In this document: positions 1 through 64,000 of the stretch, piece after piece
Position numbering within the stretch: the stretch's first letter is position 1
Layout of the letters: each line of letters opens with the position of its first letter
Assembly (NCBI GenBank): GCA_963921825.1
Contig: OY997592.1
Span: 61,090,336 to 61,154,335 of the forward strand
Source of the DNA: Erodium maritimum
Taxonomy: Eukaryota; Streptophyta; Magnoliopsida; Geraniales; Geraniaceae
DNA length: 64,000 nucleotides
Direction: 5' to 3'
Translations under genes and position numbers: made by a program
The notes under the pieces: generated by a model
The model's input: the letters and a program-made list of their open reading frames with translations, nothing else
Databases searched by the model: none
Told to the model about the DNA's origin: nothing

Positions 1-194
1 TTTCTTAGAAACTATAAAAAGCCGTCTAAACTCACGATTTCGTCAACTCATCCAAGCGTTGTCATTGTTGGTGTACATTACCCATGGTGCCTTCCTCGAC
101 GTTGAACTTATCCTCATTCTCAAGCAACCAAACCCAATGCTCGACGAGTTGACGGAATCGTGAGTTTGGACGGCTTTTTATAGTTTCTGAGAAA
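1..194. repeat. Inverted repeat (hairpin), probable MITE or foldback end
   Basis: Bases 1-52 are the reverse complement of 143-194 with four mismatches. Three of these would be G:U pairs if the + strand were transcribed. The spacer is about 90 bases and pairs only weakly. The left arm starts exactly at the window edge, so the element may extend further left and no target duplication can be judged. It lies 5' of the NAC exon, probably inside the preceding intron. No protein-coding content was seen. Confidence 0.75.
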
Positions 195-860
195 TTCCAA
201 ACCTATCATGTTAGGAATTGAGACCAAACGTTGGCCTGGGTTAGGATCTGATAATGAAACGTTTGTAAAGGTTAGGAAACAGAGTTTTCCCTTGAAAATA
301 TAACTTGAATCTAATTGACTCCTCTTAATCATAGGTATACGAGTTTTACAATTTGAAACCCTTTTGTTTATCCTTTTGTAAAGGTATTTTTGGGTTTTAC
401 AAAAATAAAAATCTGTTGATGATATTCACGAAACATGCATAGTTAACTACAATTTTTTTTAAATTATTTGCGTAAAAATAGTATTTATTCTATAACATAT
501 AACTTTTATAATCTTTGTAATTATGATATTTTATAGGGGTGACTCGATGTCCGTACCCTCACTTTTCGATTATTACTAAATCATAACGTAAACAAACGTT
601 CATTCTGATGTAGTAACTTTGACCGCAACGTTTGATATTCTTAATCATGGAGTCAGTCACATTTAACAAATTTCGATACATTTTGAGAATTAATTGGTGA
701 AACCTGTTATTATATGTAATACATTCCATACGTGTGAGTTATGATTTGATAATTGACTATAGTACAATGAGATGACATAGCGTTTTTTCCATTTAAAAAA
801 TAAAAAAAAAATTACTTATGTTTATGCTGAAATGGTTAGCTTGTAATATGGTGCATGTAG
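195..860. other. AT-rich stretch, probably NAC intron
   Basis: I find no NAC subdomain A or B exon here on either strand. The stretch is AT-rich and ends in an acceptor-like TGCATGTAG just before the NAC exon. The simplest reading is an intron whose upstream exons lie left of the window. Confidence 0.5.
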
Positions 861-1348
861 GTGTAAGCAAAGACGGGCAAATCCGGCACTTCTTCCACAA
901 GCCCTCCAAGGCATACACGACGGGAACAAGGAAGCGGAGAAAGGTGCACTCGGACGAGGACGGCGGCGAGACCAGGTGGCACAAGACCGGCAAAACCCGG
1001 CCGGTGTTTGTGGGAGGAGCCCTCAAAGGCTTCAAGAAAATTCTGGTGCTCTACACCAACTACGGCCGCCAGAGGAAGCCGGAGAAGACCAACTGGGTCA
1101 TGCACCAATACCACCTCGGCAACAACGAGGACGAGAAGGACGGTGAAGTGGTCGTTTCCAAGGTTTTTTACCAAACCCAACCCAGACAATGCCCTAAAGA
1201 TCCGTCCACGCCCGACCAGAATCTGAACAACGTTGTCAAGTCGATGGAATGTTACAACCCGTCGTTGTTGGCTTACGCTCGTATCAGTGCAAATATTTCT
1301 TCCCAACAAATTACTCGTAATATTGCTGACGGATCTAGGTATACCTGA
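861..1348 (+). CDS. NAC transcription factor, SND2/ANAC075 type, 3' exon only (partial)
   Basis: This exon encodes the second half of a NAC DNA-binding domain (subdomains C-E). It contains [20 protein letters not shown], then [34 protein letters not shown] and [14 protein letters not shown]. That wording is typical of the NAC073 (SND2), NAC075 and NAC010 group, which is linked to secondary-wall and vascular programmes. The exon should start at 861, after acceptor TGCATGTAG. The first two bases complete a split Gly codon (G-V-S-K-D-G), so upstream ATG codons at 818 and 848 are intronic. Subdomains A and B are outside the window. After QPRQC only about 50 residues precede TGA at 1346-1348, which is shorter than in many relatives. 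A possible donor (CTAG|GTATAC, near 1336) could join a further exon that I cannot identify. Confidence 0.88.
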
Positions 1349-1849
1349 ATTCGGACCGGTACAGTTTAGGAGATTTGAAGTAAATGGATTGGAGAGAAAC
1401 TAACAAAGTTTTATGTCTAGGTTCATTATTTGTGATATGGTATAGTTAATAAATTGCAGCTGAAAAATTATTTCCCAGTTAACTTATATTATAGTGAAAA
1501 TTACAATTCGTTGTTATTGTTATATCACTGCATATTCTTGTACCTTTGAAGAGCTTGCATATGAATATGCCCTTCAAATCATGTGTTTGAAGATAAATTT
1601 GCAAATTATTGAGCGATATCTGGTCTAAGGTATTGAAGAGCACATATAAAACTTACTTTATGTGTGAGCCAATCCAAACTTGCTCCGAGTGACCATGGGA
1701 TGTGCCACTACCGGAGCAAGAGAGTGAAAAGTGATTATATATATGTAGTATGTGATGTGGACATGGTGAAGACGGACCGTTTTTATCGGAGCGACACAAG
1801 AAATTCTGATGTCTTTTTTTCATAATTCAGCAAGAAATTATTCAATAGA
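1349..1849. other. Region 3' of the NAC exon, no gene seen
   Basis: AT-rich sequence with no convincing coding potential. It probably contains the 3' UTR of the NAC gene and the decayed left part of the LTR element that follows. Confidence 0.4.
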
Positions 1850-2407
1850 TTGCTGTTTTGATAGCCTTATCATGCTAAGAAGACTCCATAGTAAAAGTTT
1901 CATCATCATATTTATCAATTCTAATAATACTCTCAACAGTCAACAATAATGCAACTATATTTTTTTCTGGGTGATTCAGAACATCTTCGACGTCCATTAT
2001 ATTGCGATGATCCAACTGTTTGATCGAATTTCAAAGTTCTTGAGGGCTTTCACCACCTACTTGTTCATTGGAGTTCTCAAAAGCCATGTTATCTGTTTTT
2101 TGATTGATCGAAGTTTATAACGACTAAAGTTGTTCGCAATTGTAATTGTACGAACATCGATAATCCATACGTTCAACGAAGGTGAAAGGCGCAGCGGCGG
2201 CGACGGCGGCGGCTGAAGCGGAAGCGATATTTAGAGCGATAGAAGCTCTGATACCATGATAACAATTGTGTTAATTGTATTGAATTGAATAAATAAAAGC
2301 CTACAGTGTACATGTATATATAGTGGTGTTGCACCACTAGGGTTTCCTAAACCCGATGTTAACCCTAACGAACCACATGAGTTGGGCCTATACATTATAC
2401 TCTAACA
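1850..2407 (-). mobile_element. Short-LTR retroelement fragment (Copia or TRIM-like), fossil
   Basis: The 151-bp LTR lies at 2257-2407 on the minus strand. It has TG...CA ends and short inverted termini (TGTTA...TAACA). Next to it, at 2245-2256, is GCTCTGATACCA, the complement of the initiator tRNA-Met primer site TGGTATCAGAGC used by many plant retroelements. Leftward lies a GC-rich leader and degenerate gag-like sequence that fades near 1850. No second LTR was found. The element is a broken fossil, and the left limit is approximate. Confidence 0.72.
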
Positions 2408-3601
2408 CCATACATGCTGAAACCGTAATATTCATTGCATCTAGCACATTTATTTTTATTGTATTTGGAGCTCCTAATTCCACATTCCAAAAGGCTTCTA
2501 TTTGGTTCTCATAGATTCCCCGACTCAAGAGATGGTTTAGTTCAATAACATCAATTCATCTATCCATTCACCACATGTCATGTGAAAACAATGTTTTATA
2601 ATGACTAAATCACCCGAACAAAAGTTCAACCCAAAACTAATCCGAACCATGAATTCGATTTAGCGAAATTAAAATAAAATGTAAAAGGAAGAAAACTTGA
2701 ATCATCATGGGAGATCACATCAAAGCAAAAGTAAAGAAAATCACAATAGCATGAATTCATATATCCAAACATTACATGTCATGAGAAAAAAAAAGGTTAT
2801 ATAATAGAATCAACGATGTCTCAGTACAACCAAGAAATGGGACAAGAATCACGAAGAAATAAGGGATTATATTTAGAGAGTACTCTACCTATACACTCCA
2901 TCTTCCTGTCAATCTTCTTCTTGGAACGTCGTTTTGGTTGCTCTTGCTCTGAACGACCTTTGAATGTCGAATATCACTCGCTCCAAGGCTAGTACATCAC
3001 CTTTAAACATCATACTAACTTTCAAGTAGAAAATCTCTCTAGTGGCCTCAAAGATGTATGAGAGCTCTCATATTCCGGAACCCAAGGCCTCTATTTATAG
3101 GCTCAGCTGACCACCCTACACAGCGTATAGAACGTTCCCTCGCGTCTTGTAACATGTGTAAACTACATGGCGTGAAGGTATCACGTCGTAGGTGATGATC
3201 TCGTCACAGTGTGAAGGGAAGAAGAGGGGATTTACGGTGTGCCAACTAAGGTGCACAATGTGTAGCCCAATACCCTAGTCCATCCTTTGTCGAGACGTTG
3301 TCACTTGTCCACTCCTACACGGTGTGGAGGTTGAGGCTTTACGACATTGAACTTCATGAGAATTGTCTTCTTCACCTTCTTTCTTTGGTGTTGGCTTGAC
3401 TCAGCTTCCAAAAGTCTTAGCTCAGCTCTCTCGTTGTGGGGTCCTCGCACTACCTATAAGGGAGGAACGCATAGAGCATAAAGACGAAAACAAAAAAGGA
3501 AAATAAAACATGTATTATATGTTAAGTAATGATGGAAACAGTTATAAATGTGGGAAATTGTCATTAAATAACACATACCCAATAGCAGTTACAAGAACAG
3601 A
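2408..3601. other. Intergenic, no gene recognised
   Basis: Low coding potential on both strands. The part at about 2880-3480 is somewhat richer in GC and looks like old repeat sequence, but I could not assign a family. Confidence 0.35.
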
Positions 3602-3606
3602 GCTAT

Positions 3607-6600
3607 TGTCATGCCCCAAATCCGGTATTGACCGGACCCGAGACGTGACTTAGTGAAATTAAATAAAGCAGTAAAAAGAGATAAATAATATCTGATTAAG
3701 ATGAAATATTATAAAACAACGGAGGTTCGAAACCCTGAGTTCTACGCTCAATCAAATACATAAGTCCAAAAATAAACGGTACGTCTCTACACAACATAAA
3801 CCAAGGGTAAATCCCGGACCCTCGCTAGCCCCATGCTCCGTGATGTCCTCTACTCCAAGTCACAACTAAAACCTGTAGAAAACACAGTAAGGGGTGAGCT
3901 TGACGCTCAGTAGGGAAAAACACAAAAAATACCCCATTTCAGATTTACCAGATAGCCTTTCCACATTTTACAGTATATAAAAAAAATTGATAAAACGATA
4001 CGACCCTTAGACCCCTTAAAGAGAAAGCCCCCATTTTACCTGACACTCACCAATTCAATCATACCAACTTTAACTCAACACCAACCATTTGAATAAGGCA
4101 CACATCAAAGGAAACAATCCAATTAAGACACCCAATTACACTTCTATAATACCCTTTGACACTTAAAATGAGAAAGCGACAACGAGAACATGTAATCCAA
4201 ATTAAACAACATTCACTTTACCCGACCACAAACTATCTCGGAAATCCTCGTCCAAAGCCCCTTCACAACTGACTCACGGATAACCACAAAGACGACACTT
4301 TAACTTACACGGAAGCCACACACATGAGCTCATCATCAAACAATCAAAATCAAGTCATTCGCGGCCACACACAACTTATAACAAGGAAACACCCAGAGCC
4401 ACAAACACAACAACACTCGTTCAATTCAAACATTTTCAAAACACACAACTCGTAACTCATGCACGGTCTCGGGAGCAACTCGCTCGGACTGGCGCAGCCG
4501 CACGCAACTTTCCCCTAACACAAAGTCAGGAGGGGCGGTCGACCCCATCGCGGCACACAGCATTTTACCGATCGACGGAAGGCAGGGAAATCGCCTCTTC
4601 GCGGCCTCATCTCTCGCGGCATCGCGGAACAACCTCATCGCGGCACAACACATCGTTTTACCGAGTGCTAGTCGGAAGGTAGGGAAACCACCTCTTCGCG
4701 GGACACAGCGTTTTATCGACTCACGGTCGGAAGGTAGAGAAACCACCTTTCTCATGTAACCACAGCACAACACAATATCACCCTTCACCGATTGTGCGCC
4801 GGAAGGTACGATACACCTAACAGAAGTACATCTCTCACACTTTACCGGCCGCGCATCGGAAGGTACAACACCCTCTCAGGCACAACTCAACCAAATATCA
4901 CCAGAACAATCACAATCAAAATCACAATCATAATCACAACTACAGGTAACCACAGTACCACCACCACAATCATGATCACGTCGGTCTATCACTCACCCGA
5001 CCATATCACAAAAAATGATTCACATCATAACCATCACGGCACACTGGCCCACACATAGCAACGACATGTTACACCGAATATAATATGCTTTGACCCTTAA
5101 TTACACACACAACTGTTCCGCACTTACCATCACTTACTGACACCACACTCCATGTGGTAACTCCACCGGCTTAACCGGTATTCGTTCCCCAACATCCCCA
5201 AATCAACAGATTATATAAACAGGAATACAATCACCCAATCACTAATATGCATCACAAAGTTCAACTCTACTCGTTTCCATGTTCGTTACTTAATTAACCG
5301 TTCAAGCATCACAGAGCACACAAGCAGATACATTCAGCAAACAATCCTACGGGCGTGACATGGCCCGATTCTACCAGCACGACAATTTCCAAAGACAGAA
5401 TCGTAAATGTTCACAATTTATACGTCTACGCTAGTTATTCACATCCTACATGCATACTAGTTCTTTAACCGGTTATTAGGTTTCCCTATATGCAATCTAG
5501 TACATCCGAAATAAAGCGGGTTTCGAGGTAATCCCTACCTCAAGAAGAACCACAGCTACGTCTCCTAGTTGCTGATGTCTGGGCCTACCTCCGGTCTTCT
5601 CCGTGCTCGGGGTAAAGGCATGGTTTTAACACAAAAGGGACGGTCATCAGTCCCGGTCCAATCTGTAACGGTCCTCAAATTTTATTAAATTAAGTCCAAT
5701 AGTTCGTTTTCCAAACGTCCTTTAGAAGTCTGATAAGTCCTTTAGAAGTCCGATAAGTCCTTTGCATTTATCTGATTTTAAACCAATTTAAATTAATTAA
5801 TATTTTAATTAATTGGTCAGACCCGGATCTGACCTGAGTCCGAAACCCGAACCCGAGTTCGACCCGAGTCTGACCCGCCCAGACTCAGACCCGGACCTGA
5901 CCCGAGCCCGACCCAGACCCGGTCCAGACCCAGTACAGGATCCGGACCCAAGCCTGATCCATGTCCAGGCCCAAGGCCCATATCAGTCCAGGCCCATGTC
6001 CAGGGCCCGTTCCTTTGTCCGAACTAACCCGAGCCCAATCTGACTGGAGCCCAAGACCTAGGCCCGACCCAAGGCCCGTCAGAGGGGGGCTAGGGTTTGG
6101 TCTTCGTCCGGCCTCACTCTGGCAACGGTGGCGGCGACGGCGGCGCTCGAGGGAGTTCTTCACGGCGGCGGAGAGGCGTCAGGAGCTCGGGGAAGGCGAG
6201 GGGGAGGTTTTTGGAGCGAGGCTGGAGCCTCTCCGGCCAGATCTGACGCCGTGAGAACTCGCCGGCGTAGAAAGTTCCATATCTGAAGCGCGTGACTCCT
6301 GCGAGCCCTTTTCGACCAGAAACGACCTCCTCGAGCTCGCGTGGGTGCAAAAATCTGGGAAAGTGAGGACGAGGGAGGTGAAAAGGGTCGAGACAGTAGC
6401 TCACCGTCTCAGATTCACGCGGTTCCGGCGAGGCGAAGCTCGAGACGTGCGCGGCGGCGCTGGTTCGTGATGAGTCGAGGAAAAAGAAGACGGAGGCGAG
6501 AGGGTTTCTGGGTTCTGAGTGCAAGGGAGGGTCGTCTGTGTAAGTAGTAGGAAGGAGAAGAGGAAGGGAGAGCTCCAGCGACTGGTTCTTGTTCGAGCAC

Positions 6601-6898
6601 GAGAGGACGCGAGGGGAAGGAGATGAGATCTCGGGAAGCGTGCGACAAAACTGAAGAGGAAGAGACAGCTTCTAGGGTTAGAGGAGAGGGCTTGGGCTCC
6701 GGGCGAGTTGGGCCTGGCGTGCGCGGGTTGGGCCTAGCCTGGCTCGGCCCAAAAGGGTTGGGTCTGGGCTAGCCCAATCCTCTCTTCCTTCCCCTTTTTT
6801 TTTGATTTTTTTTTTGAAATCGCTCCAAAAATAAATCCGTTCTCAACCCTCGATATTCCAACAAGTTATTTAAACCGTTAAATTTCCTGGTCTTTACA
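3607..6898 (-). mobile_element. Solo LTR A, Ty3/gypsy Tekay/Del-like
   Basis: The 3.3-kb block runs from TGTCATGCCCCAAATCC to GGTCTTTACA and is flanked by the 5-bp duplication GCTAT (3602-3606 and 6899-6903). Orientation is minus: read that way it ends in GGATTTGGGGCATGACA, the usual 3' end of Tekay-type LTRs. It also contains the conserved ACTGAGCGTCAAGCTCACCCC stretch near 3890-3915. No internal region remains, so it is a solo LTR left by LTR-LTR recombination. A short-unit repeat array lies at 4540-4800. A GC-rich block at 5815-6780 corresponds to the 5' (U3) part. It is a fossil, and open frames inside it are not genes. Confidence 0.88.
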
Positions 6899-6903
6899 GC
6901 TAT

Positions 6904-7990
6904 AATGGTCTGATGAGTGTCGCTAAAGTATAGCTGCAGTAGCAGTCGCGACCATCGGAACAACTACTGAGGACTGGAAGGCATGACCAGCCTTTAAACT
7001 AGATATTGGTTGTGCGTAATAAGACTAAATAATCTCGTGAGAATCCAACTGACATCGTCCTCCCTATAATATCAGCAAAGGCTCTATAAAATGTGTAAGT
7101 ACTGGGTTCCAACATGGTAGAAGATCGTTGTTTTGATACTTGGTGGAGCCCGGTTTACCCCATGGTCGGTGAGAAAGTAGTACATGTAGTTCTCTCATCG
7201 ACCTCTCTACTGCTCATCGAGATAGGTGAGACTGCATGGCACCCCTCGCCCGTATTCTTAATGCTATGAAAATGTCAACATTCCCATTGGTTTCCTCTAA
7301 GGGGGATCTTGAGCCTCAGTAACCGTCGCCCGGACTTGATCCGTCAGCCTCTGTTCAAACGCTGATGTTTGAACAATACCTCGAGCCTGCACCACGTCTG
7401 CTTGGAATCGTGCAGTAGTTCGATGTTTCTCCTGCTCAGGTGACAACGCTGCTCTCAGCTTCCATCCCTCCCCCCAGCACGAGCGTCGCCGTCACCAGTA
7501 ATCATCGTGCCTACTCCTTTCTAGTGTGTGGTGGTTGTCCAAAATGCTTGAGAAACCAAACTTGACGCCCACAAAGGGGACGATATTCACTCCCCACCCC
7601 TACCTGCTGTAGGAGACGAGAAGTTACCCCGTCCCCCAGCGATGGACCGAAAATCCACGGACTTTCCGACCTATTGAAACTCCGGTTGTCCCTGCTACCT
7701 CCATTGTTGCCATCAATCCTTTTATATGCGCCACCACCCCGTCTCTCATGCGTGAAGAAGAGCTAAGGCTAGCGCTTGGATTTCTAAATATGATTATGTG
7801 TGTTATTTAATAAGTAGTTATGCCTCCGATAATTGACAGCTCAGATGAAGGCGTTGAACTATCTAGCTGAGCTCCAAACCATATACATCCACCAAAACGA
7901 TACGCAACACAAAGGGTCCACGCTTCAATTACCACACTGCCCTATTTTTACACTTTCAAAAGCAAGAACAATGCACAAAACACATGATTT
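6904..7990. other. Intergenic, unclassified repeat-like sequence
   Basis: The interval at 7100-7760 is GC-richer than its surroundings and reads like a decayed retroelement piece, but no domain could be recognised. No host gene was seen. Confidence 0.35.
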
Positions 7991-8000
7991 ATACATTTAA

Positions 8001-8325
8001 GAGATAACCATGGGTCCTAACCCACTTGAGGTTTGTTTTGGCGATCTTAACTGAGCTTGATCTTTCCTTACACTTCCCAACTGTGACATTTTCATTTTTT
8101 ACGCAAACTAACATTTTCCGTCTATTTTGACGATTCCGTTAAAAAAATGCTACTGTGCACGTGACCAACACGTGTCAAAAACCTAACGGAATCCGTTAAA
8201 ATAGACGGAAATTGTTAGTTTTCGCAAAAAAAAAGTCAAACGTAGTTGGGAAGTGCAAGAAAAAGTTAGGCCTAGTTAAGATCGCCAAAATAAACCTCAA
8301 GGTGGACTAAGACGCATGGTTTCCC
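8001..8325. mobile_element. Mutator-like MITE (long inverted repeat)
   Basis: The 325-bp element is flanked by the 10-bp direct repeat ATACATTTAA (7991-8000 and 8326-8335), the duplication size expected for Mutator-like elements. The termini read GAGATAACCATG and, from the other side, GGGAAACCATG. The arms keep pairing far inwards, through the CTTGAGG, GGCGATCTTAACT and CTTCCCAACT stretches and the TCCGTCTATTTTGACG region. It has no coding capacity. The right duplication copy ends 3 bases from the DUF599 stop codon, so the element makes up nearly all of that gene's proximal 3' UTR. Confidence 0.88.
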
Positions 8326-8338
8326 ATACATTTAACTA

Positions 8339-9028
8339 CTAAATCGGTAGCATTTTACTTGGATGGCCATGTCGATGCAACGGGGTCTTGTTGTTGTCAA
8401 GGTAATGGAGAATTATAACCATAACTACGGAGGAAGCAAACATAGGTATGGGACCAAAAAACCACAACAACAAATTAAGTGCAAAATAAAGAGCCCTAAA
8501 GCCGGCGGACCAGAAGTCGCCGCCCCTTATGACGGCCAACTTAACGCTGTCGACGGGCACGTCGCTGTCCGGAATGCTTATCAAGTAATTAGCATGCACG
8601 AAGTGCCTCGTGGATTGGACGAAACACGAGAAGGCGAGTAGAAAGCAGGTCAGCAAGCTTATGTACTTGACCGACACGGTGGCCGGACTCGTGTCCCCGT
8701 AGATCACCTGGCTCCGCAGCAGGTCGTCGGTGCTGCTCCCGAGCCATGTTCCGATCAGGGAGCTCAGGGCCAGCGAGATGGAGCACAGGTAGGTTGCGGC
8801 GGAGATATTGGAGCCGAGTACAGATAGAGCTATATTTGCGTCCCTGTCGCGTGCCTTCATGATTCTATCCACCCAAGCTCTCTTGTCGTTGTTCTCGAAG
8901 CCAATGGCTGTGGTGTGAGGGAGGTTTAGGTACCTGTAGAGGAGGTAGAGATGGTAACCCATCATGATCAGCAACCCACTTGGGACGAGAACCACGTCCA
9001 AGTATTGCTCGTGAAACTCAAAACCCAT
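8339..9028 (-). CDS. DUF599 family membrane protein, intronless
   Basis: The complete 229-residue ORF belongs to the plant DUF599 family (PF04654), whose molecular function is not established. The start is MGFEFHEQYLDVVLVPSGLL, with hydrophobic segments at about residues 12-32, 68-92, 118-138 and 183-212, so an integral membrane protein is expected. Family hallmarks visible are GYHLYLLYRY near 24-33, the Asn-rich AIGFENNDKRAWV, RDANIALSVLGSNISAATYL, and the later RHFVHANYLIS and FWSAGFRALYFALNLLLWFFGP. Most relatives are also single-exon and of similar length. No frame break is seen. A Mutator-like MITE lies immediately behind the stop codon. The gene stands alone and reads leftwards. Confidence 0.92.
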   Translation of the reverse strand: MGFEFHEQYLDVVLVPSGLLIMMGYHLYLLYRYLNLPHTTAIGFENNDKRAWVDRIMKARDRDANIALSVLGSNISAATYLCSISLALSSLIGTWLGSSTDDLLRSQVIYGDTSPATVSVKYISLLTCFLLAFSCFVQSTRHFVHANYLISIPDSDVPVDSVKLAVIRGGDFWSAGFRALYFALNLLLWFFGPIPMFASSVVMVIILHYLDNNKTPLHRHGHPSKMLPI

Positions 9029-9566
9029 TTCTTTGTTTCGAGTTTCTTCTTCCGAGGAGTTTTGGGATTTAAGGTTGATTGTGTAACATGTTTTTTTTTA
9101 AAAGGTTTTTCTTGCACTTGTGGTGTTGTGTAGTTTAAGGTTTTCGTGGGGTTTTGAAGTTACTTGGTCGTTGCTTTGAGGAATATCCTTAGAGGACACT
9201 CAATAGAGTTGTGCCAATATACATGTGGCAATATACTTTAATTTATCATATGGTTGATATTGGACCAACATAAATCAATTCATTTATATGATGTATGTTA
9301 TGTGTGCAAGACTTATTTTATTAGGAGAATGTTGAAACGACAACTCTGTTATTGCCCACCATGCCCTATGATCTGGAAGCTAAAAGGGATTAGAGCTCCA
9401 GCTAATCAAGGTTTTAAAAAAAATATTAAAGCTAAGCTTTTTATCAAACAAATCTTGCTCTAGGTGAAGTTTTATATCTAACTATCTATCTTAAATTATT
9501 TTCAATGGTTTCAATATGCATGATCTAATAATCCAAAAAACATATATATTTTGAATAATTTGTTGG
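9029..9566. other. Upstream region of the DUF599 gene
   Basis: AT-rich sequence that should hold the promoter and 5' UTR of the leftward DUF599 gene. No convincing TATA box could be chosen. Short ORFs here have no recognisable content. Confidence 0.35.
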
Positions 9567-9861
9567 GTTAATTACGACGGACTATGTTACCCTATTCACG
9601 TATTTAGTTTACGACTTAAAAATATAAATATTACTCATAACTACCCTAACGTTAACTCACTTTTACATTTTGGAAATCTTATTGGCCATAATTTACATAT
9701 GTTCCTCTTATACTTTTCTGTCGATGGAAAATTAAGGAAAATAAAAAAAAATACATAATTGTAAAAATATGTCAACATTAAGGTAGTCATGACTAATATT
9801 TATACTTTTGGGTAGTAGACAGAAATACGTAGATACGTTAGGATAATCAGTCGTAATTAAC
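9567..9861. mobile_element. MITE with about 50-bp terminal inverted repeats
   Basis: The left end GTTAATTACGACGGACTATG matches the reverse complement of the right end, GTTAATTACGACTGATTATC. Similarity continues over about 50 bases (TACGTATTT shared). The interior is AT-rich without coding capacity. A clear target duplication was not found: only TAATTT is shared near both flanks. I therefore leave the superfamily open (Mutator-like or similar). Confidence 0.65.
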
Positions 9862-10238
9862 TTTAATTTAATAGACGGCATTCTTTTTATAAATGAAAAC
9901 AAGAAATCAATAGTCTCACGTTTATATGCAAGCATTGTTCCCCAAAATCAATAGAGTTATCATTAATATAACCTCCAGCTGTATCTATATGTTCTCTAGT
10001 ATATTTATTTTGAACATTGAACATATGTATTAATAAAATAAAATATCCGAGGACGCCAACCCTGAAAAGGGCAATCAGAGGAAATAAAATCCAACTGAAA
10101 TTAGTGTAGCATGAGAAAATTTAACATCGTGGGATTGATCGTAAAATAAAACAAAAATTCATTTACTGAACCACTCCATAGGTGTCGCCAAGATGTTGTT
10201 GTGATAGCGGCCGAAACAACCGGTACAATTGCCCACCT

Positions 10239-10865
10239 GACAAACATCGCTCGAGATAAAGACCGAGGAGAGTATGACATGGGTATGAGCGTCGAGCATA
10301 ATGATGACATCCTACCTAACCCATAGTTGGGAGGTACAAACACCAACTACCCACCCAATAATGGGGAGGACTTGGACTCCCCCCTCCGTCGGACCATGAT
10401 GCTCAAGTTCCAAGAATCCCCCAACCAGTTCAAATAAGCTCCAGTATGAGCGCATCTCCATGGTTTGCTTCAACTATGGCCATTTGGGACATTTGTTCCA
10501 TGAATGCTCGCACGCTGCACTAGGGATACCCCGGTTTAATATATCCTTAGTGTCCGATCAGAATACGCTCTACGACACCACTTCAACTCAGACTGGCCAA
10601 GTCCAGATATCCCACGTATCCAAGCACCACCCTGACCTAACCTCCCCTTGGTTTTGGACCGGCGGGGCCACATAACCTTGCACCACCACTAACAACAGAC
10701 GTCTTACCTAAGAACCAAGTGTATTCATGAAGGGAAATTGCACACTTGACAAACATGGTCCAGGGTAGAGACCGAGGAAGGTATGACATGGGTACGAGCG
10801 TCGAGCATAACGCCAACATCCTTCCTAACCAACTGTTGGGAGGGACAAACACCAATTAGGTCCTA
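10239..10865. repeat. Direct repeat, about 120 bp, two copies 509 bp apart
   Basis: Copy one is 10239-10355 and copy two 10748-10865. Both contain TATGACATGGGTA, GAGCGTCGAGCATAA and ACAAACACCAA. They diverge by scattered substitutions, so the duplication is old. The repeats flank the LINE zinc-knuckle coding segment. Confidence 0.75.
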
Positions 10866-11188
10866 CCCACCCCACAATTTAGAAGAATATGCACTATCTG
10901 GGACCCGACTACGGGGTCGTGCATTATATAGAAACCAACCCCATTCAACATGGAATCGTCGATGGAGCATATGGCTCCCAAAGGAATAAGGTAGTGCAGT
11001 AGAGGGGAAGGTCACAAATCATTGAGACAAAGAAGATGACAATAAGGAAGAGGGACTTATGCCCAACTGCACAGGTGTTGTAGAAGAATTCCAGGAACAT
11101 CAGGCGATGTCTACAAACAACTTCGTCAAGGTCAATGAGAGGTCATCATTAAGGGACACGGGGTATTGGGGAGGAAAAGCGTCCCGAC

Positions 11189-11882
11189 TAGGGCTGAGCA
11201 AAAAACCGACCATCACCGGAAACCGGTCGTGTCCGGCCGTTCCCGTAACCAGAATATCCGAAACCGGTCTTACCCGAGCCAAAGCTGGTTTGAAAATCCC
11301 TGAACTGGAGGTCAATAGGCGGTCAACGGTTTGGGTGAGCCAAACCGGTGGTGATCAAAAAAACCGGTCTTACCCGGTCAATGCCCGTCCATTGGACCTT
11401 GAATTTGATTTTTTGTTGTAATAGGTCGATTTCAGTTTACTTAAAACTGATTTTTTTGTTCAACTTTTTTGTGTTGTACAACAAAAATGGTTTCTTAGAC
11501 CGTGTTGTGTAAGACGATGTTTTATATAATTATGAGGTATTAGTTGTAGAAATTGTTGTGTTTTGTTTGAGTGTTTGAAATCTCTAAACTAAAATCAGTT
11601 TTTATAATAGGCAGGTTTATGGAATTAAGTTAAATTGTGTGAAATTCAGTTTGAATCGTAGGAATTAAGTTGAATGTTTATTTCAGTAGGCCCAATAAGA
11701 AGCCCATTGGGCTTGGGTTGGTTGGTTATAACCGTCCCCGGCCGGTAGTGAGGACGGGCGGTTATCGGCCTTCCCTTTAGCGACCGGTGATGGGGATGGG
11801 TACGGGTTTTATGTAACCGGGAAAAACGGTTTGGGTAATGGGTTTAGGATTTTAGGCGGCAATCGGCCGATGCTCACCCCTA
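11189..11882. mobile_element. Non-autonomous hAT element
   Basis: The 694-bp element has termini TAGGGCTGAGCA and, from the other side, TAGGGGTGAGCA, a hAT signature. It is flanked by the perfect 8-bp duplication GTCCCGAC (11181-11188 and 11883-11890), the hAT duplication size. The subterminal parts are rich in ACCGG and CCGGT motifs, and the middle is AT-rich. There is no transposase. The short ORFs inside it are not genes. Confidence 0.9.
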
Positions 11883-11960
11883 GTCCCGACCATATACGAT
11901 TAGAACCAACTAACCATCATCCTCCACCGATTGATGTGATCCTTGATATACAAGCGGGCT

Positions 11961-14872
11961 TGTCACGCCCCAAATCCGGTTTTGACCGGACTCGAGACGT
12001 GAACTAAAATAACAAATGATAAAACAATTTCAATACCAAAACGAGTCTCAAATAACAGTTTAAAAGATCCAAGAACACCTCGAGTCAACGGCTCGGCAAA
12101 AACAAACAGTAAATAAGTTTAGTAAAAGTAAAACTGTACGTCTCTAGACAACACTAGTCTAAGACCCTCGCTAGCTCCCAAGCTCCGAGAATCCCGCTAG
12201 TCCAAAGCCCACTCAAGACCTGTAAAACAAAAAAGTAAAGGGGTGAGCTTTCGCTCAGTAGGAAAAGTAGTTAAGGTTAGGAGCATCCGCTCACCACCAC
12301 AAGTAACCGTCCAATTAGGGCATACTAGTACGGCACACAACTAGCCAAACACGGAATCTCATAACCACACTCCTTAGTCACGAGACTATAACCACACTTA
12401 CAAACATACTCATAAGGACACTATCACACGATACACATATCACTTACCCAATCATCAAGCATGCAATACACAGTAAAATAAACACACGTCCCGTACAGCA
12501 GTCCCCGACTCCGCCGGCTGTCCACAGCCCGACTTCATCATATCGTACCGGAACACACATCATCGGCCTAGATATCTTCCCGGAAATCCATCGGGGCATA
12601 ATCACAATACATCGTACCGGATCACACAGCATCGACCTAGATGTCTTCCCGGAAATCCCTCGGGGCACAATCACAATACCGATCACGTAACCGTCGGCCT
12701 AGATATCCTACACCGGCATACCCCCTCGATGTAGGTATCGTACTGGAACCACTACCCGGGGGACCGCTCATACGTGGGACCACACCGTCGGCCTAGGTAC
12801 TACCCTACACCGGCATACCCCCTCGGTGTAGGTACCATACCTGAAAACACCTCATCTCAGAACATACATCAAGAGAGTTTCACGCATTACAATGCCATAA
12901 TTCAACCACGGTATACCAACCGAGCCAATCTTACCACAACACATCACGTCGGTCTATCAATCACCTGACTATATCACAACCAAAGGTTCACGTCATCACA
13001 AGCATGGCACACTTGCCCAACCATAACAACAACATACTACACCGAGTTTTACCATATCATGATTCTCAATCTAACAACGGCTAAACCACACATCATGCGT
13101 CTCAATCAAAGATCATGGCATTTCAATCAACACACAACCTAAGGGCTCGACATGACCCGTATGCATTTCTACAGCACATCAATCCCAAACTTACGGCTCG
13201 ACATGGCTCGTAAGCTATCCCTCATTTCACTCGTTCCTCACATCCTAATCATGCAATTCTAACAATTAAATCAAGTAATCATAACCTATACGCATACTAG
13301 TAACTTTCCGCAATTAGACCGGTATTCGCTACTTTCCCTACCTCAAAAGCAATCCAATCTCGCAGCGGACGACCTGGTTAGCTTCCTCCTCGTCCAAAGT
13401 CTCCTCCTCTATCAAGCTCGGGTCCAAAGTCTAAGATTACAAGCAATACACGAATTAATGCTAATTCAACTATGGATTAAAGAGGAAAATACCCAAACTA
13501 ATCTCAATTGCACAACTTGTCAAAATGGGCCCGGGAGGCCCATTTTGCCCGAAATCGGGAAAACGTCCCTCGGGACTCCGAAAGTTTCCTTATTCGTGTC
13601 TAACAAACATAATTAATTCACTTGTTCCAACGCACTTGACGGGATTAAGTTCCGAGGTCCGAGCATTCTAAATTCGCATTTAAAGTTTCTAAACGTCTTT
13701 CCCGAAATTTCATGAATCACATCCATAATTCGTCCCGGTTGTGAAAACATCGTCCCGGGGGTCATCCACGATCGTCCCATTTACGAAATCATCAAAACCC
13801 GGCCATGTGGGCCCCACGACCACACATGGCCGTGTGTGGCCAAATCGGGCCGGCCGATCACGGTTCATGGGTGGCCGAACCATGGCCGGTCCTTTCCAAG
13901 GGTGGCCGAACCATGGCCGGTCATTTCCCTCCCCGGTGGACGGATTCCGGCGACGGCCAGAGCTGCGGCGAGCCTCCGGTCGCCGGAAAAATATCTAATT
14001 TCTCCAACAAGCTCCTGATTAGTTCTAGGTTCTCCATATCACCATTTTTAAGCTTTAGAACTTCAATTTTCACCTCAAATCATCCAAAGTTTCAAGACCC
14101 AAATGGTTTTCATCAAAAACTACTCAAATCAAGTTATTTCCATCATCCAACTCCACCTCTTCTTCACAAATCAACATTTAAACCTTCCAACACCCAAAAC
14201 CCACTAGTTCAAGTCATCTCTACTCAAACCCACAACAAAAATTTCATCAAATGAGGAAATAAAGCATACCAACCTCTAGAAAATGAAGAGATGAAGTAAA
14301 TTTGAGAAGATTTGATGAAGAGATGGCCAAAAAGGAGCTCTCTTTCTCTTGCTTCTTCTTCAAGCTTCAAGGAGCTTCAATGGAGTTTTTTCACACACAC
14401 TCTCTCTAGCTATAGGTTCGGCCAAGGCAGAAAAATGGGTGAAAAAAATGTCCCATGTGGTCTTATCCTCAAGGTGGAAATGCCCCCTTCGTTCTTTAGC
14501 CCCGCGCTCTCTCTCCTTTGTCCTTATGTGGGGACTAATTGGTCTGTTAACCCCATTTTCTTCCCCTCCAAGCTAACATGGACATGTGTCCATGTGGGGA
14601 CCACTCCTACCCAAAATATCTCAGCTTTTATTATTTTATTCGTTAATAATCCAAAATCGACCTAGTTTGACCCGGGTTTGACTTTTCCCCAAAAGGTGTC
14701 ATTTTAAAGGAAAAGACCCAACTAAGCTAACCGTAATGGCGGATAAGTTTTTTTTGGGTCCCGGAAAGCACCTGAATGACTCCCGCAGTCATCAGTTGAC
14801 TTTTCCAGGAAAAAGTCAACTTTCGCCAAAAATCACCGGTTCGATCGGGATCGACCGGGGGCGATTCTTACA
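11961..14872 (-). mobile_element. Solo LTR B, Ty3/gypsy Tekay/Del-like
   Basis: The 2.9-kb LTR runs from TGTCACGCCCCAAATCC to GGCGATTCTTACA. The flanks are GGGCT (11956-11960) and GGGAT (14873-14877), a 5-bp duplication with one change. Minus orientation follows from the GGATTTGGGGCGTGACA end and the GAGCGAAAGCTCACCCC stretch near 12240-12262. A minisatellite-like array lies at about 12530-12850. No internal region is left. The ends are closest to LTR C. It is a solo-LTR fossil. Confidence 0.87.
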
Positions 14873-14877
14873 GGGAT

Positions 14878-16230
14878 TCCCACAAAAAGAAACTAGTCCT
14901 CATCATAGGATCAAGTGATATCTCGACAATGTAATATGCATCAGGTTGAGCCATAGTTGGTGACCTATAGGGCGCAAAATTTCTTTGTCATTGCATTGGC
15001 CACATTTATTAATATCATAAATGTCTCCAATCCAATGCTACCTTCGGAGGACACACCTTAATTCATGCTCATGGCCCTATCAACGGTGTTTATATGACTT
15101 AAGCGACCCAGCTAGAAGGACACTCGGCCCTAACCTCCGCCTCTTGTACTGTCTCTGCCTCTTGTAGTACCTCCGCCTCCTGAGCTGCCTCTGCCTTCGT
15201 CGCTTACTCTAGCACCACCGTAACAAGTCACCTCATCCCCTCAACCGCCTCTTCCACCACCACCCTCGTAACAGGTCACCCTATCCCCTCAAACGCCTCC
15301 AACACCACCAACACCCTCGCCTCCTGTGTCGTTGTCGCCCTCCCCCACCACCGTTCCCGTCCTAGCACAACCACCGCTTCCTCTGCCCCCACCGCCACCT
15401 CATTTTTTCCATCATATCCATTGTCGTCATCACATCCTCGACCACTAGAGCCGCCACCGCCGCAACCTTCTCCTCTACCACTAGAACCGCCACCACTACC
15501 TCCTCCTTCGCCACTAAAACCACTGCATCCGCCACTTGCGCCGCCTTCAAAACATGTATGCCTTCTCAGCCACCTATTGATCATTCACGATCATCGGAGG
15601 CTCGACCATAGATCAGGCGCCACAATTGCGAAAAATCTGATCGGTTAGGGAATCCGTGTAGAGACGCCTCATTCCCATCGCATCCCCATTCGCTGGATCG
15701 GGACCCTGATACCCCCGCTCGGATTCAGGAAAATCGAAATCAGCAGCAGCTCCTTCCGTCCACCGGTGCAAACTCGGTGCACTAACTGTATCAGCTGTAT
15801 CGGGACTCTAACACCCCCTGAGGTATGTATGGGGACGTACACATCGCCCTACCGAGGTCGGTGTAAATCCGACATTCTGGTTCCCCCGCTTCCTGGTGTT
15901 CTCTCTGGATGCTCGTTCCCCCTTCATCCGCCCCATATCAGATATCCCGATCATTTTCAGATAGAGACAAGAAACGAACCTCGTGACACTCACGTTTGCC
16001 ACTACAACTGAGACACTTGCCTCCCACTAATTATCCTTAGTAGGCATTTTGTTACAGAGTTAACGTTCGATGTCTATGGAATAAAGCTAGATCCCACTCC
16101 TTTTTTTTCCAGTTTTTATCTATCTATGTATGTTTAAATTTTTCAATCAATAACATATATTCCCTTTGCTAAACAAAATCTATTAAAAACGGTAGATTTT
16201 TGTGAAATAATCCCAGTACATAATTATTTA
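14878..16230. other. Intergenic, low-complexity Pro/Gly-codon stretch
   Basis: Between 15120 and 15560 the sequence is a run of CCGCC, CCTCC and CCACC-type triplets. Open frames there (Pro-rich on +, Gly-rich on -) are by-products of composition. The start (about 14960-15050) may be the decayed endonuclease part of the upstream LINE. I see no host gene. Confidence 0.4.
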
Positions 16231-16459
16231 CCACCAATCAACCGAAGCCGAATCATTTGCAAATGGGTTCTCCTTCCTCAGATCTTCGCTTTTTCGTAGC
16301 AACAACCCGTTTCTCTTCTTCTCCTTCTTCCCCAAGGAACTCGTTTTCTGAACCAGTCAAGCGACACGCTTTCACATCGTTTATCACCAACCCCATTTTC
16401 AGATTTAGTCTCTTAGAGCTCGGAGATCGATCAATTTTTCATCTTTCCACAGCTGAGTT

Positions 16460-18830
16460 ATGGTTCTCCCGTTTTTGAAGCTTGGCGCTCTCGCATTGAA
16501 GACTCTGACCAAGCCCCTCGCCAACAGGCTCAAGCATCAAGCTACCAAGCACCCCAGGTTCCGCGAGTTGATTATTCGATTTGCACAGGTACAAAGATCG
16601 CGTCTTTCCCTTGTTTTATCAGTGGGTTATTTGCATCATATCATTTCTGGGTATTTATTTATGTAATTTTAATATTGTTGTTGACATTTTCTCCTGAATC
16701 CATCTGGGAAATGTTGGATAGAATTTGGGGTTGCCATTGGGACATTACTTGTCTAATCTGTGTAGATAGTTAGAATTTTGTTGTGTTGAGGGTCACATTT
16801 TTTGGAGTTTCTATTTGGGTAAATTTGTTAATTAAACAGCAAATGGCTCTCTTGTGGATGACTAGATATATAGCAATCACAAAGCTACATGAGTCCTTTA
16901 ATAAAACTGGTTGAAATCTTCTATCCATCCTCCCATTTCACTTCATCTTATCTAATGTCATCTCCTTGGTTAAGTCATGTGTCCTCTCTGATGGGCTCAC
17001 TAAGCTTCCTAAGCTTCACATGCCCAAACTACCAATGGTTTTCCTTTATATCGTCTTAGGTTGTCTTGAAAAGCTTCGTTCCCAATCATATCCTTCCTGG
17101 TGTTACTAGAAACCCGGCTACGCATTCTCATTTCAACCAATCCCTTATGGCTAGCCTAATGTTATATAGATTAAATTATAGGGATATTTAGTGAAGTAAC
17201 CAATTTCTTGCACTTTGTGTCCTGAATACTAATAAATGTAAATTGTAATGAATATCCGAATAAGATTCTATTAAGACTAATCAATATTATCAGTTCCTTT
17301 AGGCATTGTATTTCTTGCCTTCTTATTTCAGTGATGTATAATACACATAACTGTTCCATTGTGTTTTTCAAGGATTGTGGTTGATGATGTTTCTGTGTGC
17401 GAATTCTCACTTCTTGATGTTCATTTCCTCATTCTCGTCTTCACTACCCTCCTTTTTAATGATTTTTTTTCTTTTTCTTCATGGGCAGTGGTATAGAATT
17501 GCTCTGTGGTGGTGGTATAGGTATATTAGTATTTGTATAATGAGTTCTGAGACAGGATTTATGTAGCTGACCCAACTTGTGTTGATAACAATAGTTTACC
17601 TTCATGTTTTTTTTTTGTAAATATTTTTAAAAGCATACTCTATATATGTTTATTCTATAATGTAATGTTCCTAATTTCCGATGATTTGGACAGACAAACC
17701 ACCGATTTACAACACAAATGCAACGGCGGATCTATAGTCATTCAACCGATGTTGAGATTCGTCCTTTGGATGAGGAGAAAGCTGTTCAAGCTGCTTCAGA
17801 TCTTATTGGGGAACTCTTCGTATTCACGGTATGGTTTTGTTACTGACTTATTCATTTTGGTGTTTACTGAACTAGCAAAGCCAATGGATAGACAGTGATC
17901 AGTTGGCCACAATAGACAATTAAATACTGTATTTGAAATGTTGTAGTGCCCAAGTTTGCTTAAATGCTTGTTTGCACTTTGATAATTTATACATTTGTAA
18001 TTCCTCTATCCAACATAAAAATGATCGTTGCACATTTGTCTTTCGGTTGCCCAACTGCCCATTTAATGGCATGCTCTAATAGAAAAATCTATGGATAGTT
18101 TTAAATGAAAAACTAAAATTGCCGTTTTTACCTATTATACTATGTTTGACTTATCTTTTTTTATGTAGATAAATTTTAGATTCGAAACCCTTCAATTCAT
18201 ACTTGAATAAATGCTTGTGTGTGCTCCATATTTGATGTTCATTGGACAGTTCTCAGTTAAAAAATATGTGTTTGTGATTAATGGGGGTCATGTACTCTCC
18301 TATCCCTGCACACTTTTGCCCCAATATCCAAACCCTATAAAGCTTCCCTTGATGAGATTATCAATTAGTCTACAACCTAAATTTAATGATCCTTCAAGAA
18401 ACCAGTTAGATTCCCCAACGTTTCACCTTCATGTACAACATAATATGTAGGTTGGAGGAGCTGTTGTGATCTTTGAGGTGCAAAGAAGTGCTAGATCAGA
18501 AGCCAAAAAGGAAGCAATACGCAGGCAAGAGCTAGAGGTAATACAGCAATATCCTTACCTGTTTAATTTCATTTAAATCACTATTCAATGGCTCAATTAC
18601 TTAAAATGAAATTTCTAATGGTTTTAGCATATAATTGATTTGAAGGATATTTTGAATTATTTTAATTAATGGGATCGGTCTTTCATTCTATTCAGGGAAT
18701 GAAGCACAAACATGATGATTTGGCAACAGAGGTACAATGTCTGAGGCAAGAACTGGAGCAGCTTGCCAAGCAACAAGGACTAAGTGGGATTTTTAGCTTT
18801 GGACAACCACAAACACAAAAGCAAAAGTGA
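16460..18830 (+). CDS. OPA3: OPA3-like protein, four exons
   Basis: Exons 16460-16588, 17694-17828, 18451-18537 and 18696-18830 give 161 residues, all with phase-0 GT-AG junctions. The product is the plant homologue of the optic-atrophy-3 protein, a small protein placed at mitochondria in animals. It starts MVLPFLKLGALALKTLTKPL, with a hydrophobic/basic N-terminus like a mitochondrial signal. Family marks follow: HPRFRELIIRFAQ, the Q-M-Q-R-R-I-Y-S-H segment, the EIRPLDEEKAVQAASDLIGE core, FVFTVGGAAVVFEVQRSARS, then a coiled-coil tail. The tail's LxQxxGLSGIF resembles the C-terminus of other plant OPA3 proteins. The start codon is the first ATG of the conserved N-terminus; the upstream ATG at 16257 opens a frame that ends just after it and looks like leader. 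The gene appears intact. Confidence 0.93.
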
Positions 18831-19035
18831 ACTGCAACATGGAATACAAATGCTGGCTCGGTAAAACCATTTTGGCTCTCTTCAATTCTTCTTACTGAAA
18901 CCATTGTAGATTGCATTGTACCTCCATCCACCAACATTCCACCTGTACGAAATTTATCAGTGCGGGATGAGCCGAGTTCAGCTGTAAGCACAAGTGGCTG
19001 TGTGTTTTCAATTGTTTGGGAAGAGCACACACATG

Positions 19036-19061
19036 CTCTCTCTCTCTCTCTCTCTCTCTCT
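19036..19061. repeat. (CT)n microsatellite
   Basis: Uninterrupted CT dinucleotides about 200 bp behind the OPA3 stop codon, probably in or just after the 3' UTR. Confidence 0.9.
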
Positions 19062-19445
19062 AAGTAATAATGACAAATTTGGTTCAGTGACTGTTTGTTG
19101 TGAGCTAAGGTTTATGGTACAACGGTCAAAAGCTACTGGAATAAGAAGATGGTGATGGAAGATAAGAAGGTTACCTTTTTATATTTGTTTTCCAGCACCT
19201 TTGGGTATTGGAAAATAGGCAGAGAAGTGGAGAATTTTGATATGATACTAAATTTGTAATATCTATAAAGATCCTCTAACTTCGATTAGTTCTAGATTTC
19301 AATTTGTTCTAATTTTGTTGGTTATATGAATTTTTGATTCGATGGTCAGTGTTTTAAGTTGTTGAACTAGCGCTGATCATATTCTTGTTACTATCTTCCA
19401 TCTCTTCTTTAAGAGAGAGAGAGGTGTATGACAATATTATACTTA

Positions 19446-19758
19446 GAGCATCCACAGTCATCTCGCCGGCAGCCGGCGAGATGACATAAAATATAATTGT
19501 TGAAGCATCTCACCAGCTCACCGCCAGCGATGTCTACAGTGGGTGGCGAGGAGCCGCCGGCGAGATGAGGAAAAAGCAAGTATAAAACAAACAAAAAATT
19601 GCAAATCAAACCCACAATTTCTCCTCGCCAGCGAGATCTGTCGGCGAGATCGTCAACGTCTCTCTATCTCGTCGGCGCCCTTCTCGCCAGCTCCCCGCCT
19701 TCTCCTCGCCGGCGACTTCTCCTCGCCAGCGTTATCTCGCCCACGACTGTGGGTGCTC
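19446..19758. mobile_element. PIF/Harbinger-like MITE
   Basis: The 313-bp element has termini GAGCATCCACAGTC and, in reverse, GAGCACCCACAGTC. It is flanked by the 3-bp duplication TTA (19443-19445 and 19759-19761). Both features fit Tourist/Harbinger MITEs. The interior is rich in CTCGCCGGC and GGCGAGAT repeats that pair with each other. No coding capacity. Confidence 0.85.
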
Positions 19759-19761
19759 TTA

Positions 19762-20473
19762 CTTGAAACATTGGCACTGGTGTGACCTTAGTGGGTTACA
19801 TCCACCGAGGTCACCGGAATGTAGGAACCCTTACAGTCACATTAATTCCCAAACCAGGGATATCTGGGGTTAGAGGGGTTCCTGTTGGTACCTGAAATAG
19901 AGATTGACTGAGGGGCTTCAGAGGACGGTCTCACTTCACCTTTGTTGGGTCGTGTCTGGTGGTGCGACTCCTGAAGAGAATCACCAACGCCTGATCGATC
20001 ACCACTGGAGACTCGGAGGGAGAAGCAAGGTTGATGATCGCGGAGGTGTGATCGGAGAGGTTGACAAGAAGCTTCCGACACTCATTTTTTCTTCCCCGAG
20101 TCGAGCGTACGAACCTAAAAAGAGGCTTCGGGGGCTTGATAGGGAGGGGGGGGGGGGGGGGGGGGGGGGGGTAGTATATTGGTGGAGGGAACGTATCACA
20201 AGTCGAAAGAGACAATACAACAGATGAAAAGACAAACGTCGAAACAGACATAACAGAGAAGATAAAGTTGAGACTAGAACCGACTCTAGAAAAAGGGCAC
20301 ATAAAAGCTTAGCCGCCTTAGACAAAAAAAAATTAATAAGAGATAACCCGGTGAAAATCAAGAGTAATCAAACAAGTAAGTTCAATTTCCTAAAAACTTT
20401 TTTTTGAAACGGAATTTCCTAAAAACTTAACTTGGGCTCAACTCAACTAATAAATTGAGCGTCTATTGTTCCA
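19762..20473. other. Spacer between OPA3 and PDAP1 with a 26-base G run
   Basis: No gene was seen. The run of G at 20146-20171 is followed by A-rich sequence. The short ORFs either side, including the Pro-run frame on the minus strand, follow from this composition. Confidence 0.5.
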
Positions 20474-20483
20474 TATATATAAG
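20474..20483 (+). promoter_or_regulatory. Probable TATA box of the PDAP1-like gene
   Basis: TATATATAAG lies about 210 bp upstream of the ATG at 20692. A CTAGGGTT-type leader motif follows near 20546, as is common in plant 5' UTRs. Position and composition are the only evidence. Confidence 0.5.
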
Positions 20484-20691
20484 TACTCACACCCAAGATT
20501 TCCCTCACAAAAGGGATAGTACCCAAATTCCTGGTCCAAGAAGAACTAGGGTTCTGGGAATCTGAAAGAGTTGCGTGGAACAACAAAAATTCTCCACCCG
20601 AATTCAAATATCCAGAAGAAAAATCAGCGAAGCATTAGGTTCTATTCAGATCAGCTCCTGGTTAGAATTTTTGTTGTTTCTCTATTCCAAG

Positions 20692-21692
20692 ATGGGGAGA
20701 GGGAAGTTCAAGGGCAAGCCCACCGGTCGGCGCCAATTCTCAACTCCGGAAGAGATCGGTGAGCCTCCAGACCCCAAATTATTTCTCTATTTTCTCTTTG
20801 GAATTGAACCCAGATCGATTTTAACGCTACATGTCTGATCTGTTTGGGCTATTAGATCTGGGTATATCGAGTTAGTGTATTTGCTACTTGTCAGGGAGTT
20901 GTAGAGACAAGTGGGTCCGTAAAATTAATTTTAATCTTGTATTATGATGAAAAGTTGCATAGATTACGTACAATATCGATGCATGTGTTAGTTATTACCA
21001 CATGAGTGTGTTAGCAAGTGTGGGACATGGTAGGAAAGTCGAACACTAACTCAACTAATCAATTACTTTTGATAGAAATCAAAGAGCTCACCTATTTTGG
21101 AGCTGAGGGATTAACTGAAATACCAAAAGAAAACCTTCAGTATCTTTGTAATTATCTGAAAGTTTGTTATTTGGTTAATACTATGACTTTTGTGATAATC
21201 ATAATTCGTCCTTGTGAAACCAAAAGAAGTGGGGATATGCATTTAACTCTCATGAAAGTAGGATAATTGGGATGCTTATGATGCATGAGTTTGATGAAGA
21301 ATCTTAAGATCATTGTGTTGCTTATCAGATTGCAACGGTTTACTGTCAATAATCGTCATTCTCCATTTGTGATTAACAAATGTGCTTTTGGAGAAGTGGC
21401 TTTTCTTCTTTATTATTCTGAGATGATCCTGTTAGCTGATATATGGCCTCAAAACTTTCTCATGCATCTACACCAGTTAACTATATAGAGGCGCTTAAAA
21501 TAGAAACCTAACATTATTAAGGGTAGTGAACTAAATAAACTGGCACATCCTAACTAATATTGTGAAGTAAGTATGAGGGAAATATAACTGTGTATGTAGT
21601 ATGGTTGATTAAATTAAGTGTGCTGATTTTTTCCCTGTTATTTTATGATTACAGCTTCTGGTAGCTCCAACCGTCCTCGCACTTTCAAGCGG

Positions 21693-21750
<58 letters not shown>

Positions 21751-23227
21751 CAGCAGAGCATGTTACTTTTATTCCTGATATGCTCCCCCAATATGTTTCA
21801 CCAATTTTCTCCTTTCCTATTTGTCAAAGTAAAGAAATGCACCTTCACAATTACTTTGTGCCTCAAACTAATAGTTATTCCAAATGCATAACAGGAAGAA
21901 GCTGAATATGAAGAAGATCTACCTGCAGAGGAGTCTGAAGAAGAATCTGGAGAGGAGTCTGGGGAAGAATCAGATGTGTGTAACAATTGATTATCTTTGT
22001 ACAAGGTGTCTTTTCACATATTTTGGTTTATGTATGGGTGTGATTCTGAAATTTAAATGATTTTGTTTCTTGCCAAATGTTAGCAAAAGCGAAAAGGCAC
22101 TCAAGGAATAATCGAGATTGAAAATCCTAATTTGGTGAAGCCCAAGATGATGAGAGCTAAAGATGCTGATGTAAGTCTTTTAAATTTATCTCTAAGATGA
22201 TAGATCTATTAAGTTTCTTTGAACAGTAGTAGTAAAATTTGTTCTTTGTTTTGTAGGTCGGGAAGACTACTGAACTTTCTAGACGTGAAAGGTTTGTAAA
22301 CAACAATGTATTTCTCTCCTTAAGGGGACAGTGGACACCCCTTAATAATCTAATAAATCTTTTCCACTTTAGGCATCAAACGATAAGATTGAAAACATTA
22401 ACTGCTATTAAACCTGAAGATGTTGAAAACTTTTGTTTTGATATAATGCTGATATCCTGCTCTGCAGAGAGGAGATAGAGAAGCAAAAAGCTCATGAGCG
22501 ATATATGAAGCTGCAAGAGCAAGGGAAAACTGAACAAGCTAGGAAAGATTTAGGTAAGTTGTTACTCAGACATTTACTCTTTATTTCAACTGGTATCAAT
22601 TGTACTAGTTTTATAACATTGTTTGTCCTATGGACACAATTTAAGGTAATGAGGTTGCCATAGTAACTTCAAGAAATAATGAAGCCTCCATAACAATTGG
22701 TTCTTCATTTTCTTGCTTAGTTATGTATTATTTTCTACTCTGTTTCATCTCAAGTTTGATAAGTTCAAAATTTAAGAAAACAACATAAAAATTTCTCCAC
22801 AAAACCAAGCTTATACTTAACTCTGGATAGAGAAGTTGCCATTCTCACAAGGCAGCAAATAAATTGCTTATACAGAGTTTAACTATGTTGACTTTCATGC
22901 CTTGCAATTGTATCCCATGTTCATTCAACCTATTATTTATGGTTATACTTGGAATAGTAAATATCATTCTTAACATAGGTGGCTGTCCCCAATCCTTTTT
23001 TAAAATGAAATTCATTCTTGTTGTTCATGCAGAGCGCTTGACTCTCATACGTCAACAAAGAGCAGAAGCTGCAAAGAAGCGGGATGAAGAGAAAGCTGGT
23101 ATTATATTTACGTTGAGACTGCAATTTATAGTTTCGCTTTGTTTCATTGCTTTTACAATCTCGATACTAATATTTACTCCAACTTGTTTCAGCGAAAGAA
23201 GCAAAGAAGGCCGTGGCTCGCAAGTGA
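20692..23227 (+). CDS. PDAP1/PP28-like phosphoprotein, eight exons
   Basis: Exons 20692-20758, 21655-21692, 21895-21975, 22084-22170, 22257-22291, 22468-22553, 23033-23098 and 23193-23227 give 164 residues. It belongs to the heat- and acid-stable 28-kDa phosphoprotein family (casein kinase substrate PP28, PF10252). Visible marks are MGRGKFKGKPTGRRQFSTPE at the start, an acidic EEESGEESGEESD tract, KRKGTQGIIEIENPNLVKPK, SRREREEIEKQKAHERYMKL, and the basic tail after LIRQQRAEAAKKR. The tract of acidic residues with Ser fits CK2 sites. The start matches the family N-terminus. The donor of intron 2 (CGG|GTCTCT) is weak and runs directly into a CT/CA microsatellite. The other introns are ordinary GT-AG. 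The gene looks intact and is convergent with the RABA1 gene. Confidence 0.93.
21694..21748. repeat. (TC)n(AC)n compound microsatellite at a 5' splice site
   Basis: About 11 TC units and then about 17 AC units begin one base after the donor G of intron 2 of the PDAP1-like gene. Changes in repeat number would therefore alter the donor's +3 context only slightly, but the +5/+6 consensus is already absent. Confidence 0.9.
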
Positions 23228-23679
23228 TCTTCCTTTGGTGCACATCAATAACCTTGCTACATATCACTACCAGAAACATATATATTTATAGGCTCTCTAG
23301 CAATGTAGTAGCTAGCTGGTTCATAATTGGAGTATTATTAGACATGTTGGTAACTTGTGCAAATAAGCACTTTCTGTTTTTGGTCGCTCACAATTTCACC
23401 ATGTTATTTGTGTGACTTCAGGATTTATTTTCTAATACATCGCAGGAACTTAACAATGTTGTTTACATGTTATCGTTGCTCACAATGTAACGTTGTTGTT
23501 TACGAATTGTGTAGTTGAATTTGCTATTAGTCTTATTGATCAAAATGGTTACAAGCCTCCGGAGAGTATTCACAACGAAACAGAAAAGAGAGAATTTTGA
23601 GAGCTCCCTATACCCAAATCTCTGAATGGTGGGAGGGTGTATGAATATGAACAATGCATAGAGGAGCTGAAAAGCTTCC

Positions 23680-24514
23680 TCATTTAGAGCAGCAACCACC
23701 TTTCTTCACGGTAGGTACATGACCCATATTGATGGTTTGTCCCTTGGGCAGGGATGCCGGATCTTCCCCGATGTCAAGAGCCTTCTTGCTCACGACATGG
23801 TAGATGTGGGTCAGCACCTCTGTGAAGGCGTCCTCTACATTCGTGGCCTCGAGGGCCGACGTTTCCATGAAGAAGGTCTTCTCCCGTTCAGCAAAACCTT
23901 GGGCGTCCTCAGTTGTCACCGCGCGCAGATGACGCAGGTCTGCTTTGTTGCCGACGAGCATGATCACTATGTTGCAATCGGTGTGGTCTCGGAGCTCCTT
24001 GAGCCACCTCTCCACGTTCTCGTATGTGACATGCCGAGTTACATCGTAGACTAGCAACGCACCAACGGCTCCGCGGTAGTATGCGCTGGTGATTGCGCGG
24101 TACCTATGCCAAGGAAATGTGTTAATGTTAGACCTCAGAATTGGAACCATGTTAGAGCATAAACATGGTATGACCTAAGAAAAACACATCCAAAACAAAA
24201 ACAAAAACAAACCCAAATCTAAGAAACTAAATCAAAACAAACCCAGATGATCAAAAAACGAAATTTAATGTGTATGATATGAACAAAAAAAGCTACCTTT
24301 CTTGGCCGGCGGTGTCCCAAATCTGGGCCTTGATGATTTTGTCGTCAACATGAATGCTTCTGGTGGCGAACTCTACGCCGATGGTTGATTTCGATTCATT
24401 ACTGAACTCGTTGCATGTGAACCGTGACATTAGGTTCGATTTTCCGACGCCAGAGTCGCCAATCAAAACCACCTTGAACAAATAATCGTAATCATCCTCT
24501 GTCAGATACGCCAT
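23680..24514 (-). CDS. RABA1: RABA1-type (Rab11-like) small GTPase, two exons
   Basis: Exon 1 is 24297-24514 and exon 2 is 23680-24103, joined within an Arg codon by a GT-AG intron, giving 213 residues. All Rab motifs are present: P-loop GDSGVGKS, effector [10 protein letters not shown], switch [28 protein letters not shown] and ETSAL. The C-terminus GGCCSK is a double-cysteine geranylgeranylation signal. The wording (VKLVVLIGD-type start [48 protein letters not shown]) is that of the plant RABA1 subgroup, which acts in trans-Golgi/recycling traffic to the plasma membrane and cell plate. I chose the ATG at 24514 because it opens the family N-terminus; an in-frame ATG 23 codons upstream lies in the leader. 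The stop is 452 bp from that of the convergent PDAP1 gene. Confidence 0.95.
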
Positions 24515-24599
24515 TTCCCACAATCCTAATTCTAATTGCTTTGATCCAAATTGAAATGGAAGCGGTGAAAAAGAGAATTGCACATAAAAATTTGCTTTC

Positions 24600-26899
24600 T
24601 TCCTCGATCATTCCTTCGTGCGATCTTCAAATTGCACCCTCAAATTTCATCTGAAAGGAAAAAATACTTCTTCTTCTTTTCTGTATTATCGGAATGCTAT
24701 TTGAAAATAACATTTGATAATAAATATAATTTATGAATTCTAAAATTCAATAATATATTTATTTTGTTATATTTTATTACGAGGGTGTTAATTGAAAAAG
24801 GTGTGTACTAATAAGTTATAAATTCTTAATCTCGGCCTTTAGGGTCTTCAAACCTCCTATTCTTCCCCCATTTTCACAGTTCCTACCGAAGGCCCCAATC
24901 AGCATGGTCTCCCATTACTCACCACCATCGAGCAGTTCCCACGCCCCTATCCTCGCTATGCGACTCCCAGCTATCCCACGAACAGCTACACCCATTCTTA
25001 ACAGCCGCCGTTACCTCCTGCCCATCACATCACAATTACTCAATCCACCTCTCCTTGACAATCGTACCCCACATTTCCATCACCTGCCATTGTGTCGCAC
25101 TACGCCATGCGGAGAAGAGAACCGCTTTAGGCCGTCCATTCATGGCCTTGTTGTGCACTGTCGCTCTTCAATCGATGGGGAAATTCCTGCCTATATCAGC
25201 CCCTCGTGCACTATTTTCGGTTCGGATTTCCACGTGGGAACGTGTCACTATCCACCAGCATCGGTGTCTGCACATGGGAACTTCAGTCCCGGTTAGGGCC
25301 CGACACATTAGACGTAACCGGATCATAGCCCCTCCATTGATGCCCTTTCCTCGGAGGGGACTTGGGCTACTAAGATTCACCGACCGACGCAGGGACTTTA
25401 GGAGCCATATAGAACCCCGATTAGGGGATTCCGATCATGACCCCTCTGAAACAGCCAGTGCACCACACCACCAAGAATCCCCTGTGGAGAACAATCTCCC
25501 GATGAGTAAGGGTGACAGATGAACCGGTTAACCTAAGATGTGGACCACGAACTACCCGACCAACACCAAGGGTGTGGATGATGCTCCACAGGACCTGCAT
25601 CATCGTGGAAACACGAACTAGTATGAAAAGATCAGAAGACATCCATTTCCAGGAAATGGGCCTCTACCATCCTATAGATTATCAAAGGGATCATGTAGCT
25701 ATTAGGGCTCGGGCTGAGCAGAAGCTGGAACGATCTGATTCCTCATCAACTACTCGGACCGTTGGCTCGGTAAGTGTCACGCAAGATGATCATGACAGAA
25801 ACCCCCAAGACATGGATGATGACCCTAGTGGGGTGACAGGGAGGCTCGGTTACCAGCCTCGTTGGTCATAATGAGGACCCTATGGTAGTACGGGGTGCAA
25901 CAAAGGAGCCACACCGACCCCCAAGGAACAATCATAAATTGTTCCTCAACCTCCTCTGTTCCCTAGCATACTCCTTGGACGATTGTTACGACACAAATGA
26001 AACTGATGGACGACGGTTCATCTCCATTATCTTTTTGTTGTAAATGTTTAGACCACAAAACAACAAAATCTCCTTTTTCAGATGAACAAACAAGCCTCTG
26101 ACCTGTCACAACCACTAAACTAGATAGAGATCAATGAAAAACGGATAGTCTGCGGCGTAGAGGTCTAAGGCGTAGGTCGGTGAAAGAACAGTGAGACCAA
26201 AGGATGGAGATCACATGGGATTCCACTCACCGAGTAAAACAGGCGAGGATGAGGACGCAAATAAGGCAGGTGTAAAGGTTGCAGTTCCTCCGACCACAAG
26301 AATCATATTGTCCGAGCCAGATCTAGACATAGAAGGGTGAGAGAAGTTGGGGAAGTTGAGCTTAGATCTCCAAAGGGGTGGCCCATCATCTCCGTTCTCC
26401 TCACCGTGGTGAATTTGGACGAAATCCGGCGCCAAAATTAAAGAGGTTTCAATCCCCAGCTCATAGCTCCATAACCAGGTAAGATTTCCAAAACTGAATT
26501 TCAAAATTTCTGATCTGAAAACCCATTTTTCTCCTTTTGTTCAGAACAATACCTTAAAAAAAATTCAATCTCGATCTGGCGGAAGATAAACGACAAGAAC
26601 ACAAGGAACTTCCATAGACGAGCAGGAGGTGGTGGCGGAGAGGGAGGTGATGGACGTTCACTGGTTCGTGCCTCTTTTGCCGATTCTTTCTTCGATTTTA
26701 CTGGTGTTTCCTTGGAAGGTGAGGATGGATCTGCAACGTTGATGTCGCTTGTGGATTATTGAAGTTGCAATGCCAGAAAAGGACTGTCTTCAGAGAAGAA
26801 GACTGGAGAAAGACTTCGTCGTGATCAACTTCAGAACCGTTAGATCTTTTCTGTGTTAGGGTATAGATTAGAAAGGTTATAAAGAGAATGGAATATGTA
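24600..26899. other. Intergenic, GC-rich unclassified block
   Basis: From about 24890 to 26500 the sequence is richer in GC and has several open frames (for example 24904-25296 and 25512-25871) without any recognisable domain. It resembles decayed retroelement sequence, but I found no LTR pair, primer site or conserved motif. The first 250 bases should contain the RABA1 promoter. Confidence 0.4.
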
Positions 26900-28974
26900 A
26901 AGGTAAATTAAATGAGTAAAGGTAAAATCGTCATTTCACTCTCAATTTAACAGCACATGATGTCACATGACTAACAAAATGAAATATTCCGTTAGTTTTC
27001 TAACCCCAAATCGAAAAAAAGATTCGTGAACCAAACATAAGGGTACCAAAAAGATCATTTTCAAACATATGAGACTTTAAGATATGTGGAGCGAACAAAA
27101 AAGTACCAAATGTATTTACCCCAAGATCTTATCATGATATATTGGTTACAATAATCAAAGGAATTTAAATTCAAATTCAAAATGTAATCAAGACTTGGCA
27201 TTGGCCAATGGGTGGCCCAAGATCCGCTGCCTTTGTCCCCATGCCTAGGTGGCAAAAGATTTCCTTGATCTTCTCTTCTTGTCAGGTTCTTTGATTCATG
27301 CCCCGTGTCCGCGTGCCCCTAGATTTGTACGTCCTTGTTCGTGTGTGCACCTTATCCTTCGTGCCCGCAAACGGATTTGCGCGCCACGTCCACGTCCATG
27401 CTTGCCCCGCTTGCATCCGCATTGGATCGGTATGCTCGCGCATCCAACAGCGATGCGTTCGCATCCACCAACTGACCAAGTCCGCATCCCGCCCCTCCGC
27501 TCCGTGGAGTTATTATAATCCTGAATTCAAATCGAGTTATATATGATTGGTGTTGTAGACTTGTAGTATTCGATAAAAAGAACACAAAATCTCATGTAAC
27601 ATTTATTAGAGAGAATACAAGATTTCGTACCACATCGTTAAGAAAAACAATAAACATCTCATCATCGTCTATTGAGATAAAAAGAATAGAAAAAACCCCA
27701 GAGTTAGTAATCTTGTCCTAGGGAGTGAGTATTTAAACTTTTGATTTTAATGAAAATTTAAGTGACATCAACTAATATAAAAGTTATTCATGAACCAAAT
27801 GGGCATTAATCCATGAGAGCTGCAAGCACATAACTGCATCTGTGTATCTGAATCTGCATCATCTTCTGCGGGAGAAGAATCAAATTAATATGCCTTTTTC
27901 CAGTTCCATGGGTTTAGGAACCTATGAGTTCCATTGATCATTATTCTCTCATGATTTGACAATACAATTGCACCAAACTCCTTTTTCTTCACACAACATC
28001 ATTCATGGCCAAGGCATGGCTCTCTCTTCGGAACAATCCCATCAATCCATCATCTCATGATAACTAAACTCAACTCTTACCTAAAACATTGTACAAAATA
28101 AACCATATGCTTACGTCATTATTCCCTATATGGCTCATCATCATGCTCATGCATGATCTGATGAAATGACACGACTTCAGAGCATGTGTATATAGTTTCA
28201 GACAGTACATGGTTACAGTTATTGCAACACTTGTGTTCTTAGTATATTTATTGATATATCCAAATCACTCAATCAAATGGGTAGAAAAGTAGGTATGGCT
28301 GGTTGATGCTTTATGGATGGCTGTGATGTGTGGCACTGTTGTGGGCAGAGTGCACGTTTAATTAGTCTGCACCGCCACTCAAAGGCCAGCCTAACATTAC
28401 CGGGCCCTACCCACACCAGCAATTATGCAAAGGCTCGTCCCTCTATGTCTTTTGGTATCTTTACGGTGGGATTAGATCGAATCGGTTTAATTTTAGTTTA
28501 TTTTCATAATTTTAGACAAATCAAAAGAAAATCGTTACTGATTCGGGGGCGTATTTATTTAAATATCACGGTAGGAGTAGACCGCATCGGTTAATTCCGA
28601 GTCTAATATCGTTGGAATAAATCGAATTTTGTAAAAAAATAACTTGCTAAAAAACGTAAGGCGAGCCGATCCGACGCATATTATTATATACTCTTCATGT
28701 CATCCAGTTACACCTCCGAAACGAATTACAAGTTGTTGGATATCGGAAACAGCCTGTGATTTTCTGGTCGTACTGTCTATAAACACAACCAGGTTCCCGG
28801 AGTTACTTAATAACTCCGACAACTTTGTTTTGTTACCGGCGTGTACGACCTTCGACTCCATCCAGCAGGGATTATACAGAATCAACACACATTATTATTT
28901 CTCTAAACATTTAAATGGAAGTACAACATAATACGATCTATGAGCCATCTTCTTAGACATTGAGTAATGGGTCT
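26900..28974. other. Intergenic, no gene recognised
   Basis: Mostly AT-rich, with a GC-richer patch at 27280-27510 that gives overlapping short ORFs in four frames and no family match. Two imperfect direct repeats containing ATCGGTTTAA-like and ATCGGTTAAT-like words lie near 28475 and 28578. Confidence 0.35.
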
Positions 28975-29234
28975 GGGGGTGTGATATGACGACACAACTT
29001 CAAATTTTGTTCTCGGTGTTCTATAATCAAAGATGCAAAGTGATGTGGAAGCCGTAATGTCATTGCTCAAAGAACATAGAAAGTATTATCGCGTGACCGT
29101 GTCGAAGATATCGTCACGTGACAATACTTGTTATGTTCTTTGAGCAATGATATTAGGGCTTCCACATCACTTTCCATCTATGATTATGGAAACTAAGGTA
29201 CAATTTGAAGTCGTGTCGACACATTACACATCCA
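28975..29234. repeat. Long near-palindromic hairpin, about 260 bp
   Basis: The core arms are 29019-29097 and 29114-29190. They share words such as AAAGTGATGTGGAAGCC and ATTGCTCAAAGAACATA with about 90% identity, around a loop of about 16 bases. Weaker pairing continues outwards through ACTTCAAATT to about 28975 and 29234. No TA or longer target duplication was identified. It could be a foldback element or an inverted-repeat small-RNA precursor. Confidence 0.8.
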
Positions 29235-29919
29235 AAAACATTTACAAGTTCTTCGCCATCGGTTGCGGATGTTCCTGTATTGCCTGGATGTCTACTTTTT
29301 CCAGACTACATGCATGTCACTTGCTATCTTTGATTATGGTTGTGTCTATGATTCCATCCAACAAGGATGGTCCCGCATGAGAATCCATCAGTGCTTCCAT
29401 ACGAAGTCGTGTCCTTATCTCCCGGCATACACCTCCTATATAAGGTCCATGACATGGACGTCGGACCAACCGAGTTAGTAAATGTGTTTCATCTCCGACT
29501 AGCACACATCGAAACACTTCCCCTTCTGGTTGACGATAGTTCAATGATATTTTCAGTTCTCGGTGGACCACTCAGGTGCTTTGGTTTGATGGGTCACGTG
29601 GGCGAGCCCCCCCCCCCCCCCCCCCCCCCCCCGTATGCCATCCCAAAAGGCATCGCCGGATTGGTCACCCCCTTGCTCTGCCATTTTGAGCCACTCACAC
29701 ACAAATGTAACCTCCTCGGGACGACTCCATTTTCGGAACATACGTAGCATCCTTGGCAGGTTGATGTTAAGTCGTGCATACAAAACCATCGATGGGATTT
29801 GTGTTCCCGGTTGCGGATGGTCGTGATACGAGGGTATTGAGCTCGAGCCCAGCTCCGTGGCCGAGCCTTTGAAGGGGGTGTTGTCAGCCACTAATGGATA
29901 AACGGAGGTGGGAGACACG
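29235..29919 (-). other. Leftward open frames of unknown nature, broken by a C run
   Basis: Minus-strand frames (29553-29930 and 29317-29571) contain a segment reading RMFRKWSRPEEVTFVCEWL, followed by a Gly run produced by the 26-base homopolymer at 29607-29632. I do not recognise a family; the segment resembles a transposon-borne Myb/trihelix-like region only vaguely. Ser/Pro-rich minus-strand frames at 32456-32690, beyond solo LTR C, may belong to the same unit. Confidence 0.3.
29607..29632. repeat. 26-base C homopolymer
   Basis: Uninterrupted run of C on the + strand. Such runs are uncommon in plant DNA and also prone to sequencing error, so the exact length may be wrong. Confidence 0.85.
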
Positions 29920-29924
29920 GCTGG

Positions 29925-32455
29925 TGTCACGCCCCAAATCCGGTTCTTGCCCGGACTCGAGGCATGACTAGTAATAAATGATTAAAAAGGCAATAATTCA
30001 ACATTTAGTTCCTGAAAATCTCCAATAAGAAACTCAAATCCACGAAACTCAGTTTAAAACACAAATAACCCTCCAGGGGTGTAATAATAATCCTCCACAC
30101 GGTTTGTTCAAAACAGAAAAGTGATGAAAACGAAGTCTCTACAATGCACCCACACCGAGAAGCTCCCGAGCTTCTACTCCTCAATCAAGCCTGTAAACAC
30201 AACAATAAACTCATAGGGGTGAGCTTGCGCTCAGTAGGGAAAACACATAACAAGTTGGACCTTAAACTCAATAAAGTCAACAGCAAAGTCAACAAGATAG
30301 ATCTTAACAAACACGGGTAATAGGTAAACCAGCCAATGCCGTGGCACATGAAGTCTCCACCCTCCGATCCACATATGATGTGTCCTCTCGGATTTTCCCT
30401 CAAATCCAGAGGAGACGCATAACATTGAGGCGACCGGAAACAACCCTTCGGGGTGCTTATCATCGGGATTCTCAGAAACGTCTCCAAAGGATTTTATGTC
30501 CTCGGGAACCAAGGTATTACTCCCATAGGAAGCATACACTTGGGCAATTCAATAATAATCAATTAATAATTGAATAACGCACTCAAACCGAAACCCGAAA
30601 CAATCTAATCCCAACAACCACCGATTCAATGTCACACATAACTCACACATCACCAATTCACCACAACACACAGTACACGAATCACGTAACCACCGCACAC
30701 CAATCACACAATCACAACTTACCGTTCACTTACCAATCTCGAACCAACGGGGCATCGATCACCTGATTGCACCGCTCGGTACAACCAGTCATACTCGATG
30801 CTCCAAGCAACCACTTAAGGAATACAAGCAATCATTCAAATACAATCAACAGTCAAGCGGGAGTTTAATCAACCAATCATAAAAACCTTCAATCGAGCAT
30901 TCACATATGCAATTCAACTAGTTCCATTAGACTCTTTAGCCTATCCACTAAGCAACCAACAACCAAGCATGTGATCCTAACACGCAACTAATCCGAGGGC
31001 TTTGCCAAGGCCACTCTACCAGACAACCAATTCACAAGTATTGAAAGCGAATTACACTAGTGATTGGCATCCTATTCATTCACCACTAGACACTTCCGGT
31101 TATTAGTAATTGAAAGACAATTATTCTAGTTATTCGCATCCTATAGGCATTTCTAGGACCTTTCCAATTTTATTAACCTAACATGCATACTAAGCATCAT
31201 AAACGAGGGGTTAAGGCTTTCCCTACCTCGAGGTCTTCCTCTCAACACTCTGATGATAAGCCCGGTGGTCACCACTACGTTCTTCACTCGGGTCCCGGCG
31301 TGATCTTTACTCCTCTAACTTGTGTCCACATTCTTCCTTCTTTCCTAGCTTGGTCCCATGGTCTTAGACCACCAAAAGGCCAAAGTTAATAACTCAACGA
31401 TGTTCTTATCCCCAAAGTACAGAACAACACTCAAATAATGGAATTAAGGTTTGGAGAAATGATTTAGGAATCAAAATGGGCTAAAAGGAAGGGGTTTGAG
31501 TTCTGGGGGTCTGATATGGAATGTGACCCGTTCCATGCCACTCAGAGGGTCGGAATGTGGCACTCTCCATTCCTCGTTCCGTATCAAACCTGACCAGTTT
31601 CTTCCCCTTTCTTCCCCAACTCGAGCTTCACGAAAATCACCCTAAAACCCCCATTTCCAAGTCCTCTCAACTCCAAAATGTTCATCCAAAGTTACCCAAC
31701 ATCAACACCTTCAATGGGTTCATCAAAACTTCACCAAAATGCAATCCAAACATCCTACTTCACTACTTCTTCTCCAAGCAACACCCACAAAGCAAGTTCT
31801 TCAACTTTTAAGCCAAAACCCATAGATTGGAAGTGGATGAAATAGAGAGTTAGGAGTATCTTTACCTCTAGGGAGATGAGATGAAGAAGATGAAGTGAAA
31901 ATGGAGCCAAAAGGACCAAGAACAAGCTCCAAAATCCAAGCTTTCTTCTCTATCTTCTTCCTCAAGAAATGAGCTCTCCTCCTCCTCTCTCCTAGTGAAT
32001 TTCGGCTGCACCAACAAGGAATGAGCTGAATTGTTGCTCCCTTTCCTTTAAATGACCTAAAATGTCAATTTACTCAAAAGCCCTTAAGGTGTTATCCCTT
32101 TAAAGGTAACTTAGGAGGGTATGAGGGTCATTTGAAGCCTCATTCTCATCCTCCAAGTCAAGCATGACAAGTGTCATGTGAGGTCACTCCCACTTAAATA
32201 ATTTCCAGCTTTCCAATATTTTATCGGAACACAACCGATATAGAGTCCAGATTTGACCGACGGTTGACTTTAACAAAATTATAGTCAAACTGAAGGAAAC
32301 GGCCCAACTAAGCTAACCGTGAAGTTGGCTAAGCTTTTTGGGCACCGGAAAGGTCCCGAATGACTTTCCGGGTCATCGGTTGTCTTTTCCGGCCGAAAGT
32401 CAAACTTAGCTAGGATTCACCGGTTCTACCGGGATCGACCGAGGCGGGTCTTACA
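29925..32455 (-). mobile_element. Solo LTR C, Ty3/gypsy Tekay/Del-like
   Basis: The 2.5-kb LTR runs from TGTCACGCCCCAAATCC to GCGGGTCTTACA, with a perfect 5-bp duplication GCTGG (29920-29924 and 32456-32460). Minus orientation is shown by the GGATTTGGGGCGTGACA end and the GAGCGCAAGCTCACCCC stretch near 30215-30240. It shares with LTR B the outer words ACCGGTTC, GGGATCGACCG and the CAACTAAGCTAACCGT segment. No internal region remains. It is a solo-LTR fossil inserted between two low-information minus-strand frames. Confidence 0.9.
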
Positions 32456-32460
32456 GCTGG

Positions 32461-33779
32461 TGGACAAGCGGCAGTGGAGAAACGGTTGTGGTCGGAGGTA
32501 ATGCTGGTGGAGAAACGATACTAGCGATACGACAGTAAGGAAACGGGGCTACTTCTAGTGAAGAAAAGGTTGTGGCAGAAAACGGTGGGGGCAGAAACGA
32601 CGGAGGAGAAACGGATGTAGTCGGGAATTCTGAGGGAGAAACGGTGTTGGAGAAATGTTGGTGGTAGAAACGATGATGTAGAAACATCGGGGTAGAAATG
32701 GTGCTAGAGAAACGACATCGGTTGAAAAAGACAAAGAAGTGTGACGAAGAAGAAGCGTGAAGAAAAGGTTTTACATTTAGTCGAAATCACTATTCTCTAG
32801 ACTTACATGCGTGTTTCCTATGTGACACACATAATATTCATTCACATGCTACACATAAACATCGATTACAAATTATAATCTTAGACTCAAGATCCGAGTT
32901 ACACATGAACATCTTACATATTAATAAAGTAGTTGTCGAGAAAATTACAAACATATAAAAATAAGAACAAATGAAACTAGAAGATACTATAAAAATGTCA
33001 AAACCTCTTTAAATTGCAGGATTGGTCGTCTTACACTTCTCCAATGATTACAACTCTCAGCTCCAACTTTTCACTCGGATTTCTATACAAATTGTTCCCC
33101 CCCCCCCCCCCCCCCTTTTCCTAAGCCAATGGATGGGTATTTATACTAAGCCGTCGTTCCTACCCCCATCCTCACACCCAATCAAAATGGATGAGATTAT
33201 TGCGTTTAGACTTGTTACGCAAATGATCTTAAACCATCATACCAAGGATGATGAAGTAGTGAGTCTGGTAAGCGCCATGTTTAACCTCTCACATCCGCCA
33301 TCATCCATGAAAAAACTTAAGAGAACCAGAAGCATACTACCCTCTCCCACAAATGTGATTTGGAATTGATAGAAAACCAAGGCGAAGGAGAAAGGAGCCT
33401 CCCTAAGGAAGCCAGGATTTGAATGGAAGAAATGGGATTTCGGCGTCAACATGGCGAAGGTACCCAAGCTGACACTCACTGGGATCCAGAAACCCGTAAT
33501 ACACTTCAGAAGAGGTTTATGAAGCAGTCTCACCGAGAATCATAAGATTTATGATTGAGACTACGGGGGCATATGAGTCGTTTTGTGATCGTATGAGTTG
33601 GGCCCTTTGACTCATTCTTTCACCTCCACCTATCATCCAACCCAAGTACGAGTCTTATACGTGCAATGGTGTCAAAAGACTCTCGTTGCGGACCTCTTAT
33701 ATTTGCGAGATTACTTTCACTAAAAGGATTCGATGTTGACCCAAGGTGCCACCTCCAAGAATTGGTACCAGGTAACTTG
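32461..33779. other. Intergenic, with GGAGAAACG repeats and a 19-base C run
   Basis: At 32461-32760 short imperfect units containing GGAGAAACG recur and give a Ser/Pro-rich minus-strand frame. A run of 19 C is at 33097-33115. No gene was recognised in the rest. Confidence 0.4.
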
Positions 33780-34054
33780 TAAGAGCAAGAACAACGGGCC
33801 GGCCCTGAGGCTCGGCTCGCGTTTTTGTGGGCCGCGGGACGCGGGCCGTCCCATTGTGGGACGGCTTTTACGCGGCCCGCGTCCCGCAAAAACGCGGGTC
33901 GGGCCGTAGCCCGCGCACCTCGTCCCTTTCCCGGATCCCCTCCAATAGCGTGGCGCCACGTGTCCCTGCGTCAGAAAAAAAATCCGACCATTTGAAAACG
34001 GTCGGAAACGGTAATCTTTTTAAAAAAAAATTAAATCTACTACAATTTAAACCA

Positions 34055-34062
34055 TATAAATA
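34055..34062 (+). promoter_or_regulatory. Probable TATA box of Harbinger ORF1
   Basis: TATAAATA lies 90 bp before the ORF1 start at 34152 and is followed by a C/T-rich leader. Confidence 0.55.
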
Positions 34063-34151
34063 CCTCAACCTCATTTTTTTCACACCCATCTTCCAATTTC
34101 ACTCTCCCATTCCCACATTCTACTCTCTCATTTCCAATATTCTCGTGAAAT

Positions 34152-35606
34152 ATGTCGGGCGACGCAGGGACCCGTGCACAATCAGCTGGTGACGAAGTAG
34201 GATTCACCCCTGACGAACTAGCACAGAATTTGCAAGAAATTCTAAAGGACCCTCGTGAGAACTCCGCTTCCACGGCATACTCGCAACCGAGTTCGAGCTC
34301 AGGTAATTGCAAACTAACTTTTTATTTATTGTATTTTTTTAAAGTCATTTATTGTATTTTTTTTAATTCATTTTCGTAAGTGATTGTTGTTGTTTAATTC
34401 ATGAAACCAATTTATTTAGAATACTTGTGTAATAAAAGTTTTATAATTTCATATTTCTAAGGTCAATTCCGTCCACAACAATTCCAAATGGCGCCACAAT
34501 TCCAAATGCCGCCACAACTTCAAATGTCGTCACAATTCCAAATGTCGCCACAAGGGTTCCAGATGCCACCACAATTCCAGCTTCCACCACAATTCTACAA
34601 CTACCCCGACCACCCACTACCCAACGTAGGCGTCACCCGTAGGTCGCAGCCATCCTCTGCCGGACCTTCCCAACGAGGCCGAGCAACACAGGATCCGAGG
34701 TTATGGACCATCGAGGAAAACCTACATCTCATAGAGTGCTGGCTCTCGACTACAAAAGACACTATTAAGGGAAACTCTCAAGCCGAAAACACATTCGGGT
34801 GCACTATTGAGAGGAAGTTCAACGCGACCGGAGGTCACCACCACTACAACTGGAATGCTATCAAGAAACGTTGGGCCAGATGCCACAGCGGCTGTAACCA
34901 CGAGGAGCACATGAAAAATGCGAAGAGGATGTGGGCGGCTGTACCGAAGGAAGGAATACCGAGGGACCACCCAACACATTTCGACCTGGATCATTGGGTT
35001 TCCGAGCTTGAGGGCAATAACAAGTTCGCTGCCGAGGAAGACACCATGGGTAATGTCTGCCAACAATAACACCAACAACGAAAACGCTTTGATGAGGCTA
35101 AGGCTTATAGCTCAACCCCACCCACAAGCATAAGGGACGATTACACACCTCTTGGTGGTGAGTCCCAACAACCAGAATGGGGAGCTTCCTATCACAACGA
35201 GGGGAGTGAGGTCCCTTTCAGCGACACACACCCCTCCCATGAGGCCGATGCAAGTCCCCCTCAACCAACTCGTCGAACGCGACCAAGAAAGAAGGCAGCG
35301 AAGACATCAAAAAAGGAGACCGTCCTCACGGCCCAAATGAGTGCCTTCGCGGAGATGGAATGTACAAGGTAGGAAGGCAAGATAGAAAGGACCCGCATGA
35401 TATCCAAGATAACCCAACAGTGGGAAGAAAACTTCGCCCTGTACATGTCTATGAGGCAAATTGATACCTCCAACTACACCGAAGAAGATTTGGAAGAGCA
35501 CAAGTCGTGCAAGGCCCGACTGCGAGTAGTCTTGGATACCCTTGAAGGTGAACTTCAAGATCTTCGACGACAACAACCGCCACCGGATGGCAACCCACCA
35601 CAATGA
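34152..35606 (+). pseudogene. PIF/Harbinger ORF1, Myb/SANT-like DNA-binding protein, disrupted
   Basis: Exon 1 is 34152-34302 and exon 2 starts at 34462; the GT-AG intron preserves frame through a split Gly codon. Order of parts: acidic N-terminus, a Gln/Met/Pro repeat region (QFQMPPQ-type units, 34480-34605), then the trihelix-like domain RLWTIEENLHLIECWLS...HYNWNAIKKRWARCHSGCNHE...LDHWVSELEGNNKF. A Pro-rich linker, an RRTRPRKKAAK basic patch and a C-terminal helix follow (MRQIDTSNYTEEDLEEHKSC). ORF1 proteins of this superfamily help the transposase bind DNA and enter the nucleus. The frame is open across 34462-35606 except for two in-frame stops, TAA at 35067-35069 and a TAG near 35370, so the copy is probably inactive. 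Confidence 0.85.
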
Positions 35607-35951
35607 TTCTTGAGCCTGTATTTTTTGGGGTTGTATTAAAAGGGGATGAATAAAAGTTAAGTTCTTTTTTATTCGTGTTGAATTTATTTCTTTTTTTTCA
35701 TTAATTATTTTTTTTTCAAATTTGTTTATATTTTATATAATTTAAACGGTGTGTGATAAAAAATTAAATAAAACAGCAAAATATCAATTAATTAACAACT
35801 CAGCAACCAGTCAGCATGAGAGCCTCACTGTGACCCTCTCATTGCAAAACACCCACTATTCTGAGTCCATAGTCCCACACTTTTGTCCAGTCAGCACAAG
35901 GGACTCAGGACTTGAGACTCACCAAGGACCTTTCCATTGTACATGCTCTAA

Positions 35952-38900
35952 GAAAGTTTAATTAGTGGGCGTTACGTCGTCTTTCTTTATTTTTATCTAT
36001 TTCAAAAAAAAAAGCTGGCACTTGGCATCTAGCCAAGTAAGGTTGTCGGTTGTTGTTTTCTGCTTATCGCTTTAGGTTATGTCTCATTGATGTTGCTAGC
36101 CAAACTTTATATACCATACTGTGGCCTGGAATCAATTCAGGCTTCCGCAGCTTGTCGGAGAACAAATCCACAAGAATATAGACCTTGATTGTCGTCAGAA
36201 ATCGATTTTGTCAGTCTTATATAAGAAGGAGGAACGAAGGATCTATACGGAGTGACATAATATTATCGTAAAAGAAATAGTAGAAGAAGGAAGAGTCGGA
36301 GAGGCAGAGTTATCAATAATATCAATTGGACTAAGACTCTTAAGGATTTGTTCTCAAACTGGATAGAATTTCGATTGAGATGTTTTGTTTCCACCGGATT
36401 AGTGTAATATCACCTTTAGTATATATCTCCGTACATTGGCTTTTTTTATACCTCTGTACACGGGGATGTATTATAAACTATTTTGCTCCTAAGAAAAACA
36501 AATGTGCTTGATTTGAAACATGGAAGAACCTTTCCGTTTCTGGTCAGACATCATGAAAGTAATATTGTGGGTTGGTAATGGACACTGTTTGTTGGATCAT
36601 CAGAACATCATCAATCTCATCACTTTGTTGCAACTTTATGTCATGGTACTTTTGTTCCTCATTGTTTGGTCAACTCTACACCATACAAAGTGTTCATGTT
36701 TTTACGTTGTCGATGGAACAAAAAAAGCATTTTTACATTCAACCTCAACTAAATCTAATTACTAGTCAAAGCATAATTCGTACCATACAAAAGATGATGC
36801 GTGTGGTTTTGAAAACAAATAGTATTTCTTTGTCGTTGATTTTTTTTCCGAGATGAATGATAGGATATATTGATAATAAAGTGTATTTATAGGGTAGGAA
36901 AACATTAAAACACTAAACATAAATGAACGTAAATAACTAAAATAAAATGAGTTTTTGCGATAGAGGATATTTAGACAGAAAAATAAAGAGCTCAATTTTT
37001 CGACTATTTCCTGAAATGTCTGGAGGTTGATACTGCGGTAGCGTATGACGACATCGATACAGTGAGTCTAGACTAGCGGAAGCTAGGATCGAGCTGACCC
37101 CTTATCGGATATAGATACTGGTGGACTAAATACTCCCCCAGGATGTCAGCGTGTGTTGTCCTCCCTTGACTGATAGTGGTATGGCTTCTAAACGCGAGAT
37201 TGGTGACCTCCGAGCTGGTAGGGAAGTACCGTGTCGGTTCTTGGTGGGACCGCTGCTACCTTACGTCCAGAGGGGCGATAAAACCGGTCGACCCCCTCTG
37301 GACCGCCTTAGACTCATTCGGCGAGGCGAGGGTGCTTACAGCCCCCTGCCGCTAAATTTTCTACCCCGAGTTGGGTAGATCCGACCGGGGTATGGAACCC
37401 AGACGACCCACTCTCTTGGCCTGACCCGACCCAGAACCTCCTTGAGCCTCTTTGGCCCACTCAGCCTTCAGCCCACTGAGCCTTCAGCCCTCCTCGGCTC
37501 ATCAAAGATTGGGACTCCAACCCTCAACCTGAGCCCACCACGTGAGGTCCGACCCGACTCAGGAACCTTAGGCCCAGGCCGAAACTCACGTCGCCGCGAT
37601 CCGTGGTTCCAAGACGATCCCCTCCTCCGCTAGGTCCTTTCCTCCCTCTGGCCAGCCGGAGTCCCTTCCGCCGCATCATAAGGGTCCAACAGCGGTAGTA
37701 ACAAGCCTGCCTGAGTCGAGCCACCCTGTCGGGATCTTTCCTCACCGAACCGACTCCCTTGTTCCCCGATCCCCTTCTCCACCGGGGGATCCCCTCCCAA
37801 AAGAAACACCTCCTCTGTACAGCCAACCCTGGTCCCCTCTCCCCACCGATGAGCCTCGTCTCGGATGACAGTTCCCGAGGATCATAACAAATAGGGGCAG
37901 AGGTTGTCAGCGGTGAGGATTATGCCACCGCCGAAGGATCTCTACCAACCAACCTACCCGGAGTTCAATACTCGAAGGGGAGGGGTTACGACGAGTAGTG
38001 AAAGAATCCAATCTACTCCAAAAACGATTCGAAGACTCCCAATTGAAAAATTAACAATAGAATGACGAACAGGGGCACAAAAATATACCTCCCCTCCTCT
38101 GTCGTTCACCATGGCTTGCGAGTGCACCTTCTAATTTCCCAATGCCGGCCGGCCTTGACTGCGGTGACGACGGCCCTTCATCCTTACGGAACCCTAGATG
38201 TGCTCTCATCTCTCCCTTAAACAAATCCAATTTATTGATCTTTCTTTGTTGTTGATAAATAGGCACAATTGATTAACTTAAGATAAATATAGACTTAAGA
38301 CATGTATGGAGTTGCTTCTTTATGTATATATGTATGTGTTAGTTGCAATTTTGAATTGAAAATAAGATCATTTTTTTATTATGCGATGAATTAATAGTAT
38401 TTTCTGATGTTGGATAATTTTAAATTTTAAAATTTATATTTAATTTTTTATTTATATACTATCAACATCATCGGTGAATCACGAATTTCACCAGCAATGA
38501 TCATTTTTCTGTTGATCTCGATGTTCTTTAGTTTCATCGGGTCAAACATATAAGCATGATTGTGGAGTTCTTTATCTTTAATTTTCAACCAAACATAATT
38601 AAATAATTAAATAATTCATTTATTGAGTTTTATTTTTATTTTGATGTAATATAAGATTATTATATAATAAAATTGACTACTAAATAATAAAAATGGCTAT
38701 AATTTATATAAGTAACTTAGAGTAAATACTTCAGTTAACTTAACCACTTGTTCAAAATTAGTGTATTTTAACTTAACTAACCTTATATAGTTAAAATCAT
38801 ATCATATGTAATTTATTTGGCTCCTACAATTAATTTTAATAAATATAATTTATCTTAAAATATATAAAAGGATATATTTTAAATTTTTAATAATAAAATA

Positions 38901-39206
38901 ATGACACAAAATAAATATCATATATCTTAGCCATATAACACACACAAAAAAAAATCTTTGATAATTGTTACTCAGAAAGCCCCAAAACATGCACTTAAAC
39001 GACTTTTGTTAGTATAAATATGTTATATATAACGATATTTTTTTCCTCAATAAATGTTTATAACTTTCGTTTATTATCACAAAATAGTGACGTTTATTTT
39101 TTTAAATTTTTCGTTACCTTGGATGAAAAATGAACATGCGATTAGGACATGATCTTTATATTTATCATAAATGTCAAAATTATCCCTAATTACTTTTATC
39201 TAATTG
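35952..39206. other. Intergenic; GC-rich block, then very AT-rich flank
   Basis: No gene was recognised. A sequence around 36210-36240 (TTATATAAGAAGGAGG) resembles a retroelement promoter region, but without other support. From 37020 to 38240 a GC-rich block with many short frames looks like old repeat sequence of unknown family. From 38270 to 39206 the DNA is strongly AT-rich, and the CACTA insertion begins there. Confidence 0.4.
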
Positions 39207-39442
39207 CACTACTGCAGAAATCCACTTGGGTGACGGATAAAATGGATCCGTCACCTAAGTTTTCGCACTCTAGCCACGGATACAGCAATCCGTCAGCCAA
39301 GTGGAACAACTTAGGTCACGGATCCTGTATCCGTCAGCCAAGTAACAAACCTAGCCGACACATAGCTGGATCCGTCACCCAAGTGGGATAAGGTAACTAC
39401 TATCCGTCAGCCAAGTGAGAAACCTTTAGCCACGCATGCTCT

Positions 39443-39830
39443 CACTACTGCAGAAATCGACTTAGGGGACGGATGAAATGGATCCGTGACCTAAGTTTTG
39501 GCACTTAGGTCACAGATACAGCAATCCGTCAGCCAAATGGTGAAACTTAGGTCACGGATCCTGCATCCGTCACCCAAGTGAACCACCAGGCCGACGGATG
39601 CTAGATCCGTAGATAAGGAAACTTATATCCGTCGGCCAACTGGAAAAACTTGACCCACGCATGCTGTATCCGTCAGCCAAGTGAAAAAAAACTTGACCCA
39701 CGGATGTTGTACCCGTCAGCCAAGTGAAAAAAACTTGACCCACGGATGTGCATCCGTCTGCCAACTGACAAACCTTATCCACATGTTGAATCCGTCAGCC
39801 AAGTTCCTTGTATTCGTTGGTAAAGTGAGC
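39443..39830. repeat. Left subterminal repeat array of the inner CACTA
   Basis: Words such as GGATCCGTGACC, CCGTCAGCCAAG and CTTGACCCACGGATG recur every 25-50 bases in both orientations, forming imperfect palindromes. In En/Spm such short subterminal repeats are the binding sites of the element's second protein (TNPA). Confidence 0.85.
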
Positions 39831-40033
39831 CAATATACGAAAGAATGTAACGGTATCCCGAAGAACATAACGACATTACACATGAAATATGTATGAAACA
39901 ATGCGTATATAAAAAAACAGTTGATAGATAATGTGTTTGGAAACAGTTATGGAAACATTTGCCAGATAATGTGTTCACAGAATCACAACATTAAACATAC
40001 TCATAAAAGAAAACACAGACACGCCTAATAGAG

Positions 40034-40417
40034 TTACGAACCAAGCAGGTTTCTGATGACACGCTCCTGCATTTCTTTGGTCACTTCCATCCATTCCACA
40101 AAATGTCCAAACCACGCAGGCTCGGCTCTAGCTTGAAGGTCATTGTCTTGAACCTCGTTCATCCATTCCTCGTTCAACCACGGAGGGGTATGCTGCGGGC
40201 CTCCAACAGGGAGTGGAGGTATGTCCATACCTTTCTCATGCATCAGGTGAGAAATATAGTCGTAGCGTTGATGTGCTTCCTGAACTAATAGGGAATAATG
40301 TTGGACCCACGCTGGGGCAGCTGGAGCGTTGACGCCATGTGGACCAGGTACAACTGTTCCCGCATTTTCACGTCGACGCCACCTACGCTCTAGTCTACGA
40401 TCAGAGTTTGGTTCCAT
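40034..40417 (-). CDS. Unknown ORF C of inner CACTA (127 aa)
   Basis: I do not recognise this protein. The chosen start (MEPNSDRRLERRWRRREN) follows an acceptor-like AAGTCAG 5 bases upstream, so it may be a downstream exon. Residues 1-20 are strongly basic. The middle has WVQHYSLLVQEAHQRYDYIS and a Pro-rich IPPLPVGGPQHTPPW. The C-terminus is helical and Trp-rich (FGHFVEWMEVTKEMQERVIR). It is the distal one of three leftward ORFs in the element, 235 bp after ORF B. It has no similarity to ORFs A and B that I can see. A role as the element's second (TNPA-like) protein, alone or spliced to its neighbours, is inference. Confidence 0.45.
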   Translation of the reverse strand: MEPNSDRRLERRWRRRENAGTVVPGPHGVNAPAAPAWVQHYSLLVQEAHQRYDYISHLMHEKGMDIPPLPVGGPQHTPPWLNEEWMNEVQDNDLQARAEPAWFGHFVEWMEVTKEMQERVIRNLLGS

Positions 40418-40652
40418 ATATCCTGACTTAGTCAAAGAACATATTACAATTATAATCAATCCCAAATACTTAAGTCAAATCATACGCAAATAATATTCAT
40501 ATAAACCAACACTTAATAAATAAAGTGAACAAAAATTAAAACAACCGTTAAACATTCAAATTACAAAGTCATATAAAAAGTGCTATTGAAATAAAAGTCA
40601 TCCTTAACACACATCCGTTAAATAGTAGGAAATTAATATTCTAGCTAGACGT

Positions 40653-41084
40653 CTAGTCTTCGTCCTCGCGCACAAAGTTGTCTTTCAGCCACTGCACGTA
40701 CACCCTTGCGTCATGCTTCGGGCCGCGCATGGAGGTGGCTCCATCAGATGTACGAGACTCTGAGAGAGCAGCAACCCTTGCATGAATACGCCTAGCTCTT
40801 TCCTCAAGCCTAACTCTTACAGCAGCTCGTTCAGCGGCTCGTTCAGCAGCAAGTGTTTGTCTTTCAGCAGCTTCTTCAGCCGCAATCCTTCGTCCCTCTC
40901 GGTTAATGAGGCCCAGTAACCTCATCCGAGTAGCTGCTACAACTCTCGTGCGTGGCAAAGACGCTCTTGGAATGTTGTTGAATAAGCGCATCATCTCAGC
41001 ATGCAAATCAGGCCCCACTTGTTGAGGTCCATCATATTCGTCATCTGGGATAATGTTTTCCCCTACGCTACTTCTGTCATCCAT
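40653..41084 (-). CDS. Unknown ORF B of inner CACTA (143 aa), duplicate of ORF A
   Basis: Starts MDDRSSVGENIIPDDEYDGP. After an acidic N-terminus comes RTRVVAATRMRLLGLINREG, a long Ala/Glu/Arg coiled-coil (EEAAERQTLAAERAAERAAV), then a tail with SRTSDGATSMRGPKHDARVY. Acidic start, TRM-LI-EG segment, charged helix and SDG-TS tail occur in the same order as in ORF A, so the two arose by duplication. It is intact. An acceptor-like CATTTAG precedes the ATG by 3 bases, so it may be reached by alternative splicing from the leader exon at 42203-42420. Family unknown; a DNA-binding or multimerising accessory role is a guess from the basic helix. Confidence 0.5.
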   Translation of the reverse strand: MDDRSSVGENIIPDDEYDGPQQVGPDLHAEMMRLFNNIPRASLPRTRVVAATRMRLLGLINREGRRIAAEEAAERQTLAAERAAERAAVRVRLEERARRIHARVAALSESRTSDGATSMRGPKHDARVYVQWLKDNFVREDED

Positions 41085-41259
41085 TGACTAAATGAAAGAA
41101 AGTCTTAGTACTATATCAAAACGAATATAGCAGAAACAAATTTAAACTTACGTATATTAGCATCATAAAATGTATTAGCATATTCATCACCGAGTCATAC
41201 AAAACGAACTTAAATATAACCTAATTTAAACATCGTTCATACACTAATTAAGTAGTAAA

Positions 41260-41580
41260 CTAGTCTCGGGACGGGCACTTCGAAGTTGATCCATCAGACG
41301 GAGTCCGTCTTGCGCTTCGAGCAGTTTGTCTCGCAGCGGCGACCCTATCTCGTTCTTCCTTTTCCTTTCTAAGTCTATCTCCTTCAGCTGAAATCAGCCG
41401 CCTAATATACATGCGAGTCTTTGCCTCGTGCATCGAAGAAAGTCCCCTAGGCAATTTGTTCATCACTAAGTTCATTGATTTTTCCCAGTCTACTTCCGTC
41501 ACTACGGGAACTTCTTCATCAAAGTGATCTGCCCCAGTTAGGCTGTTCTCCCCAACACTACTGCTATAGTTGTCATCCAT
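41260..41580 (-). CDS. Unknown ORF A of inner CACTA (106 aa), duplicate of ORF B
   Basis: Starts MDDNYSSSVGENSLTGADHF, followed by an acidic stretch, KTRMYIRRLISAEGDRLRKE, a basic helix (RDRVAAARQTARSARR) and the end SDGSTSKCPSRD. It aligns along its length with ORF B, which is longer in the helix and tail. It is the first ORF after a good splice acceptor (TATTAG, about 41595) on the minus strand. A strong donor (CTTCAAG|GTACGT) at 42202/42203 ends a GC-rich leader that faces it. It is expected to be transcribed divergently from the TNP2 gene. Unknown family. Confidence 0.5.
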   Translation of the reverse strand: MDDNYSSSVGENSLTGADHFDEEVPVVTEVDWEKSMNLVMNKLPRGLSSMHEAKTRMYIRRLISAEGDRLRKEKEERDRVAAARQTARSARRTPSDGSTSKCPSRD

Positions 41581-42202
41581 CGAAAGGATAACCTAATACA
41601 CACACGAATGAACTTGTTTTTCAGGATGCAAACATACCGTGCATTATATTAAACCCTACTTTTCTAACTTTTTGAATCTTTGTCACACATGTATCGTATT
41701 TTATTAAACCCTAAAATATTTTGAAACTAAACTTCCCGAAAACCTTATTCAACACAAGGTTAATTATTTGTGCAACCAAAAATTCCTGAAACCTAAAATT
41801 ATTGTGAAACTAAATTGCCCTGAAACCCGTAGCTTAATTCTGCAACCCTACATTCTTTAAACCCTAAATTATGTTGACACTAAATTTCCCGGAAACTAGG
41901 GATGTTATATGAGTCGGATTTTGTGATACCCGTACCCTATCTGATTTTAATACCCAAAACCTGATCAATACCCTACCCAATCTCTACCCATTCGGGTCGG
42001 GTATTACCCCGACTTGTTCATATGACATACGATTAGAAGAAGAGAAAAATGGGGACCTAAGTAACTATTTCATATACATTTAAGTAGTACAAAATATGAA
42101 AGTATACAAACTTTTGCACGTCTCAAGTACCAACATTTCAAATTTTATGAAATAAATCTAAAATCATTTCAACTGTTTTTACAGATTTGAAACATTACGT
42201 AC

Positions 42203-42803
42203 CTTGAAGTGAGGGAGGAGATGGAGGCGTTCGAGCAGAGAGAGGAAGAGCGGCGGCAGGGGCTTTGGAGCAGGCGGTGGCGGGCGGCGGCATGCGGAGG
42301 CGGGCGGTGGCTAGTGGTGGACGACGTCGGACCAGACGGAGGGGGCGGCTGCGATGGAGAGAAGAGAGGAAGTGGGGAGAGTCTGAAATGGGAGGAACTA
42401 GGGTTCTGGGGAGTTAAATACGCGATCTACTTGGCCGACGGATACACGCATCCGTCGGTCAAGGAAAAACGACAGTGTATCGTTTAATGGACGAGTCCAG
42501 GGCTGAAACGGTACCGTTTTATGTGTATCCGTTTCAGCTGGCCGATGGATACGTGCATCCGTCGGCCAAGTGTTTTTCGCTGGACAGATTCTCTGCCACT
42601 TAAAAAACTTTACCTTCTCTCCCATCTCTTTTGCATCTCCCAACTCTTTCTTTCTTTCTTCCCAAATCTCTTTTTTCTCTCCCACCTCCATTTCTTTTTC
42701 TCTACACAAGATTCCCATTTGTTTGTCACTATTGACAAGAATCTTTTGTCTTGTTCGATACTGACAACATTCGTGGCTCGTGGAAGGTGCTTGAAGCTCG
42801 AGA
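42203..42803. promoter_or_regulatory. Divergent promoter and leader region of inner CACTA
   Basis: Left part (42203-42420) reads on the minus strand as a leader exon with AACCCTAG and C/T-rich motifs and ends in donor CAAG|GTACGT. Right part (about 42600-42803) is a C/T-rich leader on the + strand that ends at the TNP2 start codon. Between them, at 42430-42465 and 42539-42570, lie two palindromic copies of the element's own subterminal motif (TGGCCGAYGGATAC and ATCCGTCGGCCAAG). Both units may therefore be controlled by the protein that binds the ends, as TNPA does in Spm. Transcription itself is inferred. Confidence 0.55.
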
Positions 42804-45800
42804 ATGGTACGTATGTTTATTTGATAAATTTTGTTCCTCTTGTTCTGTATATCGATCTATTTATTAGATATTGTGTTCAATAGTTGTTAGTATTGACTGT
42901 GTATCAGGATATTGATAAGAGTTTGATGACTTTCAGTAAGTACGATCCGGAGTTTATGGAAGGGGTAACGGTTTTTATCGAATATATACAGACAAATTTC
43001 CCTAATATTGAATCACACAAGTGTCCGTGCGGTAGTTGTCTTAACGCATTTTACCAGACTGTGCCGGATATATATATGCATTTGATTCGGAACGGAATGA
43101 TGAGGGGTTACGATGTGTGGATTTTTCACGGTGAAAAATTTAACATGCCTATGTTAACAGAAGTAATGAGTAGTAGTAGAAGAAGTTGGGACACTGGAGG
43201 TTCATCAAGTAGCGCAAATGTAGTAGTGAATGAAGAGCACCGGAGCGATCCAGTAATTATGGAGTATATGGACGATGTGTTCCCATTTCGGTGTGGGGGA
43301 CAAATGGATGAATTGGTACAGTATGACGATGAAATTGCGGATGTTGACAGGTCGATTGCGCAAGAAGCGGCATACAACTACACAAAGTTATTAAAAGAGC
43401 ATAAAAAACAGTTGTACAAAGACGCGACAACGGATAGGTTGACGGTTATCATGGAGTTGATGGCTCTAAAGGAGAAATATCAATTGTCGAATGAAGCATT
43501 CACTGCATCTTGTGTGTTGCATAAAGCATTGTTACCGGCTGAGAATCATTACCCGTCTTCATTCAAAGAGGCAAAGAGTGTTTTGAAGAGTGTCGGGATG
43601 GGTTACAAGACTTACCATGCATGTGAAAATGGTTGTATCTTATTCGATGGACCTAATGCGAAAGATGATGTGTGCTACAAATGTGATTCACCTCGCTATG
43701 AGAAGCTCGTCGGAATGCGAAAACCAAAGGCTAAGAAAACTGTTAGATATTTCCCAATTATTCCACAGTTGCAGAAATTGTACAGTTCACCTGATATTGC
43801 AAAGCAAATGCAATGGCATGGTAGTGAGGAAAGAAGGATCGACCCGGATAAGATGACTCACCCAGCTGACGGGGAAGGCTGGTTGGACTTCGATAGGACG
43901 TGGCCTCGTTTTGGATCTGAAGCTGCCAATGTACGTCTTGCATTGGCAACTGACGGGTTTAGTCCGTTTGGTGCAAATGTTGTCCCTTATAGTGTGTGGC
44001 CCGTTATAGTTATGCCTTACAATTTACCTTCAACCTCGTGCATGAAGAAAGAATTTAACATCTTAACGCTGTTGATTTCTGGCCCTAAGTCGCCTGGGAA
44101 GTGCCTAAATGTTTTAATGAGACCGTTGATTGATGATTTGAAAAAGTTGTGGTCCGAAGGGGTTGTAACCTTTGATGCAGCCAACAATCGAACGTTCAAG
44201 ATGCGAGCCGCGGTTTTATCGACTATTAGTGACTTTCCCGGTTTGGGAACGTTGGGAGGCATTCAGACGAAGGGTTATAAGGGTTGTCCAATATGCCTGG
44301 ATGATCTCGAAGGGCTTCACAGTCACAATAGGACGTACTACGTAGGAGCACGGAAGGACTTGCCAGAGAATCATGCATTACGGAAAAATAAAAAAATCAA
44401 CGGGAAACAGGAGATGAAAAAATCCCGCCCTGAAAAGAGTGGGTATGAAATATATGAAGAAATATCGGACATTCAGTTTCCCGAACTGTCGTTACATCCA
44501 AAGTTTACTCAGAAGAACAAAGCCGGCCAGAAAAGGTTGTGTTGGACACATGAGTCGATATTTTGGGAACTCCCGTATTGGAAATCTTTGCATACAAGGC
44601 ACGCATTGGACGTGATGCATATTGAAAAAAATGTGTGCGACAATCTTATTGGAACGCTTTTTAACTTGCCTGGGAAAACAAAAGATGATTTGAAAGCCAG
44701 ACAAATGTGGGAGGAATTGGGTGTGGATAAGGATCTATGGGCCAAAACAACGGGCAACAAGACTTTCATGCCTTATGCCGACTACACGATCAAGCCTGAG
44801 AAACGTGGTGAAGCGCTTGATAAGGTTACAAATATAAGGTTTCCATCGGGCTATGCGGGATCCTTGAAAAACAAGGTAAGCGTGAAGGATAAGAAGTTTT
44901 TTGGGCTGAAAACACACGACAATCATGTTTTGCTGCAACGTATTCTTCCCATCATTGTACGCCCTTATGTGGCACCGCACGTAGCCACCGTGATATGTGA
45001 GCTTGCAAATTTCTTTCAGTCTCTCTGTGCAAGGGAGATTTCAAAGAAGAAGCTAAAAGAGATGCAGGTTGATATTGTATTGATTCTCAGTAAGTTGGAA
45101 ATGATATTCCCTCCACCGTTCCACACGATCATGGTGCATTTATGTAAACATCTCCCATCTCAAGTACTGCAAACCGGTCATGTCCACTATACTTGGATGT
45201 TCTCGATGGAACGTGAATTGGGGTACTACAAAAAATGGGTGCGCAACCACCGATACCCAGAGGGTTGCATCGCAGAATCGTATATCAATCATCAATGTGC
45301 GACGTTCATCAATTTGTACCTCGATAAACGAGTCATGGATCTGGAGACCCCAGATAAATAGGGCATTTCAATTGTTTCCAAACATGTGCTTCCAACTATT
45401 CAGATATGGGAGCCCTTGTTAACAAAGGAATTCGTGCGTATCGCTCATTGGACCGCTATGCAGAATGCTGAAGAATTCAGCTCCGAGATGATTGATTTCA
45501 AAGAGGATTATGAGACGGAATACCCAGGGTCAACTGATTTACAACACCGAATTGGAACATTTTGCTCAATGTTCAAGGAAAACGTAAGTTCAATATCAGT
45601 TAAACGTGTAGTCCTATATATATAAATAAACATATATTTATCAATGTTCGTATATATTACTAATAACTGTAAGGACAAATTCCCAGATGGAATCGTATCC
45701 CGATGACGATCAACAATATACGACATCAAAGGCTCTGAGTCGTTACGTGCAGAGAGTAAATTATTATGCGCAATGTCATGTACACGGTGTGAAATACTTG

Positions 45801-46426
45801 TCCGAACAGCGCGATAAAGGAAGAAGCTCACAGAACAATGGTGTGATGCTAAATGCAGAGGGCGGTGTAGCTTATTACGGTGTGTTGTTATACGTCGTTG
45901 AGCTTATGTACACTGGACGGATGCCGGTTGTTTTGTTTTACTGTCGATGGTATGATCTAAATTCCGTGAAAGTAGATAATGGTTTGATATCCATAAATAC
46001 CAACACAAATGCATATCGCGACGATCCATTCTGTCTAGCAACCATGGCCAAACAGGCAAGTTGCATTAGTTGTATATAGTACATTTTGTTGCATTGTTGG
46101 ATGTGTTACTAATTATTTAATGTGCATAACAGATATTCTACATCGATGACCCGAAAACGGGTGGAGGGTATAAGATCGTGAACAAGGTTGCCCCTAGAGG
46201 ACTATTCATCTCGGCAAATCGTTTGCCATCCATTTCATACGAGGTTGACGCTCCTTACCAAGAGTCCGAGCCTGAAACTGCACTTCTTGTAGTGGAACTA
46301 AATGTGCTACCCCATTATGATGACGGTCTCCAAGAGGTACATGATGTGGACGATAACGACGAGAATAGTGAAGATGACTGCGAAGATCATGGATACAACA
46401 ATGACGAAATACATGAATCCCATTAA
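42804..46426 (+). pseudogene. TNP2-type CACTA transposase gene, one in-frame stop
   Basis: Proposed exons: 42804-42806 (ATG alone), 42908-45583, 45687-46055 and 46133-46426. The start codon sits at the exon edge, ATG|GTACGT, and joins GAT ATT GAT AAG, giving M-D-I-D-K-S as in the family; a second possible ATG at 42884 is intronic. Domains in order: Transpos_assoc (DPEFMEGV, CPCGSC), zinc ribbon-like CENGC and CYKC, Transposase_21 (ALATDGFSPFG, CPICLDDL, LDVMHIEKNVCDNL), DUF4218 (YTWMFSMERELGYYKKWVRN), then DUF4216 (YYGVLLYVVELMY, DDPFCLATMAKQ). The last intron is GC-AG (CAG|GCAAGT). A single TAG at 45359-45361 interrupts the frame between DUF4218 and the following exon; otherwise it is open. 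Without that stop the protein would be about 1,100 residues. Confidence 0.9.
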
Positions 46427-46589
46427 ATATATATAAGCATTGTACTAATATTGTACGTACAAACATGTAACTTCTAATGTGTTGTATGTGTGCAAACTTA
46501 TCAAGTTGAAACAAATGCAATGATTGGCTGTGCAGATAAACTGTTTTCCAGGTGGCATGACGTTTCTTACAAATTTGTTCTACTCTGCC

Positions 46590-49500
46590 CTGTCACTTGG
46601 CCGATGGATGCTAGCATCCGTCTGTCAGGATAGTACCTGGCCGACGGATCCAAGCAGCCACAAAACAGAGAGCAAATGCTCTGTTTCGGTTTGTAATTCG
46701 TGCATAAACCCGTCAAATTGCTTTGTTTTGTATGTTACAGCGTTCATACATTGTTTTACAACACCCTAAACATATATATGATGTGAAAGAAAATTACGGA
46801 AATCATTAAGTCAATTAATCGATTTTTTTAGTTCTCTACCGACATATCCAGCAAATATGTCGGAAAGGTTATGAACACTTGGCTGACGGATGCGCATCCG
46901 TCAGCCAAGTTCTACCTATACGTCGATAGAGATGGTTGACTAATTTGCAAAATTTATTTGACCACTCTATTAACGACGACTGAACCGTTCGATGATTGTT
47001 TTTTTTACATAAATACACTACTGTAGATAGTACATATGTGATGACCGGTCTTGATTATAGCATATGCGAGATACCGACCCGTATTGAGCGAAATCGCCAG
47101 TTCCACTATGTGCTGGAACATATTCAGCTTATAACGTATGACGTTCTGTCGTTCATATTTTGTTATGTGTTAAGTATGAGTAATGTACGATCTTATGTTG
47201 TATATGAGGCATACTACGTACCTATATCATTCAATTATCAATACTGCTATAGTCGGGAAATAATACTGGTTTTTGGGAGTCGGTCAACGTCAGTCAACCT
47301 GGCCTGGCCGACGGATGCATATAACCATCGGCCAGGTTTGTCCATATCGCCAAAAAATGCCAAGTGTTTGTATCAATACGACAGCGTTTCACCCTGCCCG
47401 ACGGATCCAGCCTATACGTCGGGATGGTCATCAGAACTTGGCTGACGGATACACATACGTGAGCCAAGTGCTACCAATACGTGGGTAAAGTGGGTTGACT
47501 ATTTTAAAAAACAAATTTGACCACCATATGAACGAAGAATTAACCGTTCGATGATAGTTTTTTTTTAAATATGTATACTAGTTTGGATAGTAGATACGAT
47601 ATGAGCGGTCTTGATTATATCATATGCGAGACACCGAAACGTATTGATCGAAACCGCCAGTTCCACTATGTGCATGAACATATTCAGCTTATAACGTATG
47701 ACATTGTCTCGTTCATTTTTTGTATGTCATATGTATGAGTATTATACGATATTCTGTCCAAACTATGAGTCATACTAAGTACTTATATCGTTCCATTTTC
47801 AATACTCTGATAGTCGGGAAATATGACGGGTTTTTGGCTTTTGGTCAATGGTAGTCAACTTATGCTGGCTGACGGATGTAGGTATCCATCGGCCAGGTTA
47901 AAAATTTTTGCAAAAAATGCTAAGTGTTGGTGGCAAAATGACATCGTTTTGTCTTGGCCGATGTATATGTACATCCGTCGGGACAGGTCTAAATGTTAGG
48001 TCAAGACCGAGTCCGCCTCCTTTTTCCCTCATTTCTCGCCTCTTCTTCGTTTGTCTTCTCTCCCTCTCTCTCAGTCGCCGGTGACCAATCTCGGCCGATC
48101 CGCTCGTCGCCGACCTGTTCACGCCGCAGGCGAGTCGTACTGGACCAGGGGTTGTCGTCTCCGAGCAGATCGCGTCGTCGACGACGTCTTCAAGGCCAGC
48201 GTCAACGCCTCTCTCGTGGCCGACCTGTTCGTTGCCTACCATCAAGGTCTCCGACCAGATAGCGTGGTCTCCGACCTGTTCGCTGCCGAGCGTCAACGTC
48301 TCCGACCAGAGCTCGTCGTCGCCGACCTCTTCTCGCCCCAGCCTCAACGTCTCCGACCACAACTGTTCGCGCTCCTCTTCGACAGGTACGTGCCTCTAGT
48401 ACAATTATCTTCTTCTACCCTCTTGTAGTTGACGAGGTTGCAAAAATAGAAACTCTCCTGAAAATGAGGTACATTTGTGTATGTTGTTTGTATGTGATGT
48501 TGATGAGAGTAGATTAGGGTATAATGACATGTCAGAGAGGTGGATATAATCTTTAGAATAAGTAGAACCGCTACTAAATGTATGGAGTGTGATTTTAGAA
48601 AGAATATCAGGTGAGGGGTGATTCAATTATGCTCGAAGATAATGAGATTACTAAGATAATCATAAACAGGTACTTTGAATGTGAGATTCAGAGAGTTGAG
48701 AGATTGAATAATAGGATATTAGAAATAGGATTAGTGTAATGTAGTTGAAGTGGGTCAGGGTTTTGTTATTTGTTTAGCTTTACTGGATAAGCATCGTGCC
48801 TTCTTCTGTCAGACCGTCAGCGACTCCTACATCAACGACTCCGGCTTCAGAGACCCCGCCATCAGCCCCGCCATCTTGACCTTAGTCAGTCCTCCCCTTT
48901 TTCCTATGAACATTATGTTATTTGGATAACTGAACTGATAACTTTTTATGTTCTCTGCACTGATAAACTTATTTAGAACTATTATTATTTGATAATGTCG
49001 GTTACATGTTTGGTTGCCGTGTTTATGGTTTGTATGTGTGCTTGTTGTTATTACGGTTTGGATGGTACAGGAACATGTACATTTTACTGCACGGTTGGGT
49101 GCATGAATTTTGAAACATTTTTTTTGTTTTTCTACTCAAACTTGGCTGACGGATACAAGCATCAGCATCCATCGGACATGTTTAGACATGGCCGATAGAT
49201 ACCACCCGTTGGCAAGTTGTTAAACCTTGCCCGACATATTGCACCCGTCGGCAGGGTGGAAGTCTTGCCTGACGGATGTCACCCGTCGGCATGGTGTAAA
49301 CACTTGCCTGACGGGAGTGATCCGTCTGCCAAGATTTCCCACCTTGCCGACGGGTATGACCCGTCAGGCAAGCCATAACACCCTGCCGACGGGTGTCATC
49401 CGTCAGGCAAGAAGTTACGCCTTGCCGACGGGTCCGATATGTCGGCCAGGTGGACATTCCTGCCTGACGTATGATACCCGTCGGCAGGGTCACCGAAGCA

Positions 49501-49739
49501 GAGTGACGGATCGAATCCGTGACTCAGGTGCTCATTTTTGGCAGACGGATAGGTTCCGTCGGGCTATTGTCCAGCGTACCGATGGATTGTTGCATCCGTC
49601 GGCCAAGTACTTGGCCGACGAGACCTGGCCGACGGATCTTGGCCGACGGATGTATCCGTCAGCCAAGATCCAGGCCGACGGATTAGCTAACCTGGCAGAC
49701 GGATCTGATCTGTCACCCAGGTCAAGATCAGCAGTAGTG
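46590..49739. repeat. Right subterminal array of inner CACTA
   Basis: Copies of the TGGCCGACGGAT / ATCCGTCGGCCA palindrome occur singly at 46590-46660, 46880-46910, 47308-47335, 47400, 47862-47897 and 47955-47980. They then form a dense block from 49140 to 49739. In that block a variant, TTGCCGACGGGT with ACCCGTCAGGCAAG, repeats about every 50 bases and alternates in orientation. Confidence 0.85.
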
Positions 49740-50168
49740 TCTATCCGTCACCCAAGTGGGTTGACTATTTTACAACAACAAAATTGATCACAATATTCAA
49801 GATGAATTAACCGTTCGATGATAGTTTTTTTACATACGTATACTAGTTTGGATAGTACATACGAGATGAGCGGTCTTGATTATATAATATGCGAGAGACC
49901 GACACGTATTGATTGAAATCGTCAATTCCACTATGTGCATGAACATATTTAGCCTTACGGTAGTATAACGTATGACTTTGTCTCGTTCATTTTTTGTATG
50001 TGATATGTATGAGTACTATACGATCTTATAATGTATATGAGGCATGCTAAGTACTTATATCGTTCAATTATCAATACTATGATAATCGGGAAAAATGACG
50101 GGTTTTGGGGTTTTGGTCAATGTAAGTCAACTTCAGATGGCCGACGGATGCATATATCCATCGGCCAG
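46934..50168 (+). repeat. About 400-bp repeat, three copies (two inner, one outer element)
   Basis: Copies are 46934-47336, 47493-47899 and 49757-50168. Each starts GGTTGACTA, passes through ACCGTTCGATGAT, CGGTCTTGATTATA and CAGTTCCACTATGTGC-like words, and ends in the GGCCGACGGAT palindrome. The third copy lies in the outer element, so the repeat was already present before nesting. No ORF is conserved among the copies. Confidence 0.85.
48051..48385 (+). CDS. Repeat-containing ORF of unknown function in inner CACTA
   Basis: The GC-rich open frame encodes four imperfect 17-residue repeats of the type LRPxxVVxDLFxxxxQR, at about 48160-48370. It ends at a good donor, TTCGACAG|GTACGT, near 48386. 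A possible next exon follows acceptor TTCTGTCAG near 48810. The opposite strand is also open (WSETLxLGxEQVGD repeats), which shows the 51-bp periodicity rather than proving coding. I know no family for it; a captured host fragment or a TNP1-related exon are both possible. Confidence 0.35.
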
Positions 50169-50242
50169 CTTTTTCATCGATGGATATATGCATCCGTCGA
50201 TGAAAAAGCTGGCCGATGGATATATGCATCCGTCGGCCATCT
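50135..50242. repeat. Perfect 46-bp inverted repeat with 16-bp spacer
   Basis: Arms 50135-50180 and 50197-50242 are exact reverse complements, and even the spacer is a half-copy of the same motif. The arms contain GGCCGACGGATGCATATATC, so this is an inverted tandem of the CACTA subterminal motif in the outer element. A (TA)n tract follows directly. Confidence 0.92.
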
Positions 50243-50485
50243 ATATATATATATATATATAATTATTTCCACTATTTTAATTTTATCTTTGAACTTGGGC
50301 ATCAAATTGAAACCCGACATTGAGCGATCGGTGTCCATAATTCACAAGTTTATAATCATTAGATTGATATTGTTGTCAAAAAAGTTATATAATGTATTTG
50401 ATCACAAAAAAAAACAATATTTTGTACTTCTAATCGAGAAAACGATCAAGAAAATTTGTGTTATCCTTGTCTTAGTATTATATAA

Positions 50486-50649
50486 AGGGTAAATTACCTA
50501 CCCTAACTTTTTTTAACTGATACCTATCCCGATGTGTAGTTATATGACAAATAGCCCATTTTTCTGTTAACTTTTTTTCTAAAATGACGAAAATACCCTC
50601 AACCACAATTCAATAATTGTTTTTAAAAAATTGTTTAAAAAATCACTTT

Positions 50650-50695
<46 letters not shown>

Positions 50696-50795
50696 GGACT
50701 ATCGAGTACAAACCTTGTTTCGGGTCAGAACGTAGAACCAATCTGGGTCATTGATTATCCAAATCGGATGGCCACCGAAATTCAGGGGGGTGGGG

Positions 50796-50843
<48 letters not shown>

Positions 50844-51043
50844 TAAATCACTTCAGTTTTATTTATAAAAAAATATTTAAAAAATCACTAAGGGCGTTTT
50901 CGTCATTTTAGAAAAAACTTAACAGAAAAAAAGGGTCTATTTGTCATATAACTAAACATCTAGGTATGTATCAGTTAAAAAAAAGTTAGGGATATGTATC
51001 AGATAAACGTGATAAGTTAAGGGTAGATATTTGTAATTTATCC
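50486..51043. mobile_element. MITE with long arms, holding a module between (TA)n tracts
   Basis: The 8-bp repeat TTATATAA flanks it (50478-50485 and 51044-51051). The ends are AGGGTAAATTAC and, in reverse, GGATAAATTAC. Pairing runs through CCCTAACTTTTTTT, AACTGATAC, AGTTATATGACAAATAG and TCTAAAATGACGAAAA. An 8-bp duplication suggests hAT or Mutator-like; I leave it open. In the middle, a 107-bp module (50692-50798, starting AGGGGGACTATCGAG) is bounded by (TA)n tracts at 50652-50691 and 50799-50842, like Micron-type insertions into TA repeats. Confidence 0.82.
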
Positions 51044-51228
51044 TTATATAAATATAAACAATGTAGCGCACATGATAAAATTAACTTGCTATAAATAATT
51101 AGTTGACAATAGGTACTAGGTACGTTGATAACAAAAGCTATTTAATTTAATTATATAAAGCAATTTAATTTAAGAAAAACTTAAAAAGTATATATAGATA
51201 TTCTAAACATACACATAACACAAAAACT

Positions 51229-51418
51229 CCCTAGTTGAGTTGGTAAAAGGCACAGCCTTCATGACCATGAGGTCAGAGGTTCGAACCATGGTGTGCGCGC
51301 GGGCTAGCGGTGTGGCGTGACGAGTCGGGTGGGTCTGGACGCGCGTGTGGCGTGTCGGTCGGGTCCGGGTAGTGACGTGGCGGGTCGGACAGTTCTGGTT
51401 ATATTGATTTTTTTTAAT
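51229..51418 (+). mobile_element. tRNA-derived SINE 1
   Basis: A box TAGTTGAGTTGG (51232-51243) and B box GGTTCGAACC (51278-51287) are correctly spaced for a Pol III promoter. A GC-rich body (GGGTCGG repeats) follows and the element ends in a T-rich tail. No target duplication was identified. It sits within the outer CACTA. Confidence 0.65.
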
Positions 51419-51695
51419 TAATCTATTATTGCACTTCGGTGACAGATACACTTGGCTGACGGATTGGATCCGTGGCTAGAGTGAAAACCTTGGGTGACGG
51501 ATACACTTGGCTGACGGATTGGATCTGTCACCTAAGTTTTTACCATACCGACGGATGCATCCGTCACCTAAGAACTTGGGTGACGGATACGTCCTCTTAG
51601 GTGACGGATCCAATCCGTCACCCAAGTACTTATTTGCAGTAGTGTTGTCATTCAGAGAAGAATTTGAGCACTAACTACAACCAAATCCAATGTTT

Positions 51696-51870
51696 GCCCA
51701 CATGGATTACCCTGGTGGTGAATATCTTTTCACATCCCATCTCTCCTTGAAGTCAGAGGTTCGAATCCCCGTTGATACACTTGTTTAAGAGTAAGTGTGA
51801 GCAATGGGTGGTAGGTTAGATCAGATTAAAGTAAGATTTCCATGTATTTCTTTCTGATAAAAAGAAAAAA
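51696..51870 (+). mobile_element. tRNA-derived SINE 2
   Basis: B box GGTTCGAATCC (51758-51768) follows an A-box-like TGGTGGTGAATA; the 3' end is TTCTGATAAAAAG plus A. Imperfect 14-bp duplications flank it: CAAATCCAATGTTT (51682-51695) and CAAATCCAGTATTT (51871-51884). It lies just outside the outer CACTA. Confidence 0.75.
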
Positions 51871-51884
51871 CAAATCCAGTATTT

Positions 51885-52524
51885 AGATAAGAGAAACAGA
51901 GACAATTTAGTCATTCATAATAAATATAAAGACTATTTGTCGAACACGACTTTGTTTTCTATCAAAATTACTGAAAAAGAAACTTAAATTACTATAGTTT
52001 TGATAATATGCTAACAAAGATCATCTTTTTTATTATTTCTTCTTTTTACATTGATATTGTTAGAACCAACCCACGGTAGTTTAATTTAATAACTTAAGGA
52101 TAGATTAAAATGAGAAAAAAATGGTGACAAAATTTACACAAAAGTAACATACATTTATTACTAAACAAGATAAACCATACATATATTTATATTACTAAAC
52201 AGAGAAGCGCATATATGTGGATCATAACTAAACTAACATAATTACGGTCCACAAATATTTCATTACACTGTTGAGGATCATAACCATAGATCCGCAACAA
52301 ACACACACTTACAAGATGTAAAACATAAACCGAAACACATATTATTACGCCATAGCTAAACCTTCATCGGTGATCTCCCTCCTCACCTCCTTTTCACAGT
52401 TCCATACTTCTCCATATCTGCAACCCAAGAAACAATAATATAATAAACAAAGTGTACATTAAATACTCACAAATAATGCCAACTTAAACTTAAACACATG
52501 TAATTAAATTTTTTTAGAACTTAC
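51885..52524. other. 3' flank of the WOX9-like gene
   Basis: AT-rich sequence without a gene. It should contain the 3' UTR and polyadenylation region of the leftward WOX9-like gene. Confidence 0.5.
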
Positions 52525-54009
52525 TTAGAGGACATAGTAAAACGATCCGGCTTCAAGGGGTTCGAGAGTGACGCCCCATTCACTGGTCAAAACACGTTGA
52601 CCGTTGGAGTTAAGCAGGGCCACGTCACCACCAAAGGTGTCACGAACGTGGATGGGTCCCGTAGACACCTCGAATGCCACGTCATTGACGAACACTATCA
52701 TCGTAGATCTGGCCTCCATCGCATCAGCCATCCCTACACCTGCACATACACAGTATCAACTCTCAAGCAAGCCATGCACACGTCCTATACCAATCCACAG
52801 ACCTAAAGTCTCGGACCCAACTTTCTAACGTGTGACAAATGTCCTCGTTTGGTCACGAAACATCTTTTTTGTGACTTATCACTCATCAAATCCATCAATC
52901 ATGTCCGCAACTTAAAAAGAATTTTCACTTGTGCTAGGATTGATTTTGTCTCACTCAAATGGGCAATGTAACGATTCAATCTTTTTTAATGACATGCATG
53001 GAGGTTTTAATGTTATACCTTGAACAAGATTGATGGTGGAGGAAAGAGGAAGAGTGGTGGATGGAGGAGGAGCAATGTCATAAGCTGCGGCGGAGCTCAC
53101 GGTGCTCATCATGAGCTGCGTCTCCATCTTCATCTTGGCGGCTTCATCAATCATGTCATCATCTTTCTTGGAACCTCCTTCATTGTAGCCATGGCTCATG
53201 AGCTCGCTGAGTAGCAGATTGGTGGAGGGCCCGGACACGGCGGGTGCGGAGACAACGTTGGACAGCTCCGAGAAGCAAAACCCCTGCGTGTATTGCGGAG
53301 CCTCGCCTTCGGGGAACAGGAAGGTGGGGTCGGGAGAGAAGAACTCGCCGTTGGTGGCAAAGTTGTAATTGTTGTAAGCCAGACCACCAACGTTGTTGCC
53401 GGTGCTGTAGGCGGTTGTGGTGGTGCTGTTGATGATGGAGTTGAGACAGGACATGGTGGACGAGGATTTCTCCGACGAGTACGAGGATGTCGGGGACGGA
53501 GGCAGGCAAGGGGAAGCATTGTGGAGGTGGCGCTGCTTGTTCTTGCTCCGGGATTTGCGGTTCTGGAACCAGTAGAAGACGTTGGCGTCGCCGACCTGGC
53601 CGTACTCCTGGAGCTGAGCCCTAATCTTGCGTATCTCCTCCCGCGGCGGGTTCACCATGCCGGAGTTGAAGATCGCTTCCAGTATGCGGATCTGCTCCGG
53701 CTTAGGGTTCCACCGCGGCTTCGGCTCGGGACTCCTCTCCTCTCCTCCGCCGCCGACCTGGCCCATAACTGCACAAAAACAAAACCAAGAATCAGCCAAA
53801 GTTCAAACGCAATGGCAGTATCGTAATTAAAAGGGTTGGTTTAGAACAGAACGATGATGAGGACGCGAAGGTGAGAAAGGGGCGGCTCTGTGGCAGCCAT
53901 TGGGGAGAAGAGGATTAGGGCTGATCATCATGTCGTGCTGCCATTGATGGTGGTGAGAGTGTGGCTTGGACTTGAACAAGCTAGGCCAGTGTCTGTTTGA
54001 TGAAGCCAT
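52525..54009 (-). CDS. WOX9: WOX9/STIMPY-like WUSCHEL-related homeobox factor, three exons
   Basis: Exons 53853-54009, 53019-53768 and 52525-52739 give 373 residues. WOX9 proteins are nuclear homeodomain factors that maintain cell division in meristems and embryos. The start [20 protein letters not shown] and the Trp-Gln-His stretch are the WOX8/9 N-terminus. The homeodomain spans about residues 65-130, with [20 protein letters not shown] and [20 protein letters not shown]. The C-terminal domain of the WOX9 clade is in exon 3 ([20 protein letters not shown]...GSFYYVL). Between them are Ser/Thr-rich and FxFP-type segments. Exon 1 to 2 uses a weak donor (ATC|GTTCTG); 18 bases upstream another phase-compatible GT (TCGC|GTCCTC) exists. 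The ATG at 53799 is intronic. A TATA-like tract is near 54283-54297. The gene appears intact. Confidence 0.93.
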
Positions 54010-55752
54010 GATCGATGATGATGATGATGATGTTGTTGAAGATCACTTGTTCACCTGCCCCTGCATATGTATAGTATGGATCAATACAAAATATATGTAA
54101 TGACAATGAAGAGATTAATGTCTAGAAATGGGCAAGACTCACAAAGATGATAGCCTGCAAAGAAGGATACAAGAAAGGAAAGGGAGAGAAGATTGTCAAA
54201 AAAGCAAGGGTATGGGGAGATGAGGTCCCATGCCTAGGAGTGTACTTATAAACACTTGACTTGCTTGCATGTACAGTGTGTGTATATATAAATATGTAAA
54301 TATATATATTGTTTCTAGTGTTGCATGGAAAGTGAAATTGCTTAAAGAGTACTTCACAAGTACTGAAAGAAGAAGCAAAAAATTTCCCCCGGAAGAGAAG
54401 CAAAGGGAGCAAGGAAAAGAGACATGTTAGGGCTTTTTTGAGAATCTTTGCATCAGGATATGTGGCAGCACAGAGAGCCCTAAATTCAATCAAAACTCTT
54501 TATTTTATTCACACAGAAATGGGTTCTTCTGATCACTTTGTCTCACTTGCCCTTTTTTTATTTTAAACAAGTCTCTATGTGTTATAGAGTGTATTAATGG
54601 AGGGCTGTGAGTGAAGTGATTATTCTAATGGAAGAGGTTGTTGCAGGAATAAATATGGTATGGGATTCAAAAGTCAAAAAACAATATTCTAGGGTTTTGA
54701 AGCGGTGGAGGGAGATGAACAGTAATTGCTACCTTCGGGTTATTTTTGCTGCCAAAAGTTGTAGTGGATTGACTCGAGAGACGACTCTTGTATTATTTAT
54801 CTAAATCCAATTATGTTAATCATTTTATAAATTGTATGTGTATATATTTACGAAGAAAGTGAAGTCTATACCGGAGACCAATAGGCGGTGTAAGTAAATG
54901 TTGATTACTGGCGATCATGAAATTAAATGACTTTTTGTTACTTCAAAATGTGTATTCAATATATGCATTAATGAGTTAATGAATCCATATGAGAGTGTTG
55001 GAGGAGTCAAGTGTCAAATTAATGTCTCTAGACTTTTTGTTTAGCTTTATTGGTTACATACAATGATGCAATTAATACATGTATATGATCTGTATACATG
55101 GAACTTTTATTGAATTAGATGCTAATATAAATAGAAACATAAACTATATCATATAAACTAAAACATATCATGATCTAACAAAAAATAAACAAAGTGTGAT
55201 TGAATAAATTTAAGAGGAAGGAAAAAAAAGGTTGAAGAAGAAGATTATGGTTTTGTATGGCTGAGAAAAGGAAGAAGCTGAAGGGGACCATGGCCTCAAA
55301 GATGGTGTGTCTGTCTCTCACAGACAGTAGAAAAAGAGACATGAAAGTATGCAAGAGCTGGGTGAGAACTGAAGTAGAAGTAATAGTAACAGAGTACTTG
55401 TGCTACCTTTAATATTGTCCCATACATGCAAACGTGCGATACTGCACTCTTCCAAGTTATAACTTTGTTTCTTTCCTTTGCCAAGTTTTTTTTTAAACCT
55501 AAAGATGTAGGCGTTGGTAATCATGACAAACGATCGAAACAACAATTGATTTCCAGATCTTAATATCTCGTATGTGTTCGAGATTCTTTTAAGTTCTTAT
55601 TTTTGTATGTATCATTTATATAGTTTTAAATATTCATATCATTTTTAGTCTATCTCAATGTTTTGAGTTCAAAGTTAAACAATGCTCTTTGAAAATACTT
55701 GAGTTCAAACTATCAACAAGACAATCAATTTACTGTGCTCTTTGGCAATTTG
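54010..55752. other. Upstream region of the WOX9-like gene
   Basis: It probably holds the 5' UTR and promoter (purine-rich on +, TATA-like AT tract at 54276-54312). Short ORFs have no recognisable content. No gene or clear repeat was seen up to the CACTA end at 55753. Confidence 0.45.
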
Positions 55753-56334
55753 CACTACATCGTAAAGTTTTATTACTTACGGAGTGAAAATAGATGTTCG
55801 GTAATGTTACAATTGTGTTGAGTTTATATTTTGGTTGGTAATGAAATTCTTATTGTCGACTAAAATGTGTAAAACCGGTAGTGAAAGTTTCATTATCGAC
55901 CAAAAAATAGTTAGAAGGATCTCTTGGAGATTGACGCAATCACAAAGACGGTCAGCAAAGACTGGTTTGTCAGGTCCGAATTAAGGAGTTGGTGTTTAGA
56001 AGGTTTGGGTTTCTGGGTCTTTTCTTTGCTTTTTTCTGTTCCTACTTGGTATGGCCTGCCTCTGTTTGGCACTTGTGTTCTTCAAGGTTGGTAAATTCTT
56101 GGGTAAGAGTCCTATTCCTTTTAGTGGGTTGTTAGTTTGATCAGGTTGGTGTTTCTAAGCTGTCATTTGCTTTTGTTAGACCCTTCATGTTGGTTGGACA
56201 ATATGTCCGGTGTTTGTTTCAGTTCGGTTTGTTGGTTTGGTTTGGGTTTAGCCGTGTTTGGCCCTTGTTGGCACAAAGTTTTCTTAATGTTGGTCATATC
56301 TACTTTGGTAAGAGTCCTGTAATTCCCCTGTGTG

Positions 56335-56450
56335 GGATAGTTTGGTTGAGTTGGTTAAGGTGTGTAATGTGGTAAGCTTGAATGGCTACCATGCTCTTAT
56401 TTCCAGTTCGGAAATTTGAGTCTTCAATAATAATTTGCTGATAAAAAAAA
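56335..56450 (+). mobile_element. tRNA-derived SINE 3
   Basis: A box TGGTTGAGTTGG (56343-56354), a decayed B box (AGTTCGGAAATTTGA, about 56405-56419) and an end reading TTTGCTGATAAAAAAAAG. The 3' end resembles that of SINE 2 (TTTCTGATAAAAAG), so both probably belong to one family. No clear target duplication. Confidence 0.6.
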
Positions 56451-56489
56451 GCATAGGGACGATTCCAGGCCGAAGTCGGGAAGAAAATG

Positions 56490-56720
56490 AATGTCCGGCA
56501 GGTCAGGGGTGTTGGTGGTTCATCTAGCACTGTGCCCTTTGAATCCTCTCAAAAGGTGGAGGAACTCTACATCATGTCAAGGAGCAACAGGAGCTGATAT
56601 CCACATTAGTCGAGGAAAGGAAGCAGGACAAGAAACGCCAAGAAGAAATAGCGTCGCAACTCTCCTTAAGGAAATCATCAAAAGGCAGAGCCTCGTGCTT
56701 TGTGATCCGCATATTTAAAT
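56490..56720 (+). pseudogene. TNP1-like coiled-coil fragment of a CACTA element
   Basis: One frame reads VPFESSQKVEELYIM and, after a shift of frame near 56572, continues VKEQQELISTLVEERKQDKK then RQEEIASQL. This heptad-rich stretch is typical of the second gene of plant CACTA elements (PF03004-type proteins). At least one frameshift separates the halves and the upstream domain is missing, so it is a remnant. Confidence 0.6.
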
Positions 56721-57956
56721 CACCTTATGCTTTCTGTGATTTTGATTACCTTATTATGCAGTTTATGTGTCTTTTATTACTTTATGTATGGATTATTAAT
56801 TGTTGTTTTCGTTGAACGATTTATATGTAGTATTGTAGTTTCAATTTCTGTTTTGAATGAATATAGAATGTTGCTTGACTATCTATTTTGGATTTGCAGA
56901 TTAATTTGTACGTAATGTACATTTGGGTGCACGATTTCTAAATATGTTATTTAACTTGCTAGACCGCATTTTAAACAATAGTCGATAATGAAATTGCATT
57001 GTTGATCGATTCGGTTCGTCGGTAATGAATTGAAAGTCATTCATCACCGAAAAACCTATTCCGTAGGTGATCACATTCCATTACCGACCAAAACAATCGC
57101 TCGGTGATGATATTCCATTACCAACAACAAAATCGGTCGGTGATGTATCTCACTACCTACCGACTAGGTTCGTCGGTGATAAATTGTGTTACCGACTGAA
57201 TATGTTGGCTCGTGTTAAACATTCACTACCGACCAATTTTATTTGTTGGTAACGAATTTCATTACCGACCGTTACTTTTATTCGGATGAAATTCATCACC
57301 TACCGATTATTAGCGCCCTAAAACTTGGCCAGTAATGAAAAAAAACATTCATCACCAATGAAATTTCCCCCCAAAAATTACATTCAATTCCGATGCAATA
57401 TATTGGTCGGTTATGAATGGTTCTAAAGTAGTGTTCGTTCACAAAGGGCTTCATATACACCTCGTAGCATAGGCATGTGCCCTAGAAACTGTGGAGAAAA
57501 ACTGAAGTCCAAAGCCTTGTAAGTTTTTGAACGTGTGGGATGGGCACAAGTATTTCAAAATCAATGTGTACCGCTTTTGGGAAAGTTACGTTTGCTCGAA
57601 TTCAATGAGGTCTGTAATGTGGTTAAAGTTGAAAAGTCTGCGTCAGGACCTTCGAAGATGAAATAAAGAAGTTGTTAGCCAAACAGATTGGGAAGTGAAT
57701 AGAATAACATATGAGATTGAGGGTCTGGATCAAGTGTTGGATGATCGAGATTTTTCAAACTCTGAACGCATTCAAAGATCACTTTTGAAAGTTGAATTGA
57801 TCTTAAAATAAACATTATGGGAAAAAGATCATGTGTCAGAAGGAAAGGATCGGGTGGATCAAGGAGGGTAACTAGTGTTCGGAATATTTTCATCGTATTG
57901 TAAACTTTAAGTCTGCTAGAAACAAAATAGAGCGAATCTAGTTGGAGGATGGATTA

Positions 57957-60793
57957 TGTCACGCCCCAAATCCGATTTTGACCGGACCCGAGACGTGAAC
58001 TTAAAAGAATAATAATAAAGCAGTTTAAAAGTAAAAAAACTTAAAGTAATAACCTCTGATACTCAAAAGAACAATCAAAAGTTTGTAACAGAGTCAACAG
58101 CTCAAAACTAGAGTTTAAAGTTTGGAACAAAGGAAACACGGTACGTCTCTAATAAACTAGCCTAGGACCTCGGGAGCTCCCGAGCATCGAACATCCCGCT
58201 AGTAAGAATCCCGCTCAAGACCTGAAAACACAACAAAGTAAGGGGTGAGCTTTCCCTCAGTAGGAAAGAGCAGTAAAGTAAGAGGAACCCAATTTTAACG
58301 ATAACAATGATTAGTAGCGTTATTCGAAAATTTGCAGTTAGTAAGCTTAACTCAAAAACCTTGTAAAATCTATAATTGAGAATAATAATCATTGATTGCA
58401 AGTAATACTCAAGGAAGTCAACATGAGATGACAATGAACAAGGAAACGATTAAAGTAGCATCTAAATGTCGAAATACTAAATATCAAACCTTAGAACTAT
58501 GATCCGTCCACTGAATGACACATCATATCAGATTTCCCCTCGGTCCAAAGGAAACACTATCATCGGAGCTTCCGGAAACGTTTCCTAGAAACGCAAGTCA
58601 TCGGAAGTCCCGAAATTGTTTCCAAAGAACCACCGATCATCGGGGTAAGTGAGTCTCTCCGGAACACGTAGCATCGGAATGAGACAGTAAAGTACCAAGC
58701 CGGAACATCCTTCGGCCTTGGTCTTCCCGGAACACGTAGGATCGGATAAGCCAGTAAAGTACCAAGCCGGAACATCCTTCGGCCCTGGTCTTCCCGGAAC
58801 ACGTAGCATCAGGGCGAAACAATAACGTAACAGTATCGTACCGACATATCCCCCCGGTCCGGTATTATTCCAAATACACCCAGAACAAGTAAGCAAACAA
58901 GGCACGCAATTCCCGACAAACGCAGCACAACCATTCATAATACTAATTCACTTACCGGTATACTTACCAACCACGTATCATCCGTCTATCACTCACCCGA
59001 TCACATCCAACGGTACAACCAATTACACATAAGCATTCATTCAAACAATCAAATCATTCAAAACAATGTAATAACCATTCACATTACGATTATCATTTAA
59101 TTAATCTAGTTTGACTCTTATCTTAACCTAAGAAGGAACAAGCATCGGTATTAAGGCAAACAAACAACAATAACACAATCAGCAAGCAATCCTAAGGTTC
59201 GACATGGCCATTCTACCAGCACAGCAACCCAACACATACGGCACGACCTGGCCCGTAGGTCGTTCGCATGTTATAAGACTACTCTAGTCAAAAATGTCCT
59301 ATATGCATACTAAGACTCGTCCGTTTGTTATTATAATTGAAATACAGTTATTCTAGTGAATCACATCCTATATGCAAACTAGGACCTTTCCGATTATCCT
59401 ATAGGCATGCTATTAGCAGTTCTTAAATCAGGAGTGAAGTTTACGGCTTTTCCCTACCTCAAGACGATACCACAGTTGCATCTCCTAGCTGCTGACGTCC
59501 TGGCCTACCTCCGGTCTTCTCGGGCGAAGTCCAAGTCTGGGTTTTAATAGTTAAAGTCCAAAATCAGTCCAGGTCCAGATAGATCAGCTCTCTAAATTAC
59601 CAGTTCGTCTTTTAATTAAACCGATAGTCCATGAAGTATCTAATTTAGTCCAAACTGTAATTAAATTAATTTAAATTAATTAAATATTTCTGTCCGACCT
59701 GGCCGACCCGAGTCTGACCCGAACCCTGATCATAAACCGACCCGGATCCGAGTCCAGACCCGGACCGACCCGTGCCCGACCCAGACCCGGATCCAGACCC
59801 AAGTCCGGACCCGAACCCAGATTCAGTCCAGGCTGAGGCCCAAACCAGATATGAGCCTGAGGTCCAAACCCAGTCCAGGCCCGTGGCCCAAACCAACTCC
59901 AAGCCCGAGTCCAAGGACTCGGTCTCATCCTGTGTGAGTTGGGAACGGAGATGGACGGGGCTAGGGTTCCAGCGAACTCCGGCGACGGCGGCGTCAGGTA
60001 AGAAAAACGGGTTTTGACGATGGCAAGCGTCTCAGGAGGCTCGGTGACGACGGGAGAGGGTTGCTGGTGCGGGTTCTACAACCCTCCGTTCAGATCTGGT
60101 GGTGTGAGCAGCTCGTCGGCGTGGAACTCTCAGATTTGAAACCTGAGAGCTCCGGCGAGCTTCTCCACCCCCAAATCTCGGTTAAGACGACCTCGCACCA
60201 GCTCGGATCTCAGGAGGGAGTGACGAAAGAGGCGAAACGAGGTCGGGAGGGCTCACCGTCACGGGTTAGCTTTGCTAGAGGCGCGGCGATGCTCGATTTC
60301 ACGGCGGCGAGGCTCGAATCGAAGAGGGAGAAGGGCGAGGGAAGTGGGTTTCAGGTTTTTGGGGTTTGTCACGGTGGAAATAGATGAAGGAGGAGAAGAG
60401 AGGAAGGTGGGGAAGCTCGGAGGAGGTGGAGGAAAAAGGGTGGCGCCGACGTTGCTCTGGTTTCGTGAGAGAGAAGAGGAGCGAGAGAGAAGAGTCGGGA
60501 GGATGAAGATGGACCTCGGGAGGCGTGCAATGAATGGAACCCGAAGCGGCGCTTGGACCCTTTTGTTGCTAGGGTTGGGCCGCGCGCGGGTTCTGGGCCT
60601 GAAGGGCTTGCGCGCTGAAATGGGCTGGGTCTGCTCCGGCCCAATGCGTGGGTCTGGTCTGGCCCAGCCCAACCCCAATCCCTTTTCTTTTTTTTCCTTT
60701 TTTTTTGAAGTCGATTCAAAAATTCGACTCGATCCCCCAACAAAAGGACGTTCCCAACGATAAAACAACGAGATAAAAACTCAGGTCTTTACA
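57957..60793 (-). mobile_element. Solo LTR D, Ty3/gypsy Tekay/Del-like
   Basis: The 2.8-kb LTR runs from TGTCACGCCCCAAATCC to AGGTCTTTACA. The flanks are GATTA (57952-57956) and GATTG (60794-60798), a 5-bp duplication with one change. Minus orientation as in the others (GGATTTGGGGCGTGACA end; TGAGCTTTCCCTCAGTAGG near 58245). It carries a 68-bp minisatellite at 58660-58810. It shares with LTR A the CTACCTCCGGTCTTCTC and the CCCGACC-rich segments and the GGTCTTTACA end, so A and D form one subfamily. It is a solo-LTR fossil inside a LINE. Confidence 0.9.
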
Positions 60794-61350
60794 GATTGTT
60801 ATTCGAGCTAGAGGAGATCAAAGCTCACGCTGCAAGTCACTTTGAACGCATGTATGTAAAACTTGAGGGTTCAATTTAGGAGATGCAAAATTTACCTTTC
60901 CATAGGTTGTTTGCTCTTCAAAATGAGATGTTGGAGTTAGAATTCACTTGTGAGGAGGTTAAACATGCTATTGTTGGTTGTGGTTATGAGAAATCTCTTA
61001 ACCATGATGGTTTTGCCTTGTTATTTTTCAAGGTGTGTTGGGATATAATAAAGTCGGATGTCATATGATTTATGGATGATTCCAATTCTTCAAGGACCAT
61101 GGGTAAAGGCATTAATTCTTTGTTTGACACTTTCATCTCCAGAGTGACGAACCTAGATTCTGGGAACAAGTTGAAGCCTGTTAGTTTGATATTATTGCCT
61201 TTTAATATCTTGGGGAAAGTATTATCTAATCACCTGAAATAAGTAATGCATTATATTATTAGTGATTGTCAAAGCAGTTATGTAGAGGATACTATGCATG
61301 CCATAGGCTTTGGTACTCGTTGGAGGGGATGGTTGTTGCAATGTTTCCTA

Positions 61351-62150
61351 GCTTAATTAACAATGTTAATTAATGGCTCTACAAGTAAAGATTGTGTAGT
61401 GTAAAACGGCATGAGACAAGGTTGTTCTCTCTCGCTTTTCATCATCCCGATTGCAGATGAGGGTCTTCACTGGTTTTAGAAGAATGATTGACATGAGGAG
61501 ATTTCAAGGGGTAAAAAATTGGGGTTGCTAGCCCAATTGTGTTTGACTAAAAACTCGCAAAAGACACTATTTTTTTATTCAAGGTGATGGAATGGATTTG
61601 ACAAGATTCAAGAATAGCTTAATTAACAATGTTAATTAATGGCTCTACAAGTAAAGATTGTGTAGTGTAAAACGGCATGAGACAAGGTTGTTCTCTCTCG
61701 CTTTTCATCATCCCGATTGCAGATGAGGGTCTTCACTGGTTTTAGAAGAATGATTGACATGAGGAGATTTCAAGGGGTAAAAAATTGGGGTTGCTAGCCC
61801 AATTGTGTTTGACTAAAAACTCGCAAAAGACACTATTTTTTTATTCAAGGTGATGGAATGGATTTGACAAGATTCAAGAATAGCTTAATTAACAATGTTA
61901 ATTAATGGCTCTACAAGTAAAGATTGTGTAGTGTAAAACGGCATGAGACAAGGTTGTTCTCTCTCGCTTTTCATCATCCCGATTACAGATGAGGGTCTTC
62001 ACTGGTTTTAGAAGAATGATTGACATGAGGAGATTTCAAGGGGTAAAAAATTGGGGTTGCTAGCCCAATTGTGTTTGACTAAAAACTCGCAAAAGACACT
62101 ATTTTTTTTATTCAAGGTGATGGAATGGATTTGACAAGATTCAAGAATAG
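61351..62150 (+). repeat. Three tandem copies of a 266-bp LINE segment
   Basis: Units start at 61351, 61617 and 61883, each with GCTTAATTAACAATGTTAAT. They are nearly identical: I noticed one substitution (GATTGCAG/GATTACAG) and one extra T in the third. The unit covers the RT motif with MRQGCSLS. The array is far younger than the LINE. Confidence 0.95.
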
Positions 62151-62949
62151 TCTTACAACTTATGCATTTTGTTCAGTTATCAAAATAAATTTTGATAAGT
62201 CCTCGACAATCATTATGAATGCACGAGTTTTATCAGGAAAAATGGTGGTTAATACTTTTGGGTGTGAGATATGGTAATTGCCAATGCGATATTTGGTTTT
62301 AGCTTAGGACCTAATTCGCAGAGGATTGCTTCTTGGGAGGAAACGATTCAAAATTTTAGAGCCGCCTTGACATTATGGAAGACAAAATTTCCAAAATTGA
62401 CAGGTCTTTTGGATTATTAAATCAACATTAACAGATTTTCCTATCTTTACTTGTCTTTTTTCATGGACCCAAAAAGAGTAATTCAAATTCTTGAAGCTTG
62501 GCAGCAAAAATATTTTGTGGCATAATAGTGTGTCTAGGCGTATGTTATATAAGATGAAATGGACATATGTATGTAAACCGCGAGATGAGAGATGTTTGGG
62601 TATTAGGAGATTGGAGAGGGTAAGTTCAAGCTTAATGGAAAAGTGGTTTTGGAGGGTTGTTGAGAAGGAGAATTCTATGGGGAACTAAATTACGAGTGCA
62701 GGATTTGAGTGGAGTTTCCTGGAATTGGACCTGACTCGATGTGAAAAATCGGGAGTAGTTATCTTTTCGGTCTTATCATAGACTTGGCGCATGATCAGAA
62801 ATTCCGAGATTGATTTGAGGGCCAAGATGTTCATTGGAGAATTGGAGATAGGCGACTTTTTTGTTTGGGAAGATTAGATTGCATCTGAATTGATGGGTTT
62901 ATTGACCTTAATTTGTATTCAGGAGTAGTGTTAATGTGATGATTTCTGC

Positions 62950-63480
62950 CCGTTGAAAGGAGATTTTCACCCTCCCGCGCGGATGCAGACGTGGATTTAG
63001 ATTTCAATGATCTACAACCTACCCACGAAAAATGAACATTATACGGATTCCATTTGCAAAACGTGCAGGGTGGATTGGATCTGATCTGCTTAACCCGTAA
63101 AATTGTGCCAAAACCTAAAAGAAAATTAGTTTAGAAAAAAATGAAAGCCTATTACATAATTAATGTCGATTTAAACACTTGAGTTCATTTCAAAAGTACT
63201 ACACTTGATTTTTTTCCATTACAAAATGAGGTTGTTGGTGTTTGATCAATTATGAGGGCGATGGTGGGCTTGGAAATTAGTAGTATTGGGCTTGGTTATG
63301 GTGGGCAGGTAGATCATCCATGGATTGAGATACCATGATCCCCAACCCACCCATGTTTTCGTGAATTAGTAAAAATCTGATTCAATATCCATCCACTTGT
63401 ATGTAGATGAATAGCAGATGAGTAGCGGATTGGATGGATAAGTGGGTAGAGCGGATTACCGAATGCTTTTTAAGACCCCT
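62950..63480. other. Unassigned insert within the LINE
   Basis: LINE similarity stops near 62940 and resumes near 63490. The intervening DNA contains CCATCCACTTG / GGATGGATAAGTGG-type words and a right edge reading AAGACCCCTA, which would be hAT-like. No matching left end or duplication was found. Confidence 0.35.
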
Positions 63481-63585
63481 ACACATAAGGGTGAAAAGTA
63501 TAAAGTAATTTGGGAGAATAATCAATCTTCGTTCTCGATTGTTTTGGTGTATGGTTTTAGGTGAGTCGACTCCTTCCAATACCAT

Positions 63586-63830
63586 TTGGGCAAGGAATTT
63601 ATGGGTTGCAGATTTGCAACCAAAATATATGTTCTAGTATGGTTACTAGCTCACAAGGCGGTCCCAACTTTAGTGTTTTGGAAAAGTAGAGAATTGAGAA
63701 TTTCTCTATATGGTATGTTTTGTTACTTATGTAAGAATGCTTTTAAGGACACAAAGCATTTATTTTTGCATTATCCATATGCACGGACTTTATGGGGAAG
63801 AGTTTACTGTTGGTGGGGTTGTTTTGGGTA
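63586..63830 (+). pseudogene. LINE zf-RVT (reverse-transcriptase zinc-binding) domain
   Basis: The frame reads KIYVLVWLLAHKAVPTLVFW, then CYLCKN, HLFLHYPYARTLWGRVYCWW. The C-x2-C, HLF.HYP.A..LW pattern is that of the domain at the end of plant LINE ORF2 proteins (PF13966). The third zinc ligand Cys is replaced by Tyr (HYP instead of HCP). It closes the decayed LINE. Confidence 0.8.
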
Positions 63831-64000
63831 ATTCTGATAAATATTGTGAGTTTACTCTTGGTTTGGAAAGGCTCGGGGGGACAAAATGTGATGGAAATCT
63901 TGGGTCAAGAAGGAGGATCTGGTTCTTTGGCACATTTGAATTCAATGTAATTTAGATGTCTTCTATATTAGGTTGGGTTCATTAGGGGTGGTGATGTCAA

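Follow-up and report, generated by a model that had tools for sequence, protein, structure and literature searches.

The 64,000-nucleotide stretch of plant DNA analysed here (the window) contains a CACTA element in which the TNP2 transposase gene stands back to back with a unit of three small ORFs, A, B and C. This gene arrangement and its splice signals are conserved among copies, A and B are homologous, and a short motif that differs between subfamilies is placed both in the element ends and between the two divergent units. We consider it somewhat probable that the A-B-C module takes the functional place of TNPA/TNP1 in this lineage, as a regulator that would bind the element ends and the promoter. 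The features are listed below.

39443..49739, + strand: inner CACTA element, 10,297 bp, with TIRs CACTACTGCAGA.../...TCAGCAGTAGTG
39443..39850, no strand: left subterminal repeats with the motif TTGGCYGACGGAT 14 times over both strands (up to 3 mismatches allowed)
40034..40417, - strand: ORF C (127 aa, TAA stop), with a conserved N-terminal RLERRWRRRENAG and four helices by prediction
40423..40485, - strand: putative 63-nt intron, B to C, donor GTATG, acceptor GTCAG
40653..41084, - strand: ORF B (143 aa, TAG stop), acidic at the N-terminus, with a basic helix of 67 residues and a conserved C-terminus
41088..41151, - strand: putative 64-nt intron, A to B, donor GTAAGT, acceptor ATTTAG
41260..41580, - strand: ORF A (106 aa, TAG stop), a paralogue of ORF B
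41593..41597, - strand: 3' splice acceptor before A (ATTAG/GTT), AG in 35 of 35 copies
42203..42430, - strand: GC-rich (0.64) leader exon, probably noncoding, donor at 42203/42202, 5' end at 42430 a guess
42429..42571, no strand: putative divergent promoter region, two palindromic motif copies (42431+/42450- and 42538+/42557-)
42804..46426, + strand: TNP2 transposase gene, probable start ATG with the donor GTACGT directly behind it (42807) and the following exon beginning at 42908
46431..49739, no strand: right subterminal region, where the motif occurs 37 times and units recur at a spacing of about 560 bp

Element boundaries and transposase

The left TIR (CACTACTGCAGAAATC) starts at 39443 and, together with the Pfam domains of the transposase, confirms the sequence-only reading of a CACTA element with TNP2 on the + strand. 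That reading had set the right edge at 46426, which is wrong; the true end is 49739, the limit of the alignment with sibling locus L024, and the TSD TCT is found on both sides (39440–39442 and 49740–49742). The element has the features of the CACTA (En/Spm) class, with a CACTACTGC... start and a ...GCAGTAGTG end, the 3-bp TSD given by the TCT pair, and short subterminal repeats in direct and inverted orientation. An exact CACTACTGCAGA stands at 13 of the 20 sibling loci, and the triplets that flank it vary. The element is itself inserted within another CACTA copy, the left end of which is at 39207. A GC-rich block at 48020–48400 was considered as a private capture and rejected, since all 40 scored places (of 136 candidates) matched it at 91% or above.

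The TNP2 gene product contains Transpos_assoc, Transposase_21, DUF4218 and DUF4216 domains by Pfam scan, with Transposase_21 (PF02992) matched at an E-value of 3e-70. The transposase had been described as nearly intact; the gene of this copy is not intact, as the frame is interrupted by one in-frame TAG (45359–45361). Its dN/dS against seven other copies ranges from 0.31 to 1.03.

The predicted A, B and C proteins

The three small open ORFs on the - strand, divergent from TNP2, lie at the coordinates listed above, as the sequence-only reading had them. The acidic start and basic helix described there are confirmed in B, with an N-terminal pI of 4.3 and a central helix pI of 11.8. The same reading took A and B for diverged duplicates, and this is borne out by hhalign (93.6%, E 2e-7) and by tblastn with the L027 copy of B as query, where several A copies gave best E-values of 3e-9 to 2e-8; on these comparisons A and B are duplicates. 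A relation between C and B was looked for and none was found.

The predicted A, B and C products of the window do not exhibit significant matches in Pfam or NCBIfam, and searches of PDB sequences with B, an A/B profile and a C profile were also without significant hits, in agreement with the earlier statement that the ORFs are unrecognised. Foldseek against the PDB, run on B and C only from models of modest quality (weak folds, pLDDT 72 and 65, pTM 0.44 and 0.51), returned nothing significant. No match in these searches (Pfam, NCBIfam and PDB for all three, Foldseek for B and C) names a DNA-binding domain. Neither PF03004 (TNPA/Transposase_24) nor PF03017 (TNP1) matched the window A, B and C or a further 24 A/B and 16 C members at E-values up to 1. 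The earlier term "TNPA-like" thus survives as a working analogy at most. In genome searches the two profiles matched nothing in the host, but they also matched nothing in any control genome, so that their absence from the host does not follow; PF02992 did match. Scans of IMG/VR with the A/B and C alignments gave 24 and 119 pattern matches respectively, none confirmed as a relative.

Putative leader and splice signals

Upstream sequence is long enough in 20 copies, counting the window, and the leader donor (CAAG/GTACGT) is present in 19 of them; the exception is L025, where donor and motif are both absent in 1,850 upstream bases. The leader and its strong donor stand as first read from the sequence; the junction needs correction, as the acceptor AG occupies 41593–41594, which puts the start of the exon with A at 41592. 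The acceptor of the putative A–B intron is kept in 34 of 35 copies and its donor GT in 20 of 23 aligned rows; for the B–C intron the corresponding counts are 33 of 35 and 20 of 21, both donor counts having been made by eye. Introns of 63–64 nt are short for plants, which weighs against the splice model. The start codons of A, B and C are retained in 34, 35 and 34 of 35 copies. The spacing between AG and ATG shifts out of frame between subfamilies (3 or 2 nt for B; 5 or 1 nt for C, with 0 in two copies), and for this reason the ATG of each ORF is its likely start. The acceptor, start-codon and spacing data take in 35 of 37 loci, as for each ORF two loci had no match beginning in the first four residues.

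Copies and arrangement in the genome

At least 150 scored matches each for A, B and C are present in the same 763-Mb plant genome. Of the best 150 TNP2 (PF02992) matches, 110 are preceded at no more than 15 kb by a divergent A or C, 40 have neither, and none has A or C solely in another arrangement (positions entered by hand in kb, from the best 150 matches per search for C and TNP2 and part of those for A). The divergent accessory module suggested earlier is therefore a fixed arrangement, and not the same-direction arrangement of TNPA/TNP1. The order of A, B and C is constant wherever all three are found, across 77–96% DNA identity, and the module is present in every subfamily sampled. Length variants of B maintain the reading frame, a second subfamily has an open C frame in 45 of 53 copies (hand count), and a large subfamily exists whose C copies are almost the same. 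The sequence-only reading would have been contradicted by homologues outside CACTA elements or by random frame decay. No homologue outside this CACTA family appears among the best 150 matches per search, about 2.8 kb having been read at many loci, and random decay is not seen between subfamilies.

Signs of constraint on the module

Between subfamilies dN/dS is 0.59–0.62 with bootstrap upper limits of 0.91–1.27 (L025 and the mosaic copy L028 excluded from the pairs). Subfamily exchange or nucleotide-level constraint muddies these ratios, in view of a dS lower in the ORFs than in TNP2, the conserved A-B stretch and the mosaic L028. For the window copy against L026/L027, dS is 0.18–0.29 in A and B, 0.44–0.55 in C and 0.74–0.75 in TNP2. 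Conservation is highest in the A-B stretch, at 86–88% versus 66–85% in segments along TNP2. Among the young, window-type copies dN/dS is near 1, so one intact copy proves little; of the 35 copies per ORF, 5 (A), 8 (B) and 14 (C) lacked a full-length open frame and did not enter the ratios. A neutral simulation with substitutions only gives the probability that none of the three frames closes in either of two lineages as 4e-4, 3e-5 and 4e-6 at 0.10, 0.13 and 0.16 substitutions per site per lineage. Chance ORFs were rejected on copy number, retained signals and this simulation. The earlier claim that intactness suggests selection comes out weaker than stated: the frames, the acceptors and the dN/dS of about 0.6 between subfamilies show signs of constraint, but the upper limits of that ratio are wide and the window-type copies sit near 1.

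The palindromic motif

The motif TTGGCYGACGGAT also occurs as the palindrome TTGGCYGACGGAT-N6-ATCCGTCRGCCAA. Motif counts are 14 in the left repeats, 4 in the promoter region, 37 in the right region, 2 in TNP2 and 0 in A-B-C, compared with a mean of 3.7 and a maximum of 9 over the whole length of the shuffled element. The starts of the two genes could be located in 17 window-type loci, L016 and L025 not being among them, and all 17 have 4 or 6 intergenic copies. In L032, L038 and L043 the motif is absent from the shorter stretches read.

The subfamily difference was scored, out of 20 long loci, in 13 window-type loci and in the two fully read elements of the second type, L026 and L027. Position -5 is T in 12 of 19 promoter copies of L026/L027 versus 0 of 37 in the window-type loci (Fisher 9e-8), and in 19 of 37 end-repeat copies versus 41 of 244 (Fisher 1e-5), both p values being too small because the copies are not independent. 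The left end of L026/L027 is less clean (T in 8 of 20), and the promoter change at position -4 is not significant (p 0.08). The TACC promoter form is found in seven other loci.

Alternative readings

An anti-silencing role like that of VANC in VANDAL elements, in which A, B or C binds noncoding motif repeats and removes DNA methylation, is rather unlikely in our estimate. In its favour are the motif differing between subfamilies alike in promoter and ends, and the large subfamily of near-identical C copies; for VANC, PMC10398659 describes synchronous evolution of the short motifs it targets, which lie in tandem repeats of noncoding sequence. Motif placement does not discriminate, because TNPA-type factors act at those same places, and A, B and C are without significant Pfam matches. 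We also consider it unlikely that TNP2 alone binds the motif and that A-B-C act otherwise, for example in dosage control, RNA binding or import into the nucleus. Because A-B-C accompany TNP2 throughout this lineage, sequence cannot tell which of them binds, if any does; in En/Spm, however, the repeats are recognised by TNPA and not by the TNP2-type TNPD (PMC2613891).

That the ORFs are old captured pieces of host genes (Pack-CACTA cargo) with no role seems improbable. Capture of host fragments is frequent in CACTA elements (PMC8195511), and dN/dS is only moderately below 1, but cargo fits poorly with a module found in every sampled subfamily, divergent beside TNP2 in the 110 placed cases, with its start codons and acceptors kept, its B variants in frame and its C copies largely open in the second subfamily. 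Most improbable of these readings is a single protein pieced together from A, B and C as exons, with the stop codons spliced out: donors and acceptors do lie between the ORFs, yet a retained ATG and a stop are present in every exon, and the out-of-frame spacing disfavours it.

Proposed mechanism

In the favoured reading of the module as a TNPA/TNP1 replacement, the steps from transcription and exon choice to translation, and likewise DNA binding and function of A, B and C, are inferred from the sequence. The central promoter region would drive TNP2 rightward and the noncoding GC-rich leader leftward. The leader would be spliced to exons that each carry one complete small ORF, and exon choice would determine which of A, B or C is produced. 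At least one of the three may bind the palindrome, a first guess being B/A dimers acting through the long basic helix. Protein at the subterminal repeats could help TNP2 to pair or cut the ends, and protein at the promoter palindromes could control both transcripts. Unrelated proteins would then do the job of TNPA/TNP1 in En/Spm and Tam1. A stronger version is rather improbable: a three-protein, sequence-specific system of self-control or anti-silencing belonging to the element itself, divergent and alternatively spliced, whose products would recognise one palindrome in the ends and in their own promoter, with co-evolution of protein and motif between subfamilies, and independence of TNPA/TNP1 and VANC.

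Comparison with known systems

Related arrangements are known from other kinds of element: PIF/Harbinger, a superfamily distinct from CACTA, is a two-gene element in which a small Myb-like helper, ORF1, binds the ends beside the transposase, and VANDAL elements are Mutator-like. VANDAL/VANC of Arabidopsis would resemble the system proposed here in having an element-coded factor and co-evolving target motifs in noncoding repeats (PMC10398659). En/Spm of maize (tnpA/tnpD) shares the CACTA ends, the TNP2-type transposase and the subterminal repeats. There a second protein binds the repeats and splicing yields several products (PMC2613891); the analogue here is a proposal. Both En/Spm proteins come from overlapping transcripts in one direction, unlike the divergent unit of three short ORFs here. 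The same text reports that TNPA and TNP1 show little similarity, that both bind subterminal repeats and that both arise from alternatively spliced transcripts. Tam1 (TNP1/TNP2) and soybean Tgmt* likewise pair TNP2 with a binding protein that is little similar between families (PMC2613891), but these are exons of one gene in one direction, and the available text mentions no ORFs like A, B or C. Soybean TgmR* and other CACTA elements with an "ORF2 of unknown function" also have TNP2 and a second ORF (PMC4219821, PMC4158355, PMC8978399); these have a single ORF2, with Transposase_24 or Peptidase_C48 domains in some Chenopodium elements, in contrast to three ORFs without a recognised domain here. 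The literature surveyed, in the parts seen and mostly outside subscription papers, describes no divergent three-ORF CACTA unit, and novelty is not claimed.

CACTA self-regulation is known from few systems, and the helpers of two of them, TNPA and TNP1, are little alike. With at least 150 readable copies per ORF, several subfamilies and a differing motif, the family described here would allow direct tests of protein-DNA co-evolution, and the same copies would make a TNPA-like or anti-silencing role directly testable. Three unnamed protein families gain a defined context, and annotators need not count A, B and C as host genes.

Element boundaries and the divergent module

The window (C5:61090336-61154335 of the 763-Mb assembly) was read directly over positions 38900-50400.

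Features of the window
39443-49739: CACTA element, 10,297 bp, TCT on both flanks
39207-39442 and 49740-about 50240: outer CACTA copy, with a second left terminus at 39207 and similar repeats resuming after 49740
41260-41580 (-): ORF A
40653-41084 (-): ORF B
40034-40417 (-): ORF C
42804 (+): probable TNP2 start, an ATG with a donor immediately after it and the next exon at 42908
48020-48395: GC-rich block of 51-bp tandem units with a donor-like GTACGTG
52951-53802 (-): coding exon, which we take to be WUSCHEL-related homeobox (WOX11/12-like)
23680-24174 (-): exon, presumably of a Rab-type small GTPase
34461-35069 (+): ORF that we take to resemble the Myb/SANT-like first ORF of PIF/Harbinger elements
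8339-9097 (-): open 252-codon frame, presumably resembling a DUF599-type membrane protein

The left terminus is CACTACTGCAGAAATC at 39443 and the right terminus is ...GATCAGCAGTAGTG at 49739; as TCT flanks both, the element spans 39443-49739. The alignment of the sibling locus L024 extends to 49739. The end at 46426 proposed by the sequence-only reading is merely that of TNP2. At the left terminus, CACTACTGCAGA is found in 13/20 sibling loci with varied flanking triplets. Every feature tested places the element among the CACTA transposons. It is inserted into another, related CACTA copy, whose right end was not found within the window. The GC-rich block occurs at ≥91% in 40/40 scored genome places and so belongs to the family; it is perhaps a second, rightward leader.

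The three small ORFs are real, and the finding is larger than the sequence-only reading described. The genome contains at least 150 scored matches to each, window included, these being the best 150 of 587 (B), 598 (A) and 1103 (C) first-look candidates. Hand counts without an internal stop are 112/150 (B), 124/150 (A) and 102/150 (C), which are flattering figures from best-scoring rows, some partial, with frameshifts ignored. The C of L031, from a second subfamily, matched 53 rows with 90-100% identity, of which 45 are stop-free; four copies of this type on four chromosomes, one of them the query, show no difference over 124 aa (both counted by hand).

Among the best 150 matches to PF02992 (Transposase_21 of TNP2), 110 have an opposite-strand match to A or C no more than 15 kb upstream, 40 have neither, and none has A or C solely in another arrangement. 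The divergent orientation of TNP2 and the A-B-C unit recurs as first read, and the arrangement is fixed. The 2.8-kb upstream stretches of five matches were read: A, B and C were absent from all four taken from the 40 and all present in the one taken from the 110. This split and these readings place the module in a single large TNP2 lineage; probably not every CACTA element of the plant carries it. TNP2 matches without A or C nearby include C2:345176, C6:14211812, C4:20330300 and C4:2117943.

The TNP2 gene (+) encodes Transpos_assoc, Transposase_21, DUF4218 and DUF4216 domains, and its ATG-donor-exon layout is also visible in L026 and L027, loci of a second type. The window copy, described as nearly intact, has an in-frame TAG at 45359-45361; several other copies have open frames >900 aa.

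Leader and splice signals

The minus-strand leader ends in CTTCAAG|GTACGT. Twenty copies, that of the window among them, reach far enough upstream to show this place, and 19 have the strong donor reported there (as GTACGT, GTATGT or GTAAGT), the exception being L025; the leaders of L026 and L027 could not be aligned by blastn. The acceptor AG directly before the ATG is kept in 35/35 (A), 34/35 (B) and 33/35 (C) copies, and the ATG itself in 34/35, 35/35 and 34/35. The AG-to-ATG distance differs by subfamily (3 or 2 for B; 5 or 1 for C, and 0 in two copies), and because these differences are frame-breaking, the leader probably carries no coding sequence and each ATG is probably a genuine start. 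In the window copy, a donor precedes the start of exon B by 64 nt and that of exon C by 63 nt, the GT being present in 20/23 and 20/21 rows (counted by eye). These donors suggest a pre-mRNA of the order leader-A-B-C; skipping of exons would then expose B or C.

Relationships and selection

Comparison by hhalign (93.6%, E 2e-7) and by tblastn (E values as low as 3e-9) shows A and B to be homologous, in keeping with their reading as diverged duplicates, and no relation of C to B was found. The predicted structure of B (pLDDT 72) has three helices, a short one, one of 67 residues and a C-terminal one, with pI values of 4.3, 11.8 and 5.0 for the three parts; C is predicted to form four helices (pLDDT 65). 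The ORFs had not been recognised by eye; Pfam, NCBIfam and PDB sequences (A, B, C) and Foldseek (B, C) likewise gave no known family.

Intactness had been taken to suggest selection. Among window-type copies, the subfamily of the window copy, dN is close to dS (A 0.040/0.039, B 0.044/0.041, C 0.041/0.049). Between subfamilies dN/dS is 0.62 for A (bootstrap 0.35-1.10), 0.61 for B (0.42-0.91) and 0.62 for C (0.39-0.99), or 0.61, 0.59 and 0.61 with private codons masked. In simulations of substitutions without indels, the chance of all three frames staying open in two lineages was 3e-5 at 0.13 substitutions per site each (4e-4 at 0.10, 4e-6 at 0.16). For TNP2, dN/dS is 0.17-0.18 against L026 and L027 (dS 0.74-0.75); with seven closer copies it runs from 0.31 to 1.03. 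Our reading of the ratios and the simulation is that the transposing lineage is under mild purifying selection while single copies decay neutrally. Between the same elements, dS is lower in A and B than in TNP2, as it is in the stretches best conserved between subfamilies, 40443-41443 against L026/L027 and 39693-41192 against L028. This and the mosaic make-up of L028 suggest either that subfamilies have exchanged sequence or that there is additional, nucleotide-level constraint.

Subterminal and promoter motif

The left 408 bp contain 14 copies of TTGGCYGACGGAT (≤3 mismatches, both strands) and the right 3.3 kb contain 37; the divergent promoter has four, forming two palindromes, while TNP2 has two and A-B-C none. 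Shuffled elements have a mean of 3.7 in total (maximum 9). At ≤2 mismatches, all 17 window-type loci with both gene starts placeable have four or six copies between the two genes. L026 and L027 have 0 and 1 matches to this form, and their promoter palindromes are mostly TACCGACGGAT, which is also the promoter form of L029, L030, L031, L034, L040, L042 and L047; L037 and L041 have GGCCGACGGAT. No ACGGAT instance was found in the stretches read of L025, L032, L038 and L043.

Position -5 is T in 12/19 promoter motifs of L026/L027 versus 0/37 in 13 window-type loci, and in 19/37 versus 41/244 at the ends. Position -4 is A in 23/37 versus 47/244 at the ends; in the promoter (15/19 versus 19/37) the difference is not significant. 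A single factor acting at promoter and ends alike would be expected to leave such a trace, but repeat homogenisation could produce it too. For VANC target motifs, synchronous evolution in tandem repeats is described (PMC10398659).

Comparison with known systems

PMC2613891 describes En/Spm and Tam1 as producing a transposase and a repeat-binding protein from alternatively spliced transcripts, with little similarity between TNPA and TNP1. Papers on CACTA elements describe a single ORF2 whose content is unknown or varies (PMC4158355, PMC8978399, PMC4219821), and in lettuce Transposase_24 served as the filter for tnpA candidates (PMC8195511). By the tests made, the predicted A-B-C proteins are outside the TNPA and TNP1 families; by analogy, they may work like TNPA or TNP1.
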